Shown here in pieces: positions 1 through 64,000 of a stretch of DNA of 64,000 nucleotides (within the stretch, counting starts at the first letter, position 1; every line of letters begins with the position of its first letter). The notes beneath the pieces are model-generated. The model saw nothing but the letters and a program-made list of their open reading frames with translations, was not told the DNA's origin and searched no databases. Made by a program: the position numbers and the translations under genes. The stretch covers positions 62,001 through 126,000 of the forward strand of contig NZ_CP109078.1 in NCBI RefSeq assembly GCF_035917455.1, given 5' to 3'. This stretch comes from Micromonospora sp. NBC_01796 (GTDB lineage Bacteria > Actinomycetota > Actinomycetes > Mycobacteriales > Micromonosporaceae).

Positions 1-3000
1 GCTTCTCCGGCGGCGGGGACCCGACGCTGGTCAAGCTCGACCGCGACGGCAGGGAACTGCGGATGGGTTGGAAGGCGCCGCTGCCGCGCCCGACCCTGTC
101 CGGGGACAGCGCCACCTACGCCAACGTGCTGCCCGACGTCGACCTGGTGGTCAAGGCCGATGTGGAGGGCTTCTCCGAGGTCCTGGTGGTCAAGACCCCG
201 CAGGCCGCGGCCAACCCCGAACTGGCCACCCTCCGATTCGACCTCGGCACCACCGGGCTCACCCTGAACACCGACAACGCCGACAACATCACCGCGTACA
301 ACAGCGACGGCAAGATGGTGTTCACCGCACCGACACCGCGGATGTGGGACTCCTCCGGTCAGGCCGATCCCGGACTCTCCGCACAGGCCCGTACGTTCGA
401 CACCAACGTCGGGGCGCACCAGGCGGCCATGGACACCACCGTGACCCCCGGCGCGCTCTCGCTGACACCGGACCAGAACCTGCTGCGGGGCAGCGGTACG
501 AAGTACCCGGTCTACCTGGACCCGTCCTTCGTCAGCGGCGGCCGGCTCGCCTGGACCTCGGTCTGGAAGTCGTTCCCGACCACCAAGTACTGGAACTCCT
601 CCGACATCGCCCGGGTCGGCCACTCCGACACCGACAACCTGGTCAACCGGTCCTTCTTCCGGTTGGACACCAGCCGGGTCAAGGGCAAGAACATCATCCG
701 GGCGACCTTCCAGGCGTACGAGACGCACTCCTGGTCCTGCAACGCCCGAGCGGTCGAGCTGTGGCACACCGGCGGGATCAGCTCGTCGACGACCTGGAAC
801 AGCCAGCCCTCCTGGATGACCAAGCTCTCCACGGTGAACGTGGCCAAGGGTTACAGCTCCTCGTGTCCGGACGGTGGGGTCGACTTCGACGCCACCGGTG
901 GCGTACGGGTCTCGGCCGCGGCCAACGCCGGGGAGGTCACCCTGGGTCTGCGGGCCAGCAGCGAGACCGACACCCTGGGCTGGAAGAAGTTCCGGAACAA
1001 CCCGACCCTGGCGGTCGAGTACAACTCGAATCCGTCGGTTCCCACCGGCCTGGTGACCACCCCCGGGGTGGCCTGCGCCGGGGGCAAGATCGGCAACACC
1101 GACCTCACCCTGCGCGCGGTGCCCAGTGACGCCGACGGCGGCAACGTCACCGCGGAGTTCAACTACTGGCCGGTCGGTGGCGCCACCGTGGTCCGCAACG
1201 TGACCGTGTCCAACGGCCTCCAGGCCAGCACCATCCTGCTCAAGACCGGCCTGGTCGACGGCACCACCTACAACTGGCGGGTCCGTACCCGCGACGCCGA
1301 CGGGGCCAACTCGGGCTGGTCCGGCACCTGCGCCTTCACGGTCGACCGGACGATGCCGAGCGCGGACGTCGACGTCACCTCCGCCCAGTACCCGGACTAC
1401 GACCCGAGCGGCCTGTCCAGCACCGTGCCGGCCGGCATCCCCGGCCAGTTCACCATCAGCGCCAAGGGCAACACCGACATCGTCGGCTTCTACGTCGCGA
1501 TCGACAACGACGCCCCGAGCCAGTACGTCGCCGCCAACGTCCCCGGCGGTACGGCGACCGTCACGCTGATCCCCACCCAGACCGGCCCGGGAACGCTCTA
1601 CGTACGCACCTTCGACGGGGTGAACCCGTCGGTCACCACCGACACCGACCACACCTTCTTCGCCACCCCACCGATCGGGCCGCAGTCCAAGCGCGGCGAC
1701 CTGAACACCGACGGCAAGGTCGACCTGCTCGGCCGGACTCCCTCCGGCGACCTCTGCTTCTACATCGGCAACACCGCCGGGGACTTCCGCACCGGAACCT
1801 GCACGAAGATCGACAGCAACCGCCAGGGCTGGCTGCACATCCTGCGCCCGGGTGACTGGGACGGTGACGGCTGGAGCGACCTGCTGGTGGTCGAGGCCGA
1901 CGGCGACCTCGTCTACCACTACGGTGCCGGCGCGGGCAGCTTCAGCCGCGAGGCGGTCGAGATCATCACGGACTGGGACGCCGACGGCAATCCGGTCAAG
2001 ACCAGCGGGTGGAACCAGTACAACCTGGTTGTCGCGCCCGGCGACTGGGACGGTGACGGCGCCCCCGACCTGATCGCCCGCAAGAGCACCGGTGAGGTCG
2101 TGCTGCACCGGGGCAACGGGTTCGGCGGCTGGGCCGACGAGTCCGCCGCCGTACGCCTCGGCTGGGGGATCTGGCAGGCGTACGACAGCATCGTCGGACC
2201 GGGCGACGTGGACGGTGACGGCGCCGTCGACCTGTACGCACGCAAGTCGAACGGCGAACTGTTCCTGATCCGGGGCAACGGCAAGGGCGGCTTCCGTACG
2301 CCGACCGGGATCACGTACGCCACCTGGGAGACCGGCGTCAACGTACGCCAGCCGAACGCCGCCTGTGACGCCTCACCGGGTGTCGCCAACTGCCCGACAA
2401 TCATCGACAAACTCAATCCGACCGAACGCTTCCGCCCGATCTGCCAGCGCAAGGGCGAGTACCAGGGCGCGAACCCGTACTGGGTCTCCGTCGTGACGCC
2501 GCGCAACAAGACCGGGTGGATCTCGGCCTACCTGGTCGACTACGCCGACAACCAGCTCGCGGACGTGCCGAACTGCGCCCGGCCGGCGGCCACCACCTAC
2601 ACCGTCTGGGTGGACGGGGTGAACGTCGGCACCACGAACGCGGCCTGCGAGGCTTCCCCGAGCACCACCACCTGCGCCACCCCGATCGACGTGCTGAACA
2701 ACGGTGACATGTTCACCCCGGTCTGCCAGCGTCTCGGGCAGACCGTCAGCGGCAACCCGTACTGGGTCTACGGCGTGACGTCACACGGCTCCACCGGCTG
2801 GATCGCGAACTGGTGGATGGACTACCCCGACAACCGGCTGCCCTACCTCGCGCTCTGCGGCGACTACGGCGCCGCGCTGGCGGGCACCGGCTGGAACACC
2901 TTCACCGTCGGTCTGGTCGCCCCCGGCGACATCAACAACGACAACAAGAACGACCTGCTCGGGGTGAAGGCCAACGGCGATCTCCAGGCCTACTACGGCA

Positions 3001-3083
3001 CCAACACGGCCGGCCAGTTCTCCAACCCCAGCGGCGGAACCCTCGTCGGCACCGGCTGGAACGGCTTCAACAAGGTCCTCTGA
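1..3083 (+). CDS. Secreted FG-GAP/VCBS repeat protein with two SH3-like modules, 5' end missing
   Basis: The reading frame is open from the first base of the window, so the N-terminus and any signal peptide lie upstream; 1,026 codons are visible. The first ~150 residues resemble the N-terminal module found on many large actinobacterial secreted LamG/FG-GAP proteins. A jelly-roll, DNRLRE-like region with the motif FFRLDTS follows, then a fibronectin-like segment near residue 330. From about residue 545 there are FG-GAP repeats with Ca-binding loops (DLNTDGKVD, DWDGDGWSD, DWDGDGAPD, DVDGDGAVD, DINNDNKND). Two Cys-containing SH3-like units, each ending TGWI plus a short tail, sit between the last blades at about residues 752-840 and 845-935; they are clearly duplicated. 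Role: cell-surface or extracellular binding; the ligand is unknown. Confidence 0.8.
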   Translation, partial: FSGGGDPTLVKLDRDGRELRMGWKAPLPRPTLSGDSATYANVLPDVDLVVKADVEGFSEVLVVKTPQAAANPELATLRFDLGTTGLTLNTDNADNITAYNSDGKMVFTAPTPRMWDSSGQADPGLSAQARTFDTNVGAHQAAMDTTVTPGALSLTPDQNLLRGSGTKYPVYLDPSFVSGGRLAWTSVWKSFPTTKYWNSSDIARVGHSDTDNLVNRSFFRLDTSRVKGKNIIRATFQAYETHSWSCNARAVELWHTGGISSSTTWNSQPSWMTKLSTVNVAKGYSSSCPDGGVDFDATGGVRVSAAANAGEVTLGLRASSETDTLGWKKFRNNPTLAVEYNSNPSVPTGLVTTPGVACAGGKIGNTDLTLRAVPSDADGGNVTAEFNYWPVGGATVVRNVTVSNGLQASTILLKTGLVDGTTYNWRVRTRDADGANSGWSGTCAFTVDRTMPSADVDVTSAQYPDYDPSGLSSTVPAGIPGQFTISAKGNTDIVGFYVAIDNDAPSQYVAANVPGGTATVTLIPTQTGPGTLYVRTFDGVNPSVTTDTDHTFFATPPIGPQSKRGDLNTDGKVDLLGRTPSGDLCFYIGNTAGDFRTGTCTKIDSNRQGWLHILRPGDWDGDGWSDLLVVEADGDLVYHYGAGAGSFSREAVEIITDWDADGNPVKTSGWNQYNLVVAPGDWDGDGAPDLIARKSTGEVVLHRGNGFGGWADESAAVRLGWGIWQAYDSIVGPGDVDGDGAVDLYARKSNGELFLIRGNGKGGFRTPTGITYATWETGVNVRQPNAACDASPGVANCPTIIDKLNPTERFRPICQRKGEYQGANPYWVSVVTPRNKTGWISAYLVDYADNQLADVPNCARPAATTYTVWVDGVNVGTTNAACEASPSTTTCATPIDVLNNGDMFTPVCQRLGQTVSGNPYWVYGVTSHGSTGWIANWWMDYPDNRLPYLALCGDYGAALAGTGWNTFTVGLVAPGDINNDNKNDLLGVKANGDLQAYYGTNTAGQFSNPSGGTLVGTGWNGFNKVL

Positions 3084-3131
3084 CCCTCGGGGTGGGGCGC
3101 CGGTCCGACGGGGCCGGCGCCGCACCCCCCG

Positions 3132-4823
3132 GTGCTAGCATGCGACGTGCTTGACACCCCCACTGTTTCCGCCGCGTCCGCGGAGGAATCTGCTCCGGCC
3201 CGCCCGGAGGCTTCTGCGGAGCCGACCGCTGCCCGCCGGGCCGACTTCCGGCTCTACTGGTCCGTCGCCGGACTGGTGATTCTCCTCGGCGCGGCGCTCC
3301 GGGTGCGGCAGTGGATGTTCGGTCGGGGCATGTGGGGCGACGAACTGTTCATCGCGCACAACATCCACGACCGGAACTTCGAACTCCTGCTCCGTCCGCT
3401 GACCTACTCGCAGTCGGCACCGATCGGCTGGTTGTGGCTCGAGCGCATCGCACTGCTCGCCTTCGGCGCCGGCGAACAGGCACTGCGACTGGTGCCGCTG
3501 CTCTACGGACTGGCGTTGCTGCCGCTCGTCGCGTACTTCGGTTGGCGCCTGATGTCGAAGCCCGCAGCCTGGGCGACGATCACCCTGGTCGCGGTCGCAC
3601 CCCAGCTGATCGCCTACTCGAACCAGGTCAAGCAGTACAGCAGCGAGGCCTTCTGGGTGACGTTGATCGTCTGCATCGCCGTCCTGCTGGCGCAGCGAGA
3701 CCGGTTGTCCTGGCGTGCGGGCATCGTCTTCTGGGTGGCCGCCGGGGTCGGGGTCACGATGAGCGCCCTGGCGATTCCGGTTGCGGGCGCGCTCGCCGTG
3801 TTGCTGGTGCTGCAACGGCTGGCCGAGCGGGGGCGGACCCGGCAGGAGCGCCTGCGCAACCTCGGCCGGTTCATGGCCGCCATTCCGGTCTGGCTGGTTC
3901 TGCTGGTGACCATGGGACTGCCCATGTACCGCGCGAGCCAGGCCGACCCTCTGCTCCGCGCGTTCTGGGAGCGGGCGCACGTCTACCCGGAGCGTCCGCT
4001 CACCGACCTTCCGGCGACCTGGGCGTGGTTCACCGACAAGGTCACGGGCCTTGGTACGGATCCGCTGGAAATGTGGTCGCTGACCCTGTTCCTCCTGATC
4101 CTGCTCCTCGGCGCGGTGTTGTGCTGGCGGCGCATCGGTGGCCTGAGTGTGGCGATGCTGTTGCTCCCCATCGCCGTCGGTCTCGGCGGCGGTGCCGTTT
4201 CCGCCTACCCGCTGACCGGCCGCCTCGCCGTGTACGCCGTGCCCACGCTCATCATCCTGGCGGGCTTCGCCGCCTCGTCACCGTCAGCCGCCTCGGCGTC
4301 CTCGGCCGCGTCGCCGCCGTTGGCCACGAGGTCCGTGCTCGGCTGGGTGCGGTGTGCGGTGGCGTTGGTCGGCATCGCAGTGCTCATGGGACCGCAACTG
4401 CGCACCGACGTCGATGGTCTGCGACACCCGGCGAGCGCCTACATGATGGGCAGCGGCGGGAACCTGTCCGAGTACCGGGAAGCCCTCCGGTACGTGGCGG
4501 ACCACAAACAGCCCGGCGAGGCCTTCCTCGTCACCCGGGAGTCCTCGAACGCGCAGTCCTATTACGGCCCGACCGCCGACGGCATCATCTACCCGGCCGA
4601 GGCGGGTGCCTGCCCGGGTGTGAACGCGGCGACTCAATTGGCCGGACGTACGCGGCTGTGGCTCTACGAGACCACCGACTACACCGACGAGGAGAACAAG
4701 GTCCTCAACGAGCGCCTGGGTAAGGGCGCCACCATATCCGAACACCTCTTCCGCGGTGCCCGCGTGCTGCTCATCGAGCTACCGACCGGGAGCACCGCCG
4801 GCACCGACGTCTGCATCCTGTAG
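3132..4823 (+). CDS. GT-C fold membrane glycosyltransferase (GT39/ArnT-like)
   Basis: A 563-aa polytopic protein with an Ala/Pro/Glu-rich cytoplasmic N-terminus (about 40 residues), then roughly ten hydrophobic segments. The first loop carries an acidic GDE motif (MWGDELF, about residue 72), the catalytic acidic site position of GT-C polyprenyl-phosphate-sugar transferases. The Ala/Ser-rich stretch near residue 385 and the C-terminal ~130 residues (with two Cys) are predicted to lie outside the membrane. It probably transfers a sugar from polyprenyl phosphate to a lipid or protein at the outer face; donor and acceptor cannot be read from the sequence. GTG at 3132 is used here; a second GTG at 3147 (VLDTPTV) is equally possible. 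It follows the FG-GAP gene by 48 bp and is followed by a hairpin. Confidence 0.7.
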   Translation: MLACDVLDTPTVSAASAEESAPARPEASAEPTAARRADFRLYWSVAGLVILLGAALRVRQWMFGRGMWGDELFIAHNIHDRNFELLLRPLTYSQSAPIGWLWLERIALLAFGAGEQALRLVPLLYGLALLPLVAYFGWRLMSKPAAWATITLVAVAPQLIAYSNQVKQYSSEAFWVTLIVCIAVLLAQRDRLSWRAGIVFWVAAGVGVTMSALAIPVAGALAVLLVLQRLAERGRTRQERLRNLGRFMAAIPVWLVLLVTMGLPMYRASQADPLLRAFWERAHVYPERPLTDLPATWAWFTDKVTGLGTDPLEMWSLTLFLLILLLGAVLCWRRIGGLSVAMLLLPIAVGLGGGAVSAYPLTGRLAVYAVPTLIILAGFAASSPSAASASSAASPPLATRSVLGWVRCAVALVGIAVLMGPQLRTDVDGLRHPASAYMMGSGGNLSEYREALRYVADHKQPGEAFLVTRESSNAQSYYGPTADGIIYPAEAGACPGVNAATQLAGRTRLWLYETTDYTDEENKVLNERLGKGATISEHLFRGARVLLIELPTGSTAGTDVCIL

Positions 4824-4837
4824 CCGACCGGCCGTCG

Positions 4838-4861
4838 CCCGGCACCACCGCCGGTGCCGGG
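4838..4861 (+). terminator. Hairpin after the glycosyltransferase
   Basis: Perfect 9-bp inverted repeat CCCGGCACC / GGTGCCGGG with a 6-nt loop, 15 nt after the stop codon. No T-run follows, as is common for actinobacterial terminators, so termination itself is inferred. Confidence 0.5.
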
Positions 4862-4974
4862 ATGCCAGCGCGCCGCTACCGGGGAGGGTACCGGTATGCT
4901 GCTCGGCCGATGGCCTTCGGCGCCCGGCAGGGGCGCGGTAGCCGGCCGTCGGGTCCCCGGGGAGGACAAAACAG

Positions 4975-5865
4975 ATGCGACGTTGGTTGACCGCGGTGGC
5001 TCTCGGTGGCATGGCGGCCCTCGTACTGAGCGGTTGTGCCCTGCCCGAAGGTGTCGACGGCGACCTGACCGACGACTGGGCCACGATCGGGGCTCCGGTC
5101 AGTTTCACCCCACCGGCCGGCACCTGCCACCCACGGCCGGTGGACGTCGGTTACCTGAGTTCCTACCAGCCGGTCGACTGTGGACAGTTGCACGACGCCG
5201 AGACGGTGCACGTGGGCACCTTCAGCGGGGCTGACGCTGATCGGACCAGTCCCCCGGCGGAAGGGTCACCCAGCATGCGGGCGGCTCGGGGCGAGTGCGA
5301 CGGCAAGGCCAACGAGTTCGTCGGGGGAGACTGGCGCGGCGGCCGGCTCTCGGTGAGCGTGGTGCCACCGTCGAGCTACGCGTGGGAAGGCGGCGCCCGC
5401 TGGTTCCGGTGTGATCTGGTGGAGACCGGGGGTCTGGACAACCCCGACGTGGTGAGCCGGTACCTCAGCCTCAAGGGCGCCCTGACCACCCAGCACGGTC
5501 TGGCGTACGGCTGCTTCACGCCGAAGCTGGTGAAGGACGACATCGACCAGATGCAGCCGGTCGCCTGCACGGCCAAGCACAACAGCGAGTTCGCCGGAAT
5601 CTGGACCGCGCCGGACGTCCCGTACGACGCGTTCCGCAAGGACGACGCCCGCACCGAGAAGGGGTGCATGGGTGTCATCGCCACCTTCACCAAGGTGCCC
5701 AACAACAGCGACCTGAAGTACCGCACCGGTTGGATCTTCTACTACCCCAGCGAGGCCGACTGGGACGCCGGCAACCGCGGGGTGCAGTGCTTCCTCTGGA
5801 TCGACGGTCGTTCCCTGACCCGGTCCCTGAAGGGTGCCGGGCCGGGCGCGCTGCCGATCAACTGA
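4975..5865 (+). CDS. Septum-formation family lipoprotein
   Basis: A 296-aa exported lipoprotein. The N-terminus has MRRW, a hydrophobic stretch and the lipobox LSGC with Cys at about residue 22. The mature part contains two related Cys-containing halves (GTCHPRPV...PVDCGQLHDAE and YGCFTP...PVACTAKHNSEFAG), the pattern of the actinobacterial septum-formation (Septum_form) domain. A good Shine-Dalgarno sequence (GGAGG, 9 nt spacing) precedes the ATG. The family name comes from a proposed division link; function is not proven. It stands alone between a hairpin and the convergent rsmB operon, with a bidirectional terminator after it. Confidence 0.75.
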   Translation: MRRWLTAVALGGMAALVLSGCALPEGVDGDLTDDWATIGAPVSFTPPAGTCHPRPVDVGYLSSYQPVDCGQLHDAETVHVGTFSGADADRTSPPAEGSPSMRAARGECDGKANEFVGGDWRGGRLSVSVVPPSSYAWEGGARWFRCDLVETGGLDNPDVVSRYLSLKGALTTQHGLAYGCFTPKLVKDDIDQMQPVACTAKHNSEFAGIWTAPDVPYDAFRKDDARTEKGCMGVIATFTKVPNNSDLKYRTGWIFYYPSEADWDAGNRGVQCFLWIDGRSLTRSLKGAGPGALPIN

Positions 5866-5890
5866 CGCACCACCACGGTCGAGAGACACC

Positions 5891-5928
5891 ACACCGACGC
5901 CCCGGCCATCCGGCCGGGGCGTCGGTGT
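5891..5928. terminator. Bidirectional terminator between the lipoprotein gene and rsmB
   Basis: Perfect 17-bp inverted repeat (arms 5891-5907 and 5912-5928) with a 4-nt loop, lying midway between two convergent genes (stops at 5865 and 5950). This is the strongest simple hairpin in the first 10 kb. It has no T-run on either side. Confidence 0.75.
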
Positions 5929-5949
5929 ACGGGAGATCGGGAGCGGCGG

Positions 5950-7527
5950 CTACTCGCCGCGGCGCAGCACCGCCAGGAACATCGCGTCGGTCCCGTGCCG
6001 CTGCGGCCAGAGCTGCACGGTGGGGCCGTCGCCGAGGCCGGGCATGCCGGCCGGCAGCAGCGGCCGGGCATCGACAAAATCGACCGGTACGCCGGAACGT
6101 CGCGCCGCCTCGGTCACCGTCACGTGGGTCTCCACCACGTGCGGCGAGCAGGTCACGTACGCGACCACGCCACCGGGTCGGACCGCCCGGAGGGCGGCGG
6201 TGAGCAGTTCCCGTTGCAGCCGGGTCAGCGGCGGCAGGTCGGACGGTTGGCGACGCCAACGCGACTCGGGGCGGCGGCGCAGCGACCCGAGCCCGGTACA
6301 GGGTGCGTCGACCAGTACCCGGTCGAATCCGCCCGAGGGCAGGTCGGGGTCCTCGCCGACGGTCCGTCCGTCCATGGTGAGCACCTTGACCGGCAGGCCG
6401 CGTACCGCCTGGGAGACCAGCCGGGCCCGGTGCTCGGCCACCTCGACCGCGGTGAGGGTGGCTCCCCGCTGTGCGGCGAGAGCGCCGAGCAGACCGGCCT
6501 TGCCGCCGGGACCGGCGCAGAGGTCGAGCCAGCGGCTGTCCTCCCCCTCGACCGGGGCGGCGGCGACCGCGGCGGCGACGAGTTGGGAACCCTCGTCCTG
6601 CACGTGCGCCCGGCCGTCGTTGATCGCGGCCAGGTCACCCGGCGCCCCACCGGACAGGTACACGGCGTACGGCGAGAAGGCGCCGGGTGCGCCGCGTACC
6701 TCGTCGGCCAGCGCGACCGGGTCGGCCCGGCCGGGCCGGGCGCAGAGGTGCACCGGCGGGCGCTCGTTGTCCTCGATCAGCAGTCGCGTGGTCTCGGACA
6801 TGTCACCGCCGAGCGCTTCGGCGAACGACCGGATGATCCACTGCGGGTGGCTGTAGACGAGCGAGAGGTGCCCGACCGGGTCGGTCTCGAACGGCGGCGC
6901 CAGCTCGGCGACCCAGGTGTCGAGGTCCTTGCCGGCGATCTCGCGCATCACCGCGTTGGCGAATCCGGTCGCGCCGGGTGCCACCGAGCGGACCAGTTCG
7001 ACCGTCGCGGAGACGGCGGCGTGGGCCGGCACCCGGGTGTAGAGGAGCTGGTACGCACCGATGCGCAGCGCGTCGCGCGGCTGCGGGTCGATCCGGGCGA
7101 CCTCGCGTGCCGCCGCGACGGCCAGGATCGCGTCCAGGGTGCCCCGTACCCGCAGCGTGCCGTAGGTCAGCTCGGTGGCGAAGGCGGCGTCACGTCCGTG
7201 CAGTCCCCAGTCGCGCAGGAGTCCCGGCAGCACCAGGTTCGCGTACGCGTCGTCCCGGTGCACCGCAGCCACGGCCTCGTACGCCGCCAGGCGCGGCAGG
7301 TCGGCCGGTGGGCCGCCCGGTCGACCGCGTCCGCCCGTACCGGTGGACCGGTCCCGCCCGCCACGGGCGTCCCGGGGGCGGCCACGGTCGTCGAAGCGGG
7401 GTCGTCCCCGTTCCTCGGAGCGCGGTCCCCCACGGGCGTCGGAGCGCACGGCCGGGCGGTCGTCCGACCGGGCCGGCGGGCGGTCCTCGGAGCGGGTCTG
7501 GTCGCGGTTGTCGGACGAGGCGATCAC
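5950..7527 (-). CDS. rsmB: 16S rRNA m5C967 methyltransferase RsmB
   Basis: A 525-aa RNA (cytosine-C5) methyltransferase of the Sun/RsmB family. The N-terminal ~95 residues are an Arg/Asp-rich low-complexity extension. A NusB-like RNA-binding domain (about 100-235) follows, then a Rossmann methyltransferase domain with [12 protein letters not shown] (SAM site), [15 protein letters not shown] (motif IV Cys) and YVTCSPH (catalytic Cys). The GTG start overlaps the fmt stop (GTGA) and has GAGGTG upstream, so the long upstream extension of the frame over fmt was not used. It is the last gene of the def-fmt-rsmB group. Confidence 0.93.
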
Positions 7528-8468
7528 TCGGTCACCTCGGCGTTCTGGAAGGTCTCGCCCGGGGCGACCCGGACGCCGCGCGCCCAGTCGGTGGCCGGCA
7601 TCGGCTTCTTGCCCGCAGCGCGTACCTCGCCGAGAGCGACCGCGGTGGTGGCGGTGCCGACGAGTACCTGGGTCCGTTCGATGAGCAGCTCTCCTGGTTT
7701 GAGATCGGGTGAATTGGCGATCGGTCGGACCGGGCCGAGCTTGACCCGGTCGCCTCGGAAGGTGGTCCAGGCGCCGGGCGCCGGGGTGGCCGCCCGGATC
7801 CGCCGGTCCACCGCGAAGCCCGGTTCGGACCACCGGACCTGGCCGTCGGCGACGGTCAGTTTCGGGGCCAGGGAGACCCCGTCGACCGGCTGCGGTTCGG
7901 CGCGGGCGGTGCCCGCCTCGATCGCGTCGAGCACGGCCACGAGCAGCCCTGCGCCGGAGGCGGCGAGTCGGGTCAGCAGGTCACCGGAGGTGTCGGTGGG
8001 GCGGATCTCGTCGGTCAGGGTGCCGTACACCGGGCCGGTGTCCAGCCCGGCTTCGAGCTGGAAAACGCTGGCGCCGATCACCGCGTCGCCGTGCAGCACC
8101 GCGTGCTGTACGGGCGCCGCCCCGCGCCAGGCGGGTAGCAGCGAGAAGTGCAGGTTGACCCAGCCGTGGGTGGGGATCTCCAGTGCCGCCGGTGGCACCA
8201 GCGCGCCGTACGCGACCACCGGTACGCAGTCCGGGGCCAGCTCGGTCAGCCGGGCCAGGAACTCGGGCTCACGCGGGCGGGCCGGGGTGAGCACCTCGAT
8301 GCCGTGCTCGTCGGCCCAGGCGCCGACCGGGGAGCGGACCAGGCCACGGCCGCGGCCGGCGGGGGCGTCCGGGCGGGTCACCACGGCGAGCAGTTCGTGG
8401 CGGGAGGCGGCCACCGCCTCCAGGGCGGGCAGGGCGACGGCCGGTGTGCCGGCGAAGACCAGGCGCAT
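7524..8468 (-). CDS. fmt: Methionyl-tRNA formyltransferase
   Basis: 314 aa, the usual length. It formylates Met-tRNAi using 10-formyl-tetrahydrofolate. The start MRLVFAGTP is standard; the active site is in [13 protein letters not shown] (Asn and His), followed by GLDTGPVY (Asp). The C-terminal tRNA-binding OB domain begins near residue 210. The ATG at 8468 has GGAGGTG at ideal spacing; a GTG nine bases upstream overlaps the def stop but would leave no room for a ribosome site. It is paired with def, whose product later removes the formyl group. Confidence 0.95.
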
Positions 8469-8473
8469 CCGGG

Positions 8474-9034
8474 TCACCTCCCCAGGCCGAAGGGACTGCC
8501 CGCGCCGTGCGGGCTGGTCTTGATCACCGGCGGGGCGCCGGCGTCGTACCAGTCCGCCGCGCGGATCGCCTTCATCGCCTCCTTGCGCCCCTCGACCGAG
8601 AGCCGGTCGAGGAAGAGCACCCCGTCGAGGTGGTCGGTCTCGTGCTGTACGCACCGGGCCATCAGCCCGGTGCCGACGATCTGCAGCGGGTCGCCGTACG
8701 AGTTGGAGCCCTTGGCCACGACGTTCTGCCGGCGCACGGTGTCGAAGTAGAGCCCGGGGATGGACAGGCAGCCCTCCGGGCCGTCCTGCTCCTCCTCGTC
8801 CGGGAAGGAGAGCACCGGGTTGATCAGGTGACCGACCACGTCGTCCACGTCGAAGGTGAACACCCGCAGGCCGACCCCGAGCTGTGGGGCGGCCAGCCCG
8901 GCACCGTTGCGGTCACGCATCGTGTCGGTGAGGTCGGCGACCAGCTTGCGCAGCTCGGCGTCGAAGTCGACCACCGGCTCGGCCGGCGTGCGCAGCACCG
9001 GATCCCCGAACAGACGGATGGGCTGGACGGTCAC
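8474..9034 (-). CDS. def: Peptide deformylase
   Basis: 186-aa metalloenzyme that removes the N-formyl group from nascent proteins. All three motifs are present: [10 protein letters not shown] (motif I), EGCLS (motif II, metal-binding Cys) and QHETDHLDG (motif III, two metal-binding His and catalytic Glu). GTG start with AAGGAG upstream. It is the first gene of the def-fmt-rsmB unit. Confidence 0.95.
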
Positions 9035-9477
9035 GCGGGACGGCTCCTTAGCTGGGGGACGACGTTACCGGCGGGTCGGTCGTCCCGGCGGGAAGCCCGC
9101 TCGGGCGGACCACCATCGGGAGAAACCGGCCCCCGGCGGAACGGGGGCAGACAGGATGCTGCCGTACCAGTCTACGGCGGCGGTACCGGCTGATTTCAGG
9201 CCACCGACACCGGCAGCCGCTCGTGGCCGTGCGGGGTGGGCAGGCCCGGTGGGCCGGCATCCCGACCCGGTTGAGCCCGGCTGTCCACCACGTCGACGGG
9301 ACCGGGCGACCGGGGTCACGCGGTATCTCGGGCGATCCGGTGCGTGGCGGGACGCCGTTCGCCGGGCTCGCCGCGATGTCGGGTGACCGGCGATCAACCA
9401 CGCCGCCGTCGCGCCGTCGTACCTCCGGAGCCGGATCCGAGGATCCGTCATGCCGCCCGGTGGTGCCGGATGGCCCG
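9035..9477. other. 443-bp non-coding gap
   Basis: No convincing gene: the open frames here have no ribosome site, no recognisable product and atypical Arg/Pro-rich composition. The stretch next to def must contain its promoter, but no clear -35/-10 pair was seen. The only sharp structure is a palindrome CGGATCC-GA-GGATCCG at 9432-9447, 30 bp after the stop of the neighbouring minus-strand gene, possibly part of a terminator. Confidence 0.5.
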
Positions 9478-10476
9478 TTACGAGGAGATGCCGGCCTCGC
9501 TGGCGAGGATCGGGTCGGCCGGGGCGGTGTCGGCCTGGGCGAGCACGTGTTCGGGCAGGGGCAGCCGTACGCCGTGCGCCGCGTCCCAGTCGTAGATCGT
9601 GCCCAGGCCGACCTCGGCCTGGAAGAACTCGACCGCGGACCGGCCGCCGACCACGGGCTCGTCGACCTCGGCGACCAGTCGGCCGGGGACCAGCTTGAAC
9701 CCGTTGCGCAGGGCGGCGCTGAGTCGCCGGTGGCCGTCGACGACAAAGAAGTCGGTGCCGGTGTAGCCGATGCTGAGCGGTTCCAGGGCCGCCTCCCCGG
9801 CCTGCGCCACGTCGTTGACGAAGTCCGACTCCCAGAGTCCGCGCAGGCCCTGGATCTCCTGGCTGGGGTAGATCCGGCCGGGGTCGAGCAGGAGCAGCGG
9901 CGGCGCCTCCTGGAGCACCTGCTTGCCGAGGGTGCCCTCGAAGGCGGCGATGACGTGCTCGACGACCTCCATGGCGGAGGCTCGGGTGGTGTCGCAGATC
10001 AGGTCGTAGTTGCGCAGTTTGGCCTTGTCCACGCCGTACCGGAGGATGAACCGGCTGCGCTCGCTCTCGCTGCGTTCCCGGAGCTTGGTCCGGGCCTCCT
10101 CGATCGAGGTGTAGCTCTCGGCCGGGCCGGAGGGGCGGGCCAGCACCCGGCGGGCGGCCTCGGTCGACTCGGTGATCATGTGAATCTTGAGCGCGTCCCG
10201 GAAGAAGTGCCAGGCCAGGCGGCTGTCGACGATCAACTGCTCGCCGGAGTCGGCGATGTCCTGCTGGAGCTGGTCGACGTACCCGTCGACCGCCTGGTCG
10301 AGCTCGGCGTGCAGGTTGAGCTGCAGGGTGGTCATCTGACGCCGCTGCGCCATCTCGCGGTACAGGTCACCGACGCTGATTCGGCGCAGGCCGAGTCGCT
10401 TGGCGAGTTCGATCGACACGGTGCTCTTACCGCTGCCGAGATCTCCATTGAGAACGATCGATTGACGATCGGTCAC
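9478..10476 (-). CDS. CMP-kinase-like P-loop protein fused to a ParB/Srx-like domain
   Basis: 332 aa. The N-terminal ~200 residues are a P-loop kinase fold resembling type-2 cytidylate kinases: Walker A GDLGSGKST, then GDLYREMA, a VDSRLAWHFF segment and an Arg-rich lid region (RERSESERSR). The C-terminal ~110 residues look like a ParB/sulfiredoxin-type domain: IYPSQEIQGLRGL, then VVDGHRRLSAALRNG, which matches the DGHRR core. The substrate is unknown; a nucleotide kinase coupled to a second phosphoryl- or nucleotide-binding module is inferred. GTG at 10476 is chosen because AGGGG lies 10 nt upstream; GTG at 10485 would put that site too close. It lies alone between priA and def, downstream of a palindrome. 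Confidence 0.65.
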   Translation of the reverse strand: MTDRQSIVLNGDLGSGKSTVSIELAKRLGLRRISVGDLYREMAQRRQMTTLQLNLHAELDQAVDGYVDQLQQDIADSGEQLIVDSRLAWHFFRDALKIHMITESTEAARRVLARPSGPAESYTSIEEARTKLRERSESERSRFILRYGVDKAKLRNYDLICDTTRASAMEVVEHVIAAFEGTLGKQVLQEAPPLLLLDPGRIYPSQEIQGLRGLWESDFVNDVAQAGEAALEPLSIGYTGTDFFVVDGHRRLSAALRNGFKLVPGRLVAEVDEPVVGGRSAVEFFQAEVGLGTIYDWDAAHGVRLPLPEHVLAQADTAPADPILASEAGISS

Positions 10477-10521
10477 GACGCACACACCCCTGATCGCAGA
10501 CTGATTAGGATCACTCGATTA

Positions 10522-10538
10522 CACACCGAACCGGTGTG
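10522..10538. promoter_or_regulatory. Palindrome upstream of the kinase/ParB fusion gene
   Basis: CACACCG-AAC-CGGTGTG, a perfect 7-bp inverted repeat with a 3-nt centre, about 45 bp upstream of the chosen start. The size and symmetry suit a dimeric repressor site; the regulator is unknown. Confidence 0.4.
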
Positions 10539-10620
10539 ATCACGGCATCGTCACACCAATGGGCGGCGACATGAGGGGCGATGTTACCACGCGTACACCA
10601 GGCTCCCGGCGGACCACAGG

Positions 10621-12693
10621 TCAGAACAGATCCAGCGGATCGACCTGGATCCGTACCGCCTGACCGGCCTTGCGGGCGGTGCGTACCCCGGCCGCCTCGT
10701 GCAGCGCGACCGCCAACGCACCGGCCCGGCCACGGGGCACCCGGACCAGCATCCGCTCCTGCCCCTCCCCCGCCGGCACCGGACCGAGGACCTCCGCCCC
10801 GGCCGGCAACCGGGTGACCGCGAGCAGGTCGGCGACCGCGTCGGGCACCCCGGTCAGGCTCGCCATCCGGGCCGCCGGCGGGAAGCCCAGCTCCCGCCGC
10901 TCGGCCAGCTCACGGGCGGCGAACCAGGCCGGATCCCAGCGCAGCAGCGCCTGCACCGGCGCCAGCGCGCCGTCGGCCACCAGCACCACCCGGCCACCGG
11001 CCGCCGCCGGTCGGGCCAGCGCCGCAGCGGTCAGCCAGCGCCGCAGCGCCTCCTCGGCGGCCCGCAGGTCGGCCCGGGTCAGCAGCGCCCAGGAGTCCAG
11101 CAACAGCACCGCACCGTACCCACCGCCGGCCGCGAGCGGCTCGGCGCCGGGCGTCGCCACCACCAGCCCGGCCTCCGCCGGCACCTCGCCGAGCACCTCC
11201 TCCCGACCCGAGGTCCGCACGGGCACGCCGGCGAACGCCCGCCCCAGTTCCTCCGCCGTACGCCGGGCGCCGACCACCGCCGCGCGCAGCCGCCGCCCCC
11301 CGCACTCCGGGCAGGTGTACGCCGCCGCGACCCGCCCACACCAGTGGCAGCTCGGTACGGCGTTCGCCGAACGCAGCGCGAGCGGCCCCGCGCAGTGCGG
11401 GCACCGGGCCGGAGCGCGGCAGTTGGCGCAGGAGACCGAGGGCAGGTACCCCCGACGCGGCACCTGGACCAGCACCGGCAGATCCGCCCGCAGCGCCGCC
11501 CGGGCCGCCTCCCAGGCCAGGCTCGGCAGCCGCGCGGTCGCCGCCCCCGGATCCCGGGCCAGTTGCGGGTCGTCACCGGTCGGTGTCACCTGCGGCGTAC
11601 GCGCCCGCACCGTCGCCCGGTCGGCCACGATCTCCTTCGCCCAACCGGTCTCGACCAGCAGTTGCGCCTCGGCGGTCCGGGCGTGCCCCGCCACCAGGAC
11701 CGCCGCGTCACCGAGTTGGGCACGGGTGAGCAGCACCTCGCGGGCATGCGGGTACGGGGCGCGCGGTTCGGAGTGCAGGTCGTCGCCGTCGTCCCAGATC
11801 GCCACCAGCCCGAGCCGGTCGACCGGGGCGAACATCGCCGCCCGGGTGCCGATCACCACCGGCACCTGTCCCCGCGCGGCGGCGAGGAAGGCCCGGTAAC
11901 GCTTGGCCGGGCCGAGCGCCGCGGAGAGCGCGACGTGCCGTCCGGTGCCGAGTTCGGCGGTGAGCGCCGCGTCGAGGCGGTCGAGGTCGCGGGCGTCGGC
12001 GACCACCGCGACCACTCCCCGCCCACCGCGTACGGTGGCCGCGGCCGCCTCGGCGAACCGTGCCGCCCACTCCTCCCCGGGCAGCGCCGACCAGACCGCA
12101 CGCGGGCGTCGCCCGTCGGTGAGTGCCCGCAGGAACCCCGGTCCGGCCGGATAGTCCCGCCATCCCCGCCCGGGTCGGTCGCCCGCGACCACGTCGGGCC
12201 GCGCCACGTCTGCCGGCGCCACGTCAGGGCTCGTCGCGTCCGCCGGCACCACGTCGGGTGACGCCGCCGCATCCGCCACCACCTCGGATGGCGCCACGCC
12301 CGCGGGCGCCACTCCGGCGGCCACCACGACGTCGGTCGGCGACGGGTCGGTGGTCACCCGGGCGGGGGCGGGCTGCGACTCGACCCGGGCGTGGCGGGGT
12401 GGCACGGCGAGCCGGAGCACGTCGACCAGACCACCGGCGTACCGGTCCGCGACCGCCCGGGCCAGCCGGGCGATCTCCGGGGAGAGCACCCGTTCCGCCG
12501 AGACGAGGCGTTCGAGGTAGGTCAGCCGGCCGTCGTGCGTGGAGGACTCGACCCGCTCCAGCAACCAGCCGTCGACCAGTTGGCCGGCGAACCGGACCCG
12601 GACCCGCGTCCCGGGCCGGGCCGTCTCGGCGAGTTCGCTGGGCACCAGGTAGTCGAACGGGCGGTCCAGGTGGGCCAGCGGCACGTCCACCAC
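10621..12693 (-). CDS. priA: PriA-like primosomal protein N' (helicase motifs degenerate)
   Basis: 690 aa. The 3'-DNA-binding domain is present at the N-terminus (HLDRPFDYLVP, GTRVRVRFAG). The zinc module is intact, with eight cysteines as four CxxC pairs (SCANC, CPHC, CHWC, CPEC) at about residues 418-455. The Walker A position reads WSALPGEEW instead of a GKT loop, and the DEEH box reads WDDGDD. The protein therefore lacks the residues for ATP hydrolysis, as described for actinobacterial PriA. A ~65-residue Ala/Pro/Val/Asp low-complexity insert lies near residues 115-180. Two adjacent GTG codons can serve as start; no clear ribosome site, because the metK hairpin occupies that position. Confidence 0.85.
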   Translation of the reverse strand: MVDVPLAHLDRPFDYLVPSELAETARPGTRVRVRFAGQLVDGWLLERVESSTHDGRLTYLERLVSAERVLSPEIARLARAVADRYAGGLVDVLRLAVPPRHARVESQPAPARVTTDPSPTDVVVAAGVAPAGVAPSEVVADAAASPDVVPADATSPDVAPADVARPDVVAGDRPGRGWRDYPAGPGFLRALTDGRRPRAVWSALPGEEWAARFAEAAAATVRGGRGVVAVVADARDLDRLDAALTAELGTGRHVALSAALGPAKRYRAFLAAARGQVPVVIGTRAAMFAPVDRLGLVAIWDDGDDLHSEPRAPYPHAREVLLTRAQLGDAAVLVAGHARTAEAQLLVETGWAKEIVADRATVRARTPQVTPTGDDPQLARDPGAATARLPSLAWEAARAALRADLPVLVQVPRRGYLPSVSCANCRAPARCPHCAGPLALRSANAVPSCHWCGRVAAAYTCPECGGRRLRAAVVGARRTAEELGRAFAGVPVRTSGREEVLGEVPAEAGLVVATPGAEPLAAGGGYGAVLLLDSWALLTRADLRAAEEALRRWLTAAALARPAAAGGRVVLVADGALAPVQALLRWDPAWFAARELAERRELGFPPAARMASLTGVPDAVADLLAVTRLPAGAEVLGPVPAGEGQERMLVRVPRGRAGALAVALHEAAGVRTARKAGQAVRIQVDPLDLF

Positions 12694-12703
12694 TACGCGA
12701 GCG

Positions 12704-12731
12704 ACCGGCAGCCCGCTCGCGGGCTGCCGGT
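12704..12731 (-). terminator. Hairpin between metK and priA
   Basis: Perfect 12-bp inverted repeat ACCGGCAGCCCG / CGGGCTGCCGGT with a 4-nt loop, 19 nt after the metK stop and only 11 nt before the priA start. It may terminate metK transcripts or shield the priA initiation region. Confidence 0.65.
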
Positions 12732-12749
12732 CGGTACGCCTAGCGGTGG

Positions 12750-13943
12750 TCAGGCTCCTGCGGCCGACTTGAGGTCGGCGGCACGGTCGGTGCCCTCCCA
12801 GGTCAGATCCGGCAGCTCACGACCGAAGTGGCCGTACGCGGCGGTCTTCTGGTAGATCGGACGGAGCAGGTCGAGGTCACGGATGATCGCGGCCGGACGC
12901 AGGTCGAAGACCTCACCGATCGCCTTCTCGATCCGCTCCACCGGGACGTTCTCCGTGCCGAAGGTCTCCACGAACAGGCTCACCGGGTGCGCCTTGCCGA
13001 TCGCGTACGCGACCTGCACCTCGCACCGCTCGGCCAGACCTGCGGCCACCACGTTCTTCGCCACCCACCGGGTCGCGTACGCCGCCGACCGGTCGACCTT
13101 CGACGGGTCCTTGCCGGAGAACGCGCCGCCGCCGTGCCGGGCGTAACCGCCGTAGGTGTCCACAATGATCTTCCGGCCGGTCAGACCCGCGTCGCCCATC
13201 GGGCCGCCGATCTCGAACCGCCCGGTCGGGTTCACCAGCAGCCGGTAACCCTCGGTCTCCAGGCCCAGTTCCTCGAGTTCCGGGGCTATGACGTGCTCGC
13301 GTACGTCCGGGGTCAGCAGCGACTCCAGCGAGATGTCCGCCGCGTGCTGGCTGGAGACGACCACCGTGTTCAGCCGGACCGGGCGCAACCCGTCGTACTC
13401 GATGGTGACCTGGGTCTTGCCGTCCGGGCGCAGGTACGGGATCGTCCCGTCCTTGCGGGCCGAGGCGAGCCGGCGGGCCAGCCGGTGCGCCAACGCGATC
13501 GGCAGCGGCATCAGCTCGGGCGTCTCGGAGCAGGCGAAGCCGAACATCATGCCCTGGTCACCGGCACCCTGCGCGTCCAGCGCACTCTCCGAGGAACCCG
13601 ACCGCAGCTCGAGGGCGCTGTCCACGCCCTGCGCGATGTCGGGCGACTGGGAACCGATGGAGACGCTCACACCACAGGAGGCCCCGTCGAAACCCTTCTT
13701 CGACGAGTCGTACCCGATCCCGAGAATCGTCTCCCGGACGATCGTCGGGATGTCGGCGTACGCCTTGGTGGTCACCTCACCCGCCACGTGCACCTGACCG
13801 GTGGTGATGAGGGTCTCGACCGCCACCCGGCTGCGCGGGTCCTGGGTCAGCAGCGCGTCAAGGATGCCGTCGCTGATCTGGTCAGCGATCTTGTCCGGGT
13901 GGCCTTCCGTGACCGACTCGGAAGTGAACAGGCGGCGTGCCAC
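12750..13943 (-). CDS. metK: S-adenosylmethionine synthetase
   Basis: 397 aa; makes SAM from methionine and ATP. Signature stretches: [14 protein letters not shown] at the N-terminus, [12 protein letters not shown] (adenine loop) and [16 protein letters not shown] (phosphate/Mg-binding loop). GTG start with AGGAG 5 nt upstream; the frame's extension further upstream has no such site. It lies between coaBC and priA, the usual actinobacterial order. The leader is under 90 nt and shows no SAM riboswitch. Confidence 0.96.
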
Positions 13944-14030
13944 GGTGCTCCTAAAGGATCTCGAAGAGTGTCGGCGGCAGTCTAGCGCCGCGGACATGGG
14001 TCATTTCCTCGGTGACAGTGTGCTCAGTGG

Positions 14031-15239
14031 TTAAGACGAAACGGTTAAGCGCGTTGTTACCAGGTCCCAGACGCCGTCGGCGAGGTCTTCCTTGGATTGT
14101 TCCGGGAAAACCGTCCTGGATCCATCCGCGCCCAGCACGACCGCAGTATTGAAGTCGGCGCCGAACACCTTGTCCCGCCCCACCTCGTTGACCACGATCA
14201 GATCCGCCTTCTTCCGCGCCAGCTTCGCCCGTGCGTTGGGCTCGGCCTCACGGGTCTCGGCGGCGAAGGCGACCAGTACCTGGTGGGCGTGGCGCCGGTC
14301 GCCGAGTTCGGCGGCGATGTCGGGGTTGGTGACCAGTTCGATGGTGGGCGCCGTACCGTCATCCGTTTTTTTGATCTTCTGGTCGGCGTACGTCGCCGGG
14401 CGGAAGTCCGCCGGTGCCGCCGCCATCACCACCACGTCCGCGTCCGCCGCCGCCGAGAGGGTGGCCTTGCGCAGTTCCTCCGTGGTGGACACGCGAACCA
14501 CCTCCACCCCGGCCGGGTCGGGAAGCGAGACGTTGGCGGCAATCACTGTAACCATAGCGCCACGCACAGTAGCAGTGCGGGCAAAGGCGTAACCCTGTTT
14601 ACCCGAGGATCGGTTGCCCAGGAATCGCACCGGGTCGAGCGGTTCCCTGGTGCCACCGGCGGTGATCACCACCCGACGCCCGGTCAGGTCACGCGGCGCC
14701 ACCGCCCCCCGGCTCAGCGTCCGCCGGGCGATCGCGAAGATCTCCGCCGGGTCGGGCAGTCGACCCTTGCCGGTGTCCGCGCCGGTCAGCCGCCCGCTGG
14801 CGGGCTCGATGACAAGTACGCCGCGAGCGCGCAGCGTCGCCACGTTGGCCACCGTCGCCGGGTGCTCCCACATCTCGGTGTGCATCGCCGGCGCCAGGAC
14901 CACCGGGCAACGGGCGGTCAGCAGCGTGTTGGTGAGCAGGTCGTCGGCCAGCCCGTGCGCGACCTTGGCCAGCAGGTCGGCGGTGGTCGGTGCGACCACG
15001 ACGAGATCCGCCTGCTTACCGATGCGGACGTGCGGGACCTCGTGCACCTCGGCCCAGACATCGTCCGCGACCGGCTTGCCGGAGAGCGCCGCCCAGGTCG
15101 GGGCGCCGACAAAACGCAGGGCCGAGGCCGTCGGTACGACCCGGACGTCATGCCCCGACTCGGTGAAGAGCCGGAGCAGTTCACAGGCCTTGTACGCGGC
15201 AATGCCCCCGCCTACGCCAAGAACGACCTGAGCGGGCAT
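14031..15239 (-). CDS. coaBC: Bifunctional phosphopantothenoylcysteine decarboxylase / phosphopantothenate-cysteine ligase
   Basis: 402 aa; two steps of coenzyme A synthesis. The CoaC flavin domain (about 1-190) has GVGGGIAAYKACELLR, the PAMH clamp (APAMHTEMW) and PASGRLTGADTGKGRL, the actinobacterial variant of the flexible flap. The CoaB domain (about 195-402) has ITAGGTREPLDPVRFLGNRS and the lysine-containing KIKK and NEVGRDKVFG stretches. The ATG is 20 bp downstream of rpoZ. Confidence 0.95.
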   Translation of the reverse strand: MPAQVVLGVGGGIAAYKACELLRLFTESGHDVRVVPTASALRFVGAPTWAALSGKPVADDVWAEVHEVPHVRIGKQADLVVVAPTTADLLAKVAHGLADDLLTNTLLTARCPVVLAPAMHTEMWEHPATVANVATLRARGVLVIEPASGRLTGADTGKGRLPDPAEIFAIARRTLSRGAVAPRDLTGRRVVITAGGTREPLDPVRFLGNRSSGKQGYAFARTATVRGAMVTVIAANVSLPDPAGVEVVRVSTTEELRKATLSAAADADVVVMAAAPADFRPATYADQKIKKTDDGTAPTIELVTNPDIAAELGDRRHAHQVLVAFAAETREAEPNARAKLARKKADLIVVNEVGRDKVFGADFNTAVVLGADGSRTVFPEQSKEDLADGVWDLVTTRLTVSS

Positions 15240-15258
15240 GAGCGATCTTTCGGTCCTG

Positions 15259-15522
15259 CTACGGCTGGTCGGTCGGCTCGGCGGTGAGCAGGCCCGCGTT
15301 GATCTCGCGCATCGCGATCGACAGCGGCTTCTCCTGCGGGGTGGTCTCGACCAGGGGTCCGACGTACTCCAGCAGACCCTCACCGAGCTGGCTGTAGTAG
15401 GCGTTGACCTGGCGGGCCCGCTTGGCCGCGAAGATCACCAGCGCGTACTTGGAGGTGGTCTTTTCCAGCAGCTCGTCGATCGGAGGGTTGGTGATGCCTT
15501 CGGGATTGGCGATGGAACCCAC
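15259..15522 (-). CDS. rpoZ: RNA polymerase omega subunit
   Basis: 87 aa; stabilises the beta' subunit of RNA polymerase. [21 protein letters not shown] and [10 protein letters not shown] are the typical omega core, and the C-terminal [11 protein letters not shown] is conserved in actinobacteria. The GTG start (VGSIANPEG) is the family start; longer versions run into gmk. It sits between gmk and coaBC as in Streptomyces. Confidence 0.95.
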
Positions 15523-15542
15523 GAGATAAACCTCTGTGTCTC

Positions 15543-16082
15543 TCAACCGCTGGTACGCGGCTGAGCCGGAGTCAGAAAGGATGAACCGAGCAAGCCTACC
15601 AGTTCCTCCGCTGCCCGCTCGACGAAGTCGTTGACCACCACCCGGTCGATTTCCGCCCCGTCGTGCGGTTGGGCGGCCGGCGGAACCACTCCCGGCGGGA
15701 CGAGGTACACCAGACGGGACCCGGGCATCGCGGCCCGTACGCGCCGGGCGCCGGGCAGGTCGAGACTGAGCAGCACCGGCTGGGCGGCCCGCAACCGGGT
15801 CTGGACCGGCTGGCGCGGCGTGCCGTGCAGGTGGCCGGCGTAGCGGTCCCACTCGATCAGTTCGTCGGCGGCGATCAGCGCCTCGAACTCGTCCCGGTCC
15901 ACGAACAGACGCGTCCCGTCGGCCTCGTACGGGCAACGGGATCTGGTGGTCATCGGGACCGATACCCACAACACGGGCGAACGCGCCCGGATCAGCTCGA
16001 TCACGCTCTCCTTGCCGGCCCCGGCAGGACCGGCAAGGAGCGTGAGACGAGCCGCCGGGCGCGCGTCGTCCACCGTACTCAC
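15543..16082 (-). CDS. gmk: Guanylate kinase-like protein, divergent and shortened
   Basis: 179 aa at the canonical gmk position. The P-loop GPAGAGKES and the core [19 protein letters not shown] and [13 protein letters not shown] are recognisable. Several expected features are missing. The second Arg of TTRxxR is Cys (TTRSRC). The YHF Tyr of the GMP site is lost (TRLFV). The ATP lid with GRGTE and the paired arginines (about 20 residues after VPPG) is deleted. Family members are usually about 185-210 aa. It may be poorly active or have altered specificity; a second gmk elsewhere would then be needed. Confidence 0.8.
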
Positions 16083-16108
16083 TGCTTGTTTCTACACGCT
16101 GCCACTAA

Positions 16109-16426
16109 CTAGTTGGCGGCGAACTCACCAAGCAGTGCCTTGCGCTGCTGGTCACCCAGGCCGCGCAGACGCCGGCTGTCGGCGATCTTGAGCTTCTCCA
16201 TGATCTGGGTCGCCCGGATCTTGCCGATCCCCGGCATCGCCTGGAGGACGGCCGAAACCTTCAGCTTGCCGACGACGTCGTCGCCCTCCGCCCGGTCGAG
16301 GACGGCGGCGAGGGTGGTCTTGCCCTGCTTGAGCTGCTCCTTCAGCTCAGCACGGGCTTTGCGGATCTCCGCAGCCTTCTCCAGCGCGGCTGCACGCTGT
16401 TCGGGGCTCAGTTGGGGGAGCGGCAC
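16109..16426 (-). CDS. mihF: Actinobacterial integration host factor mIHF
   Basis: 105 aa, nucleoid-associated DNA-bending protein specific to actinobacteria. A basic helix (EIRKARAELKEQLKQGK) is followed by a helix-two-turn-helix domain with PGIGKIRATQIMEKLKI, the ribosomal-S13-like DNA-binding motif. GTG start with GAGGAG upstream. It lies between pyrF and gmk and has its own promoter. Confidence 0.94.
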   Translation of the reverse strand: MPLPQLSPEQRAAALEKAAEIRKARAELKEQLKQGKTTLAAVLDRAEGDDVVGKLKVSAVLQAMPGIGKIRATQIMEKLKIADSRRLRGLGDQQRKALLGEFAAN

Positions 16427-16530
16427 CAGTTCTCCTCAGGTCCCTATCGCGACGGGCGGAACGCACCGCCGCATCTGTGAAACGTGGGGTGGCTGGAAAC
16501 CAAAGGGGTATGTGGTTCCCAGCGCCGGGA

Positions 16531-16559
16531 AAACTAGCGGTCAGCAGAGTTTTCGGCAA
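16531..16559 (-). promoter_or_regulatory. Probable housekeeping promoter of mihF
   Basis: On the minus strand, -35 TTGCCG (16559-16554), a 17-bp spacer, then -10 TAGTTT (16536-16531). This fits the actinobacterial primary sigma consensus (TTGnnn / TAnnnT). It gives a leader of about 95 nt. It lies after the end of pyrF, so mihF-gmk-rpoZ can be transcribed separately from the pyr genes. Confidence 0.55.
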
Positions 16560-16597
16560 CGTGGACGCGCCATGATCATGCGACCGTGACCGAGCTA

Positions 16598-17440
16598 TCA
16601 CTCACCGGCGCGGTCGAGTACGGCCCGACAATCGGCCAGCGCGCGGTCCGCGGCGGCCCGCAGCGCGGACCGGTCCGGCCCGTGCCCGAGCACCTCGCGG
16701 GAGTACGACGGCAGCACCGCGGTCAGGTCCCGACCGAAGACCGTACGCAGGTCGGCAGCGCTCCCGCCCTGGGCGCCGAGACCGGGCGCGAGCATCGGGC
16801 CGTGCACGCGGGACAGGTCGTGACCGGTCTCGCCGATCGTCGCGCCGACCACCAGCCCGAAACTTCCGAGCGGCTCGGCACCCACGTTGAGCTGGGAAAT
16901 CTCGTCGATCACGGTTTGCGCGACGGTCCGGCCGTCGGCGCCGCGGGCGTGTTGCACGGCCGGACCCTCCGGATTGGAGGTGAGCGCGAGCACGAAGACG
17001 CCGCCGCCGTGCGCCGCCGCCGTGTCGAACATCGGCGCGAGCGAGCCGACGCCCAGATACGGACTCGCGGTGATCGCATCGACATACAGCGGACTGGATG
17101 GATCGAGATACGCGGCGGCGTACGCGCTCACCGTGGAGCCGATGTCACCACGCTTGACGTCCAGAAGCACAAGAGCTCCGGCATCTCTCAACTGTCGGAT
17201 AGTTGACTCAAGTACCTCGAGTCCTCGGGACCCGAAGCGCTCGTAGAACGCCGACTGCGGCTTCACCACTGCGACCCGGTCGCCCAGTGCCTCGGCCACC
17301 GTCTCGCTGAACCGCGCCAACCCGGTCACGTCGTCGGGCAGTCCCCAGCGGTCCAGCAGCGCGCCGTGCGGGTCGATACCCACACAGAGCGGCCCCCGCT
17401 CCGCCATCGCCCGGTGCAGCCGCGTCCCGAAGCTCTCCAT
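16598..17440 (-). CDS. pyrF: Orotidine 5'-phosphate decarboxylase
   Basis: 280 aa, the long actinobacterial/mycobacterial type. It makes UMP from OMP. Evidence: CVGIDPH near the N-terminus, VVKPQSAFYERFGSRG and LLDVKRGDIGST (catalytic Asp-Lys-Asp tetrad), VVGATIGE and APGLGAQGG (phosphate gripper). ATG at 17440; the large frame continuing upstream over bioA is a shadow. It is last in the pyr group, separated from bioA by 179 bp that contains a repeated CCCTCCCGGTAC motif. Confidence 0.95.
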   Translation of the reverse strand: MESFGTRLHRAMAERGPLCVGIDPHGALLDRWGLPDDVTGLARFSETVAEALGDRVAVVKPQSAFYERFGSRGLEVLESTIRQLRDAGALVLLDVKRGDIGSTVSAYAAAYLDPSSPLYVDAITASPYLGVGSLAPMFDTAAAHGGGVFVLALTSNPEGPAVQHARGADGRTVAQTVIDEISQLNVGAEPLGSFGLVVGATIGETGHDLSRVHGPMLAPGLGAQGGSAADLRTVFGRDLTAVLPSYSREVLGHGPDRSALRAAADRALADCRAVLDRAGE

Positions 17441-17619
17441 CGCGCTCTCCTCTCCTCGCCACGACGCGGGGCGCGCCACGGCTCCAGCCCTCCCGGTACG
17501 CACCCGGCGTCGCGGGTGCGGCACGCAGCCTTCCGCGGTCCGGCAGCCGGCCCTCCCGGTACGGGGACCGGATGTCGGTGGCCACCGGTGGTGGTGGCCG
17601 GCGGGGTGGCGACGGCGGA

Positions 17620-18894
17620 TCAGCCCGCGGCGACGGCGGCGGCCACCCCCGCGCCGATCCGGGCCAGGTCCTCGTCGTCGGTCACATACGGCGGCATCGT
17701 GTAGACCAGGTCGCGGAACGGGCGCAGCCACACCCCCCGGTCCACCGCTGCGGCGGTCGCGGCCGGCAGGTCGACCTCGTGGTCGAGCTGCACCACACCG
17801 ATCGCGCCGAGCACCCGTACGTCGGCCACGCCGGGCGTGCCGCGCAACGGCTCCAGACCCGCCCGGAGACCCGCCTGCACCCTCGCCACCTCCGCCGCCC
17901 AGTTTCCGGCCCGCAGCAGCCCGATGGAGGCGTTCGCGACGGCACACGCGAGCGGGTTCCCCATGAACGTCGGCCCGTGCGCCAACACACCACCGGCCCC
18001 GATTCCCCGGGCCACCTCCGGTGTGCAGAGCGCCGCCGCGAGGCTCAGGTAGCCACCGGTGAGCGCCTTCCCGACGCAGATCACGTCCGGGGTGGCCCCC
18101 GCGTGCTCGGCGGCGAAGAACGTACCGGTGCGACCGAAACCCGTAGCGATCTCGTCGAAAATGAGTAACACCCCGTGCGCGGCGGTGACCTCGCGCAACA
18201 CCCGTAGGTAGTGCGGATTGTGGAACCGCATGCCCCCGGCGCCCTGCACCACCGGCTCGACGATGACCGCCGCCAACTCGTGCGCGTGCCGGGCGACCTG
18301 GTCGGCCAGCACCGCCGCGTAGTCCTCGTCCACCGGTGCGTCGAAGCCGGCCGGCGGTACGGGCGCGAACACCTGCCGGGGCAACACGTCCCGCCAGAGG
18401 TGGTGCATCCCGCCCTCGGGATCGCAGACGCTCATCGGCTGGAACGTGTCCCCGTGGTAACCACCGCGCCAGGTGGCCAACCGGTGCCGCTCCGGGCGAC
18501 CCCGGCCGAGCTGGTACTGCAGGGCCATCTTGACCGCCACCTCGACACTGACCGAGCCGGAGTCGCAGAGGAACACGTGCTCCAGTCCGGGCGGGGTGAG
18601 GTCGACCAGGTTGCGGGCCAGCTCGATCGCCGGCCCGTGGGTCAGCCCACCGAACATCACGTGGCTCATCCGGCCGAGTTGCCCGGTGACGGCGGCGTCC
18701 AGGACCGGATGCCGGTAACCGTGGATCGCGGCCCACCACGACGACATCCCGTCGACCAGCTCACGCCCGTCGGCCAGCCGCAGGCGTACGCCCTCGGCCT
18801 CGGTGACGAGGTACGGCTGCGTGGTCGCGGGCATCGGCGCGTACGGGTGCCAGACGTGCGCGGCGTCGGCGGCGAGCAACTCGGCAGGGGTCAC
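17620..18894 (-). CDS. bioA: Adenosylmethionine-8-amino-7-oxononanoate aminotransferase
   Basis: 424 aa PLP-dependent class III aminotransferase of biotin synthesis (makes diaminopelargonate using SAM as amino donor). HVWHPYAPM at the N-terminus and [12 protein letters not shown] are BioA signatures; [13 protein letters not shown] and the PLP lysine in [11 protein letters not shown] are intact. The GTG start overlaps the pyrD stop (GTGA), so it is translationally coupled within the pyrimidine cluster. No other biotin gene is present in the window. Confidence 0.93.
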
Positions 18895-19897
18895 GGCCGG
18901 GCCGACCGCGCGATCGCGCGGGCCAGACCCGGCCCGCGATAGATGAAGCCGGTGTAGAGCTGCACCAGGCTCGCCCCGGCGTCGAAGAGGCGGTTCGCGT
19001 CGTCCGGATCCATGATCCCGCCGACCCCGATCACCGGCAGCGCCCCGCCGGTCTCCCGGTGGACGAAGGAGACCACCTCCCGGGCCCGTGCGGTCAGCGG
19101 CCGACCGGACAGGCCACCGGTCTCCGTACCCCGGGGTTCGTCGGCGGCGGCGAGGCCGCCGCGGCCGAGTGTGGTGTTGGTGGCGATGACACCCGCCGCC
19201 CCCCGGTCGAGACAGACCCGCAGCAGTTCGGCGATGGCCGGCTCGGTGAGGTCCGGTGCGATCTTTACCAGCACCGGCTTCTCTCCCACCAGGGCGTCGA
19301 GCAGCGCGTCGAGGTGCTCCCGGTCCTGCAACGCGCGCAGGCCCGGGGTGTTCGGCGAGGAGACGTTGACCGCGAAGTAGTCGCCGTGCTCCCGCAGCGC
19401 CCGGTAGGAGGCGACGTAGTCGCCCACCGCGTCGTCCAGCGGGGTCACCTTCGACTTGCCCAGCGAGATGCCCAGCGGTACGCGCAGCCCCGGCCCGGCC
19501 GCCAGCCGCCGCGCCAACGCCTGCGCCCCCTCGTTGTTGAACCCCATCCGGTTGATCACCGCGGTGCTCTCCGGCAGCCGGAACAGCCGGGGCCGGGGAT
19601 TGCCCGGCTGGGCGTGTGCGGTGACCGTGCCGACCTCGACGAAACCGAAGCCCAGCGCCGGCCAGGCCGGCAGTGCCACCCCGTTCTTGTCCATCCCGGC
19701 GGCCAGCCCGACCGGGTTGGGGAAGTCCAACCCGAAGACCCGGCGCGGCGCCGCCACCGCGTACGCGGACCGGAGCGCGGCCAGCGCGGCCGGCCGCCCG
19801 GAGAGGGCGGCCAGCCGGTGCAGGGTCCACTCGTGTGCCGTCTCGGCATCACCACCGCCGAGCCGGAACAGCGCGGGGCGGACCACCCGCTCGAAGA

Positions 19898-19901
<4 letters not shown>
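18891..19901 (-). CDS. pyrD: Dihydroorotate dehydrogenase (quinone, class 2)
   Basis: 336 aa flavoprotein of pyrimidine synthesis. The N-terminal membrane-associating helix (PALFRL...[12 protein letters not shown]) marks class 2. FMN/orotate motifs: [35 protein letters not shown] (catalytic Ser) and [11 protein letters not shown]. The GTG start overlaps the carB stop (GTGA). Electrons pass to the quinone pool at the cytoplasmic membrane. Confidence 0.95.
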
Positions 19902-23264
<3,363 letters not shown>

Positions 23265-23272
<8 letters not shown>

Positions 23273-24452
23273 GGTTCCCGCCCTCGTTCTTGTTGCCCTG
23301 GCCACGCCCCGGCTGCCGCTCGCCCTCGATCAGCTCCGCGAAGCGATCGAAGAGGTAGTCCGCGTCGTGCGGGCCGGCGGCTGCCTCGGGGTGGTACTGC
23401 ACGGTGAAAGCGGGTACGTCCTTCGCCCGCAGGCCCTCGACCACATTGTCGTTGAGGCAGACGTGACTGACCTCGACCGCGCCGAAGTCGGTCTCGATGA
23501 ACTGGCCCGCCGGCACCTCCTGGCCGGGTTCGCGCCCCGGCCAGTCGACCGCGAAGCCGTGGTTGTGCGAGGTGACCTCGACCCGCCCGGTGACCCGGTC
23601 CAGGACCGGCTGGTTGATGCCCCGGTGCCCGTAGCCCAGCTTGTAGGTGCCGAAGCCGAGCGCCCGGCCGAGGATCTGGCTGCCGAAGCAGATGCCGAAC
23701 AGCGGGATCCGCCGGCTGAGCACCTCACGGGCCAGCCCGACCGGGTGGTCGGCGGTCGCCGGGTCGCCCGGCCCGGGCGAGAAGAAGACCGCGTCCGCGC
23801 CGGTGGCGAGCAGGTCCTCGATGCTCGACGAGGCCGGCAGGACGTGGGTGGTCACCCCACGGGCGGCGAGCCGGCGCGGGACGTTGCGCTTGATCCCCAG
23901 GTCCAGCGCGGCGACCGTGAACCGGTGCGTGCCCTGCGCGTCGACCGTGTACGGCCTGGGCGTGGTCACCTCCGCCGACAGGTCCGCGCCGACCATCTCC
24001 GGGGTGGCCCGGACCCGGGCCAGCAGGGCCTGCGGGTCGTCGTCGAGGCTGGAGATGCCGACCCGCATGGCACCCTTGTCCCGCAGATGACGGGTCAGCG
24101 CGCGGGTGTCGATCCCGGAGATGCCGACGACACCCTCGGCGGCGAGCCGGTCCTCCAGACCGCCGGACGCCCGCCAGTTGGAGCCGATCCGGGCCGGGTC
24201 GCGGACCACGTAACCGGCCACCCAGATCCGGCCAGACTCGTCGTCCTCGCCGTTGACCCCGGTGTTGCCGATGTGCGGCGCGGTCTGCACCACGACCTGG
24301 CGGTGGTAGGACGGGTCGGTCAGGGTCTCCTGGTAACCGGTCATCCCGGTGTTGAAGACCGCCTCACCGAAGGTCTCCCCCACACTGCCGTACGCCTCAC
24401 CGTGGAACGTCCGGCCATCCTCCAGTACGAGGATCGCGGGCCTGCGTCGCAT
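23265..24452 (-). CDS. carA: Carbamoyl phosphate synthase small subunit
   Basis: 395 aa glutamine amidotransferase. The N-terminal CPS domain has [17 protein letters not shown]. The class I GATase domain has the nucleophile in [19 protein letters not shown], and the His-Glu pair in [13 protein letters not shown]. The start overlaps the pyrC stop by one base (TAATG). The C-terminal tail is short and basic/Gly-rich. Confidence 0.97.
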
Positions 24453-25729
24453 TATTTGACTGCCTTTCCATCAAGCACCGTCGGCTCGCCGCGCAGGAAC
24501 GTGGCCACGATCCGGCCGGGCAGCACGGTGCCGGCGTACGGGGTGTTGCGGCTGCGGCTGGCCAGCTCAGCGGGGTCGACGGTACGGCGTGCGGCCGGGT
24601 CGACCAGGGTGAGGTTGGCCACCGCCCCCGGTGCGGGGTCGTGCCCGTGCTCGGTCAGGCCGGCGATCCGGGCCGGCACCCGGGACATCCGGTCGGCGAT
24701 CAGGTCCCAGCGCTCACCGAGCACCGAGAGCAGCACCGGCAGGGCGGTCTCCAGCCCGAGCATGCCCGGACGGGCGTACGCCCACTCGCACTCCTTGTCC
24801 TCCAGCGCGTGCGGGGCGTGGTCGGTGGCGACGATGTCGATGATCCCCTCGACCAGGGCGGCCCGCAGGGCGGCCACGTCGGTGGCCGTACGCAGCGGTG
24901 GGTTGACCTTGAAGACCGGGTCGTAGCTGGCCGCCAGTTCGTCGGTGAGCAGCAGGTGGTGCGGGGTGACCTCGGCGGTCACCCGGACCCCGCGCGCCTT
25001 GGCCTGGCGCAGCACCTCGACGCTGCCGGCGGTGGAGACGTGGCAGACGTGCAGCCGGCTGCCGACGTGCTCGGCGAGCAGGACGTCGCGGGCGATGATC
25101 GCCTCCTCGGCCACGGCCGGCCACCCGGTCAGTCCGAGCCGGGTGGAGACCTCGCCCTCGTGCAACTGGGCGCCCTCGGTCAGCCGGGGCTCCTCGGCGT
25201 GCTGCGCGATCACCCCGTCGAACGCCTTGACGTATTCCAGGGCCCGGCGCATCAGCCTCGGGTCGGCCACGCAGTGCCCGTCGTCGGAGAAGATCCGTAC
25301 CCGGGCGGCCGAGTCGGCCATCGCGCCGAGTTCGGCCAGCCGCTCCCCGCCGAGGCCGACGGTGACGGCCCCGATCGGCTGCACGTCGACCAGCCCGGCC
25401 TCCCGGCCGAGCCGCCAGACCTGTTCGACCACCCCGGCGGTGTCCGCGACCGGCGAGGTGTTCGCCATCGCGCAGACCGCGGTGTAACCGCCGAGCGCGG
25501 CGGCACGGGAGCCGGACTCGACCGTCTCGGCGTCCTCCCGTCCCGGTTCGCGCAGGTGGGTGTGCAGGTCGACCAGGCCGGGCAGGGCCACCAGGCCGTC
25601 CGCGTCGACCACCGTGGCATCGCGGGCGTCGAGGTTGCGGCCGGCGGAGACCACCAGGCCGTCGCGGAGCAGCAGGTCGGTCGGCTCGGCGCCGACCACC
25701 CGGGCGCCCTTGATCAGGTACGCACTCAT
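24452..25729 (-). CDS. pyrC: Dihydroorotase
   Basis: 425 aa, class I amidohydrolase; cyclises carbamoyl-aspartate to dihydroorotate. Zn motif [18 protein letters not shown], metal-site histidines in AQHAEEP and [10 protein letters not shown], and catalytic Asp in [14 protein letters not shown] start 28 bp after pyrB, and a one-base overlap with carA. Confidence 0.96.
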
Positions 25730-25757
25730 AACGTTGTTCCCCCCAGGAGCGGACGGT

Positions 25758-27352
<1,595 letters not shown>

Positions 27353-27466
27353 TCACCACGTTACCAGCGACCGGTCGCCGGGTCCGGGCGGGGCGCTGAC
27401 CGTCCGGTCAACGAACAGATTTCAGGTTCGTGACCACGATCTTGCCAACGGGAAGGTAACGACCAC

Positions 27467-27507
27467 TTGACCACGTGTCGCAATCCCCGTACCGTCACGC
27501 TCCGTAG
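27467..27507 (+). promoter_or_regulatory. bldD promoter with a BldD-like site over its downstream edge
   Basis: -35 TTGACC (27467-27472), 17-bp spacer, -10 TACCGT (27490-27495). Immediately downstream, TCACGCTCCGTAG (27495-27507) matches the BldD box (nTnACnC(A/T)GnGTnA) at most conserved positions. The arrangement fits the known autorepression of bldD in Streptomyces. The promoter is well supported; the operator is inferred. Confidence 0.6.
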
Positions 27508-27550
27508 CGACCGCTGGGGAGATCCCCGAGCCAGCACTGGGAGTGTCCGA

Positions 27551-28039
27551 ATGCCCTCTGAATACGCCAAGTCGTTGGGCGCCCGCCTGCGCTCTATCCG
27601 TCAGCAGCAGGGGCTGTCCCTGCAGGGGGTGGAGGAGAAGTCGAACGGGCGTTGGAAGGCCGTCGTCGTCGGGTCGTACGAGCGTGGTGACCGTGCGGTC
27701 ACCGTCTCGCGCCTCGCCGAGCTGGCGGACTTCTACCGGGTGCCCGTCGCGGAACTGCTGCCGGACGGCAGCGGGGTCCGGCACGAGCCCACGAACAAGA
27801 TCGTCCTGGACCTGGAGCGCCTCTACGACGAGGCCTCCGAGGAGCTCGCGTACGTCGCCCGTTATGCCCGCGCCATCCAGCAGCAGCGGGGCGACTACAA
27901 CGGCCGGGTGTTGTCGATCCGCGCGGACGACCTGCGCGCGCTCGCCATCGTGTACGACTCGTCGCCCTCCGGGCTGATCGAGCGCCTGACCGAGCACGGC
28001 GTACTCGTCGCCGACCCGCGGGCGCTCTTCGCCTCCTGA
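27551..28039 (+). CDS. bldD: Developmental master repressor BldD
   Basis: 162 aa. N-terminal XRE-type helix-turn-helix domain (residues about 1-70: YAKSLGARLRSIRQQQGLSL, VVVGSYERGDRAVTV). The C-terminal domain carries the cyclic-di-GMP signature RGD-X8-RADD (RxD-X8-RxxD), so it should dimerise around a c-di-GMP tetramer and repress sporulation genes. ATG with GGGAG 7 nt upstream. It is the only plus-strand gene in the core pyr/aro string and is flanked by pyrR (divergent) and nusB (convergent), as in Streptomyces. Confidence 0.96.
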   Translation: MPSEYAKSLGARLRSIRQQQGLSLQGVEEKSNGRWKAVVVGSYERGDRAVTVSRLAELADFYRVPVAELLPDGSGVRHEPTNKIVLDLERLYDEASEELAYVARYARAIQQQRGDYNGRVLSIRADDLRALAIVYDSSPSGLIERLTEHGVLVADPRALFAS

Positions 28040-28071
28040 GTACCACCGCAGGACAGCACGAAGGCAGTATG

Positions 28072-28102
28072 AAAGGGGGCGCCCTGCCGGGCGCCCCCTT
28101 TT
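28072..28102. terminator. Rho-independent terminator of bldD
   Basis: Perfect 13-bp stem AAAGGGGGCGCCC / GGGCGCCCCCTTT with a 4-nt loop, followed by one more T. It lies 32 nt after the bldD stop. A/T-rich ends on both sides make it likely to work in both directions. Confidence 0.85.
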
Positions 28103-28166
28103 CACGTCCACGTGCCCTGTCGCGTCCCGTGTCCCATCGCACCCGGTGCCCTGCGGCGTGCACGGG

Positions 28167-28182
28167 CCGGGCCGGGGCCCGG
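28167..28182 (-). terminator. Hairpin directly after nusB
   Basis: CCGGGCC-GG-GGCCCGG, a very GC-rich palindrome abutting the nusB stop codon. No T-run. It may protect the 3' end or assist termination. Confidence 0.35.
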
Positions 28183-28617
28183 TCAGCGGGTGGCGTACTC
28201 GGCGATCCGGCCGAGGATCCCGTTCAGGAAGCGCGGCGAGTCGTCGGTCGACATCTGCTTGGCCAGCTCGACCGCCTCGCTGATCGCCACCGCGTCGTCG
28301 ATCTCGTCGACGTAGAGCAGCTCGTAGACCGCGATCCGGGCCAGGTTGCGGTCCACGACCGGCATCCGGTCCAGCGTCCAGCCCTCGGCGTAGCTCGCGA
28401 TCAGCTCGTCGATCCGGTCCAGTTGCCCGGCCACACCCTCGACCAGGCCAATCGCGTACTCCATGTGCTCCGGCGGCGGCGGGGTCAGCCGCCGGAGGTA
28501 ACCGGCCAGTACCTCGACCGGGGGCAGATCCCGTTGGTCGGCCTCGTAGAGGACATCCAGTGCCCGCTTGCGCGCCTTGCGACGCGCGGGCATTTGTTGC
28601 TTGGGGCCCTCGGCCAT
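28183..28617 (-). CDS. nusB: Transcription antitermination factor NusB
   Basis: 144 aa, all-helical RNA-binding protein of the rRNA antitermination complex (with NusE/S10 on boxA). RKARKRALDVLYEAD at the N-terminus, and VVDRNLARIAVYELLY and ISEAVELAKQMSTDDSPRF at the C-terminus, are diagnostic. Its ATG overlaps the efp stop (TGATG). Confidence 0.95.
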   Translation of the reverse strand: MAEGPKQQMPARRKARKRALDVLYEADQRDLPPVEVLAGYLRRLTPPPPEHMEYAIGLVEGVAGQLDRIDELIASYAEGWTLDRMPVVDRNLARIAVYELLYVDEIDDAVAISEAVELAKQMSTDDSPRFLNGILGRIAEYATR

Positions 28618-29174
28618 CAGCCGCGGCCGAGGTAACGGCCGTCGCGGGTGTCGACCTTGATCTTCTCACCGGTGGTGATGAACAGCGGCACCTGTACGGT
28701 CGCACCGGTCTCCACCGTCGCCGGCTTGTTGCCACCGGTCGAACGGTCACCCTGCAGACCCGGCTCGGTGTACGTGACCTCGAGGATCACGCTGGTCGGC
28801 AGCTCGATGTAGAGCGGGACCGCCTCGTGGGTGGCGACGATCGCCTCGGCCTCGGGCAGCAGGTAGTTCGCCGCCTCGCCGACGGTGGCGCCGGGCACCT
28901 GGATCTGGTCGTAGGTCTCCAGGTCCATGAACACGAAGTCTTCGCCGTCGGCGTAGAGGTACTGCATGGTCCGCTTGTCGACGGTGGCCGTTTCGACCTT
29001 GGTGCCCGCGTTGAACGTCTTGTCGACGACCTTGCCGGACAGCACGTTCTTCAATGTGGTGCGCACGAACGCACCACCCTTGCCGGGTTTGACGTGCTGG
29101 AACTCCACGACAGCCCAGAGTTGGTCGTCGAGGTTGAGGACCAGACCGTTTTTGAGGTCGTTGGTGGTGGCCAT
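28617..29174 (-). CDS. efp: Translation elongation factor P
   Basis: 185 aa; relieves ribosome stalling at polyproline. Three beta-barrel domains; the tip loop is [12 protein letters not shown] with Lys at about residue 32, the position that is modified in other bacteria. The signature [14 protein letters not shown] lies near residue 135-150. No modification gene is visible nearby. The very proline-rich 980-aa protein in this window would be an obvious client. Confidence 0.95.
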
Positions 29175-29342
29175 TTCCTGCCTTGATCTTCAATTGGCGG
29201 ACAGACCTAACGAGTCTACTTGCCGGGACGCCTCCCGCGCTGGCACGGGTACGAGCGGTTGATCGAGACCGGACGCGTGTCGGTCACACACCGGACAACT
29301 CGCGGTCGGGTCCGGGACATCCGTCGCTGACAGCGTGCACGG

Positions 29343-30901
29343 GTGCCGAACCCGGTCACCCGACTCTCCGTGCTCGCCCGCTGCCGCGCCCTGGGAGTGG
29401 CCGGGGTGGTCCTGCTGGCCCTCGGCGCCGCCGGAGCCGGTGCGCTGCCGATCCGCGACCCCTTCCCCGTCCTGGGCGAACTGCGCCGGCATCCGGGCCT
29501 CGGCCTGGTCTGCGCCACGTTCGGGCTGGGCCTGCTCGTCGCCGCCTGGTGGTGGCTGGGACGCCTCGTCCACGGCGAGCGTCCGCCCCGCCCGGCGGCC
29601 CTGATCGTCACCCTGGCGCTCTGGGCGGCACCACTGGCGATCGCGCCGCCGATCTTCAGCCGCGACGTCTACAGCTACCTGGCCCAGGGGGCGATGGTCG
29701 GCGCCGGGCTGGACGTCTACGGGCACGGTCCGGCCACCCTCGGTGGTCCCCTCGCCGCCGAGGTGCCGGCGATCTGGCAGCACACCACCACCCCGTACGG
29801 CCCGGTTTTCCTGGTCCTGGCCACGGCGGTGGCGGCGGTGACCGGCACCCAGGTGGTCCTCGGCGTCCTCGGCCTGCGGATGATCGCCGTGCTCGGGGTG
29901 GTCCTGCTCGCCACGGTCCTGCCCGGCCTGGCCCGACGCTGCGGGGTCGACCCGGCGGCGGCGCTCTGGCTCGGCGTGCTCAACCCGCTGGTCCTGATCC
30001 ACCTGGTCGGCGGTGCGCACAACGACGCTCTGATGGTGGGGCTGCTCTGCGCCGGGCTGGCCTCGGCGGTGGCCCACCGGCCGGCGCTCGGCACCGCGCT
30101 GCTGACCCTGGCCGCCCTGGTGAAGGCGCCCGCCCTGGTCGCGCTGGTGTTCGTCGCACCGCTCTGGGCCGGGCAGCTCGCCGGGCGGTGGCGGACCGTC
30201 CGGGCACTGCTCGGCACCGCCGTGGTGGCGGTCGGGACCACGGTGGCGGTCACCGCCGTGGCCGGCACCGGGTACGGCTGGATCACCGCCCTGGACACCC
30301 CGGTCTCGGCCGCGAACTGGTCGGTGAGCAGTGCCCTGGGCCGGGCCACCCGGGCCCTGCTGGAGCTGATCGGCGCGGACGTGGCCCCGCACGCGGTCTC
30401 GTTCTGGCGGTGGGCCGGGCTGGCCGTGGCACTCGGCGCCGGGCTGCTGCTCTGGCTGCGCCGCGACGAACTCGGCCCGGTGTACGCCCTCGGCCTCGCC
30501 CTCGGCGCGCTGGTCCTGTTCGGCCCCGCCATCCGGCCCTGGTACCTGCTCTGGGGGCTGGTGCCGATCGCCGCCGCCACGGCCGACCGGCGGCTGCGCC
30601 GGTGGGCCGCGCTCGCCTGTGCCGTACTGGCTCTGGTCGTCCTGCCGGACGGGTACGCACCGGGGCTGGTCGAGCTGGCCCAGGTGGCCCTCGGCGGCGG
30701 GCTGGCCGTACTGCTGTTGCTCGCGCTGCACCACCGGGGGCGGCTCCGGCTCCTCGCGGCCACCGTGCGGATGGTTCGCTGCCGACGCCCGGTCGAGGCG
30801 ACGCGGACCGCCTGCCCGAGCCGCACCCGCACCTGCCCGCGCGCGTGCCCGCGCAGCGGATGGCCGCACCGGATCCGTCCCCCTCCGGAGGAGCACGATG
30901 A
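29343..30901 (+). CDS. mptB: MptB-like alpha-(1->6) mannosyltransferase, apparent frameshift at the 3' end
   Basis: GT-C membrane mannosyltransferase resembling MptB (polyprenyl-phosphomannose-dependent), with about 12 hydrophobic segments; the acidic loop FSRDVYSYLAQG lies near residue 105 and GGAHNDALMVGLL near residue 222. Start GTG 29343. The original frame stays clean to about 30,780 (RLRLLAATVRMVR), then becomes a Cys/Arg-rich tail with no stop until 32267, inside the next gene. In the -1 frame the segment ends at TGA 30899-30901, overlapping the next ATG (ATGA). A 1-nt loss near 30,770-30,800 is inferred, real or a sequence error. Confidence 0.65.
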
Positions 30902-32250
30902 GCCGACTTCGGGCCCCCCGCCGTACCCGCGACCGGATCCTGCTGATCGGCACGCTGGTGGCGGGCTGCGCGGTGTTCCTGGCCACCGTCCCGGTCCACC
31001 GGGGCTTCTTCGACGTCGGCGTCTACCAGGGCGCGGTCACCCACTGGCTGCGCGACGGCGGGCAGCTCTACGACTACCTGCGCCCCGGCACCCGGTACGG
31101 CTTCACCTACCCACCGTTCGCCGCCCTGGTGATGAGCCCGCTGGCCCTGGTCGGCTGGCCGGCGGCGATCGTCACCAGCATCGTGGTCAACGTGGCCGCC
31201 GCCGGACTGGTGATCCACTGGCTGCTCGACCCGGTCGCCCGTCGGCACGACTGGCCCCGCTGGTACGCGTACGCGCTGACCGGGTGTGCGGTGGCGGTCT
31301 ACGAACCGGTCCGGGACACGGTCAGTTTCGGACAGGTCAACCTGCTGCTGCTGGTGCTGGTGCTGACCGACCTGATGCTGATCCGGACCGGCCGGCACCG
31401 GTTCGCCGGGATCGGCATCGGTCTCGCCTCGGCGATCAAACTGACCCCGGCGGTCTTCATCGTCTACCTGGTGCTGGTGGGACGGTGGCGGGCCGCCGTC
31501 GTCGCCGCCGGTACCGCCGCGAGTGCGACCATCCTCGCCGCCGTGATCGCCCCGCACCCGTCCTACGTGTTCTGGACCCACGCCCTGTGGGACACCGACC
31601 GGGTGGGCGACCTGGGCTACGTGTCGAACCAGTCGCTGCGGGGCCTGCTGACCCGGCTCGACCCGCACCTGGGCAAGGGCGTCTGGCTGGCCGTGGTCCT
31701 GGCCGTGCTCGTGGTCTGGGCGGTCCGGGTACGCCGGGCCGCCCGCGCCGACGACCAGCTCGCCGGCTTCGCCCTCACCGGGATCGTCGGCTGCCTGGTC
31801 AGCCCGATCACCTGGGTCCACCACCTGGTCTGGCTGCTGCCCGCGCTCGCCGTCCTCGGCAACGCGGCACTGAGCGCCGGACCGGGCGGGCGCAGGCGAC
31901 GGCTCGGCACCGCCACCGCCGTGGCGTACGTCCTGCTGTGCAGCAGCGTGGTCTGGCTCTGGTGGGACGACGCCAGCGGGCCGGACGGGTTGGTCGGGGC
32001 CAACGCCTACGTCTGGATCAGCCTGGCCCTACTGCTGTGCCTGCCGATCGGCGGCCAGCCGGTCGGCGAGGTGGATCAGCGCCAGCCGGTAGCCGTCCAC
32101 GCCGAGTCCGGCGATCACACCGGTGGCGACCGCGGAGACGACCGAGTGGTGCCGGAACTCCTCCCGCGTGTGGATGTTGGAGATGTGCACCTCGACCAGC
32201 GGCCCGCGGAGCATGGCGCAGGCGTCCCGGACCGCGTACGAATAATGTGA
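30898..32250 (+). CDS. GT87-family (DUF2029) polyprenyl-phosphomannose-dependent mannosyltransferase
   Basis: 450 aa polytopic GT-C protein. The acidic loop is [14 protein letters not shown] (about residue 40) and is followed by [35 protein letters not shown] and SPITWVHH are typical of the family. ATG preceded by GGAGGAG at good spacing, overlapping the inferred end of the mptB-like gene. It probably works with that gene in lipomannan-type glycolipid assembly (inference). The last ~75 residues are read antisense to aroQ and look unnatural, so the 3' end is unusual. Confidence 0.75.
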
Positions 32251-32484
32251 CCAGGCGGCCGGGTTGAGCACCACCGCGGCCTGCTCGTCGGCGGCGGCGT
32301 GCAGCCACCCGAGCAGTTCGTGTTCGGCGTCGGTCTGCCGTACCTCGACGTCGAGGCCGAGTTCCCGACCGGTGCGCTCGCAGAGGTCGACCAGCCCGGC
32401 GTAGCTGGTCAGCCCGTACACGTCGACCTGGCGGGTGCCGAGTCGGCCGAGGTTGGGACCGTTGAGGACGTACACCTTCGTCAC
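32029..32484 (-). CDS. aroQ: 3-dehydroquinate dehydratase, type II
   Basis: 151 aa; third step of the shikimate pathway. [21 protein letters not shown], then the active-site lid Tyr/Arg, [18 protein letters not shown] and [17 protein letters not shown] are diagnostic of dodecameric type II enzymes. The GTG start overlaps the aroB stop (GTGA). Its 3' half is overlapped by the convergent GT87 gene for 222 nt. Confidence 0.96.
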
Positions 32485-33560
32485 CGGGCCACCGCCTCGT
32501 CGTACGCGGCGCGCAGCAGTTCCTCGTCCGGCCCCTCGAGGATCGCCGGCCGGGCCAGCCCGTCGAGTACGACAAAACGCAGCCGGGCGCCGCGCGCCTT
32601 CTTGTCCACCCGCATCGTGGCCAGCAGGTCCGGCCAGGCGTCCGCCCGGTAACCGGTGGGCAGGTCGAGCAGTTCGAGCACGCTGCGGTGCCGGTCGGCG
32701 GTGACCGGGTCGAGTCGGCCGGCGAGCCGGGCCAGGTTGGCGGCGTAGACCAGGCCGACCGACACGGCGTGTCCGTGCCGCCAGCGGTACCCCTCTGCCT
32801 TCTCGATCGCGTGCGCCAGGGTGTGCCCGTAGTTGAGGACCTCGCGTACCCCGGACTCGCGCAGGTCGCCGGAGACGACGTCGGCCTTGACCTGGATGGC
32901 CCGCTCGATCAGCTCCCGTACCACTGGCGCTCCGGCCCGGGTGGCGGCGACCGGGTCGGCCTCGACCAGGTCGAGGATGACCGGGTCGGCGATGAAACCG
33001 CACTTGACCACCTCGGCCAGCCCGGCGACCAGGTCGACCGGGGGCAGGGTGTCCAGGGTCGCCAGGTCGCAGAGCACTCCGACCGGCGGGTGGAAGGCAC
33101 CGACGAGGTTCTTGCCCGCCCCGGTGTTGATCCCGGTCTTGCCGCCGACGGCCGCGTCGACCATGCCGAGCAGCGAGGTCGGCACCGCCACCCAGCGGAC
33201 CCCGCGCAGCCAGCAGGCGGCCACGAAGCCGGCCAGGTCGGTGACCGCACCGCCGCCGACCCCGACAACCGCATCGGTACGGGTGAAGCCCGCCGCCCCG
33301 AGCCGGTCCCAGCACCGGGCGGCGATGTCGATGTTCTTGCCCGCCTCCGCGTCCGGCACCTCGACCAGCAGCGGCGTACGCCCGTCGGCGCGTACCTGCT
33401 CGGCGAGCGCGTCGGCCAACGCCTTGAGCGGTGGTGCGTAGAGCACGGCGACCCGGTCCGCGCCGGGCAGCAGCGCCGGCAGGCTGTCGAGCAGGTCCCG
33501 GCCGACGAGGACGTCGTACGTCTGCTCGCCGCCGATCGAGATCTTCGTCAACTCGTCCAT
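32481..33560 (-). CDS. aroB: 3-dehydroquinate synthase
   Basis: 359 aa, NAD- and Zn-dependent. [23 protein letters not shown] (NAD-binding), [19 protein letters not shown], the catalytic-lysine stretch [11 protein letters not shown] and the metal site [12 protein letters not shown] / [10 protein letters not shown] are all present. ATG start. It is separated from aroK by the inserted WYL/hydrolase pair. Confidence 0.96.
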
Positions 33561-33610
33561 CGGGGCCGAGCCTAGTGCGCCCCCGTCAGGGTGCCGCGCA
33601 ACCGGTCGCC

Positions 33611-33657
33611 CAGGTGTCCGGATGGCGGGCGGCTGCTCAGGTGTCCGGATGGCGGGC
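33611..33657. repeat. 20-bp direct repeat at the 3' end of the WYL gene
   Basis: CAGGTGTCCGGATGGCGGGC occurs at 33611-33630 and 33638-33657 (27-bp period). The second copy holds the last codons and stop of the regulator gene; the first is a duplicate just after the stop. Confidence 0.8.
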
Positions 33658-34629
33658 CGCGAGGGCGGCGAGCCGGGTGGCGTGTTCGGCCAGCGCGGTA
33701 CGCAGCTCGTCCGGCTTGCGGATGGTGAACGGCCAGCCGAGGCCGGCGAGCAGTTGGGCCATCCCGTCCAGGTTCTCCGCTCGGGCGCGTACCAGGACCC
33801 CGTCCGGCGCCTCGATCAGCTCGGCCACGCTGGGCGGGATCCGGCGGCGGGCCTCGGTCAGGTCGGTTTCCAGCAGCACCTCGACCGACCAGGCGTACGG
33901 CACCCCGGCCAGCGACCGGGCCACGTGTCCGGCGGGGTCGAACCCGTCCGGCACGGTGAACTGCCCCGCTCCCCCGTCGGCCGGGTCCGGCGCCGACGGT
34001 TCGACGGCGGCGATCCGGTCGAGGCGGAAGGTGCGGATCTCACCACGCCGGTGGTCGTGGCCGGTGACGTACCAGCGGCCGGCGTGGAAGACCAGGCCGT
34101 ACGGGTCCAGGTCGCGACGGGAGTCCTCGCCCCGCCACGAGCGGTAGGTCAGGCTGACCCGGCGGCGGGACCGGGTCGCCGCCCCGAGGGTGAGCAGCAC
34201 GCTCGCCGCCGGACCGGCCGTCTCCGTACGCCGCCGGGTGGTGAAGCCGAGCGTCTGCCGTACGGCGGTGAGCCGGTCGGCCAGCGCCTCCGGCAGCACC
34301 CGACTGATCTTGCCCAGGGCGACGGCGGTCGCCGGTGCCTCGGTGCCGAGGCCGAGCTGTTCCGCCGCGACCAGCCCGAGTACCACCGCCACGGCCTCGT
34401 CGTCGGTGAGCATCAGCGGCGGCAGCTTGTAACCGGGCAGGAGCCGGTAGCCGCCGTACCGCCCCCGTTGTGCGGTCACCGGGATGCCGAGTTCCTCCAG
34501 GGTGCGGGCGTACCGGCGGACGGTTCGCTCGTCGACCCCGAGCCGGGCGCTGAGTTCCGCCCCGGTGAGCCGGTGCTGGCTCTGGAGCAGTTCGAGCAGG
34601 CCCAACACCCGAGCTGCGGGATGTGACAC
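33637..34629 (-). CDS. WYL-domain transcriptional regulator (DeoR-type HTH)
   Basis: 330 aa. N-terminal winged helix (ARVLGLLELLQSQHRLTGAE, ELSARLGVDERTVRRYARTL). The WYL domain at about residues 135-225 reads VSLTYRS...RDLDPYGLVFHAGRWYVTGHD...RTFRLDRI, followed by a C-terminal WCX-like region. Such regulators sense small ligands or nucleic acid and often act on a neighbour. GTG start with GGAGGG 6 nt upstream. It is divergent from the hydrolase gene, 123 bp apart, so control of that gene is inferred. Confidence 0.82.
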   Translation of the reverse strand: MSHPAARVLGLLELLQSQHRLTGAELSARLGVDERTVRRYARTLEELGIPVTAQRGRYGGYRLLPGYKLPPLMLTDDEAVAVVLGLVAAEQLGLGTEAPATAVALGKISRVLPEALADRLTAVRQTLGFTTRRRTETAGPAASVLLTLGAATRSRRRVSLTYRSWRGEDSRRDLDPYGLVFHAGRWYVTGHDHRRGEIRTFRLDRIAAVEPSAPDPADGGAGQFTVPDGFDPAGHVARSLAGVPYAWSVEVLLETDLTEARRRIPPSVAELIEAPDGVLVRARAENLDGMAQLLAGLGWPFTIRKPDELRTALAEHATRLAALAARHPDT

Positions 34630-34696
34630 AGACCACCCTCCAATACCGGACCGATCCTGCCCGGATTCGATCGTACGCTCTACCGGACGGCACAAA

Positions 34697-34734
34697 GCAA
34701 CGCGGACGACATCGAGCAACGCGGACGACATCGA
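34697..34734. repeat. Perfect 19-bp tandem repeat upstream of the hydrolase gene
   Basis: GCAACGCGGACGACATCGA twice in direct succession (34697-34715, 34716-34734), ending 18 bp before the hydrolase start. Candidate operator for the divergent WYL regulator, or a simple duplication. Confidence 0.85.
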
Positions 34735-34752
34735 GCGATGGGAGACACGGGG

Positions 34753-35478
34753 ATGAGCACGTTCGTACTGGTTCCGGGATTCTGGTTGGGCGCGTGGGCG
34801 TGGCAGGACGTGACCGCCGCGCTGCGGGCGGACGGGCACGAGGTCCACCCGGTGACCCTGACCGGGCTCGCGGACCGCGCCCACCTGATCGGTCCCGAGG
34901 TGGACCTGGAGACCCACACCGCCGACATCGTCGGGCTGATCGAGGCGGCGGACCTGCGGGACGTGGTGCTGGTCGGACACTCCGGCGGCGGCCTGCCGGT
35001 CACCCAGGCCGCCGACCGGATCCCGGACCGGATCGCCCGGGTGGTCTACGTCGACAGCGCCCCGCTGCCCGACGGCGTCTCCCAGTTCGACACCAACCCG
35101 CCCGAGGAACAGGAACGCACCCGCGGCCTGGTCCGGGACGGTCAGCTACCGCCGCCGGCCTGGGACCCGACGGCCGACCCGGAGAACCTGGCCGGACTGG
35201 ACGAGCCGGCGTTGGCGCTGCTGCGGGAGCGGGCCACCCCGCAACCACTGCGCACCGCCACCGACCCGGTCCGGCGTACGGGAGGTCGGGCGGTGCCGAC
35301 CACGCTGGTGGCCTGCACCTTCCCGGTGGACGTGGTCCGCTCGATGATCGACCAGGGGGTGCCGATGTTCGCCGAGCTGGCCGGGGCGGACATCCACGGG
35401 TTGCCGACCGGCCACTGGCCGATGCTCAGCGAGCCGAAACGCCTGGCCGACCTGCTCGACTCGATCGCCTCCGCGTAG
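34753..35478 (+). CDS. Alpha/beta hydrolase
   Basis: 241 aa. Core alpha/beta-hydrolase fold: FVLVPGFWLGAWAW (oxyanion region), nucleophile elbow VGHSGGG (Ser at about residue 78), and a catalytic His in PTGHWPM near the C-terminus. It resembles small esterase/salicylate-esterase-like hydrolases; the substrate is unknown. ATG at 34753 follows GGAGACACGGGG; an in-frame ATG 15 nt upstream is less well placed. Its stop is only 3 bp from the convergent aroK stop, leaving no space for a terminator. Confidence 0.8.
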   Translation: MSTFVLVPGFWLGAWAWQDVTAALRADGHEVHPVTLTGLADRAHLIGPEVDLETHTADIVGLIEAADLRDVVLVGHSGGGLPVTQAADRIPDRIARVVYVDSAPLPDGVSQFDTNPPEEQERTRGLVRDGQLPPPAWDPTADPENLAGLDEPALALLRERATPQPLRTATDPVRRTGGRAVPTTLVACTFPVDVVRSMIDQGVPMFAELAGADIHGLPTGHWPMLSEPKRLADLLDSIASA

Positions 35479-35481
35479 CAG

Positions 35482-35985
35482 TTACGACTTGAGTAGGTGC
35501 AGGATCTCGTCGGCCACCTGCTCCGGCGTACGCCCGTCGGTGATCACGGTGTGCGCGGCGACCTCCTGGTAGAGCGGTCGCCGCTGGTCGAGCAGGTACT
35601 TGAGGGTGGCGCGCGGGTTGATCGCGAGCAGCGGTCGACCCGCGCCGAGCCCGACCCGCCGGATCGCGTCGGTCAGCTCCACCGACAGGTAGACCACGGT
35701 GCGCCCGGCCAGCGCCGCGCGGGTCGACTCGGCCAGGATCGCGCCGCCGCCGAGGGCGAGCACCCCGTCGAACTCACCCAGCGCGGCCAGCACCGCGTCT
35801 CGTTCGAGCGTACGGAAATGCTCCTCGCCCTCGTCGACGAAGATCTCGGGGATCGGCTTGCCCGCGGTCGCCTCGATGTCGCCGTCGGTGTCCCGGAAGC
35901 CGACACCGAGCGCGGTGGCGAGGACCTGACCGGTGCTGGACTTTCCGGATCCTGGGGCGCCGACCAGGACGCAGATCGGGGCCAT
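35482..35985 (-). CDS. aroK: Shikimate kinase
   Basis: 167 aa. P-loop LVGAPGSGKSSTG, shikimate-binding FRDTDGDIEATAGKPI, FVDEGEEHFRTLER, LALGGGAILAE and the lid RPLLAINPRATL...RRPLYQEVA. Adds the 3-phosphate to shikimate. Its ATG overlaps the aroC stop (TGATG). Confidence 0.95.
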   Translation of the reverse strand: MAPICVLVGAPGSGKSSTGQVLATALGVGFRDTDGDIEATAGKPIPEIFVDEGEEHFRTLERDAVLAALGEFDGVLALGGGAILAESTRAALAGRTVVYLSVELTDAIRRVGLGAGRPLLAINPRATLKYLLDQRRPLYQEVAAHTVITDGRTPEQVADEILHLLKS

Positions 35986-37160
35986 CAGCGGATCACCAGG
36001 TGGTCCAGGTAGCCGCCGAGGTTCCGTTGGATCTCGGCGATCGAGTCGCCGCCGAACTTCTCCGTCGCCGCCTCGGCCAGCACCAACGCCACCATCGCCT
36101 CGGCGACCACGGCGGCGGCGGGGACCGCGCAGACGTCGGAACGCTGGTTGATCGCGGTCGCCGGTTCACCGGTGGTCACGTCGACCGTGGCCAGGGCCCG
36201 GTTCAGCGACGAGATCGGCTTCATCGCGGCGCGTACCCGAAGGGGTTCTCCGGTGGTCATGCCGCCCTCCAGGCCGCCGGCCCGGTCGGTGACCCGGCGC
36301 ACCCCGGTCGCGGTCGGCACGATCTCGTCGTGCGCGACCGACCCGCGCGAGCGGGCCTGGAGCCAGGCGTCGCCGATCTCCACGCCCTTGATCGCCTGGA
36401 TCGACATCAGCGCGGTCGCGAGCCGGGCGTCGAGCTTGCGGTCCCACTGCACGTGACTACCCAGCCCCGGCGGCACGTTGTAGGCGAGGACCTCCACGAT
36501 GCCGCCGAGCGTGTCCGCGTCCTTCTTGGCGGCGTCGACCTCGGCCACCATCCGGGTGCTCGCCTCCGGGTCCAGGCAGCGCAGCGGGTCGGCGTCGATC
36601 CGCTCGGCGTCCTCGGGACGGGGCTGGAGACCGGGCTTGGCCGCGACCGAGCCCAGCTCGACCACGTGCGAGACGATCTCGATGCCGAGCCCCTGCCGGA
36701 CCAGCGCCTTCGCGACGGTGCCGACGGCGACCCGGGCGGCGGTCTCCCGCGCGCTGGCCCGCTCCAGGATCGGGCGGGCGTCGGTGTGACCGTACTTCTG
36801 CATGCCGGCAAGATCGGCGTGGCCGGGGCGGGGGCGGGTCAGTGGGGCGTTTCGTGCCTGGCTGGCCAGCTCGTCCGGGTCGACCGGGTCGGCCGACATG
36901 ACGGTCTGCCACTTGGGCCACTCGGAGTTCCCGATCCGTACGGCAACCGGGCTGCCCAGGGTGACCCCGTGCCGTACCCCACCGATGATCTCGATCTCGT
37001 CCCGCTCGAACGCCATCCGCGCGCCCCGGCCGTAGCCGAGCCGGCGACGGGCCAGCTCGGCGATGATCTGCTCGCTGGTCACCTCGATCCCGGCGGGCAC
37101 CCCTTCGAGGAGCGCGACGAGGGCGGGGCCGTGCGACTCACCCGCGGTCAACCAGCGCAA
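35985..37160 (-). CDS. aroC: Chorismate synthase
   Basis: 391 aa, FMN-dependent last step of the shikimate pathway. [20 protein letters not shown] at the start, [43 protein letters not shown] and [10 protein letters not shown] are the family signatures. The TTG at 37160 ([12 protein letters not shown]) is chosen because this is the conserved family start and AAGGAAAGG lies upstream; an in-frame ATG at 37187 would add nine residues. An insertion sequence lies about 225 bp upstream. Confidence 0.93.
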
Positions 37161-37348
37161 CAAGGCAGCGAACCTTTCCTTCTTCATCCGTGCCGGACGG
37201 TCCTGGCGTTCCGCGACCAGCTTGCGGATGCCAGTTGCCCAGTCTGGCACGCGCCGGACCCGCTCCGGCTGAACCCCACCCCCTGTCCCGGCGTACGGAC
37301 GGGTGACCGCTACGTGTCCGCCGTTTCGGGCCGGGTAACGCATCAACC

Positions 37349-37385
37349 CCGTACATCAAAGAAGATGTACCCACACCATCTTTGA
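37349..37385. repeat. Left half of a disrupted inverted repeat at the IS insertion site
   Basis: CCGTACATCAAAGA (37349-37362) is the exact reverse complement of 38794-38807 on the far side of the IS. Removing the IS and one target copy restores a 14-bp stem with a 16-nt loop. Inside the left part, GTACATC-AAAGAA-GATGTAC (37351-37370) is itself a palindrome, so the core GTACATC occurs three times. Confidence 0.75.
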
Positions 37386-38800
37386 GGCTCTTGTGACGCT
37401 TCCGTGGGTGGTTGGGCGCGTCGTTGTGGGGCACGCCGTTGTCCTGCCTAGGTTCTGGCTTGTCGAAGGTCAGAACTTTCAGTGGCGGGAGAACGGCGTG
37501 CGTAATGCCAGGTTATGGGCTCGATTGCTCGGCGTCGAGAAGACGGTGGTCGAGGGTGTCGAGTTCGATGAGGATGCGGGTGTGGTGGTGGCGTCGGTGC
37601 GGCCGGGGCGTGGTCAGCGGCGTCGGTGTGGGGTCTGCGGGCGGCGGTGTCCTGGTTATGACCGGGGTGAGGGGCGTCGTCGGTGGCGGGCGTTGGATTG
37701 GGGAACGGTCCGGATGTTCGTCGAGGCTGACGCGCCTCGGGTCCGTTGTGTCACTCATGGGGTGGTGGTGGCCGCGGTGCCGTGGGCGCGGCATGGTGCC
37801 GGACATACCCGTGGTTTCGATCAGACGGTGGCGTGGCTTGCCACGGTGTGTGCGAAGAGTGCGGTGACGGAGTTGATGCGGGTCGCGTGGCGGACGGTTG
37901 GTGCCGTGGTGGCCAGGGTCTGGGCGGATGTTGAGGCCGGGAACGATTTGCTGGCGGGGTTGCGTCGGGTGGGGATCGATGAGATTTCCTACCGGAAGGG
38001 CCGTAAGTATCTGCTCGTGGTGGTGGATCATGACTCGGGTCGGCTGGTTTGGGTGGCCAACGGGGCGAACCAGACCACCCTGGGCCGGTTCTTCGACCTT
38101 CTCGGCGAACGGCGGTGCGCGGAGATCAGTCACGTGTCCTGCGACGGGGCTCGTTGGATGAGTGACGTCATCACCGCTTACTGCCCGCAGGCGGTGCGTT
38201 GTGCTGATCCCTACCATGTGGTGGCGTGGGCGACCGAGGCCCTTGACGTCCAGCGGCGTCAGTCGTGGAACGCGGCCCGTGGGGCGGCGCGGGGTATCAG
38301 CCACAACCGGAGATCACGCGGGACGGCGAAGCTGCTGAACAACGCCCGGTGGGCGTTGTGGAAGAACCCCGAGAACCTCAGCGAACGTCAACGCGAGCAA
38401 CTGGCCTGGATCGCCAGGACCGACCCCGTGTTGCACCGGGCCTGGGCCCTGAAAGAGGGCCTACGGACCGTGTTCGCGATCGCCAGACGCAGCCCGGCCG
38501 AAGCCGTCGAGGCCCTGGACAGGTGGATCAGCTGGGCCCGCCGATGCCGAATCCCGGGCTTCGTGAAACTCCAGCAACGGATCGTCCGTCACCGTCACGC
38601 GATCATCGCCTCGATCGAACACCGCCTGTCCAACGCCATCGTGGAGTCCACCAACACCAAGATCCGACTCATCATCCGCAGGGCCTACGGATTCCACTCC
38701 GCCGACGCCGTCATCGCCCTGGCCATGCTCACCCTCGGCGGCCACCGACCCAATCTCCCCGCCAGATAACCCACGGACCAGTCACAAGAGCCATCTTTGA
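37378..38800 (+). mobile_element. ISL3-family insertion sequence with target duplication
   Basis: The element runs from 37386 to 38792 (1,407 bp). Terminal inverted repeats are 24 bp with 21 matches: GGCTCTTGTGAC at both outer ends, then GCT versus TGG, then TCCGTGGGT (37386-37409 and 38769-38792). The 8-bp direct repeat ATCTTTGA flanks it on both sides (37378-37385, 38793-38800), the duplication size expected for ISL3. One full-length transposase gene is present, so the copy looks intact and recent. Confidence 0.92.
37498..38769 (+). CDS. ISL3-family transposase
   Basis: 423 aa DDE transposase. N-terminal zinc-binding region (CGVCGRRCPGYD and a following CVTHG), then VGIDEISYRKGRKYLLVVVDH (first Asp), CDGARWM...CADPYHVV (second Asp) and SNAIVESTNTKIRLIIRRAYGF (Glu and the conserved ISL3 C-terminal motif). 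GTG at 37498 follows GGGAG; the frame is open further upstream to 37393 but starts there have no ribosome site. The stop codon TAA abuts the right inverted repeat. No truncation or frameshift. Confidence 0.92.
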   Translation: MRNARLWARLLGVEKTVVEGVEFDEDAGVVVASVRPGRGQRRRCGVCGRRCPGYDRGEGRRRWRALDWGTVRMFVEADAPRVRCVTHGVVVAAVPWARHGAGHTRGFDQTVAWLATVCAKSAVTELMRVAWRTVGAVVARVWADVEAGNDLLAGLRRVGIDEISYRKGRKYLLVVVDHDSGRLVWVANGANQTTLGRFFDLLGERRCAEISHVSCDGARWMSDVITAYCPQAVRCADPYHVVAWATEALDVQRRQSWNAARGAARGISHNRRSRGTAKLLNNARWALWKNPENLSERQREQLAWIARTDPVLHRAWALKEGLRTVFAIARRSPAEAVEALDRWISWARRCRIPGFVKLQQRIVRHRHAIIASIEHRLSNAIVESTNTKIRLIIRRAYGFHSADAVIALAMLTLGGHRPNLPAR

Positions 38801-38807
38801 TGTACGG
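38794..38807. repeat. Right arm of the inverted repeat split by the IS
   Basis: TCTTTGATGTACGG, exact partner of 37349-37362. Its first seven bases belong to the right copy of the target duplication. Confidence 0.75.
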
Positions 38808-38860
38808 CCTTACAACAAGCCGACGACCGCCAACGGGAACAGACCCAACGACACCGGGGT

Positions 38861-38896
38861 GGGCCCGCCTATCCGGTCGAGCCGGTAGGCGGGCCC
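38861..38896 (-). terminator. Terminator of the LamG gene
   Basis: GGGCCCGCCTA / TAGGCGGGCCC, an 11-bp perfect stem extended by an inner CCGG/CCGG pair around a TCGAG loop. It starts 9 nt after the minus-strand stop at 38905. Confidence 0.7.
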
Positions 38897-38904
38897 CACT
38901 GCGG

Positions 38905-40779
38905 CTACGAGTTGTCGTACAGGTCGAAAACCTCGGCATCGGACAACGCCCCGGCGTAGAGCTTCACCTGGTCGACCGCGCCACTGAAGTAGCCCCCGGT
39001 CGGTCCGGCCGCACCGAGGTAGAGCGGGGAGCTGGGCGTACCGGTGGCGCCGGCGCCGCTGGCCGTCTGCAGTACGCCGTCGACGTAGAGGCGAACCGAA
39101 CCGGTGGCGGCGTCGAACACGCCGGTCAGGTGCACCCAGTCGTTCGTCGTCGCCGGTACGTCCGAGGTGGCGAGCGACCACGAACCGCCCGGCGAGTTGA
39201 TCCCGAACGACCACCGGCCATCCGGCCCGGCCGACAGCTCCACCGACCCGTCGGTGCCGCCCTGTTGCACCAGAACCTGCTCCTGGGCGGTGATCGCGGC
39301 GATTCGGGCCCAGGTCGACACGGTGAGGGACTGGTCGCCAACCAGCACCGCCTGGGAGGTGGCGGCATGACCGTCGCCGACGGAGCCGTACCCCTCGGGC
39401 TGCGGCTCGTTGAACCACAACGCCTCGTTGCCGTCGTGCCCGGCCTCCGTGTAACCGCTCGTCTGCTCCGGCGAGTACGGATTGGTGCAGCCGTGCGGCC
39501 TCAGCCGCTGCGACCAGTAACTGTTGCTCGTCGCGTCACCGCAGCCCGACCCGAATTCGCCGTTGAAGTCCCAGGTGGCCACCTGGGTCGGCGCGAGGAT
39601 CCCTGCGGTGGCCTGCGTACCCGCACCGGGATCCGACGGCGTACCCCAGAGGTCGTCGTGGGTCACCACCCGGTTCCACAGCCGGACTCCGCGGATCTCG
39701 CCGCTGTAGAAACCCCGGTCGGCATCATCGGCCCGGCCACGACCGATGGCCACCGGCCCGCCGGCCGCCCAACCCCCGCCCCGGTTCGACAACCAGGTGG
39801 CGGAGGGCGTAACCGTCGAGGTGCTGTCGAGTACGCCGTTCACCCACAGGCTGGCCCTGCCCTCGCCTTCGTCCCACACCCCGACGAGGTGCGTCCACTT
39901 GTCGGCGGGCGGGGTCACCGCCGCCCAGGCGGTGAGGAACTTAGGCTCGGCCCCGTCCTGCGCCGGGATTCGTATACGCCACTTTCCCGCCTCGCAGTTG
40001 TAGCTCAGCATGAATCCGCTGACGTGCGCCCCGTCGACCGACACCGCGGTCCGGTTGCCCTCCGGGCAACCGCCCGCCGAGGGTTGCCTGACCCAGGCGG
40101 CGACGCTGAACGAACCCGACGTGTCCAGGCCGGTTCCGGTGGCCGTGGCGACACCACGGGGACCGGTGCCGTCGCCGTCGAACCGCGCGGTCTGCTCGCC
40201 GACGATCCAGGTATCCGGGGCCCACCCGACATCGGGTTGCGTGAGCGTCAGGTGCGCGCCCCCGAACTGGTTCCTCAGATAGTGACCGTCGATGGTGTCG
40301 AGCGGCCAGTGGGCCACCGGCGCGGCCGGGGCGCCGACCAGGAAGGCGTACGAGGTGGTCGGGCTGCGCCGGTCCGCCCGGTCCAGGCTGTACACCTCCA
40401 GCGTGTTGAGGCCGTACCGGGGCGGGGTCAGCGCCACCGTGTGGGGGGCACCCGCCGTCACCTTGACCGTGGTCGCCGGCTGAAAGCCGCCGGCCCAGGC
40501 GTACACGTATTTCACCGCGCTCGGGGCGCCGGAGGCGAGGGTGAACAGGCCCGACACTCCCGGGCCGCCGTGGGCGACACCGTCGGCCGGGTACTCGACC
40601 GACGACACCGTCGGGAGGGGCAACGCGAGCCGCGGCGCGCCGGGGTCGACCGGGGCCGCATCGGCGGGGCTCCGGTCGGCGAAGTCGGTCGCGACCAGCA
40701 GTCCCGCGGCGAGCATCAGCACCGACGTCGACCGTGCCAAGCCGCGGACGGATCGGGCATAGCTCATGGCAGATGACAA
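38905..40779 (-). CDS. Secreted protein with two LamG (concanavalin-like) domains
   Basis: 624 aa. Signal peptide at the N-terminus (basic SYARSVRGLARST, hydrophobic VLMLAAGLLVATDF, then AxA-like SPADAAP). A beta-sandwich segment at about residues 45-150 is followed by two LamG domains: about 155-365 (VAHWPLDTIDG...SFSVAAWVRQ...HLVGVWDEG) and about 385-620 (SLTVSTWARI...HLTGVFDAATGSVRLYVDGV). Probably extracellular carbohydrate or surface binding. The TTG at 40779 is favoured because GGAGG sits exactly 6 nt before it; the ATG at 40767 is the alternative. It interrupts the aroE-aroC junction. Confidence 0.8.
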   Translation of the reverse strand: MSSAMSYARSVRGLARSTSVLMLAAGLLVATDFADRSPADAAPVDPGAPRLALPLPTVSSVEYPADGVAHGGPGVSGLFTLASGAPSAVKYVYAWAGGFQPATTVKVTAGAPHTVALTPPRYGLNTLEVYSLDRADRRSPTTSYAFLVGAPAAPVAHWPLDTIDGHYLRNQFGGAHLTLTQPDVGWAPDTWIVGEQTARFDGDGTGPRGVATATGTGLDTSGSFSVAAWVRQPSAGGCPEGNRTAVSVDGAHVSGFMLSYNCEAGKWRIRIPAQDGAEPKFLTAWAAVTPPADKWTHLVGVWDEGEGRASLWVNGVLDSTSTVTPSATWLSNRGGGWAAGGPVAIGRGRADDADRGFYSGEIRGVRLWNRVVTHDDLWGTPSDPGAGTQATAGILAPTQVATWDFNGEFGSGCGDATSNSYWSQRLRPHGCTNPYSPEQTSGYTEAGHDGNEALWFNEPQPEGYGSVGDGHAATSQAVLVGDQSLTVSTWARIAAITAQEQVLVQQGGTDGSVELSAGPDGRWSFGINSPGGSWSLATSDVPATTNDWVHLTGVFDAATGSVRLYVDGVLQTASGAGATGTPSSPLYLGAAGPTGGYFSGAVDQVKLYAGALSDAEVFDLYDNS

Positions 40780-40817
40780 GACGAACCTCCAATGTGTACG
40801 TCTCAGAAAGTCATCGA

Positions 40818-40847
40818 ACCCTAGAGACGCCACCTACAGCGAGTCAA
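40818..40847 (-). promoter_or_regulatory. Probable promoter of the LamG gene
   Basis: On the minus strand, -35 TTGACT (40847-40842), 18-bp spacer, -10 TAGGGT (40823-40818), giving a leader of about 33 nt before the TTG start. Confidence 0.6.
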
Positions 40848-40931
40848 GATCTTTTCACGGTCAGGAACCTTGACACTCGCTGAACGTCAGCGGTCACCAG
40901 CAACCGGAGCGTCGGGCCACCAGCCGGAGCG

Positions 40932-41759
40932 TCAAGCCGAGGCGCGAGCGGAGAACAATGCCGTACGCATCGCCGCGACCGGTGCGGTCACACCGGTGAA
41001 GTGCTCGAACTGGCCGACCGCCTGGGCCAGCAGCAGGTCGAGTCCGGAGACGATCCTGCACCCCGCGTCGCGGGCGTCGGCGGCCAGCGGCGTCGGCCAG
41101 GGGTCGTAGAGCGCGTCGAAAAGCACCGTCGACGGCAGCCAGGAGATCTGTCCGGCGAGTGGATCGGCGACACCCTTCGGCACGGTGGAGATCACCACGT
41201 CCGCGATGGCCTGCTTGGGTGCGTCCGTCCAGTCCGCCGGGACCAGCGAGATCCCGAGCTTGCGCGCCACCGGCCGGAGTTCATCGATCGCCGCCGACCG
41301 CCGGGCCACCACGGTCACCCGCTCCGCCTGGAGTTGGACGGCCGCGGCCAGCGCCGCCCGTGCGGTGCCGCCCGCGCCGAGGACGGTCACGGTGGCGCCG
41401 GCCGGCACCCCGGCCGCCCGGAGCACCTCCACCATGCCGCGGACGTCGGTGTTGTCGGCGTACCAGGAGCCGTCTGGTCGACGTACCAGGGTGTTGGCGG
41501 CACCGACGGCGGCGGCGACCGGCGAGATCTCGCCGGCCACCGCGAGCCCGACCTCTTTCAGCGGCATGGTCAGGGACAGCCCGGCCCACTCGGCGCCGAG
41601 GCCGGCCACCAGATCCGGTAGCTCGGCCTCGGCGCACTCGATCGCGCTGTACGACCAACCGGTCAGGCCGGCCGCGCGGTAACCCGCATTGTGGATCACG
41701 GGCGAGAGGGAATGCGAAATCGGCTTACCCAGCACCGCCGCGCGTCGGGCCACGACCAC
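40932..41759 (-). CDS. aroE: Shikimate dehydrogenase
   Basis: 275 aa NADP-dependent enzyme. Substrate domain AVLGKPISHSLSPVIHN, LSLTMPLKE (catalytic Lys) and YADNTDVRG (catalytic Asp); NADP domain VTVLGAGGTARAAL, then VVARR and the C-terminal GLDLLLAQAVGQFEHFTG. The GTG start follows the mltG stop with no gap. Downstream, an imperfect repeat of CACCAGC-CCGGAGCGTC lies at about 40,898-40,935. Confidence 0.94.
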   Translation of the reverse strand: MVVARRAAVLGKPISHSLSPVIHNAGYRAAGLTGWSYSAIECAEAELPDLVAGLGAEWAGLSLTMPLKEVGLAVAGEISPVAAAVGAANTLVRRPDGSWYADNTDVRGMVEVLRAAGVPAGATVTVLGAGGTARAALAAAVQLQAERVTVVARRSAAIDELRPVARKLGISLVPADWTDAPKQAIADVVISTVPKGVADPLAGQISWLPSTVLFDALYDPWPTPLAADARDAGCRIVSGLDLLLAQAVGQFEHFTGVTAPVAAMRTALFSARASA

Positions 41760-42962
41760 TCAGAGGACGCCGTTCTCTCGGGCTTTCTGCTGGTTGCGCA
41801 GATGCTGGGCGTTGGTCTCGGCGAACTCCGAGTGCCCCTGCTTGTCGACCGCCACGAAGAAGTACCAGTCGCCCTTCGGCGGATCCATCGCCCCCTGCAA
41901 CGCCAGCTTGCCGGGGTTGTCGATCGGGGTCGGGATGAACCCCTTCAGCTTGCGGTTGTACGGGTTCTTCGGGTCGTCCAGTTCTTTCGTGGTCATGTCC
42001 TTCGACGCCTTGGTCGGCAGGCCCCGGACGTCGAACCAGTAGTTGACCGTCACGTCCATCTCGAAGCACTCGCACGGCACCTCGGAGTTCGGCTTGAACA
42101 GCCGGTTGTACGCGACCCGGGCGACCTTGCCGAGGTCGTCGGGATTACCCGCCTCGACCTGCGCCAGCGAGGCCACGATCAGCGCCTCGTACGGGGTGAC
42201 CCCGCCGAGGTTCTCCTGCACCACGTCGGTGAACTTGATCTGCCCGACGACGGTGAGGAATCCCTGCACCATCTCCTTGAGGATGCCCTCGGCGGTGGCG
42301 TTCGGCGGCAGATCGTACGTGTCCGGGAAGAGGAAACCCTCGATCGACGGGGTGACCTTCTTGCCGTCGCTGCGGGTGAACCAGTAATCCGGCACACCGA
42401 GCGCGAGCGGGTCCTTCGCCGCGGCCTCGAACTCCGCCACCGGGATCTTGGTGGTCTCCTCGAGCTGCTTGTAGACCTGCTTGGCGGTCAGACCCTCGCG
42501 AATGGTGATCTTGTTGGTCACCCTGGTCTTCGGGTCCAGCAGCAGGGTCAGCGCGGACTCACCCGACATCTGCTTGCGTACCTGGTAGAAACCCGGCTGG
42601 ATGCCGGTGGCAGCCGAGTTCTTCTCCGCGGCCTCGACAAACGCCTTGGGGCTCTTGACCACGCCCTGGGTGACCAGGGTGTTGCCGATGTCGGCGAGGA
42701 AATCGCCGTCCTTGATCTCGATCACGACCTGTCCGGTGCCGGCGCCCTCGTAGTCGGGCGCGCCGAACAGTCCCTGGATCCGGTCGCCGGCGTACCAGAC
42801 ACCACCGCCGAGTACGGCGAGCAGGACAAGGGGCAGCACCAGGGCGAGCACGGTCTTGCCCCGGCCACCACGACCCTTGCGCTTCCGGTCGCGTACGCCA
42901 CCGCGCCGGTGTTGTCCCTTCTCGGTTCGCTCGTCGAACGCGAGCTCCAAGTCGTCGATCAT
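41760..42962 (-). CDS. mltG: Endolytic murein transglycosylase MltG (YceG-like)
   Basis: 400 aa inner-membrane enzyme that cuts nascent glycan strands. Cytoplasmic basic N-terminus (RDRKRKGRGGRGK), one membrane helix (about residues 37-58), a LysM-like segment (VVIEIKDGDFLADIGNTLV), then the YceG catalytic domain with EGFLFPDTYDLP, ALIVASLAQVEAG (active-site Glu region) and the C-terminal FIPTPIDNPGKLALQGAMDP. ATG overlaps the ruvX stop (ATGA). Confidence 0.93.
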   Translation of the reverse strand: MIDDLELAFDERTEKGQHRRGGVRDRKRKGRGGRGKTVLALVLPLVLLAVLGGGVWYAGDRIQGLFGAPDYEGAGTGQVVIEIKDGDFLADIGNTLVTQGVVKSPKAFVEAAEKNSAATGIQPGFYQVRKQMSGESALTLLLDPKTRVTNKITIREGLTAKQVYKQLEETTKIPVAEFEAAAKDPLALGVPDYWFTRSDGKKVTPSIEGFLFPDTYDLPPNATAEGILKEMVQGFLTVVGQIKFTDVVQENLGGVTPYEALIVASLAQVEAGNPDDLGKVARVAYNRLFKPNSEVPCECFEMDVTVNYWFDVRGLPTKASKDMTTKELDDPKNPYNRKLKGFIPTPIDNPGKLALQGAMDPPKGDWYFFVAVDKQGHSEFAETNAQHLRNQQKARENGVL

Positions 42963-43420
42963 CTGGTCCGCCTCCGCTGCCCGTCTAGCCAGCTCTGCAG
43001 GATCTCGACTGCGGCCGCCTGATCGACCACAGCGCGTTGACGCTTTCCCCGAACGCCTCGCTCGGACAGCCTACGGGTAGCCACGACCGTCGACATCCTC
43101 TCGTCCGTGAGAGTCACCGGAACGGGGGCAATCGCCTCGGCCAGTCGGGTGGCGTACGCCTTGGTGTGGATCGCCGCCGGGCCGTGCACCCCGGCGAGAT
43201 TCACCGGTAGCCCGACGACCACCTCGACAGTTCGATGCTCTTCGACGAGGTGCGCCAATTCCGAGATGTCCGTCGGAATCGCCTTCTCGTCCGTGGCGAG
43301 GTCGCGGGCCAGGGTGACCAGCGGGGTGGCCAGAATGGCGTCCGGGTCGCAGATCGCCACGCCCACCCGTACCTTTCCGACGTCGACGCCGAGCCGTACA
43401 CCGGGCGAGAAATGCCCCAT
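42959..43420 (-). CDS. ruvX: Putative pre-16S rRNA nuclease (Holliday-junction-resolvase-like, YqgF)
   Basis: 153 aa RNase-H-fold protein: VRLGVDVGKVRVGVAICD (first Asp), VVVGLPVNLAG, and DERMSTVVATRRLSERG with the later catalytic Asp in VVDQAAAVEILQSWL. Start ATG 43420 with GGAGGG 8 nt upstream; the frame continues further upstream but without supporting signals. It lies between alaS and mltG, the standard actinobacterial order. Confidence 0.9.
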   Translation of the reverse strand: MGHFSPGVRLGVDVGKVRVGVAICDPDAILATPLVTLARDLATDEKAIPTDISELAHLVEEHRTVEVVVGLPVNLAGVHGPAAIHTKAYATRLAEAIAPVPVTLTDERMSTVVATRRLSERGVRGKRQRAVVDQAAAVEILQSWLDGQRRRTR

Positions 43421-43506
43421 ACCGATTGCCCTCCCCTCGCTGCATACGGAAAGCAGACCGCCGTGGTTCACGATCTGACCACGACGATCTGCCTCCGAGC
43501 AATCCA

Positions 43507-46191
43507 TCACGCCTCGGCGATTGCCTTTTCCACGGTCCCGAGCAGGGTCGGCGCCTGGTCGGCCGGCACGCCGCCGCCCTGGGCCAGGTCGGCGTTGCCG
43601 CCGCCCCGACCGGACAGGGCCGCCTTGACCAGGTCACCCGCGGACAGGCCGCGTCCCTTGGCGGCGGCGTTCAGCGCCACCACCAGCGAAGCCTTGCCAC
43701 CGGAACGGGCCGCCACCGCGACCACCGCGGGACGAGCCGCGTCGATCTTGCCTCGGATCTCCTGCGCCAGCGTCCGTACGTCGTTGCCGGCCGCGCCCTC
43801 CGGCGCCTCGACCCCGACGTACGCGACCCCGCGCACGTCACGGGCACCGGCCGCGAACGCCGCCGCCCCGCCCAGCACCATCTGCGCCCGGAGCTTCTCC
43901 AGCTCCTTCTCCGCGTCCCGCAACTGGGACACGGTCTGCTCGACCCGGTCGGCTACCTGCTCGTTCGGCACCCGGTAGAGGTCGGCCAGCCGGGACACCA
44001 GCAGGTGCTCCTTGGCCAGGAACCGGAACGCGTCGATGCCGACCAGTGCCTCGACCCGGCGTACGCCGGCACCGATCGAGGACTCGTTGAGGATCTTCAC
44101 CAGGCCGAGCTGACCGGAACGGGCCACATGCGTACCACCGCAGAGTTCACGGGCGTAGTCACCGACCTCGACCACCCGCACCTCTTCGCCGTACTTCTCG
44201 CCGAACAGGGCCATCGCCCCGAGCCGGCGGGCCTCGGCCTGCGAGGTGATGAAGGCGTGCACCTCAAGGTCGGACAGGAGCACCTCGTTGACCTGCTGCT
44301 CGACGTCTGCGAGCACGCTCGGGGAGACACCCGTCGGGGTGTTGAAGTCGAACCGGAGCCGGCCGGGGGCGTTGAGCGAACCCGCCTGGGTCGCCGACTC
44401 ACCGAGGAAGTTCCGCATGGTCTGGTGCACCAGGTGGGTCGCCGTGTGCGACCGGGAGATCGCCCGGCGCCGGGTCACGTCGATCTCGGCGAGACCGGCC
44501 TCACCCGTACGGACCTCGCCCCGGACCACCCGGGCCCGGTGCACGATCAGGCCGGGGACCGGCTGCTGCACGTCGAGGACCTCGACCTGACCGCCGCCGA
44601 CCGTGATCAACCCCAGGTCGGGCTGCTGGCCGCCGCCCTCGGCGTAGAACGGGGTGGTGTCGAGCACCAGCTCGACCGTCTCCCCCTCCCCCGCCACCTC
44701 GACCGGCACGCCGGCCCCGGCGAGCAGGGCCCGGACCTTGGACTCGCGACTGACCTCGGAGTAGCCGGTGAAGGTGACCGGTCCGCCGTTGTCCAGCACC
44801 CCGCGGTACGCGGACAGGTCCACGTGTCCGGTCTTGCGCGCCTGTGCGTCGGCCTTGGCCCGGGAACGCTGGTCGGCCATCAGCCGCCGGAAGCCGTCCT
44901 CGTCGACCGTCAGCCCCTGCTCGGCGGCGATCTCCAGGGTCAGGTCGATCGGGAAGCCGTAGGTGTCGTGAAGTTGGAACGCCCGCTCACCGGTCAACGC
45001 CGGCTTGCCCGCCGACTTCGACTCCGCGATCGCGGTGTCCAGGATCGTGGTGCCCGCCCGGAGGGTGGACAGGAACGCGTCCTCCTCCGCGTACGCGTAC
45101 TGGGAGATCCGGTCGAAGTCGCTGGCCAGCTCGGGGTACGACGGCGACATGCAGTCCCGGGCCACCGGCAGCAGCTCGGGCAGGGCCCGCTCCTGCCAGC
45201 CGAGCAGCCGCACCGAACGGATCGCCCGGCGCATGATCCGGCGCAGCACGTAACCGCGACCCTCGTTCGACGGGGTCACCCCGTCACCGATCAGCATCAA
45301 CGCGGTCCGCACGTGGTCGGCGATCACCCGCAGCCGTACGTCGTCCGGGTGCGACTGGTTGGCCGCGTGACCCGAGTGGGCGCCGTACCGCTTCCCGGTC
45401 AGCTCCGCCGCCCTGTCCAGGATCGGCCGCACCTCGTCGATCTCGTACAGGTTGTCCACGCCCTGCAGGATCGAGGCCATCCGCTCCAGGCCCATGCCGG
45501 TGTCGATGTTCTTCGCCGGCAGGTCACCCAGGATCGGGAAGTCCTCCTTGCCGGTGCCCGGACCCCGCTCGAACTGCATGAAAACGAGGTTCCAGAACTC
45601 CATGTACCGGTCCTCGTCGACCTCCGGGCCGCCCTCGGCGCCGAACTCCGGCCCCCGGTCGTAGAAGATCTCCGAGCACGGGCCGCACGGGCCGGGAATG
45701 CCCATGGACCAGAAGTTGTCCTTCTTGCCCCGCCGGACGATCCGCTCCGCCGGCACCCCGACCTGCTTGTGCCACAGCTCGAACGCCTCGTCGTCGTCGA
45801 GGTAGACGGTCGGCCAGATCCGCTCCGGATCCAGCCCGAACCCGCCGTCGGCCTGCGACTTGGTGATCAGGTCCCAGGCCAGGCTGATCGCACCCGACTT
45901 GAAGTAGTCCCCGAACGAGAAGTTCCCGTTCATCTGGAAGAACGTCCCGTGCCGACTGGTCTTGCCGACCTCGTCGATGTCCGGCGTACGGATGCACTTC
46001 TGCACCGACACCGCCCGCTGGTACGGCGCCGCCTGCTGCCCCAGGAAGTACGGCACGAACTGCACCATGCCCGCGTTCACGAACAACAGGTTCGGATCGT
46101 TGATGGCGGGCAGCGGAGCGGACGGCACCACGGCATGGCCATTCGCCTCGAAATGCGCCAGGTACCGCCGCTTGATCTCCGCCGTTTTCAT
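43507..46191 (-). CDS. alaS: Alanyl-tRNA synthetase
   Basis: 894 aa class II synthetase. Catalytic core at the N-terminus ([37 protein letters not shown]), editing domain with [11 protein letters not shown] and [10 protein letters not shown] zinc/active-site residues (about 560-680), and a C-terminal coiled-coil/DHHA1-like oligomerisation domain rich in Gly/Ala. The ATG overlaps the stop of the preceding gene (ATGA) and has GGAGG upstream. No T-box leader is visible. Confidence 0.97.
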
Positions 46192-46493
46192 CGGGAGCCA
46201 TCCTCCGGGAAAATCTCGTGGTCGCCGATCCGCGGGTCCCCGCGCAGGTCGGCGAATTGGTCGTCATACGCCACGCCCTCGGCGAAGGCGTTGTGGATCT
46301 CCTGCTCACGCTCGGCCATACCGGCCCGAACGTCGTCGATGAAGCCACGCAGTGACTCGACCGCCCCACCGGCGGACGCCGACAGCGACGTGGCGATGCC
46401 GCCCGGTGTGTACGACTGGGCGGTCCGGGTCACCTTGCGGACGACCAGCGCCCCGACGGCGAGCCCGATGCCCAGCCAGAGCAAACGCCTCAT
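46188..46493 (-). CDS. DUF6167-type small membrane-anchored protein
   Basis: 101 aa. One hydrophobic N-terminal helix ([15 protein letters not shown]), then [41 protein letters not shown], the conserved stretch of the family that usually sits directly upstream of alaS in actinobacteria. Function unknown. Coupled to alaS by a 4-bp overlap. Confidence 0.8.
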
Positions 46494-46535
46494 GGCCTTA
46501 TCCTCTCTCCCCGCTCCGGTGGCACCGGCACCAGG

Positions 46536-47000
46536 TCAGCGGTTCTCGCCGCGCTTGGCCGCCCGGCGCTGCTGCTTGATCGTCGCCCGTACCTCGCGGT
46601 CTTCGTCGGCGTGCCGGCGGGCGGCTGCCGCCTTGCGTACGCCGTAGCCGAAGGCGGCCACCTTCACCAGGGGGTTCGCCGCCGCGGCGGAGACCACGGT
46701 GGCGAGGTTGGCGACGTTGGCGGTGACGTTCTGCGCGTGACCGGTCATCGTGTCGATCTTGGCGAGCTGGATGTTCACCCCGTCCAACGAGGTGTGCACC
46801 TGTGTGAGCGCGACGTTCACGTTCTCGATGGTGGCGTTCGCGTTACCCAGAAGTGGCGCCGTACGGTCGTTCAGGTCGTTGATCGCCCGGGTAGCGGCGT
46901 CGACCGTGTGCCGCAGCCGCAGAATGGGCACGGCCAGTACGAGCACCAGCATCAGGAACGCCCCCGCCGCGACGAGCGCGGCGATCTGTCCAGGGTTCAC
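46536..47000 (-). CDS. DUF948 domain protein
   Basis: 154 aa. N-terminal membrane helix (IAALVAAGAFLMLVLVLAV), then an amphipathic coiled-coil region (about 25-100, many Asn/Thr/Val: NDLNDRTAPLLGNANATIEN) typical of DUF948, then a basic tail. A membrane-tethered structural role is likely; the exact function is unknown. GTG start with GAGGAG upstream. It lies 42 bp upstream of the DUF6167 gene. Confidence 0.8.
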   Translation of the reverse strand: MNPGQIAALVAAGAFLMLVLVLAVPILRLRHTVDAATRAINDLNDRTAPLLGNANATIENVNVALTQVHTSLDGVNIQLAKIDTMTGHAQNVTANVANLATVVSAAAANPLVKVAAFGYGVRKAAAARRHADEDREVRATIKQQRRAAKRGENR

Positions 47001-47145
47001 CCGTGTTCTCCTCTACCGAACCGTCTCGAAAGCGCGGCTACGCCATCCGGGCGCACCGCTCCAACAGCGGGCAAAGCGGCACCGGACACGTAACGCCGCA
47101 CTCCGTACCAACAGGCAGACCCTACCGTCCGTGACGAAAGTCGGC

Positions 47146-50088
47146 TCACGACGGTGGGGCGGTCAGTTCACTGAGCGGATCGTCGGTGAACAGCGGTTCC
47201 GGATCCACACCGGTGAGCGACGGGTCCGTACTCGGCTGCGGCTTGATCCGGTCGTCGTCGATCGCGTTCCGTACCTTGATCGACACCACCGCTCCGTCGC
47301 ACGGCGGCGGCTCGACGCCGGGTGACGCCGGTGCCCCCTCCGGCTCGGTCGGCTCGACCGTCGGCCGGGCGTCCAGCGGCTCGGTGGCGCAGGTCGGTGG
47401 GCGGACCCACAGGTCGAGGGTCAGCTCGTCGCGCCGCCAGCAGGTGTAGTGCCCCTCGACCGGCTGCTCCGGGCAGGGCTTGATCTGCCACGTCTTCCAG
47501 CCGTCCTCGGTCAACGCCTGCTGGTACGCCTGCGCGGTCGGTTCCGCCCCCTGCGCGGACTCCACCGTGCGCTCCCGGAACCGGCACTCGATCAGGCACC
47601 ACCGGCTGCCGTAGACATCGTCCTCGACCTGGGTCGCCGCCCACTGCGGTACGGACAACTCGTCCAGGGCGCTGAAGACCGGATCGCGGGTCGCGGCCCG
47701 GATGCCGAAGAAGAGCGGCAGCGCGCCGAGCACCAGCAACGTGGCCAGGATCAGCGCGGCCACCTTGAGCCGGCGCTTCTCCCGCGCCTGCCGGCGGATC
47801 TCGGACCGGGGTTCGCGGATCTCCCCGGTCCCGGTGGGATCGTCGAACGGGCGGTCGGCACCGGCCGGATCCGATCCGGGTACGGCCGCCGGCCGGACAC
47901 TCGCCGCACCGACCGGTGCAACCGCCACCTTGGCCACGGCCACCGGCTTGGCCGCACCGACCGGGCCTGGCCCACCCATCGGATTCGGTCCGCCCTGATG
48001 CGGCCCACCCATCGGGTTCGGCCCACCCATCGGATTCGGCCCGCCCTGGTGGGGCCCACCCATCGGGTTCGGTCCGCCCATCGGGTTCGGTCCGCCCATC
48101 GGGTTCGGTCCGCCCTGGTGGGGGCCACCCATCGGGTTGGGTCCGCCGGGTCGGGGTGCGGTGCCGGGGACGGCCACCGACGCCGATCCGGCGACCGGTA
48201 CGGACGCCGCGCCGCGCCCGACTCCGGGGGCACCGGCGTCGCGCTCCGGCTGGCCCGAGGGCGGCACGGGGCCGCCCGGAGCCATCGGGGCACCGGGGGC
48301 CATCGGGCCGGGACCGGACGGCCGTGGCGGCATGCCGGGGCCAGTCGCCGGTGGGAAGGCCGGAGGTGCCTGCCGGGGGCCGGGGGCCCGGCCACCGGGC
48401 CGGTCCATCGGCTCGGTGGGCGGCGGAACCGTGGCCGCGCCGCGTGGACCACCGGGGTTACCCGGCGGCGGAACCGCGCCCTGCGGTCCGGGGCCGACGG
48501 GCGGTCCCGGGGGCATGGCACGGCCGACGCCGCGGTTCTCGCCGGTGCCGTCGGTCCGGGCCCGGTCCTGACCGGACGGAGCGCCCGACGGCGGTCGGCC
48601 CGGCGGGTAACCGGGGCCGGGCTGCGCCCGGTCGGGGTTGGCCGGGCCGTCGACCGGGGCGGACCGGCGGGGACGCAGTTCGGGGCCGCGCGTGCCGTCG
48701 CGACCGGGCGGTACGGATTCGGCCGGCGGGCGTGCACCCGGAGCCCAGGCGTCGTGCCCCCGCCCGCGCGGTGGCGGTTGGCCGGGGCCCTGACCCGGTG
48801 ACGGGGCGGGTGGTGCGCCGAATCCGTCCGGGGCGACCGGACCACCGGCCGGGCCATCCGGAACGGGCGCGGCGCCTGCGGACCGGCCCCCACGGGTGGC
48901 CCGCCGGACCCAGTCCGAGGGGCGGGACGCCCGCTGGCTACCGGTCGTCTCCTCCGGTCCACCCGGCGGGGGCAGCGCGGGCGCGTTACCCGTCCTGGGC
49001 ACCTGCGGGTCAGCCGGATCGGCCGCCCTCGCCCCGCGCGGGTCCGTGGGATCGGCCAGCCGGGCACCGCGCGGATCCGTGGGATCGGCGTGCCGCCGGG
49101 CCCGCGGCTCGGGCTGCTCGGGAAGTCTCGCCCCGCGCGGATCGGTCGGGTCGGGAAGCCTCGCCCCGCGCGGATCGGTCGGGTCGCCAACCCTCGGCGC
49201 GCGGGGGTCGTCGGCGTCGCGGGGGTGGCCGTACCTGCCGTCCGGCGGTGCCAGGTCGGGTCGGCCGGTGGGCTCACCGGACGGGAATCCGGGCCGCGCC
49301 GTGGCGGGTCCACCCGGCACCGGCGGGGTGGCGACAGCACTGCGCCGGCCGGGCGGGGTGTCCTCGTGCCGCCGTCCGGGAGGCATCTCGTCGGTCCGCG
49401 GCTCGGGCGGGCGCCGCACCGGGTCGACCCCGGGCGCACCGTGCCTGGCCTGCGGCTCACGCTGATCCGGCGCCGCTGCCCCGGCGTGCCGCCCCGGTCG
49501 ATCCACCGGGGCACGGGAGCCGTCGGGCTCGACCGGGGACGCCGCCCGGCGGCCCGGCCGCTCCGCACCCTGGGGGCCGTCGGGTTCGAATCCCCGGGAG
49601 TGCCGGGACGGGCCGGCCGGATCGGCCTGCTCCTGCGTACGCCAGGGCTCGGCCGAGGCGGGTGGGCCGGTCAGAGTGTGTTCGGCTCGCGGCGGCTCCG
49701 GACGGGACGGTTCGCCCCGGGGTGGTTCGGGCGCGGGCCTGGGTTGACCGACCGGGGGCACAACCGCGGCGCGGCGTACCGGGGCCGGGGGGGCGCCCGG
49801 TTCCGGGTCGCCGGGCCCCGGCCCGACGGGACCGAAGTCGGCCGGTGCCGGTCCCCGACCGGGCGGGGCAGCACGTCCCGGTCCGGGTTCGGCGCCACCG
49901 GGGCCGAGTTCGGTCTGCTGCTGCTTGGCCGTACGGAGGTCGGCGATCCAGCCGAGTTCCTCTCCGCTGACCTCCGGCTCCTCGGCGGGGGTGTCGGACT
50001 TGCCCCGTCCCCAGCGGCGTCGCAGGGATCGAGGTTCCCGTTGCTCCTCGGTGCCGTCTTCGGGCAGGTCGGAACCGCGCGATTTCAC
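47146..50088 (-). CDS. Giant proline/glycine-rich single-pass membrane protein
   Basis: 980 aa. Residues about 55-770 are a disordered Pro/Gly/Arg/Ala-rich cytoplasmic region with two tandem-repeat blocks: DPTDPRGAR(L/A) units around 300-370 and GGPNPM / GGPHQ units around 650-710. One membrane helix ([15 protein letters not shown], about 775-795) separates it from a ~185-residue outer domain with at least six Cys ([36 protein letters not shown]). The outer domain looks conserved and folded. The GTG start overlaps the rarA stop (GTGA) and has GGGGAGG. Function unknown; polyproline makes EF-P dependence likely. Confidence 0.75.
47971..48147 (-). repeat. Tandem repeat encoding GGPNPM / GGPHQ
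   Basis: About 9-10 copies of an 18-bp unit (CCCATCGGGTTCGGTCCG and near variants), interrupted three times by a GGPHQ-coding unit. Units differ by single third-position changes, indicating expansion by slippage or unequal exchange. Confidence 0.8.
49025..49200 (-). repeat. Repeat block encoding DPTDPRGAR
   Basis: Four near-identical ~27-bp units (CCGCGCGGATCSGTSGGRTC core) plus two degenerate ones within the same gene. Confidence 0.7.
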
Positions 50089-51554
50089 TGGTGATCCTCC
50101 CCGGCAGGCGCGCTGCCGTCTTCGTCCGCCGCCCGATCCGGCCTGGTGCCGGTGCTGGTCGACGCCGGTGTCGGGGCGGGCGTGCCCCGGACGATGCCAC
50201 GCAACAGGGGAAGCCGGGCGGCGACCGCCCGCTCCCCACCGTGTCCCGTGGGCCGGTAGTAGTCGGTGCCGACGAGGTCGTCGGGTACGTACTGCTGGGT
50301 GACCACACCCCGCTGGTCGTCGTGCGGGTACCGGTAGCCGGTGCCGTGTCCGAGCCCCCGCGAACCGGAGTAGTGGGCGTCGCGCAGGGCCCGGGGCACC
50401 GAACCGCCGCGTCCGGCCCGGACGTCACCGGTGGCGGCACCGATCGCGGTGGTGACCGCGTTCGACTTCGGCGCGGTCGCCATGTGGATCACCGCCTGGG
50501 CCAGGTTGAGCTGGACCTCGGGCAGGCCGACGTACTCGACGGCGTGGGCGGCGGCGGTGGCGACGCTCAGCGCGGTCGGGTCGGCCATGCCGATGTCCTC
50601 GCTGGCGAAGATGACGATCCGCCGGGCGATGAACCGGGCGTCCTCACCGGCCACCAGCATCCGGGCCAGCCAGTGCAGGGCCGCGTCGACGTCCGAGCCG
50701 CGCATGCTCTTGATGAACGCGCTGACGACGTCGTAGTGGGCGTCGCCGTCGCGGTCGTAGCGGACCGCCGCCACGTCCACCGCCTGCTCGGCGGTGGCCA
50801 GATCGATCTCCGTGCCACCGAGGGCCGCGGCCGAGCCGGCGGCTGCTTCGAGCGCGGTCAGTGCCTTGCGTACGTCGCCGCCGGCGAGGCGTACGAGATG
50901 GTCCTCGGCGTCGGGCGCGAGGGTGAGCGCCCCGCCCAGCCCGCGTTCGTCGGTCATCGCGCGGCGCAGCAACCCGCGCACCGCCTGCTCGTCGAGCGGT
51001 TGCAGGGTGAGCAGTACGCACCGCGAGAGCAACGGCGAGATGACCGAGAAGTACGGGTTCTCCGTGGTCGCCGCCAGCAGCGTGACCGTACGGTCCTCGA
51101 CCGCGGCGAGCAGGGAGTCCTGCTGGGTCTTGCTGAACCGGTGCACCTCGTCGATGAAGAGCACGGTCGGTCGACCGCCGGCCCGGCGTTCCCGGCGGGC
51201 GGTTTCGATCACCGCCCGGACGTCCTTGACTCCGGCGGAGAGCGCCGACATGGCAACGAACCGCCGGTCGGTCGCCCCGGCGACCAGGTGGGCGATGGTG
51301 GTCTTGCCGCTGCCCGGCGGGCCCCAGAGGATCACCGACATCGGCGTCGTGCCGGTCACCAGTTGGCGCAGCGGTGCGCCCGGTGCCAGCAGGTGGTCCT
51401 GACCGATCAGTTCGTCCAGGCTCGCCGGACGCATCCGGACCGGCAGCGGGGCGTCCGCTCCGGGCGTGGTGAAGCCATCGGCGTCCCCCGATGTCGGGGG
51501 TGCGGAGCGCGCCCCACCGGCACCGGTGAGGGAGAACAGACCGTCGGGCTCCAT
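50085..51554 (-). CDS. rarA: Replication-associated recombination protein A (RarA/MgsA AAA+ ATPase)
   Basis: 489 aa clamp-loader-like ATPase acting at stalled forks. Walker [12 protein letters not shown], Walker [17 protein letters not shown], sensor [17 protein letters not shown] (Arg finger), then the tetramerisation domain with VYDR-like [23 protein letters not shown] and YPHDD near the C-terminus. N-terminal ~40 and C-terminal ~35 residues are Pro/Gly-rich linkers. ATG 51554 used (a GTG directly precedes it). Confidence 0.94.
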
Positions 51555-51628
51555 CACGAAGACATTACCGGCCCGGTGCCGGACGCTTGAAATGCGCCGA
51601 TCCCGGGCCGGTTCGCGTCGGTCGACGG

Positions 51629-51835
51629 TCAGCCCCGACCGGGCCGCCGTCCGCGCCAGCGTCCGCCGCCACCGCCGGGCGCGCGACCGACACCGGCCAG
51701 GTAGAGCGCGAGGCAGAGCAGACCGATAAGGATCAGGGTGTTCCAGTTGAACAGGTCCGGCGCGCCGAGGTCGGAGTCGAACAGGTCGAGCAGGAGCGCA
51801 AAGCCGAAAACACCGGCGGCGATGTAGGCGAACAT
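51629..51835 (-). CDS. Small two-helix membrane protein
   Basis: 68 aa. Two hydrophobic helices ([19 protein letters not shown] and [17 protein letters not shown]) joined by [13 protein letters not shown], then a Gly/Arg tail. GGAGG 6 nt before the ATG strongly supports the start. Function unknown. Divergent from the acetyltransferase gene. Confidence 0.72.
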
Positions 51836-51927
51836 ATCGGTCCTCCGAGGGGGTGGGGTGGGTCGACCCTGATGTACCCCGCCACGGCTCCCGTCAATCT
51901 CCACCGTGGAACCAGCCCGGTCGGCGC

Positions 51928-51941
51928 TATTGTTTCCCCCA
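51928..51941 (+). promoter_or_regulatory. -10 element for leaderless acetyltransferase mRNA
   Basis: TATTGT (51928-51933) lies exactly 7 nt before the ATG, the spacing that puts the transcription start on the A. No good -35 is visible, so this is tentative. Confidence 0.4.
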
Positions 51942-52696
51942 TGATCAGCAGAGCGACCCTGGTCAGGGGGCGTGCGGCCGTCCTGGCCGCGGCCGGCGAC
52001 CACCCGTACGTCCGGCTCAACACCCACGGCGGCGGCGAGCCGACCGGATACCTGCTCGACGACGCCACGTTCTGGGCCGGGACCGGCCCGCACGGGGCGA
52101 CCGGCTGGGCGACCGGCGACGCCACCCGGGCAGCCGAGCTGGCCGGTGAACTCCGCGCCACCGGCACGCTCGACCTGCGCTGGCTGCACCTGCCCCGGCT
52201 GGACGGCGACATCCCGGCCGAACACCTGCCCGTGACCCAACGCGACGAGTGGGACTTCCGCTGGGCGGTGACCCCGCCACCGGTCCAACCGGAGGAGGAG
52301 CGGGTGGTACGCCTCACCGGGGCCGACCACGACGCGATCAACGCCCTGGTCGACGCCGCGTTCCCGACCAGCACCACCCGCCCCGGCGACCCTCGGGTAC
52401 GCCACTGGTACGGCATCCGCGACGGCAACCGGCTGGTGGCCGCCGGTGCCGACCGGAGTCGGGGCGGCACCGGCTTCCTCGCCGGGATCGCGGTCGCGAC
52501 GGACTCCCGTGGTCGGGGATTCGGTGCCGCGCTCACCGCCGCGATGACCCGTACCCTGCTGGACGAGACGGAGGAGGTGACCCTCGGCGTACTGACGGAC
52601 AACCTGCCCGCGATCCGGCTCTACGACCGGCTCGGGTTCGCCGGCTCGATTCCGCGTACGTCGGTGGGGTTGGCCCCGGTCCCCGTCCTGGCCTGA
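51941..52696 (+). CDS. GNAT-family N-acetyltransferase
   Basis: 251 aa. The N-terminal half is variable (ISRATLVRGRAAVL...). The C-terminal GNAT domain (about 125-240) has the acetyl-CoA loop GIAVATDSRGRGFGAALTAA (Q/RxxGxG/A form) and the end motif LGVLTDNLPAIRLYDRLGF. Substrate unknown. No Shine-Dalgarno sequence precedes the ATG, fitting a leaderless message. Its last 76 nt overlap the convergent MFS gene. Confidence 0.82.
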   Translation: MISRATLVRGRAAVLAAAGDHPYVRLNTHGGGEPTGYLLDDATFWAGTGPHGATGWATGDATRAAELAGELRATGTLDLRWLHLPRLDGDIPAEHLPVTQRDEWDFRWAVTPPPVQPEEERVVRLTGADHDAINALVDAAFPTSTTRPGDPRVRHWYGIRDGNRLVAAGADRSRGGTGFLAGIAVATDSRGRGFGAALTAAMTRTLLDETEEVTLGVLTDNLPAIRLYDRLGFAGSIPRTSVGLAPVPVLA

Positions 52697-54003
52697 GGAA
52701 CGGTCGCCGGCACCGGCTCACCCGGCACCGGCTCTTCCGGCACCGACTCTTCCGGGACGACGACGGGTGCGTTGCGGGTGGCCCGCCAGGCCGGCAGGTA
52801 GAGCGGTGCGGCGACGGCCAGGACCACCGCGCCGACGAGCATGGCCATGGTGACCGACGTGGCCCCGGCCACGGCGGTCAGGACCACCCCGCCGAGCGCG
52901 CCGGCCGGTTGCGAGACCATCGAGTTGAGCGAGATCACGCTGGTCCGGTACGGGCCGTCGACCTGCCGGTGCAGCAGCCCCAGGTGCAGCGGGTTCGACG
53001 CGCCGTGCACCAGGTAACAGGCGAGGTACGCGGCGATCACGCCGACCGGCCCGGCCAGGAGTCCCATCCCGACCACGGTCGCGCCCTGCACGATCCGCAG
53101 CAGGGCGGCGGTGGGGGCAACCCCGATCCGGCGGGCGATCACCGGGGCGAGACCCGCACCGGCGGCCGAGGCCAGCCAGGCCACCGAGCTGGCGGGGCCG
53201 AGCAGGGCTGCCGCATCGTCCGGGTTACCGATCACCTCGGACAGGCGTACGGGCAGCAGGGTCTCGAAGGTGACCATGCCGAAGCCCCAGAAGAGTTCGA
53301 CCGCGACCAGGGCGAGCAGGATCCGGGACCGGCGCAGCAGGCCGAACGCGCCCCCGATCGCGGTCGGCACCCCGCGCAGCGAGTCCCGCAGCGCGGCGAC
53401 GCCCCGCGCCTGACGTACTTCCGGCAGGAGGACGACCAGGGCGACCAGCGCGATCACCTGGAACACGAACGCGACCAGCACCGGTACGGTCAGCGCGCTG
53501 ACTCCGGCGATCGGGCCGAGCGCCACCAGTCCACCGCTGAGCAGTGCCCCGGCCCCGACCGCCACTCCGAGTACGGCACCGCCGCCACCGAGCCCGCGTT
53601 CCAGGTCCGCGTCGGGGTCGACGGCGAGGACCGCGTCGACGTACCAGGAGTCGAGCGGGCCGCTGTCCAGCGCCCGGAAGATGCCCTGGAGCACGAAGAC
53701 GAGCAGGAACAGTCCGACCGAGTCGGCGAAGGTCAGCAGGGTCAGTGACCCGAGACTGAGCAGGCTGGCCGCGATCAGCACCGGTTTGCGGCCGATCGCG
53801 TCGGCGAGTCCGCCGGTCGGCAGTTCGAGCACCAGGATGACCAGTCCCTGCGCCGCGGTCACCAGGCCGACCTGCGGCAGGCTGAGCCCTCGTTCCAGCA
53901 TGAGCAGGGTGCCGACCGGGATCAACAGGCCGACCGGGAACCAGCGCAGCCCGAGCAGGACCAGGTAGCGGCCTCGGGCCTGCCGCAGGGTCAGCGTTGT
54001 CAT
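52621..54003 (-). CDS. MFS transporter (drug-efflux type)
   Basis: 460 aa with about 12 membrane helices. Between helices 2 and 3 GGLADAIGRKPVLI is the MFS motif A. The C-terminal ~45 residues are a cytoplasmic tail with PEESVPEEPVPGEPVP repeats. Probably exports a small toxic molecule. Its ATG overlaps the stop of the upstream repressor gene (ATGA), so the two are co-translated and the repressor most likely controls the exporter. Confidence 0.85.
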   Translation of the reverse strand: MTTLTLRQARGRYLVLLGLRWFPVGLLIPVGTLLMLERGLSLPQVGLVTAAQGLVILVLELPTGGLADAIGRKPVLIAASLLSLGSLTLLTFADSVGLFLLVFVLQGIFRALDSGPLDSWYVDAVLAVDPDADLERGLGGGGAVLGVAVGAGALLSGGLVALGPIAGVSALTVPVLVAFVFQVIALVALVVLLPEVRQARGVAALRDSLRGVPTAIGGAFGLLRRSRILLALVAVELFWGFGMVTFETLLPVRLSEVIGNPDDAAALLGPASSVAWLASAAGAGLAPVIARRIGVAPTAALLRIVQGATVVGMGLLAGPVGVIAAYLACYLVHGASNPLHLGLLHRQVDGPYRTSVISLNSMVSQPAGALGGVVLTAVAGATSVTMAMLVGAVVLAVAAPLYLPAWRATRNAPVVVPEESVPEEPVPGEPVPATVPQARTGTGANPTDVRGIEPANPSRS

Positions 54004-54701
54004 GACCTCTCCTCGTCGTCGTGCTCGGCGATCGGCAGGCCGCCGGGCGCTATGGCGGTCGGGCTGTCGGACGACGCGCCGGGCGGGGTGTCGACCCGGG
54101 GGAACATGTTCAGGTAGAGCAGGACCTGTTCGGTCTGGTCGCCGGCTGGTGACGGGTCGGCCATGTAGCGCTTGATCACCGCGCCCAGTTCCTCGGTGAG
54201 CTGGCCCAGCCGTTCCGGGGTCAGGCTGAGCAGCGAGTCGTGGTAGCCGCCGACGGACCGCCACGCGGCCGAATAGCTGCGCTTGGCCGCGTTCCAGTTG
54301 CGGGCCTGTTCGACGTAGCTGTGCAGCAGGTGGTCGTCGAACCAGTCGGAGGCGGCCCGGGCGTCGGGGTCGTCGTCGAAGTCGCTGCTGAACCAGATGG
54401 TGCTGCGGTGTACGGACCGCCACCATCGCTCCCGGCCGGTGCCGCGCCCCGTGTCCTCGGCGACGAGTCCCACCTCGGCGAGTTGGCGCAGGTGGTAGCT
54501 GGTGTTGCCGGTGTTGGTGCCGAGCGCGTTGGCCAGCCCGGTCGCGGTGGCCGGGCCGTCCGACCGCAGCGCGGCGAGCAGGCGGGAACGCACCGGGTGG
54601 GCCAGGGCCCGGATCTGACGACCGTCGAGCCGGACACTCGACTCCGGTTCGACGGTTCCGCCCGCTTCGACGGTCCCGTCGGCTTCCTCGGATGCAGACA
54701 T
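54000..54701 (-). CDS. ArsR-type winged-helix repressor of the MFS exporter
   Basis: 233 aa. Winged HTH at about residues 25-100: IRALAHPVRSRLLAALRSDG, ATATGLANALGTNTGNTSYHLRQLAEVGLV, then a wing with GRGTGRERWWR. The C-terminal ~130 residues are a helical effector region without the Cys cluster of metal sensors, so an organic ligand is more likely. Two perfect operators lie just upstream. The ATG is 7 nt after a -10 hexamer with no ribosome site, suggesting a leaderless transcript. Confidence 0.85.
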   Translation of the reverse strand: MSASEEADGTVEAGGTVEPESSVRLDGRQIRALAHPVRSRLLAALRSDGPATATGLANALGTNTGNTSYHLRQLAEVGLVAEDTGRGTGRERWWRSVHRSTIWFSSDFDDDPDARAASDWFDDHLLHSYVEQARNWNAAKRSYSAAWRSVGGYHDSLLSLTPERLGQLTEELGAVIKRYMADPSPAGDQTEQVLLYLNMFPRVDTPPGASSDSPTAIAPGGLPIAEHDDEERS

Positions 54702-54705
54702 GTTT

Positions 54706-54722
54706 TGCAGAATACTTCTGCA
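54706..54722. promoter_or_regulatory. Operator 1 of the ArsR-type repressor
   Basis: TGCAGAA-TAC-TTCTGCA, a perfect 7+3+7 palindrome. It overlaps the -10 element of the repressor/exporter promoter. Confidence 0.75.
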
Positions 54723-54738
54723 CAGAATCTATGCACAA
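54709..54738 (-). promoter_or_regulatory. Promoter of the repressor/MFS operon (leaderless)
   Basis: Minus strand: -35 TTGTGC (54738-54733), 18-bp spacer, -10 TATTCT (54714-54709), then 7 nt to the ATG at 54701. Confidence 0.55.
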
Positions 54739-54744
54739 CCCCTA

Positions 54745-54761
54745 TGCAGAAGTTTTCTGCA
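54745..54761. promoter_or_regulatory. Operator 2 of the ArsR-type repressor
   Basis: TGCAGAA-GTT-TTCTGCA, same arms as operator 1. The two centres are 39 bp apart, so this copy lies just upstream of the -35. Confidence 0.75.
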
Positions 54762-54794
54762 AGCTGCCCTCTCGGGGAGAGCTACGGGAGAGTT

Positions 54795-55616
54795 TCAGGA
54801 AGCGAGGAGTTCGCGTACGCCGCGCAGCCGGGTCTTCAGCAGGGCCGCCGCGCGGGAGCTGTCCAGGCGTACGTCGGCGGGGCGGGGCTGACCCGCGGCG
54901 GCGATCGTGGTCACCGCGAGCTTTGCCGGGTCCAGGCCGTAGCGCAGGGCCACCAGCCGACCCAGTTCGGCCCGGCTCACCGGGTCCGCACCGGCCACGT
55001 TCAGCACCCCGGCGTAGTCCGAGTCGACCAGTTCCAGCACCGCCGACGCCAGGTCCCCCACGTCCACCGGGCAGCGGAACTCGTCGGTGAACAGGCGCAC
55101 TCCCGGTGCACCGGTGAGGGCGTCCAGGCAGAGCCGGATCTGCTTGCTCCGCTCGTCGCCGACGATCAGCGACGTACGCACCAGCGCCGCCTGCGGAGCG
55201 GCCAGCCGTACGGCGGTTTCGCCGGCCGCCTTCGCCGCCCCGTACGGGTAGACCGGGGTGGGCGGCTCGTCGTCGGCGTACGGCTCCGGGCGTCCGCCGT
55301 GCAGGGCGTCACTGGACAGGTGCACCAGCCGGGCGCCCACCTCGGCGGCGGCAGCCGCGACATGGCCGGCCCCGTCGGCGCAGACCGCCCACTGTCCGTA
55401 GACGGCGGCGGTACCGATCACGGCCTGCGGGCGTACCCGGGTGACCAGCGCACGCACGGCGGCCCGGTCGTTGATGTCCAGCCGTTGCCAGTCGACACCG
55501 TCGACCGCACCGGGCGCCCGGTGGTACGTCCCGACGACCCGGAGACCAGCGGTCACCGCCCGGCGGCAGAGTTCGCCGCCGAGGTAACCGCTGGCCCCGA
55601 CGATCAGCAGGGTCAA
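54795..55616 (-). CDS. dTDP-4-dehydrorhamnose reductase-like / NAD(P)-dependent sugar epimerase
   Basis: 273 aa short-chain dehydrogenase fold of the RmlD type: LLIVGASGYLGGELCRRAV (Rossmann), the SDR serine in VHLSSDALHGG, the YxxxK pair in PVYPYGAAKAAGE, then TDEFRCPVDVGDLASAVL. The substrate is unknown; no rml genes are near. TTG at 55616, 5 nt after the aspS stop, is the only plausible start in frame; the usual ATG is absent. Confidence 0.75.
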   Translation of the reverse strand: MTLLIVGASGYLGGELCRRAVTAGLRVVGTYHRAPGAVDGVDWQRLDINDRAAVRALVTRVRPQAVIGTAAVYGQWAVCADGAGHVAAAAAEVGARLVHLSSDALHGGRPEPYADDEPPTPVYPYGAAKAAGETAVRLAAPQAALVRTSLIVGDERSKQIRLCLDALTGAPGVRLFTDEFRCPVDVGDLASAVLELVDSDYAGVLNVAGADPVSRAELGRLVALRYGLDPAKLAVTTIAAAGQPRPADVRLDSSRAAALLKTRLRGVRELLAS

Positions 55617-55621
55617 CGGGT

Positions 55622-57430
55622 TCAGACCGGCTCGACCGGTGCGGCCACCCCGGCGGTGCCGGCGTGTGCCGGGGTCGGCGGCTTCGGCTTGGCGTCGATG
55701 CCGGCCTCGGCGCGCTGCTGGCCGGTGATCGGGGTGGGTGCCCCGGTCAGCGGGTCGTACCCGCCACGGGTCTTCGGGAAGGCGATCACCTCGCGGATCG
55801 ACTCCGCCCCGGCGAGCAGCATGCAGACCCGGTCCCACCCGAACGCGATGCCGGCGTGCGGCGGGGGGCCGTACTTGAACGCCTCGAGCAGGAAGCCGAA
55901 CTTGTCCGTCGCCTCCTCGGGCGTGATACCGAGCAGGTCGAAGACCCGGCTCTGTACGTCGCCCCGGTGGATACGGACCGAGCCGCCGCCGATCTCGTTG
56001 CCGTTGCAGACGATGTCGTACGCGTACGCCAGGGCCCGGTCGGGTGCCTCCTCGAAGCGCCCCTCCCAGTCCGCGTTCGGGGAGGTGAACGGGTGGTGCA
56101 CCGCGGTCCAGCCGCCCTCGTCCGTGCGCTCGAACATCGGCGCGTCCACCACCCAGCAGAACGCCCAGGCGGACTCGTCGATCAGGTTCGACCGCTTGGC
56201 GATCTCGACCCGCGCCGCGCCGAGCAGTTCCTGTGCCTCGCGCTGGTTGGTAGAGGCGGCGAAGAAGACCGCGTCGCCGGGCTTGGCGCCGACGGCGTCG
56301 GCGAGCCCGCCGAGGTGCGCCTCGGAGAGGTTCTTCGCCACCGGTCCCCGGGCCTCGCCGGTCTCCGCGTCGAGCACCACGTACGCCAGGCCGCGAGCGC
56401 CGCGCGACTTGGCCCAGTCCTGCCAGCCGTCGAGTTCCTTGCGAGTCTGGCCGGCACCGCCGGGCATGACCACCGCACCGACGTAGCCGCCGGCGTCGAT
56501 CGCCCCGGCGAACACCCGGAACTCGGTGCCGCGCAGGTAGTCGGTCAGCTCGGTCAGCTCGACCCCGTAGCGCAGGTCGGGCTTGTCGGAGCCGTACCGG
56601 CTCATCGCGTCGTGCCAGGTGATGCGCGGGATCGGGGAGCTGATCTGGTGCCCGGCCAGTTCGCGCCAGAGGGTGGTGACGATCGCCTCACCGAGGTCGA
56701 TCACGTCGTCCTCGGTGACGAAGGACATCTCGATGTCGAGCTGGGTGAACTCCGGCTGCCGGTCGGCGCGGAAGTCCTCGTCCCGGTAGCAGCGGGCGAT
56801 CTGGTAGTACCGCTCCATCCCGCCGACCATCAGGAGCTGCTTGAACAGCTGCGGGGACTGCGGGAGGGCGTACCAGGAGCCGGGCTGGAGGCGCACGGGC
56901 ACCAGGAAGTCGCGGGCGCCCTCGGGCGTCGACCGGGTCAGGGTCGGCGTCTCGATCTCCAGGAAGTCGCGGTCGTGCAGCACGCCCCGGGCGAGCTGGT
57001 TGGCCTTCGAGCGGAGCTTGAGCGCGTTGGCCGGGCCGCTGCGGCGCAGGTCGAGGTAGCGGTAGCGCAGCCGGATGTCGTCGCCGGCCGCCACCTGGTC
57101 GTCGACCGGGAGCGGCAGTGGGGCGGCCTCGGAGAGGACGACCAGCTCGCTCGCGGTGACCTCGATCTCGCCGGTGGGCAGCTCGGAGTTGTCGTTGCCC
57201 TCGGGGCGGCGGGTGACCTCGCCGGTGACCAGGACGCAGAACTCGTTGCGCAGCGCGTGGGCGGATTCCATGCCCTCGCGGAAGACGACCTGGACCACGC
57301 CGGAGGAGTCGCGCAGGTCGACGAAGATCACGCCGCCGTGGTCGCGCCGGCGGGCCACCCAGCCGGCGAGCTTCACCGTGCTGCCGGCGTGCGTCGCGCG
57401 CAGGCTGCCGGCGTCATGGGTACGGATCAC
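55622..57430 (-). CDS. aspS: Aspartyl-tRNA synthetase, probably non-discriminating (Asp/Asn)
   Basis: 602 aa class IIb synthetase with N-terminal OB domain ([19 protein letters not shown]), motif 2 region ([20 protein letters not shown]), the bacterial GAD insertion (about 290-410) and motif 3 ([15 protein letters not shown]). His at residue 31 in RRDHGG, where discriminating enzymes such as E. coli have Leu, is the mark of the type that also charges tRNA-Asn for GatCAB amidation. A 45-residue Pro/Ala/Lys tail is added. GTG start. Confidence 0.95.
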
Positions 57431-57582
57431 GGCAGGGCTCTCCTCATGGGTCCAGGATGTGGCTCCTGCATTCTGTCAGGGCGGCTCGGCCGGCCCGGTG
57501 CCCTCCCCCGGACAGCCCCGGCCCGCTCCCCCGACCACCCGTGCCACCCTGGCAAAACGTGGCCAAGATTACTCCGATCGGA

Positions 57583-57613
57583 TTGGTAGGGAATGCAAGA
57601 TCGCGGGTATGGT
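57583..57613 (+). promoter_or_regulatory. Promoter of the peptide importer operon
   Basis: -35-like TTGGTA (57583-57588), 19-bp spacer, -10 TATGGT (57608-57613). The -10 is followed by exactly 7 nt and then an ATG, so the transcript should begin at that ATG without a leader. Confidence 0.5.
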
Positions 57614-57620
57614 CCCTGAC

Positions 57621-57698
57621 ATGAGCGTCGCGTATCCGTCCCAGTGTGCTGGGCGCATGGCCGGCGTCGCGCCGGTACGCGGCTGTTGTTGTCGCTGA
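57621..57698 (+). CDS. Cys-rich leader peptide of the peptide importer operon
   Basis: 25 codons, MSVAYPSQC at the start and VRGCCCR at the end: four cysteines, three of them consecutive just before the final Arg and stop. There is no ribosome site; the ATG coincides with the predicted transcription start. Leaderless short frames ending in consecutive Cys codons are known in mycobacteria to make downstream sulfur genes respond to cysteine supply. By analogy, ribosome stalling at the three TGT codons when Cys-tRNA is scarce would open the leader of the importer mRNA. The role here is inferred. Confidence 0.6.
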   Translation: MSVAYPSQCAGRMAGVAPVRGCCCR

Positions 57699-57733
57699 CC
57701 GTCTCGTCGTCAGCACACAGACTTTTCCCCGGC

Positions 57734-57766
57734 CGCCGGCTGCCCAGTGCCGCGCACCGGCCGGCG
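57734..57766 (+). promoter_or_regulatory. Leader hairpin after the Cys-rich peptide
   Basis: CGCCGGC / GCCGGCG, a 7-bp perfect stem with a 19-nt loop, 35 nt after the leader-peptide stop and about 80 nt before the binding-protein start. Candidate attenuator structure; alternative pairings with the earlier CCGGCG-TCG-CGCCGG hairpin (57662-57676) inside the leader peptide are possible. Confidence 0.4.
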
Positions 57767-57843
57767 CGTACGGCCCCTCCGATAACCCTCGCAAACGGTG
57801 CCGATCCGTCGTCATCGTGGCCCGCCACACCTGGAGCCAGCAC

Positions 57844-59406
57844 ATGTCGTCCAGCCCATCCGGGGGACGCTCCCCCGTACGTCACTTCCGTCGCCGGCTC
57901 GGCCTGGTCACGGCGGGGGCCGCGATCGGCGCCCTGCTGCTCAGCGCCTGCTCGAACTCGTCCGACGGCCCGTCCGGCAGCGCCGGTGGCGCCGACCCGG
58001 ACGCGACGATCACGATCGGTTCGCTGAACGAGCCGACCACGCTGAACACCGTCAAGGGCGGCAACACCGGTCACGCCCAGGTGCTGCTGCGCAACGTGGT
58101 CGAGGGTCTGACCGTGCTGACCGATGACGGCAAGGTCGAGCCGCTGCTGGCGAAGTCGTGGGACGTCTCGACGGACGGGACCACGTACACGTTCCACCTC
58201 CAGTCCGGGGTGACCTTCTCCGACGGCACCCCACTGAAGGCGGCCGACGTGGTGACCACGCTCAAGCGGGTGACCTCGGACGAGTCGACCAGCGCCCGGA
58301 AGAAGGACCTCTCGATCATGAAGACGATCGAGGCGCCGGACGACAACACGGTGAAGATCGCGCTCAGCCAGCGGTCGCAGTCGTTCCTGTTCTACCTGGC
58401 CTCGACCGGGGCCGCGGTGACCAAGCCCGGCGCCGGCAACCCGGAGACGACCGTGGTGGGTACCGGGCCGTACACGGTCGGCACCTGGAAGCAGGGCGAC
58501 TCGATCAACCTGGTCCGCAACGACAAGTACTGGGGCGACAAGGCGAAGAACAAGGAGGTGGTGTACCGCTTCTTCAAGGACACCACCGCCGAGAACAACG
58601 CCCTGCTCGCCGGCCAACTCGACCTAGTGACCCAGGTGACCAGCCCGGACGTGCTCGCCCAGTTCGAGAACCGGCCCGAGTTCACCATCGTCGAGGGCAC
58701 CTCGACCACCAAGGAGTTGTTCAACTTCAACGACTCGGTGGCCCCGTTCAACAACGTGGACGTACGCAAGGCGATCCGCCAGGCGACCGACCGGAAGGCG
58801 CTGCTGACCGCCGTCTGGGCTGAGCGCGGCCAGATCCTCGGCTCGATGGTCCCGCCGACCGACCCCTGGTACGAGGACCTGACCAGCATCGACGACCACA
58901 ACGTCGAGGGCGCCAAGGCGCTGCTGGCCAAGGCCGGCTTCGCCGGTGGGCTGTCGTTCACCGTGGACTACGTGCCGTCCGACTCGATCAACATCGTGGC
59001 GCAGGGGCTGAAGAGCCAGCTCGCCCAGGCCGGCATCAACATCACGCTGAACCCGATCGACGACGCCACCTGGACCGACAAGGTCTACAAGAACCACAAC
59101 TTCCAGGCCACGATCATGACCCACGTCAACCAGCGTGACCTGGTCTGGTACGGCAACCCGGACTTCTACTGGCAGTACAAGAACCCGCAGGTCCAGGAGT
59201 GGGTGAAGCAGTCCGAGACGGCCGCCACCGAGGCCGAGCAGACCGAGCTGTTGAAGAAGGTCGCCCGGCAGATCTCCGAGGACGCGGCGAGCGACTGGCT
59301 CTACCTCGACCCGGCAATCAAGATCGCGTCCAGCGCGGTCAGCGGCTACCAGAAGAACCTCACCACGGACAGCTTCTATGTCGCCCCGATCAGCAAGCAG
59401 CGCTGA
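57844..59406 (+). CDS. ABC transporter substrate-binding lipoprotein, SBP family 5 (peptide/opine/nickel type)
   Basis: 520 aa lipoprotein. Basic N-terminus (VRHFRRRLGLV), hydrophobic stretch, and lipobox LLSAC with the Cys at about residue 37. The SBP_bac_5 domain follows: ITIGSLNEPTTLNTVKGGN, LAKSWDVSTDGTTYTFHLQSGVTFSDGTPL (the family signature region), GTGPYTVGTWKQGD, NDKYWGD and RKAIRQATDRKALL. The ligand cannot be named; the Cys-rich leader upstream suggests a sulfur-containing compound. The ATG at 57844 is chosen over upstream frame extension because it gives a complete signal peptide. Confidence 0.88.
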   Translation: MSSSPSGGRSPVRHFRRRLGLVTAGAAIGALLLSACSNSSDGPSGSAGGADPDATITIGSLNEPTTLNTVKGGNTGHAQVLLRNVVEGLTVLTDDGKVEPLLAKSWDVSTDGTTYTFHLQSGVTFSDGTPLKAADVVTTLKRVTSDESTSARKKDLSIMKTIEAPDDNTVKIALSQRSQSFLFYLASTGAAVTKPGAGNPETTVVGTGPYTVGTWKQGDSINLVRNDKYWGDKAKNKEVVYRFFKDTTAENNALLAGQLDLVTQVTSPDVLAQFENRPEFTIVEGTSTTKELFNFNDSVAPFNNVDVRKAIRQATDRKALLTAVWAERGQILGSMVPPTDPWYEDLTSIDDHNVEGAKALLAKAGFAGGLSFTVDYVPSDSINIVAQGLKSQLAQAGINITLNPIDDATWTDKVYKNHNFQATIMTHVNQRDLVWYGNPDFYWQYKNPQVQEWVKQSETAATEAEQTELLKKVARQISEDAASDWLYLDPAIKIASSAVSGYQKNLTTDSFYVAPISKQR

Positions 59407-59426
59407 TTCCCCCGTCAGCGCGCCCT

Positions 59427-59465
59427 GGCCGGCCGGTACCCGCTCCCCCGGGTCACCGGCCGGCC
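59427..59465 (+). terminator. Strong hairpin between binding-protein and permease genes
   Basis: GGCCGGCCGGTACCCG pairs with CGGGT-C-ACCGGCCGGCC (one bulged C) around a 6-nt loop. Its position 20 nt after the binding-protein stop suggests partial termination or 3'-end protection, giving more binding protein than permease. A short GGCTYCGGCT-type repeat follows at about 59474-59506. Confidence 0.55.
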
Positions 59466-59538
59466 CTCGGCCGCTTCGGCTCCGGCTCCGGTCTCGGCTT
59501 CGGCTGAGGCGTTCGCAGGGACGGCGGTGGGGCTGACG

Positions 59539-60489
59539 ATGCTCGGATACCTGCTCCGCCGACTCGGCTGGCTGGTCGGCTCGCTGTTCCTGGCCGGCTC
59601 GGCGGTCTTCTTCCTGCTCCGGGTGCTGCCCGGCGACCCGGCCGTGACCCTGCTCGCGGTCGGCTCGCCACCGGAGCAGATCGAGGCGATCCGCCACCAG
59701 CTCGGCACCGACCGCCCCCTGCTCACCCAGTACGGCGACTGGTTCGGCGGGCTGTTCACCGGCAACCTCGGGGACAGCCTGTTCACCCGTACGCCGGTGC
59801 TGGAACAGATCGTCGACCGGCTGCCGGTGACCCTGCCGCTGGCGCTGAGCGCCTTCGTGGCCTCGATCCTGATCGCCGTACCGGTGGGGGTGTTCGCGGC
59901 GTTGCGCCGCCGCAACGCCGCCGGGGTCGCGGTCTCCGGCCTGGCCCAGCTCGGGATCGCGTTGCCGATCTTCTGGGTCGGCATCGTGGTCGTCTGGCTG
60001 GTCGCCGTGCAGTGGCGGTGGCTGCCGCCGGGCGGTTTCCCCCGCGACGGCTGGCAGGACCCCGGCGCCGCCGTGCAGTCGCTGGTCCTGCCGGTGGTCA
60101 CGCTGACCATCGCCCAGGCGTCCCTGCTGGTCCGGTACGTCCGGTCGGCCACCCTCGACGTGCTCAACCAGGAGTACATCCGGACCGCCCGGTCGCTCGG
60201 TTACAGCCTGCCGAGGGCGTTGTGGCGGCACGGGTTGCGCAACGGCGCCGCCCCGGTGGTGAACGTCCTCGGGGTCCTGCTCGCCGGTTCGCTGCTCGGC
60301 ACGGTGGTGATCGAGAGCGTCTTCGCCCTGCCCGGCCTCGGCAGCCTCCTGCTGACCAGTGTGAAGTCCCGGGACCTGCCGGTGGTGCAGGGCGCGGTCT
60401 TCCTGATGACCGCCACCGTCCTGCTGCTCGGCCTCGCCGTGGACCTGATCCAGCGGCTCATCGACCCCCGACTGCGAGGTCAGGCGTGA
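59539..60489 (+). CDS. Peptide-type ABC transporter permease (DppB-like)
   Basis: 316 aa with about six membrane helices. N-terminus MLGYLLRRLGWLVGSLF and RVLPGDPA are typical DppB features, and the EAA-type loop is EYIRTARSLGYSLPRALWRHGLRN near residue 210. ATG 59539 follows GGTGGGG; GTG 59527 is an alternative. It forms the membrane channel with the next gene product. Confidence 0.9.
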   Translation: MLGYLLRRLGWLVGSLFLAGSAVFFLLRVLPGDPAVTLLAVGSPPEQIEAIRHQLGTDRPLLTQYGDWFGGLFTGNLGDSLFTRTPVLEQIVDRLPVTLPLALSAFVASILIAVPVGVFAALRRRNAAGVAVSGLAQLGIALPIFWVGIVVVWLVAVQWRWLPPGGFPRDGWQDPGAAVQSLVLPVVTLTIAQASLLVRYVRSATLDVLNQEYIRTARSLGYSLPRALWRHGLRNGAAPVVNVLGVLLAGSLLGTVVIESVFALPGLGSLLLTSVKSRDLPVVQGAVFLMTATVLLLGLAVDLIQRLIDPRLRGQA

Positions 60490-61388
60490 CCGTACCGTTG
60501 TTGGACCCGACCATCGCGCCACCGGAAGCCCCGGTGGTGGCCGGTGCTCGCGCGCGCCGGGGTTGGTCACCGTCCCTGGTCGCCGGGGCGGTGCTGCTCG
60601 GCCTGATCCTGGCGTTGGCCCTGGTCAGCCTCTTCTGGACACCGTACGCCCTGGACCAGGCCACCCCCGGCGGGCGGCTCGCCGGCCCGTCGTCGGACCA
60701 CTGGGCCGGCACGGACCGGCTCGGCCGCGACCAGTTCACCCAGCTCATGCTCGGCGCCCGGACCGCCGTCTGGGTCGGCACGGCCGCAGTCGCGGTGGCG
60801 TTCGCACTCGGCCTGCCGCTCGGCCTGCTTGCCGCCTCCGGTGGCCGGATAGCCGACGACGCCGTGATCGGCGTGGTCGACATCCTGATCGCCTTCCCGA
60901 CCCTGCTGCTCGCGATGCTGCTGGTCACCGTCTACGGGGCATCGACCCTGGTGGCGATCATCGCGATCGGGGTGGGAGTCTGCGCAGAGGTGGCCCGGCT
61001 GACCCGGATCTCGGCCAGCCGGATCTTCACCCAGGACTACGTCCTCGCGGCCAGGACCTCCGGCACCGGGCCGATCATGATCCTGATCCGGCACGTGCTG
61101 CCGAACATCTGGCACACCCTGCTGGTCCAGGCCACCCTGGCGTTCGGGATCGCGGTGATCGCCGAGGCGTCTCTGTCGTACCTCGGTCTCGGCACCCCGC
61201 CGCCGGCACCGTCATGGGGTCGGATGCTCCAGGAGGCCCAGCCGACGGTGAGCGTCGCCCCCTGGAACGTGCTGATGCCCGGCATCGCCGTCGCCATCGC
61301 GGTGATCGGCGTGAACCTGCTCGGCGACGGCCTGCGCGAAACCCTCGACCCGCAACTGCGCCGCAACCGACGGGCGGTGAAACGATGA
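60486..61388 (+). CDS. Peptide-type ABC transporter permease (DppC-like)
   Basis: 300 aa. Cytoplasmic N-terminus, then the DppC N-terminal helix (SLVAGAVLLGLILALALVSLF), HWAGTDRLGRDQFTQLMLGARTA (a family signature) and the coupling loop DYVLAARTSGTGPIMILIRHVLPN. The GTG start overlaps the preceding stop (GTGA). Confidence 0.9.
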   Translation: MTVPLLDPTIAPPEAPVVAGARARRGWSPSLVAGAVLLGLILALALVSLFWTPYALDQATPGGRLAGPSSDHWAGTDRLGRDQFTQLMLGARTAVWVGTAAVAVAFALGLPLGLLAASGGRIADDAVIGVVDILIAFPTLLLAMLLVTVYGASTLVAIIAIGVGVCAEVARLTRISASRIFTQDYVLAARTSGTGPIMILIRHVLPNIWHTLLVQATLAFGIAVIAEASLSYLGLGTPPPAPSWGRMLQEAQPTVSVAPWNVLMPGIAVAIAVIGVNLLGDGLRETLDPQLRRNRRAVKR

Positions 61389-62185
61389 CCACGATCCTCG
61401 CCGCCGAACACCTCACCGTCACCCTTGACGACCGCACCCTGGTCAGGGACCTGGACGTCGAACTCGCCGCCCGCGACCGGGTCGGCCTGATCGGCGAGTC
61501 GGGGTCCGGGAAGTCGCTGACCGCACTCGCCCTGCTCGGTCTGCTGCCGGAAGGCATGCGGGTCAGCGGCACAATCACCGTCGACGGCCGCGACCTGATC
61601 GCCGCACCGGACCGCGACTGGCGACGCGTACGCGGAAACACCGTCAGCATGGTCTTCCAGGAACCGCTGACCGCGCTCGACCCGCTGATGCCGATCGGCC
61701 GACAGATCGCCGGCCCGCTGCGCCTGCACCGGGGCCTGAACCGGACCGACGCGCAGGCACAGGCCGTCCACTGGTGCGAAAGGGTGGGCCTACCCGACCC
61801 GGAACGCCTGGTACGGGCCCTGCCGCACGAGATCTCCGGGGGTCAACGGCAGCGGGTCGCCCTGGCGATGGCCCTGGCCTGCCGACCCAGGGTGCTGATC
61901 GCCGACGAGCCGACCACCGCGCTGGACGTGACCGTGCAGGCGCAGATCCTCGCCCTGCTCGACGAACTGATCGAGGAGACCTCGGTGGCGCTGCTCTTCA
62001 TCAGCCACGACCTGCCGGTGGTGGCCAACCTGGCGCAACGGCTGATCGTGATGCGCGACGGTCGGGTGGAGGAGTCCGGCGCCACCGAAGACGTCCTGCG
62101 CCGCCCCCGGTCCGCGTACGCCCGGCAGTTGGTCACCAGCGCGGCCCAGGTGACCCGCCTGACGGTTGGGACGGTTGAACGATGA
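61385..62185 (+). CDS. Peptide-type ABC transporter ATPase (DppD-like)
   Basis: 266 aa. Walker [14 protein letters not shown]-loop [15 protein letters not shown], signature [17 protein letters not shown], Walker [14 protein letters not shown], and switch His in FISHDLPVV. The usual C-terminal oligopeptide-binding Fe-S/Cys extension of DppD is absent, so it is a short version. ATG overlaps the permease stop (ATGA). Confidence 0.92.
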
Positions 62186-63042
62186 GCGCCGAACTGCTCG
62201 CCGGTCGTTCGCTGACCCGTCAGTACGCCGGGCGTCCCCGGCCCGCGCTGGACCAGGTGGATGTCACCATCGACAGTGGCGTGAGCCTCGGCATCGTCGG
62301 TGAGTCCGGTGCGGGCAAGAGCACGCTGCTGCGCCTGTTGCTCGGGGTCGACCGGCCCACCTCGGGTTCGGTTCTCTTCGGTGGGCAGCCGTTGGGCAAG
62401 GTGCCTCGGCGGGAGTTCCGCAGCCAGGTGCAGGTGGTCTTCCAGGACCCGCGCTCGTCGCTGAACCCCCGGATGTCGGTCGGTGCGATCGTCGCCGAGC
62501 CGCTCCGGTCGCTGAAGATCGGCAAGGACCGGGCGGAACGGGCGGACAGGGTGGCCGAGGTGCTGACCGCCGTGGGCCTGCATCCCGACGACGGGCGCCG
62601 GTACCCGCACGAGTTCTCCGGCGGTCAGCGGCAGCGCATCGCCATCGCCCGAGCGCTTGCCCCGTCACCTCGGCTGCTGCTCGCCGACGAACCGGTCAGC
62701 GCACTCGACGTCTCCGTACGTCTCCAGATCGTCGACCTGCTACGGGAACTGGTCGACACGCTCGGGCTGACGCTGGTGCTGGTGTCGCACGACCTGGCGA
62801 TCGTCAGCCAACTCTGCCAGCAGGTGCTGGTGATGCGGCACGGACGGGTGGTCGAGTCCGGCCCGACCGCGACCGTGCTCGAACGACCGACCCAGGACTA
62901 CACCCGCGCGCTGCTGGCCGCGATCCCCCAACTCCCCGCCGACCTGGTTGCCCCGCCGGGTAGGGCTGATCTGCTTCCGAGCGCGGCGGCCCTTCCGGGC
63001 GAGGCGGCGCTTCCGACTGCACGAACCGAGGAGACGGCATGA
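62182..63042 (+). CDS. Peptide-type ABC transporter ATPase (DppF-like)
   Basis: 286 aa. Walker [16 protein letters not shown]-loop [15 protein letters not shown] (the family's SLNPRM signature), [32 protein letters not shown] and [12 protein letters not shown]. The C-terminal ~45 residues form a low-complexity Ala/Pro/Leu tail. ATGA overlap with the preceding ATPase gene. The two ATPases are presumed to form a heterodimer. Confidence 0.92.
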
Positions 63043-63827
63043 GCGTCGACACCGATGTGACCAGCGACAACTTCGCCGACGAGTGGCGGAAGTGGCACGA
63101 CCAGCGGGAAACCAAGGTCTCCTCCCCCGGTGGTGACCTGACCCTGACCGGCACCAACTGGATCTCCGACGAGACGGTCATCGAGGGTGTGCCGGGACGC
63201 TGGTCGGTCGAGAACGGAGTCGTCCGGGTCACCGACGCGGCCGGGCTCACCGTCGACGGCGAGCCGGTCACCGAGGCGGTGCTCCGCGACGGCCAGTGGC
63301 TCGCCGTGGGCGATGTCGCGCTGGTCCTCATCCGCCGGGGCAACGACACCGCCGTACGGACCTACGACCCGAACTCCGAAGGGGTACGGACCTTCGCCGG
63401 CATCGACTCGTTCGCGCCTGATCCCGCGTGGGTGGTGACCGCCGAGTTCCGCCCGGCGGAGGTGGACACGACCGAGCACATCGTGCACACGAACTCGGGG
63501 CGTGAGGTCGACTACCAGGTGATCGGTACGTTCTCGTTCGCGGTGGACGGTCACGAGGTGGAGATGGTGGGGCTCGACACCGGTCACGTGGGCGAGGCGC
63601 ACCTGACCTTCCGGGACGCCACGAGCGGCAAGCAGTCGTACGCGGCTTCGCGCTTCCTGTTCGTACCGCTGCCGACCGGTCCGGGGCCGGTGACGCTGGA
63701 CTTCAACCGGGTGGAGCTGCCCCCGTGCGCCTTCTCCGACGCCTTCATCTGCCCCCTCCCGCCGCGCCAAAACATCCTCCCCTTCCCGGTAGAAGCCGGC
63801 GAACAACGCGTACGCACCCACGCCTGA
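63039..63827 (+). CDS. DUF1684 family protein
   Basis: 262 aa soluble protein. The N-terminal half is DEWRKWHDQRETKVSSPGGDLTLTG-like (the family's opening). The C-terminal half ends in LDFNRVELPPCAFSDAFICPLPPRQNILPFPVEAGE, which carries the conserved Cys/Pro core of DUF1684. No catalytic role is established. A 4-bp overlap with the last ATPase gene places it firmly in the importer operon, so it probably processes or binds the imported compound. Confidence 0.85.
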   Translation: MSVDTDVTSDNFADEWRKWHDQRETKVSSPGGDLTLTGTNWISDETVIEGVPGRWSVENGVVRVTDAAGLTVDGEPVTEAVLRDGQWLAVGDVALVLIRRGNDTAVRTYDPNSEGVRTFAGIDSFAPDPAWVVTAEFRPAEVDTTEHIVHTNSGREVDYQVIGTFSFAVDGHEVEMVGLDTGHVGEAHLTFRDATSGKQSYAASRFLFVPLPTGPGPVTLDFNRVELPPCAFSDAFICPLPPRQNILPFPVEAGEQRVRTHA

Positions 63828-63908
63828 CGCTGTTGCGCTCCTGGGTGGTCGTAGACCCTTAGGTGCACGCCGGAGTTTCCGAGGTACGTGCCACAGCAAT
63901 GGTTTTTC

Positions 63909-63927
63909 TGCCAGGGGCCGCCTGGCA
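63909..63927 (+). terminator. Hairpin downstream of the importer operon
   Basis: TGCCAGG-GGCCG-CCTGGCA, a perfect 7-bp stem with a 5-nt loop, 82 nt after the DUF1684 stop. The T-run is on the upstream side, so terminator function is uncertain. Nothing else was recognised between here and the window end. Confidence 0.35.
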
Positions 63928-64000
63928 CTCTTAGCCGACGGAGCCGTTCGAGTCGCGTCAAGCATCGGATGAAACGAAGGTGTTTGGAAAGCATCTACCG

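Follow-up and report, generated by a model that had tools for sequence, protein, structure and literature searches.

A conserved leader frame ending in cysteine codons precedes a peptide-family importer operon in Micromonospora

Introduction

The genome of Micromonospora sp. NBC_01796 (8.56 Mb, one contig) contains a short open reading frame that ends in a run of cysteine codons and lies upstream of a peptide-family ABC importer operon. The locus raises the question of whether this frame is a real leader, how it could control the operon, and what the importer carries. We addressed it in a stretch of 64,000 nucleotides, called the window below. In the trp, his, and ilv attenuators, the leader peptide holds regulatory codons of the amino acid, and their pairing partner lies downstream. 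Polycysteine leaderless short ORFs of mycobacteria were reportedly described by Canestrari et al. in 2020. PMC9031893, PMC9094748, and PMC13236596 describe cysteine leaders of this kind in mycobacteria and cite that study, and the last of these presents ilvB1 as a case of an amino-acid leader-peptide attenuator. The original prediction for this locus knew of no described cysteine leader on a peptide-family importer, and we likewise found none in the open-access literature, most subscription papers lying outside its scope.

Results

The importer operon

The operon holds an importer set of the PepT (SBP5) type, with the SBP_bac_5 protein, BPD_transp_1 permeases, and ABC ATPases in one operon. 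Its genes, with the neighbouring aspS at the head of the list, are as follows.

55622-57430, minus strand: aspS (835.8 bits against a cut-off of 443)
57844-59406, plus strand: SBP_bac_5 solute-binding lipoprotein gene (PF00496, E 4e-83)
59527-60489, plus strand: permease 1, peptide/nickel family (PF00528 and PF19300)
60573-61388, plus strand: permease 2, start approximate (PF00528)
61382-62185, plus strand: ATPase 1, start approximate (PF00005)
62182-63042, plus strand: ATPase 2 (PF00005, weak oligo_HPY)
63039-63827, plus strand: DUF1684 protein with C-x7-C (CAFSDAFIC) (PF07920, E 1.6e-39, 135.8 bits against 25)

The leader frame

The elements between aspS and the Shine-Dalgarno site of the binding-protein gene are as follows.

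57574-57594, plus strand: CCGATCGGNNTRGTAGGRAAT block 5' of the -10-like hexamer, a candidate regulator site conserved in some orthologs
57608-57613, plus strand: -10-like hexamer TATGGT, seven bases 5' of the leader ATG
57621-57698, plus strand: leader frame MSVAYPSQCAGRMAGVAPVRGCCCR, 25 codons from an ATG start, stop included
57684-57698, plus strand: proposed cysteine sensor (three TGT, CGC, stop), its Cys run kept in 12/12 orthologs
57685-57722, plus strand: hairpin of the Cys/Arg/stop codons (GCTGAC) with GTCAGC and flanks, a six-pair core in 3/3 lineage members
57699-57829, plus strand: untranslated C-rich interval from the leader stop to the Shine-Dalgarno site (131 nt, C 0.44, G 0.27)
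57830-57836, plus strand: Shine-Dalgarno site CCTGGAG of the binding-protein gene, at the same place in 12/12 orthologs

The frame and its start agree with the original prediction, which had described 25 codons with three TGT before the final Arg and stop and an ATG 7 nt after TATGGT. The 3' end of the leader reads TGT TGT TGT CGC TGA, and the fourth TGT is codon 9. TGT is used for 4/4 cysteine codons of the leader, compared with 17/135 across the 53 predicted genes. Counting nested starts separately, the window contains 780 short frames of 10-45 codons, three of which have CCC among the last six residues, and the only one of these three with TA-N3-T 6-8 nt 5' of its start is the leader at 57621. 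Frames combining CCC with TA-N3-T numbered zero in total in 40 dinucleotide shuffles of the window. The Cys run by itself is not rare, since the pattern TGYTGYTGYN{0,6}TRA occurs 106 times genome-wide against 100 in the reversed control. Of 44 in-frame Cys-run sites inspected among these 106 matches, the 57621 leader was the only one to combine a -10-like hexamer with a start no more than 45 codons away.

Conservation among orthologs

We searched 61 relatives for the binding protein and then extended the search to 354 family genomes, 52 of which gave a match at E 1e-120 or better. Among the 53 places listed, 12 have 80-100% identity (genera g1, g4, g22, and g32, own genome included). All 12 of these close orthologs carry a leader 5' of the gene that ends in two to four consecutive Cys codons (CCC in 10, CCCC in one, and CC in one). 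There are three unlike leader bodies, namely MSVAYPSQCAGRMAGVAPVRGCCCR together with two relatives, VN.APSLDRTPLAVRVVAARRICCC in eight genomes with one or two variable residues, and MNTTALTWHIGPASGMVPGRRHCCR in one. Since the bodies of the three lineages are unlike each other, conservation acts on the Cys codons rather than on the peptide. Judged from the alignments, the leader frame is under selection at the codon level, because seven orthologs with the second-lineage leader have 1, 3, and 11 variable columns on codon positions 1, 2, and 3 (binomial P 0.0018 against equal thirds, relatedness ignored) and because L020 differs from L018 by a single extra in-frame TGT in the leader. One of the 12 orthologs (L035, G297:C51) has an intact leader and a binding-protein match that spans only residues 151-519, which may be a broken gene or a draft error.

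The original prediction had proposed comparing the upstream regions of related operons. The refuting case that it had named, an operon conserved without the frame, did not arise among true orthologs. The leader stays with the operon in the 12 close orthologs but is missing in all 35 homologous importers at 42-52% identity (18 found in the 354-genome family search and 17 in a search of 394 genomes across the class). The scan of these 35 covered 1.5 kb upstream and looked for frames that have two Cys among their last ten residues and a -10-like hexamer. The leader is therefore confined to one clade of the importer. In several of the 42-52% homologs, inspection by eye shows the DUF1684 gene preceding the binding-protein gene.

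Promoter side of the leader

The TA-N3-T motif stands 7 nt before the leader start in 11/12 orthologs and 6 nt in 1/12. The strings GGAG, GAGG, and AGGA are absent from positions -16 to -4 of the leader start in 12/12. From the sequence we infer a leaderless start, in which the transcript 5' end would be at 57621 and the leader would come first in the transcript. The sigma-70 scan gave no promoters, and TTGGTA at 57583 would give a 19-nt spacer to the -10-like hexamer.

L018, L020, and L034 carry the CCGATCGGNNTRGTAGGRAAT block intact, L019 has it with one mismatch, and it is absent from the eight orthologs of the second lineage. Its only exact match in the own genome is the 57574 site, and the next best has two mismatches. 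At three mismatches or fewer, the own genome gives 7 matches against 0 in the reversed control. We rejected the block as a regulon-wide operator, as there is no second strong genomic site and the six weaker sites are without a Cys leader.

RNA structure and the C-rich interval

For the eight orthologs of the second lineage, RNAalifold predicts a helix between the Cys and stop codons and the downstream element GTCATCAACGTC, and each of the eight also folds this helix on its own. In the helix, which was derived from the same sequences on which it is scored, 94.4% of cells are paired, compared with 21.5-63.8% when it is slid by 1-3 columns. Two pairs are changed on both sides, and the covariation score is reached by 2/500 shuffles; the pair-count and pair-type measures are not beyond shuffles (130 and 101 of 500). 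Conservation in the interval is highest at the 3' arm, where 13/22 columns are invariant, versus 29/107. Outside this alignment, 8/60 shuffles of the downstream sequence reach the native strength of the L018 pairing, which is not significant, and L034 misfits the helix, with 58/60 shuffles pairing equally well. Shuffling the downstream sequence weakens the pairing on average in 11/12 orthologs, and in the longer test the pairing beats all but at most 3 of 60 shuffles in only 5/12. The predicted helix between the Cys/stop codons and the downstream sequence is thus supported in one lineage, plausible in another, and not supported in the remaining one. Because the Cys and stop codons sit in this helix, a stalled ribosome would melt it.

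The hairpin that the original prediction placed between the leader and the gene does exist, at 57729-57773, but it is not the conserved feature, and its role as the working element is not supported. Its 90-nt stretch is just slightly more stable than shuffles (z -1.66, against +0.13 in the 97% relative), and the hairpin folds in L018 and L019 and not, in that form, in L020 or the second lineage. The pairing of the Cys codons themselves is the better candidate for the working element. Taken over all 243 nt, the region shows no stability beyond that of shuffles (z -0.04). Searches for an intrinsic terminator (hairpin and U tract) gave none 3' of the leader, and the sole terminator-like site in 57400-57900 is inside the leader. 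Rfam covariance models had no matches in 57400-58000 or in L020, L021, L029, and L034.

The distance from the leader stop to the Shine-Dalgarno site is 131-174 nt among the orthologs. Masking the leader to 8 nt past the stop in the folding made the Shine-Dalgarno site more open in 1/12, equal in 3, and less open in 8, and it made the start-codon (AUG) region more open in 7/12, less open in 4, and equal in 1. The interval has a C content of 0.41-0.48 and a G content of 0.23-0.27 in 12/12 orthologs, and despite sequence divergence the C excess over G is 16-30 in the best 78 nt of each. An excess of 16 is reached by 7/51 control upstream regions, whose genes were called by a simple script with rough starts, and two of the seven are intervals of these orthologs.

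Other cysteine leaders in the genome

NCBIfam leader families gave no match to the window leader or three relatives at E values up to 10. The families NF042933 (Ms5788A), NF042936 (Ms4527A), and NF042934 (cis_reg_atten) resemble the 57621-type leader in having about 25 codons and Cys near the end. They differ in carrying an R-x-V/I-D-L-x-R body with one or two Cys that are spaced apart, whereas the 57621 type lacks this body and has two to four adjacent Cys.

Searching the own genome with NF042934 gave four matches above the cut-off among the 24 matches listed. These four leaders precede genes for a luciferase-like monooxygenase, a rhodanese, an M14 zinc carboxypeptidase, and a flavin reductase. 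The monooxygenase belongs to PF00296 and scores 262.7 bits with the NtaA/DmoA model, just under the cut-off of 279.7, and the leader of the rhodanese is also above the Ms5788A cut-off (61.1 vs 45 bits), which makes it a positive control for the lack of a match in the 57621 leader. Leaders that score below the cut-off but have a clear leader sequence precede the genes for a PF03601 protein, an SBP3 protein, an amino-acid-type permease whose best NCBIfam model is cystine permease (below cut-off), and sulfite reductase. Only the strong matches count, because below-cut-off matches with NF042934 arise in 10/14 control genomes. Since cysteine leaders of the known type precede sulfur genes in its genome, such leaders are very probably in use in this organism, the 57621 leader being an additional one of another make.

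Three of the Cys-leader matches (7039779, 7058110, and 7068074) and a weaker one (7047117) fall within G000:C1:7030001-7070000 (L152, L153), together with luciferase-like monooxygenases, an SBP3 gene, and a peptide-family permease. This region looks like an organosulfur-use cluster with another peptide-type importer amid Cys leaders. The M14 zinc carboxypeptidase gene behind the over-cut-off leader at 7039779 (L137) is an unexpected target, which would fit sulfur scavenging from peptides. The near-palindrome TTCCTATCGACCAGATAGGAAT lies directly 5' of the Cys leader at 7068074 (L139) before the PF03601 gene and is a possible regulator site beside the leader.

Substrate of the importer and the DUF1684 protein

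The importer matches PepT (TC 3.A.1.5) in its SBP_bac_5 protein, two BPD_transp_1 permeases, and two ATPases. It differs in that no NCBIfam equivalog or substrate model reaches its cut-off for the binding protein. The closest solved chains, at modest or low similarity, are AgaA, an unnamed binding protein, AapF, and YliB, the last of which we take to be GsiB, the glutathione binder. As the solved relatives bind varied ligands, the substrate of the SBP5 protein is not readable from sequence. The cargo is probably an organosulfur compound that would serve as a cysteine or sulfur source; the thiol peptide that the original prediction gave as an example is a guess.

The DUF1684 partner gives two independent hints at sulfur, one from gene context in Leifsonia and Nocardioides and one from a report on Haloferax. 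In Leifsonia (L009), the DUF1684 gene has an SBP3 gene on one side and NtaA/DmoA-family monooxygenase genes on the other, and a GNAT gene is close by. One of these monooxygenases scores 366.9 bits, above the cut-off of 279.7, and the best meaningful match of the SBP3 protein is a cystine-binding protein at 89 bits, under the cut-off of 312, with a kinase model slightly higher. The Nocardioides locus (L015) has two NtaA/DmoA-type monooxygenase genes and an importer permease within 8 kb. One of its monooxygenases is above the cut-off (340.3 bits), and one of the two is fused to a GNAT domain. According to PMC9426492, modelling placed a Haloferax DUF1684 protein with C-x7-C in a thiol-relay group. 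C-x7-C is present in the DUF1684 proteins of 18/20 loci scanned, the exceptions being L041 and L151. The latter (G000:C1:256061-256486) is a second DUF1684 gene of the own genome, with no importer seen nearby.

DUF1684 does not serve as a general marker in either sense. The combination of a leader and a -10-like hexamer was found in 0/9 DUF1684 loci from other taxa and in none of three longer distant-homolog stretches, and we rejected DUF1684 as a general Cys-leader marker. Sulfur gene context was seen in 2 of these 9 loci, the two being checked by family profiles. In Amycolatopsis (L012-L014), the neighbours of DUF1684 resemble proteasome-accessory genes (by eye, L012). Because of this setting, the sulfur link of DUF1684 is not general, and we rejected DUF1684 as a general sulfur-locus marker.

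Discussion

The leader is real and conserved. The simplest interpretation is a cysteine attenuator that belongs to a new leader family and acts on a new type of target. In the reading that we hold with good confidence, the operon 57844-63827 is under cysteine-responsive attenuation, in which stalling on the leader would release the pairing and the cargo would probably be an organosulfur compound. The proposed transcription start is at or beside the ATG at 57621, so the leader frame would come first in the mRNA. With ample charged tRNA-Cys, ribosomes would complete the leader and depart, the Cys and stop codons would pair downstream, and the importer would stay low. When charged tRNA-Cys is scarce, a ribosome would stall on the rare TGT run beside the stop and block that pairing. 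The stalled ribosome would also cover the beginning of the C-rich interval, and the cell would make the importer together with its DUF1684 partner. The stalling and the direction of regulation, induction when cysteine is limiting, are both our reading of the locus. The original interpretation, which likewise made the importer inducible by cysteine limitation, is partly supported: it gains from the Cys leader being kept with the operon and from the leaders before sulfur genes in the genome, but its hairpin is not supported as the working element.

The step downstream of stalling allows two explanations, and we slightly prefer Rho-type termination over a translation block. In the tna operon, a ribosome stalled beside the stop covers the Rho entry site. 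A Rho-type transcription attenuation here, in which the C-rich interval loads Rho after ribosome exit and a stalled ribosome covers the entry, is possible, and we favour it tentatively. The C-rich, G-poor composition in all orthologs, although they have diverged, is a weak hint in its favour, and the lack of an intrinsic terminator 3' of the leader also speaks for it, but composition is insufficient by itself for a Rho site, the orthologs are related, and some control regions are equally C-rich. Translation attenuation of the mycobacterial polycysteine type, with leader RNA covering the Shine-Dalgarno site unless a ribosome stalls, seems rather doubtful. It is the type of mechanism reported in M. 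smegmatis according to PMC9031893 and PMC13236596, and the opening of the AUG region in most orthologs on masking speaks for it. The AUG outcome is mixed, however, masking opened the Shine-Dalgarno site in a single ortholog, and the site lies far from the leader stop.

Readings without a sensor fare worse. It is improbable that the leader senses nothing and is just a constitutive upstream frame or encodes a small protein with a function of its own, since the terminal Cys run alone is common to the three lineages, all four Cys codons of the 57621 leader are the rare TGT, and other Cys leaders precede sulfur genes in the same genome. A chance frame with three Cys codons by accident is hardly credible. 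Strings of a Cys triplet and stop are about as frequent in the reversed genome, but conservation in every close ortholog refutes this explanation, and the codon bias and the empty shuffled windows also stand against it. A bolder version of cysteine attenuation, which we regard as unlikely in its entirety, would combine a new leader family whose body is unrelated to the known actinobacterial type, a dedicated organosulfur importer, a DUF1684 protein as thiol-handling partner, and a ribosome on the terminal Cys codons that keeps Rho off the C-rich leader. Such a system would be the cysteine counterpart of the tna-type attenuator.

The points of interest are the target operon and the missing ribosome-site hairpin. 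The leader shares with the mycobacterial polycysteine ORFs a short frame, no Shine-Dalgarno site, a near-terminal Cys run, a start 6-7 nt after a -10-like hexamer, and, as we infer here, the first place in the transcript. It differs in its target, a peptide-family importer with DUF1684, and in the long stretch between leader stop and Shine-Dalgarno, for which folding gives no site hiding. The lack of predicted hiding lowers the claim of the same output step and not that of cysteine sensing. With the trp, his, and ilv attenuators, the leader has in common the amino-acid codons and a downstream pairing partner, and it differs from them in its predicted leaderless-type start and in the intrinsic terminator, which was not found here.

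These results would add a peptide-family importer, and one outside mycobacteria, to the sulfur-assimilation operons under cysteine-leader control. Cys leaders whose body differs escape the curated leader families, and more Cys leaders are therefore probably unannotated. A Cys leader is a cheap functional clue, marking here an importer and a DUF1684 protein as probably sulfur-related. The leader most likely lets the cell turn on uptake of a sulfur compound when cysteine is short.
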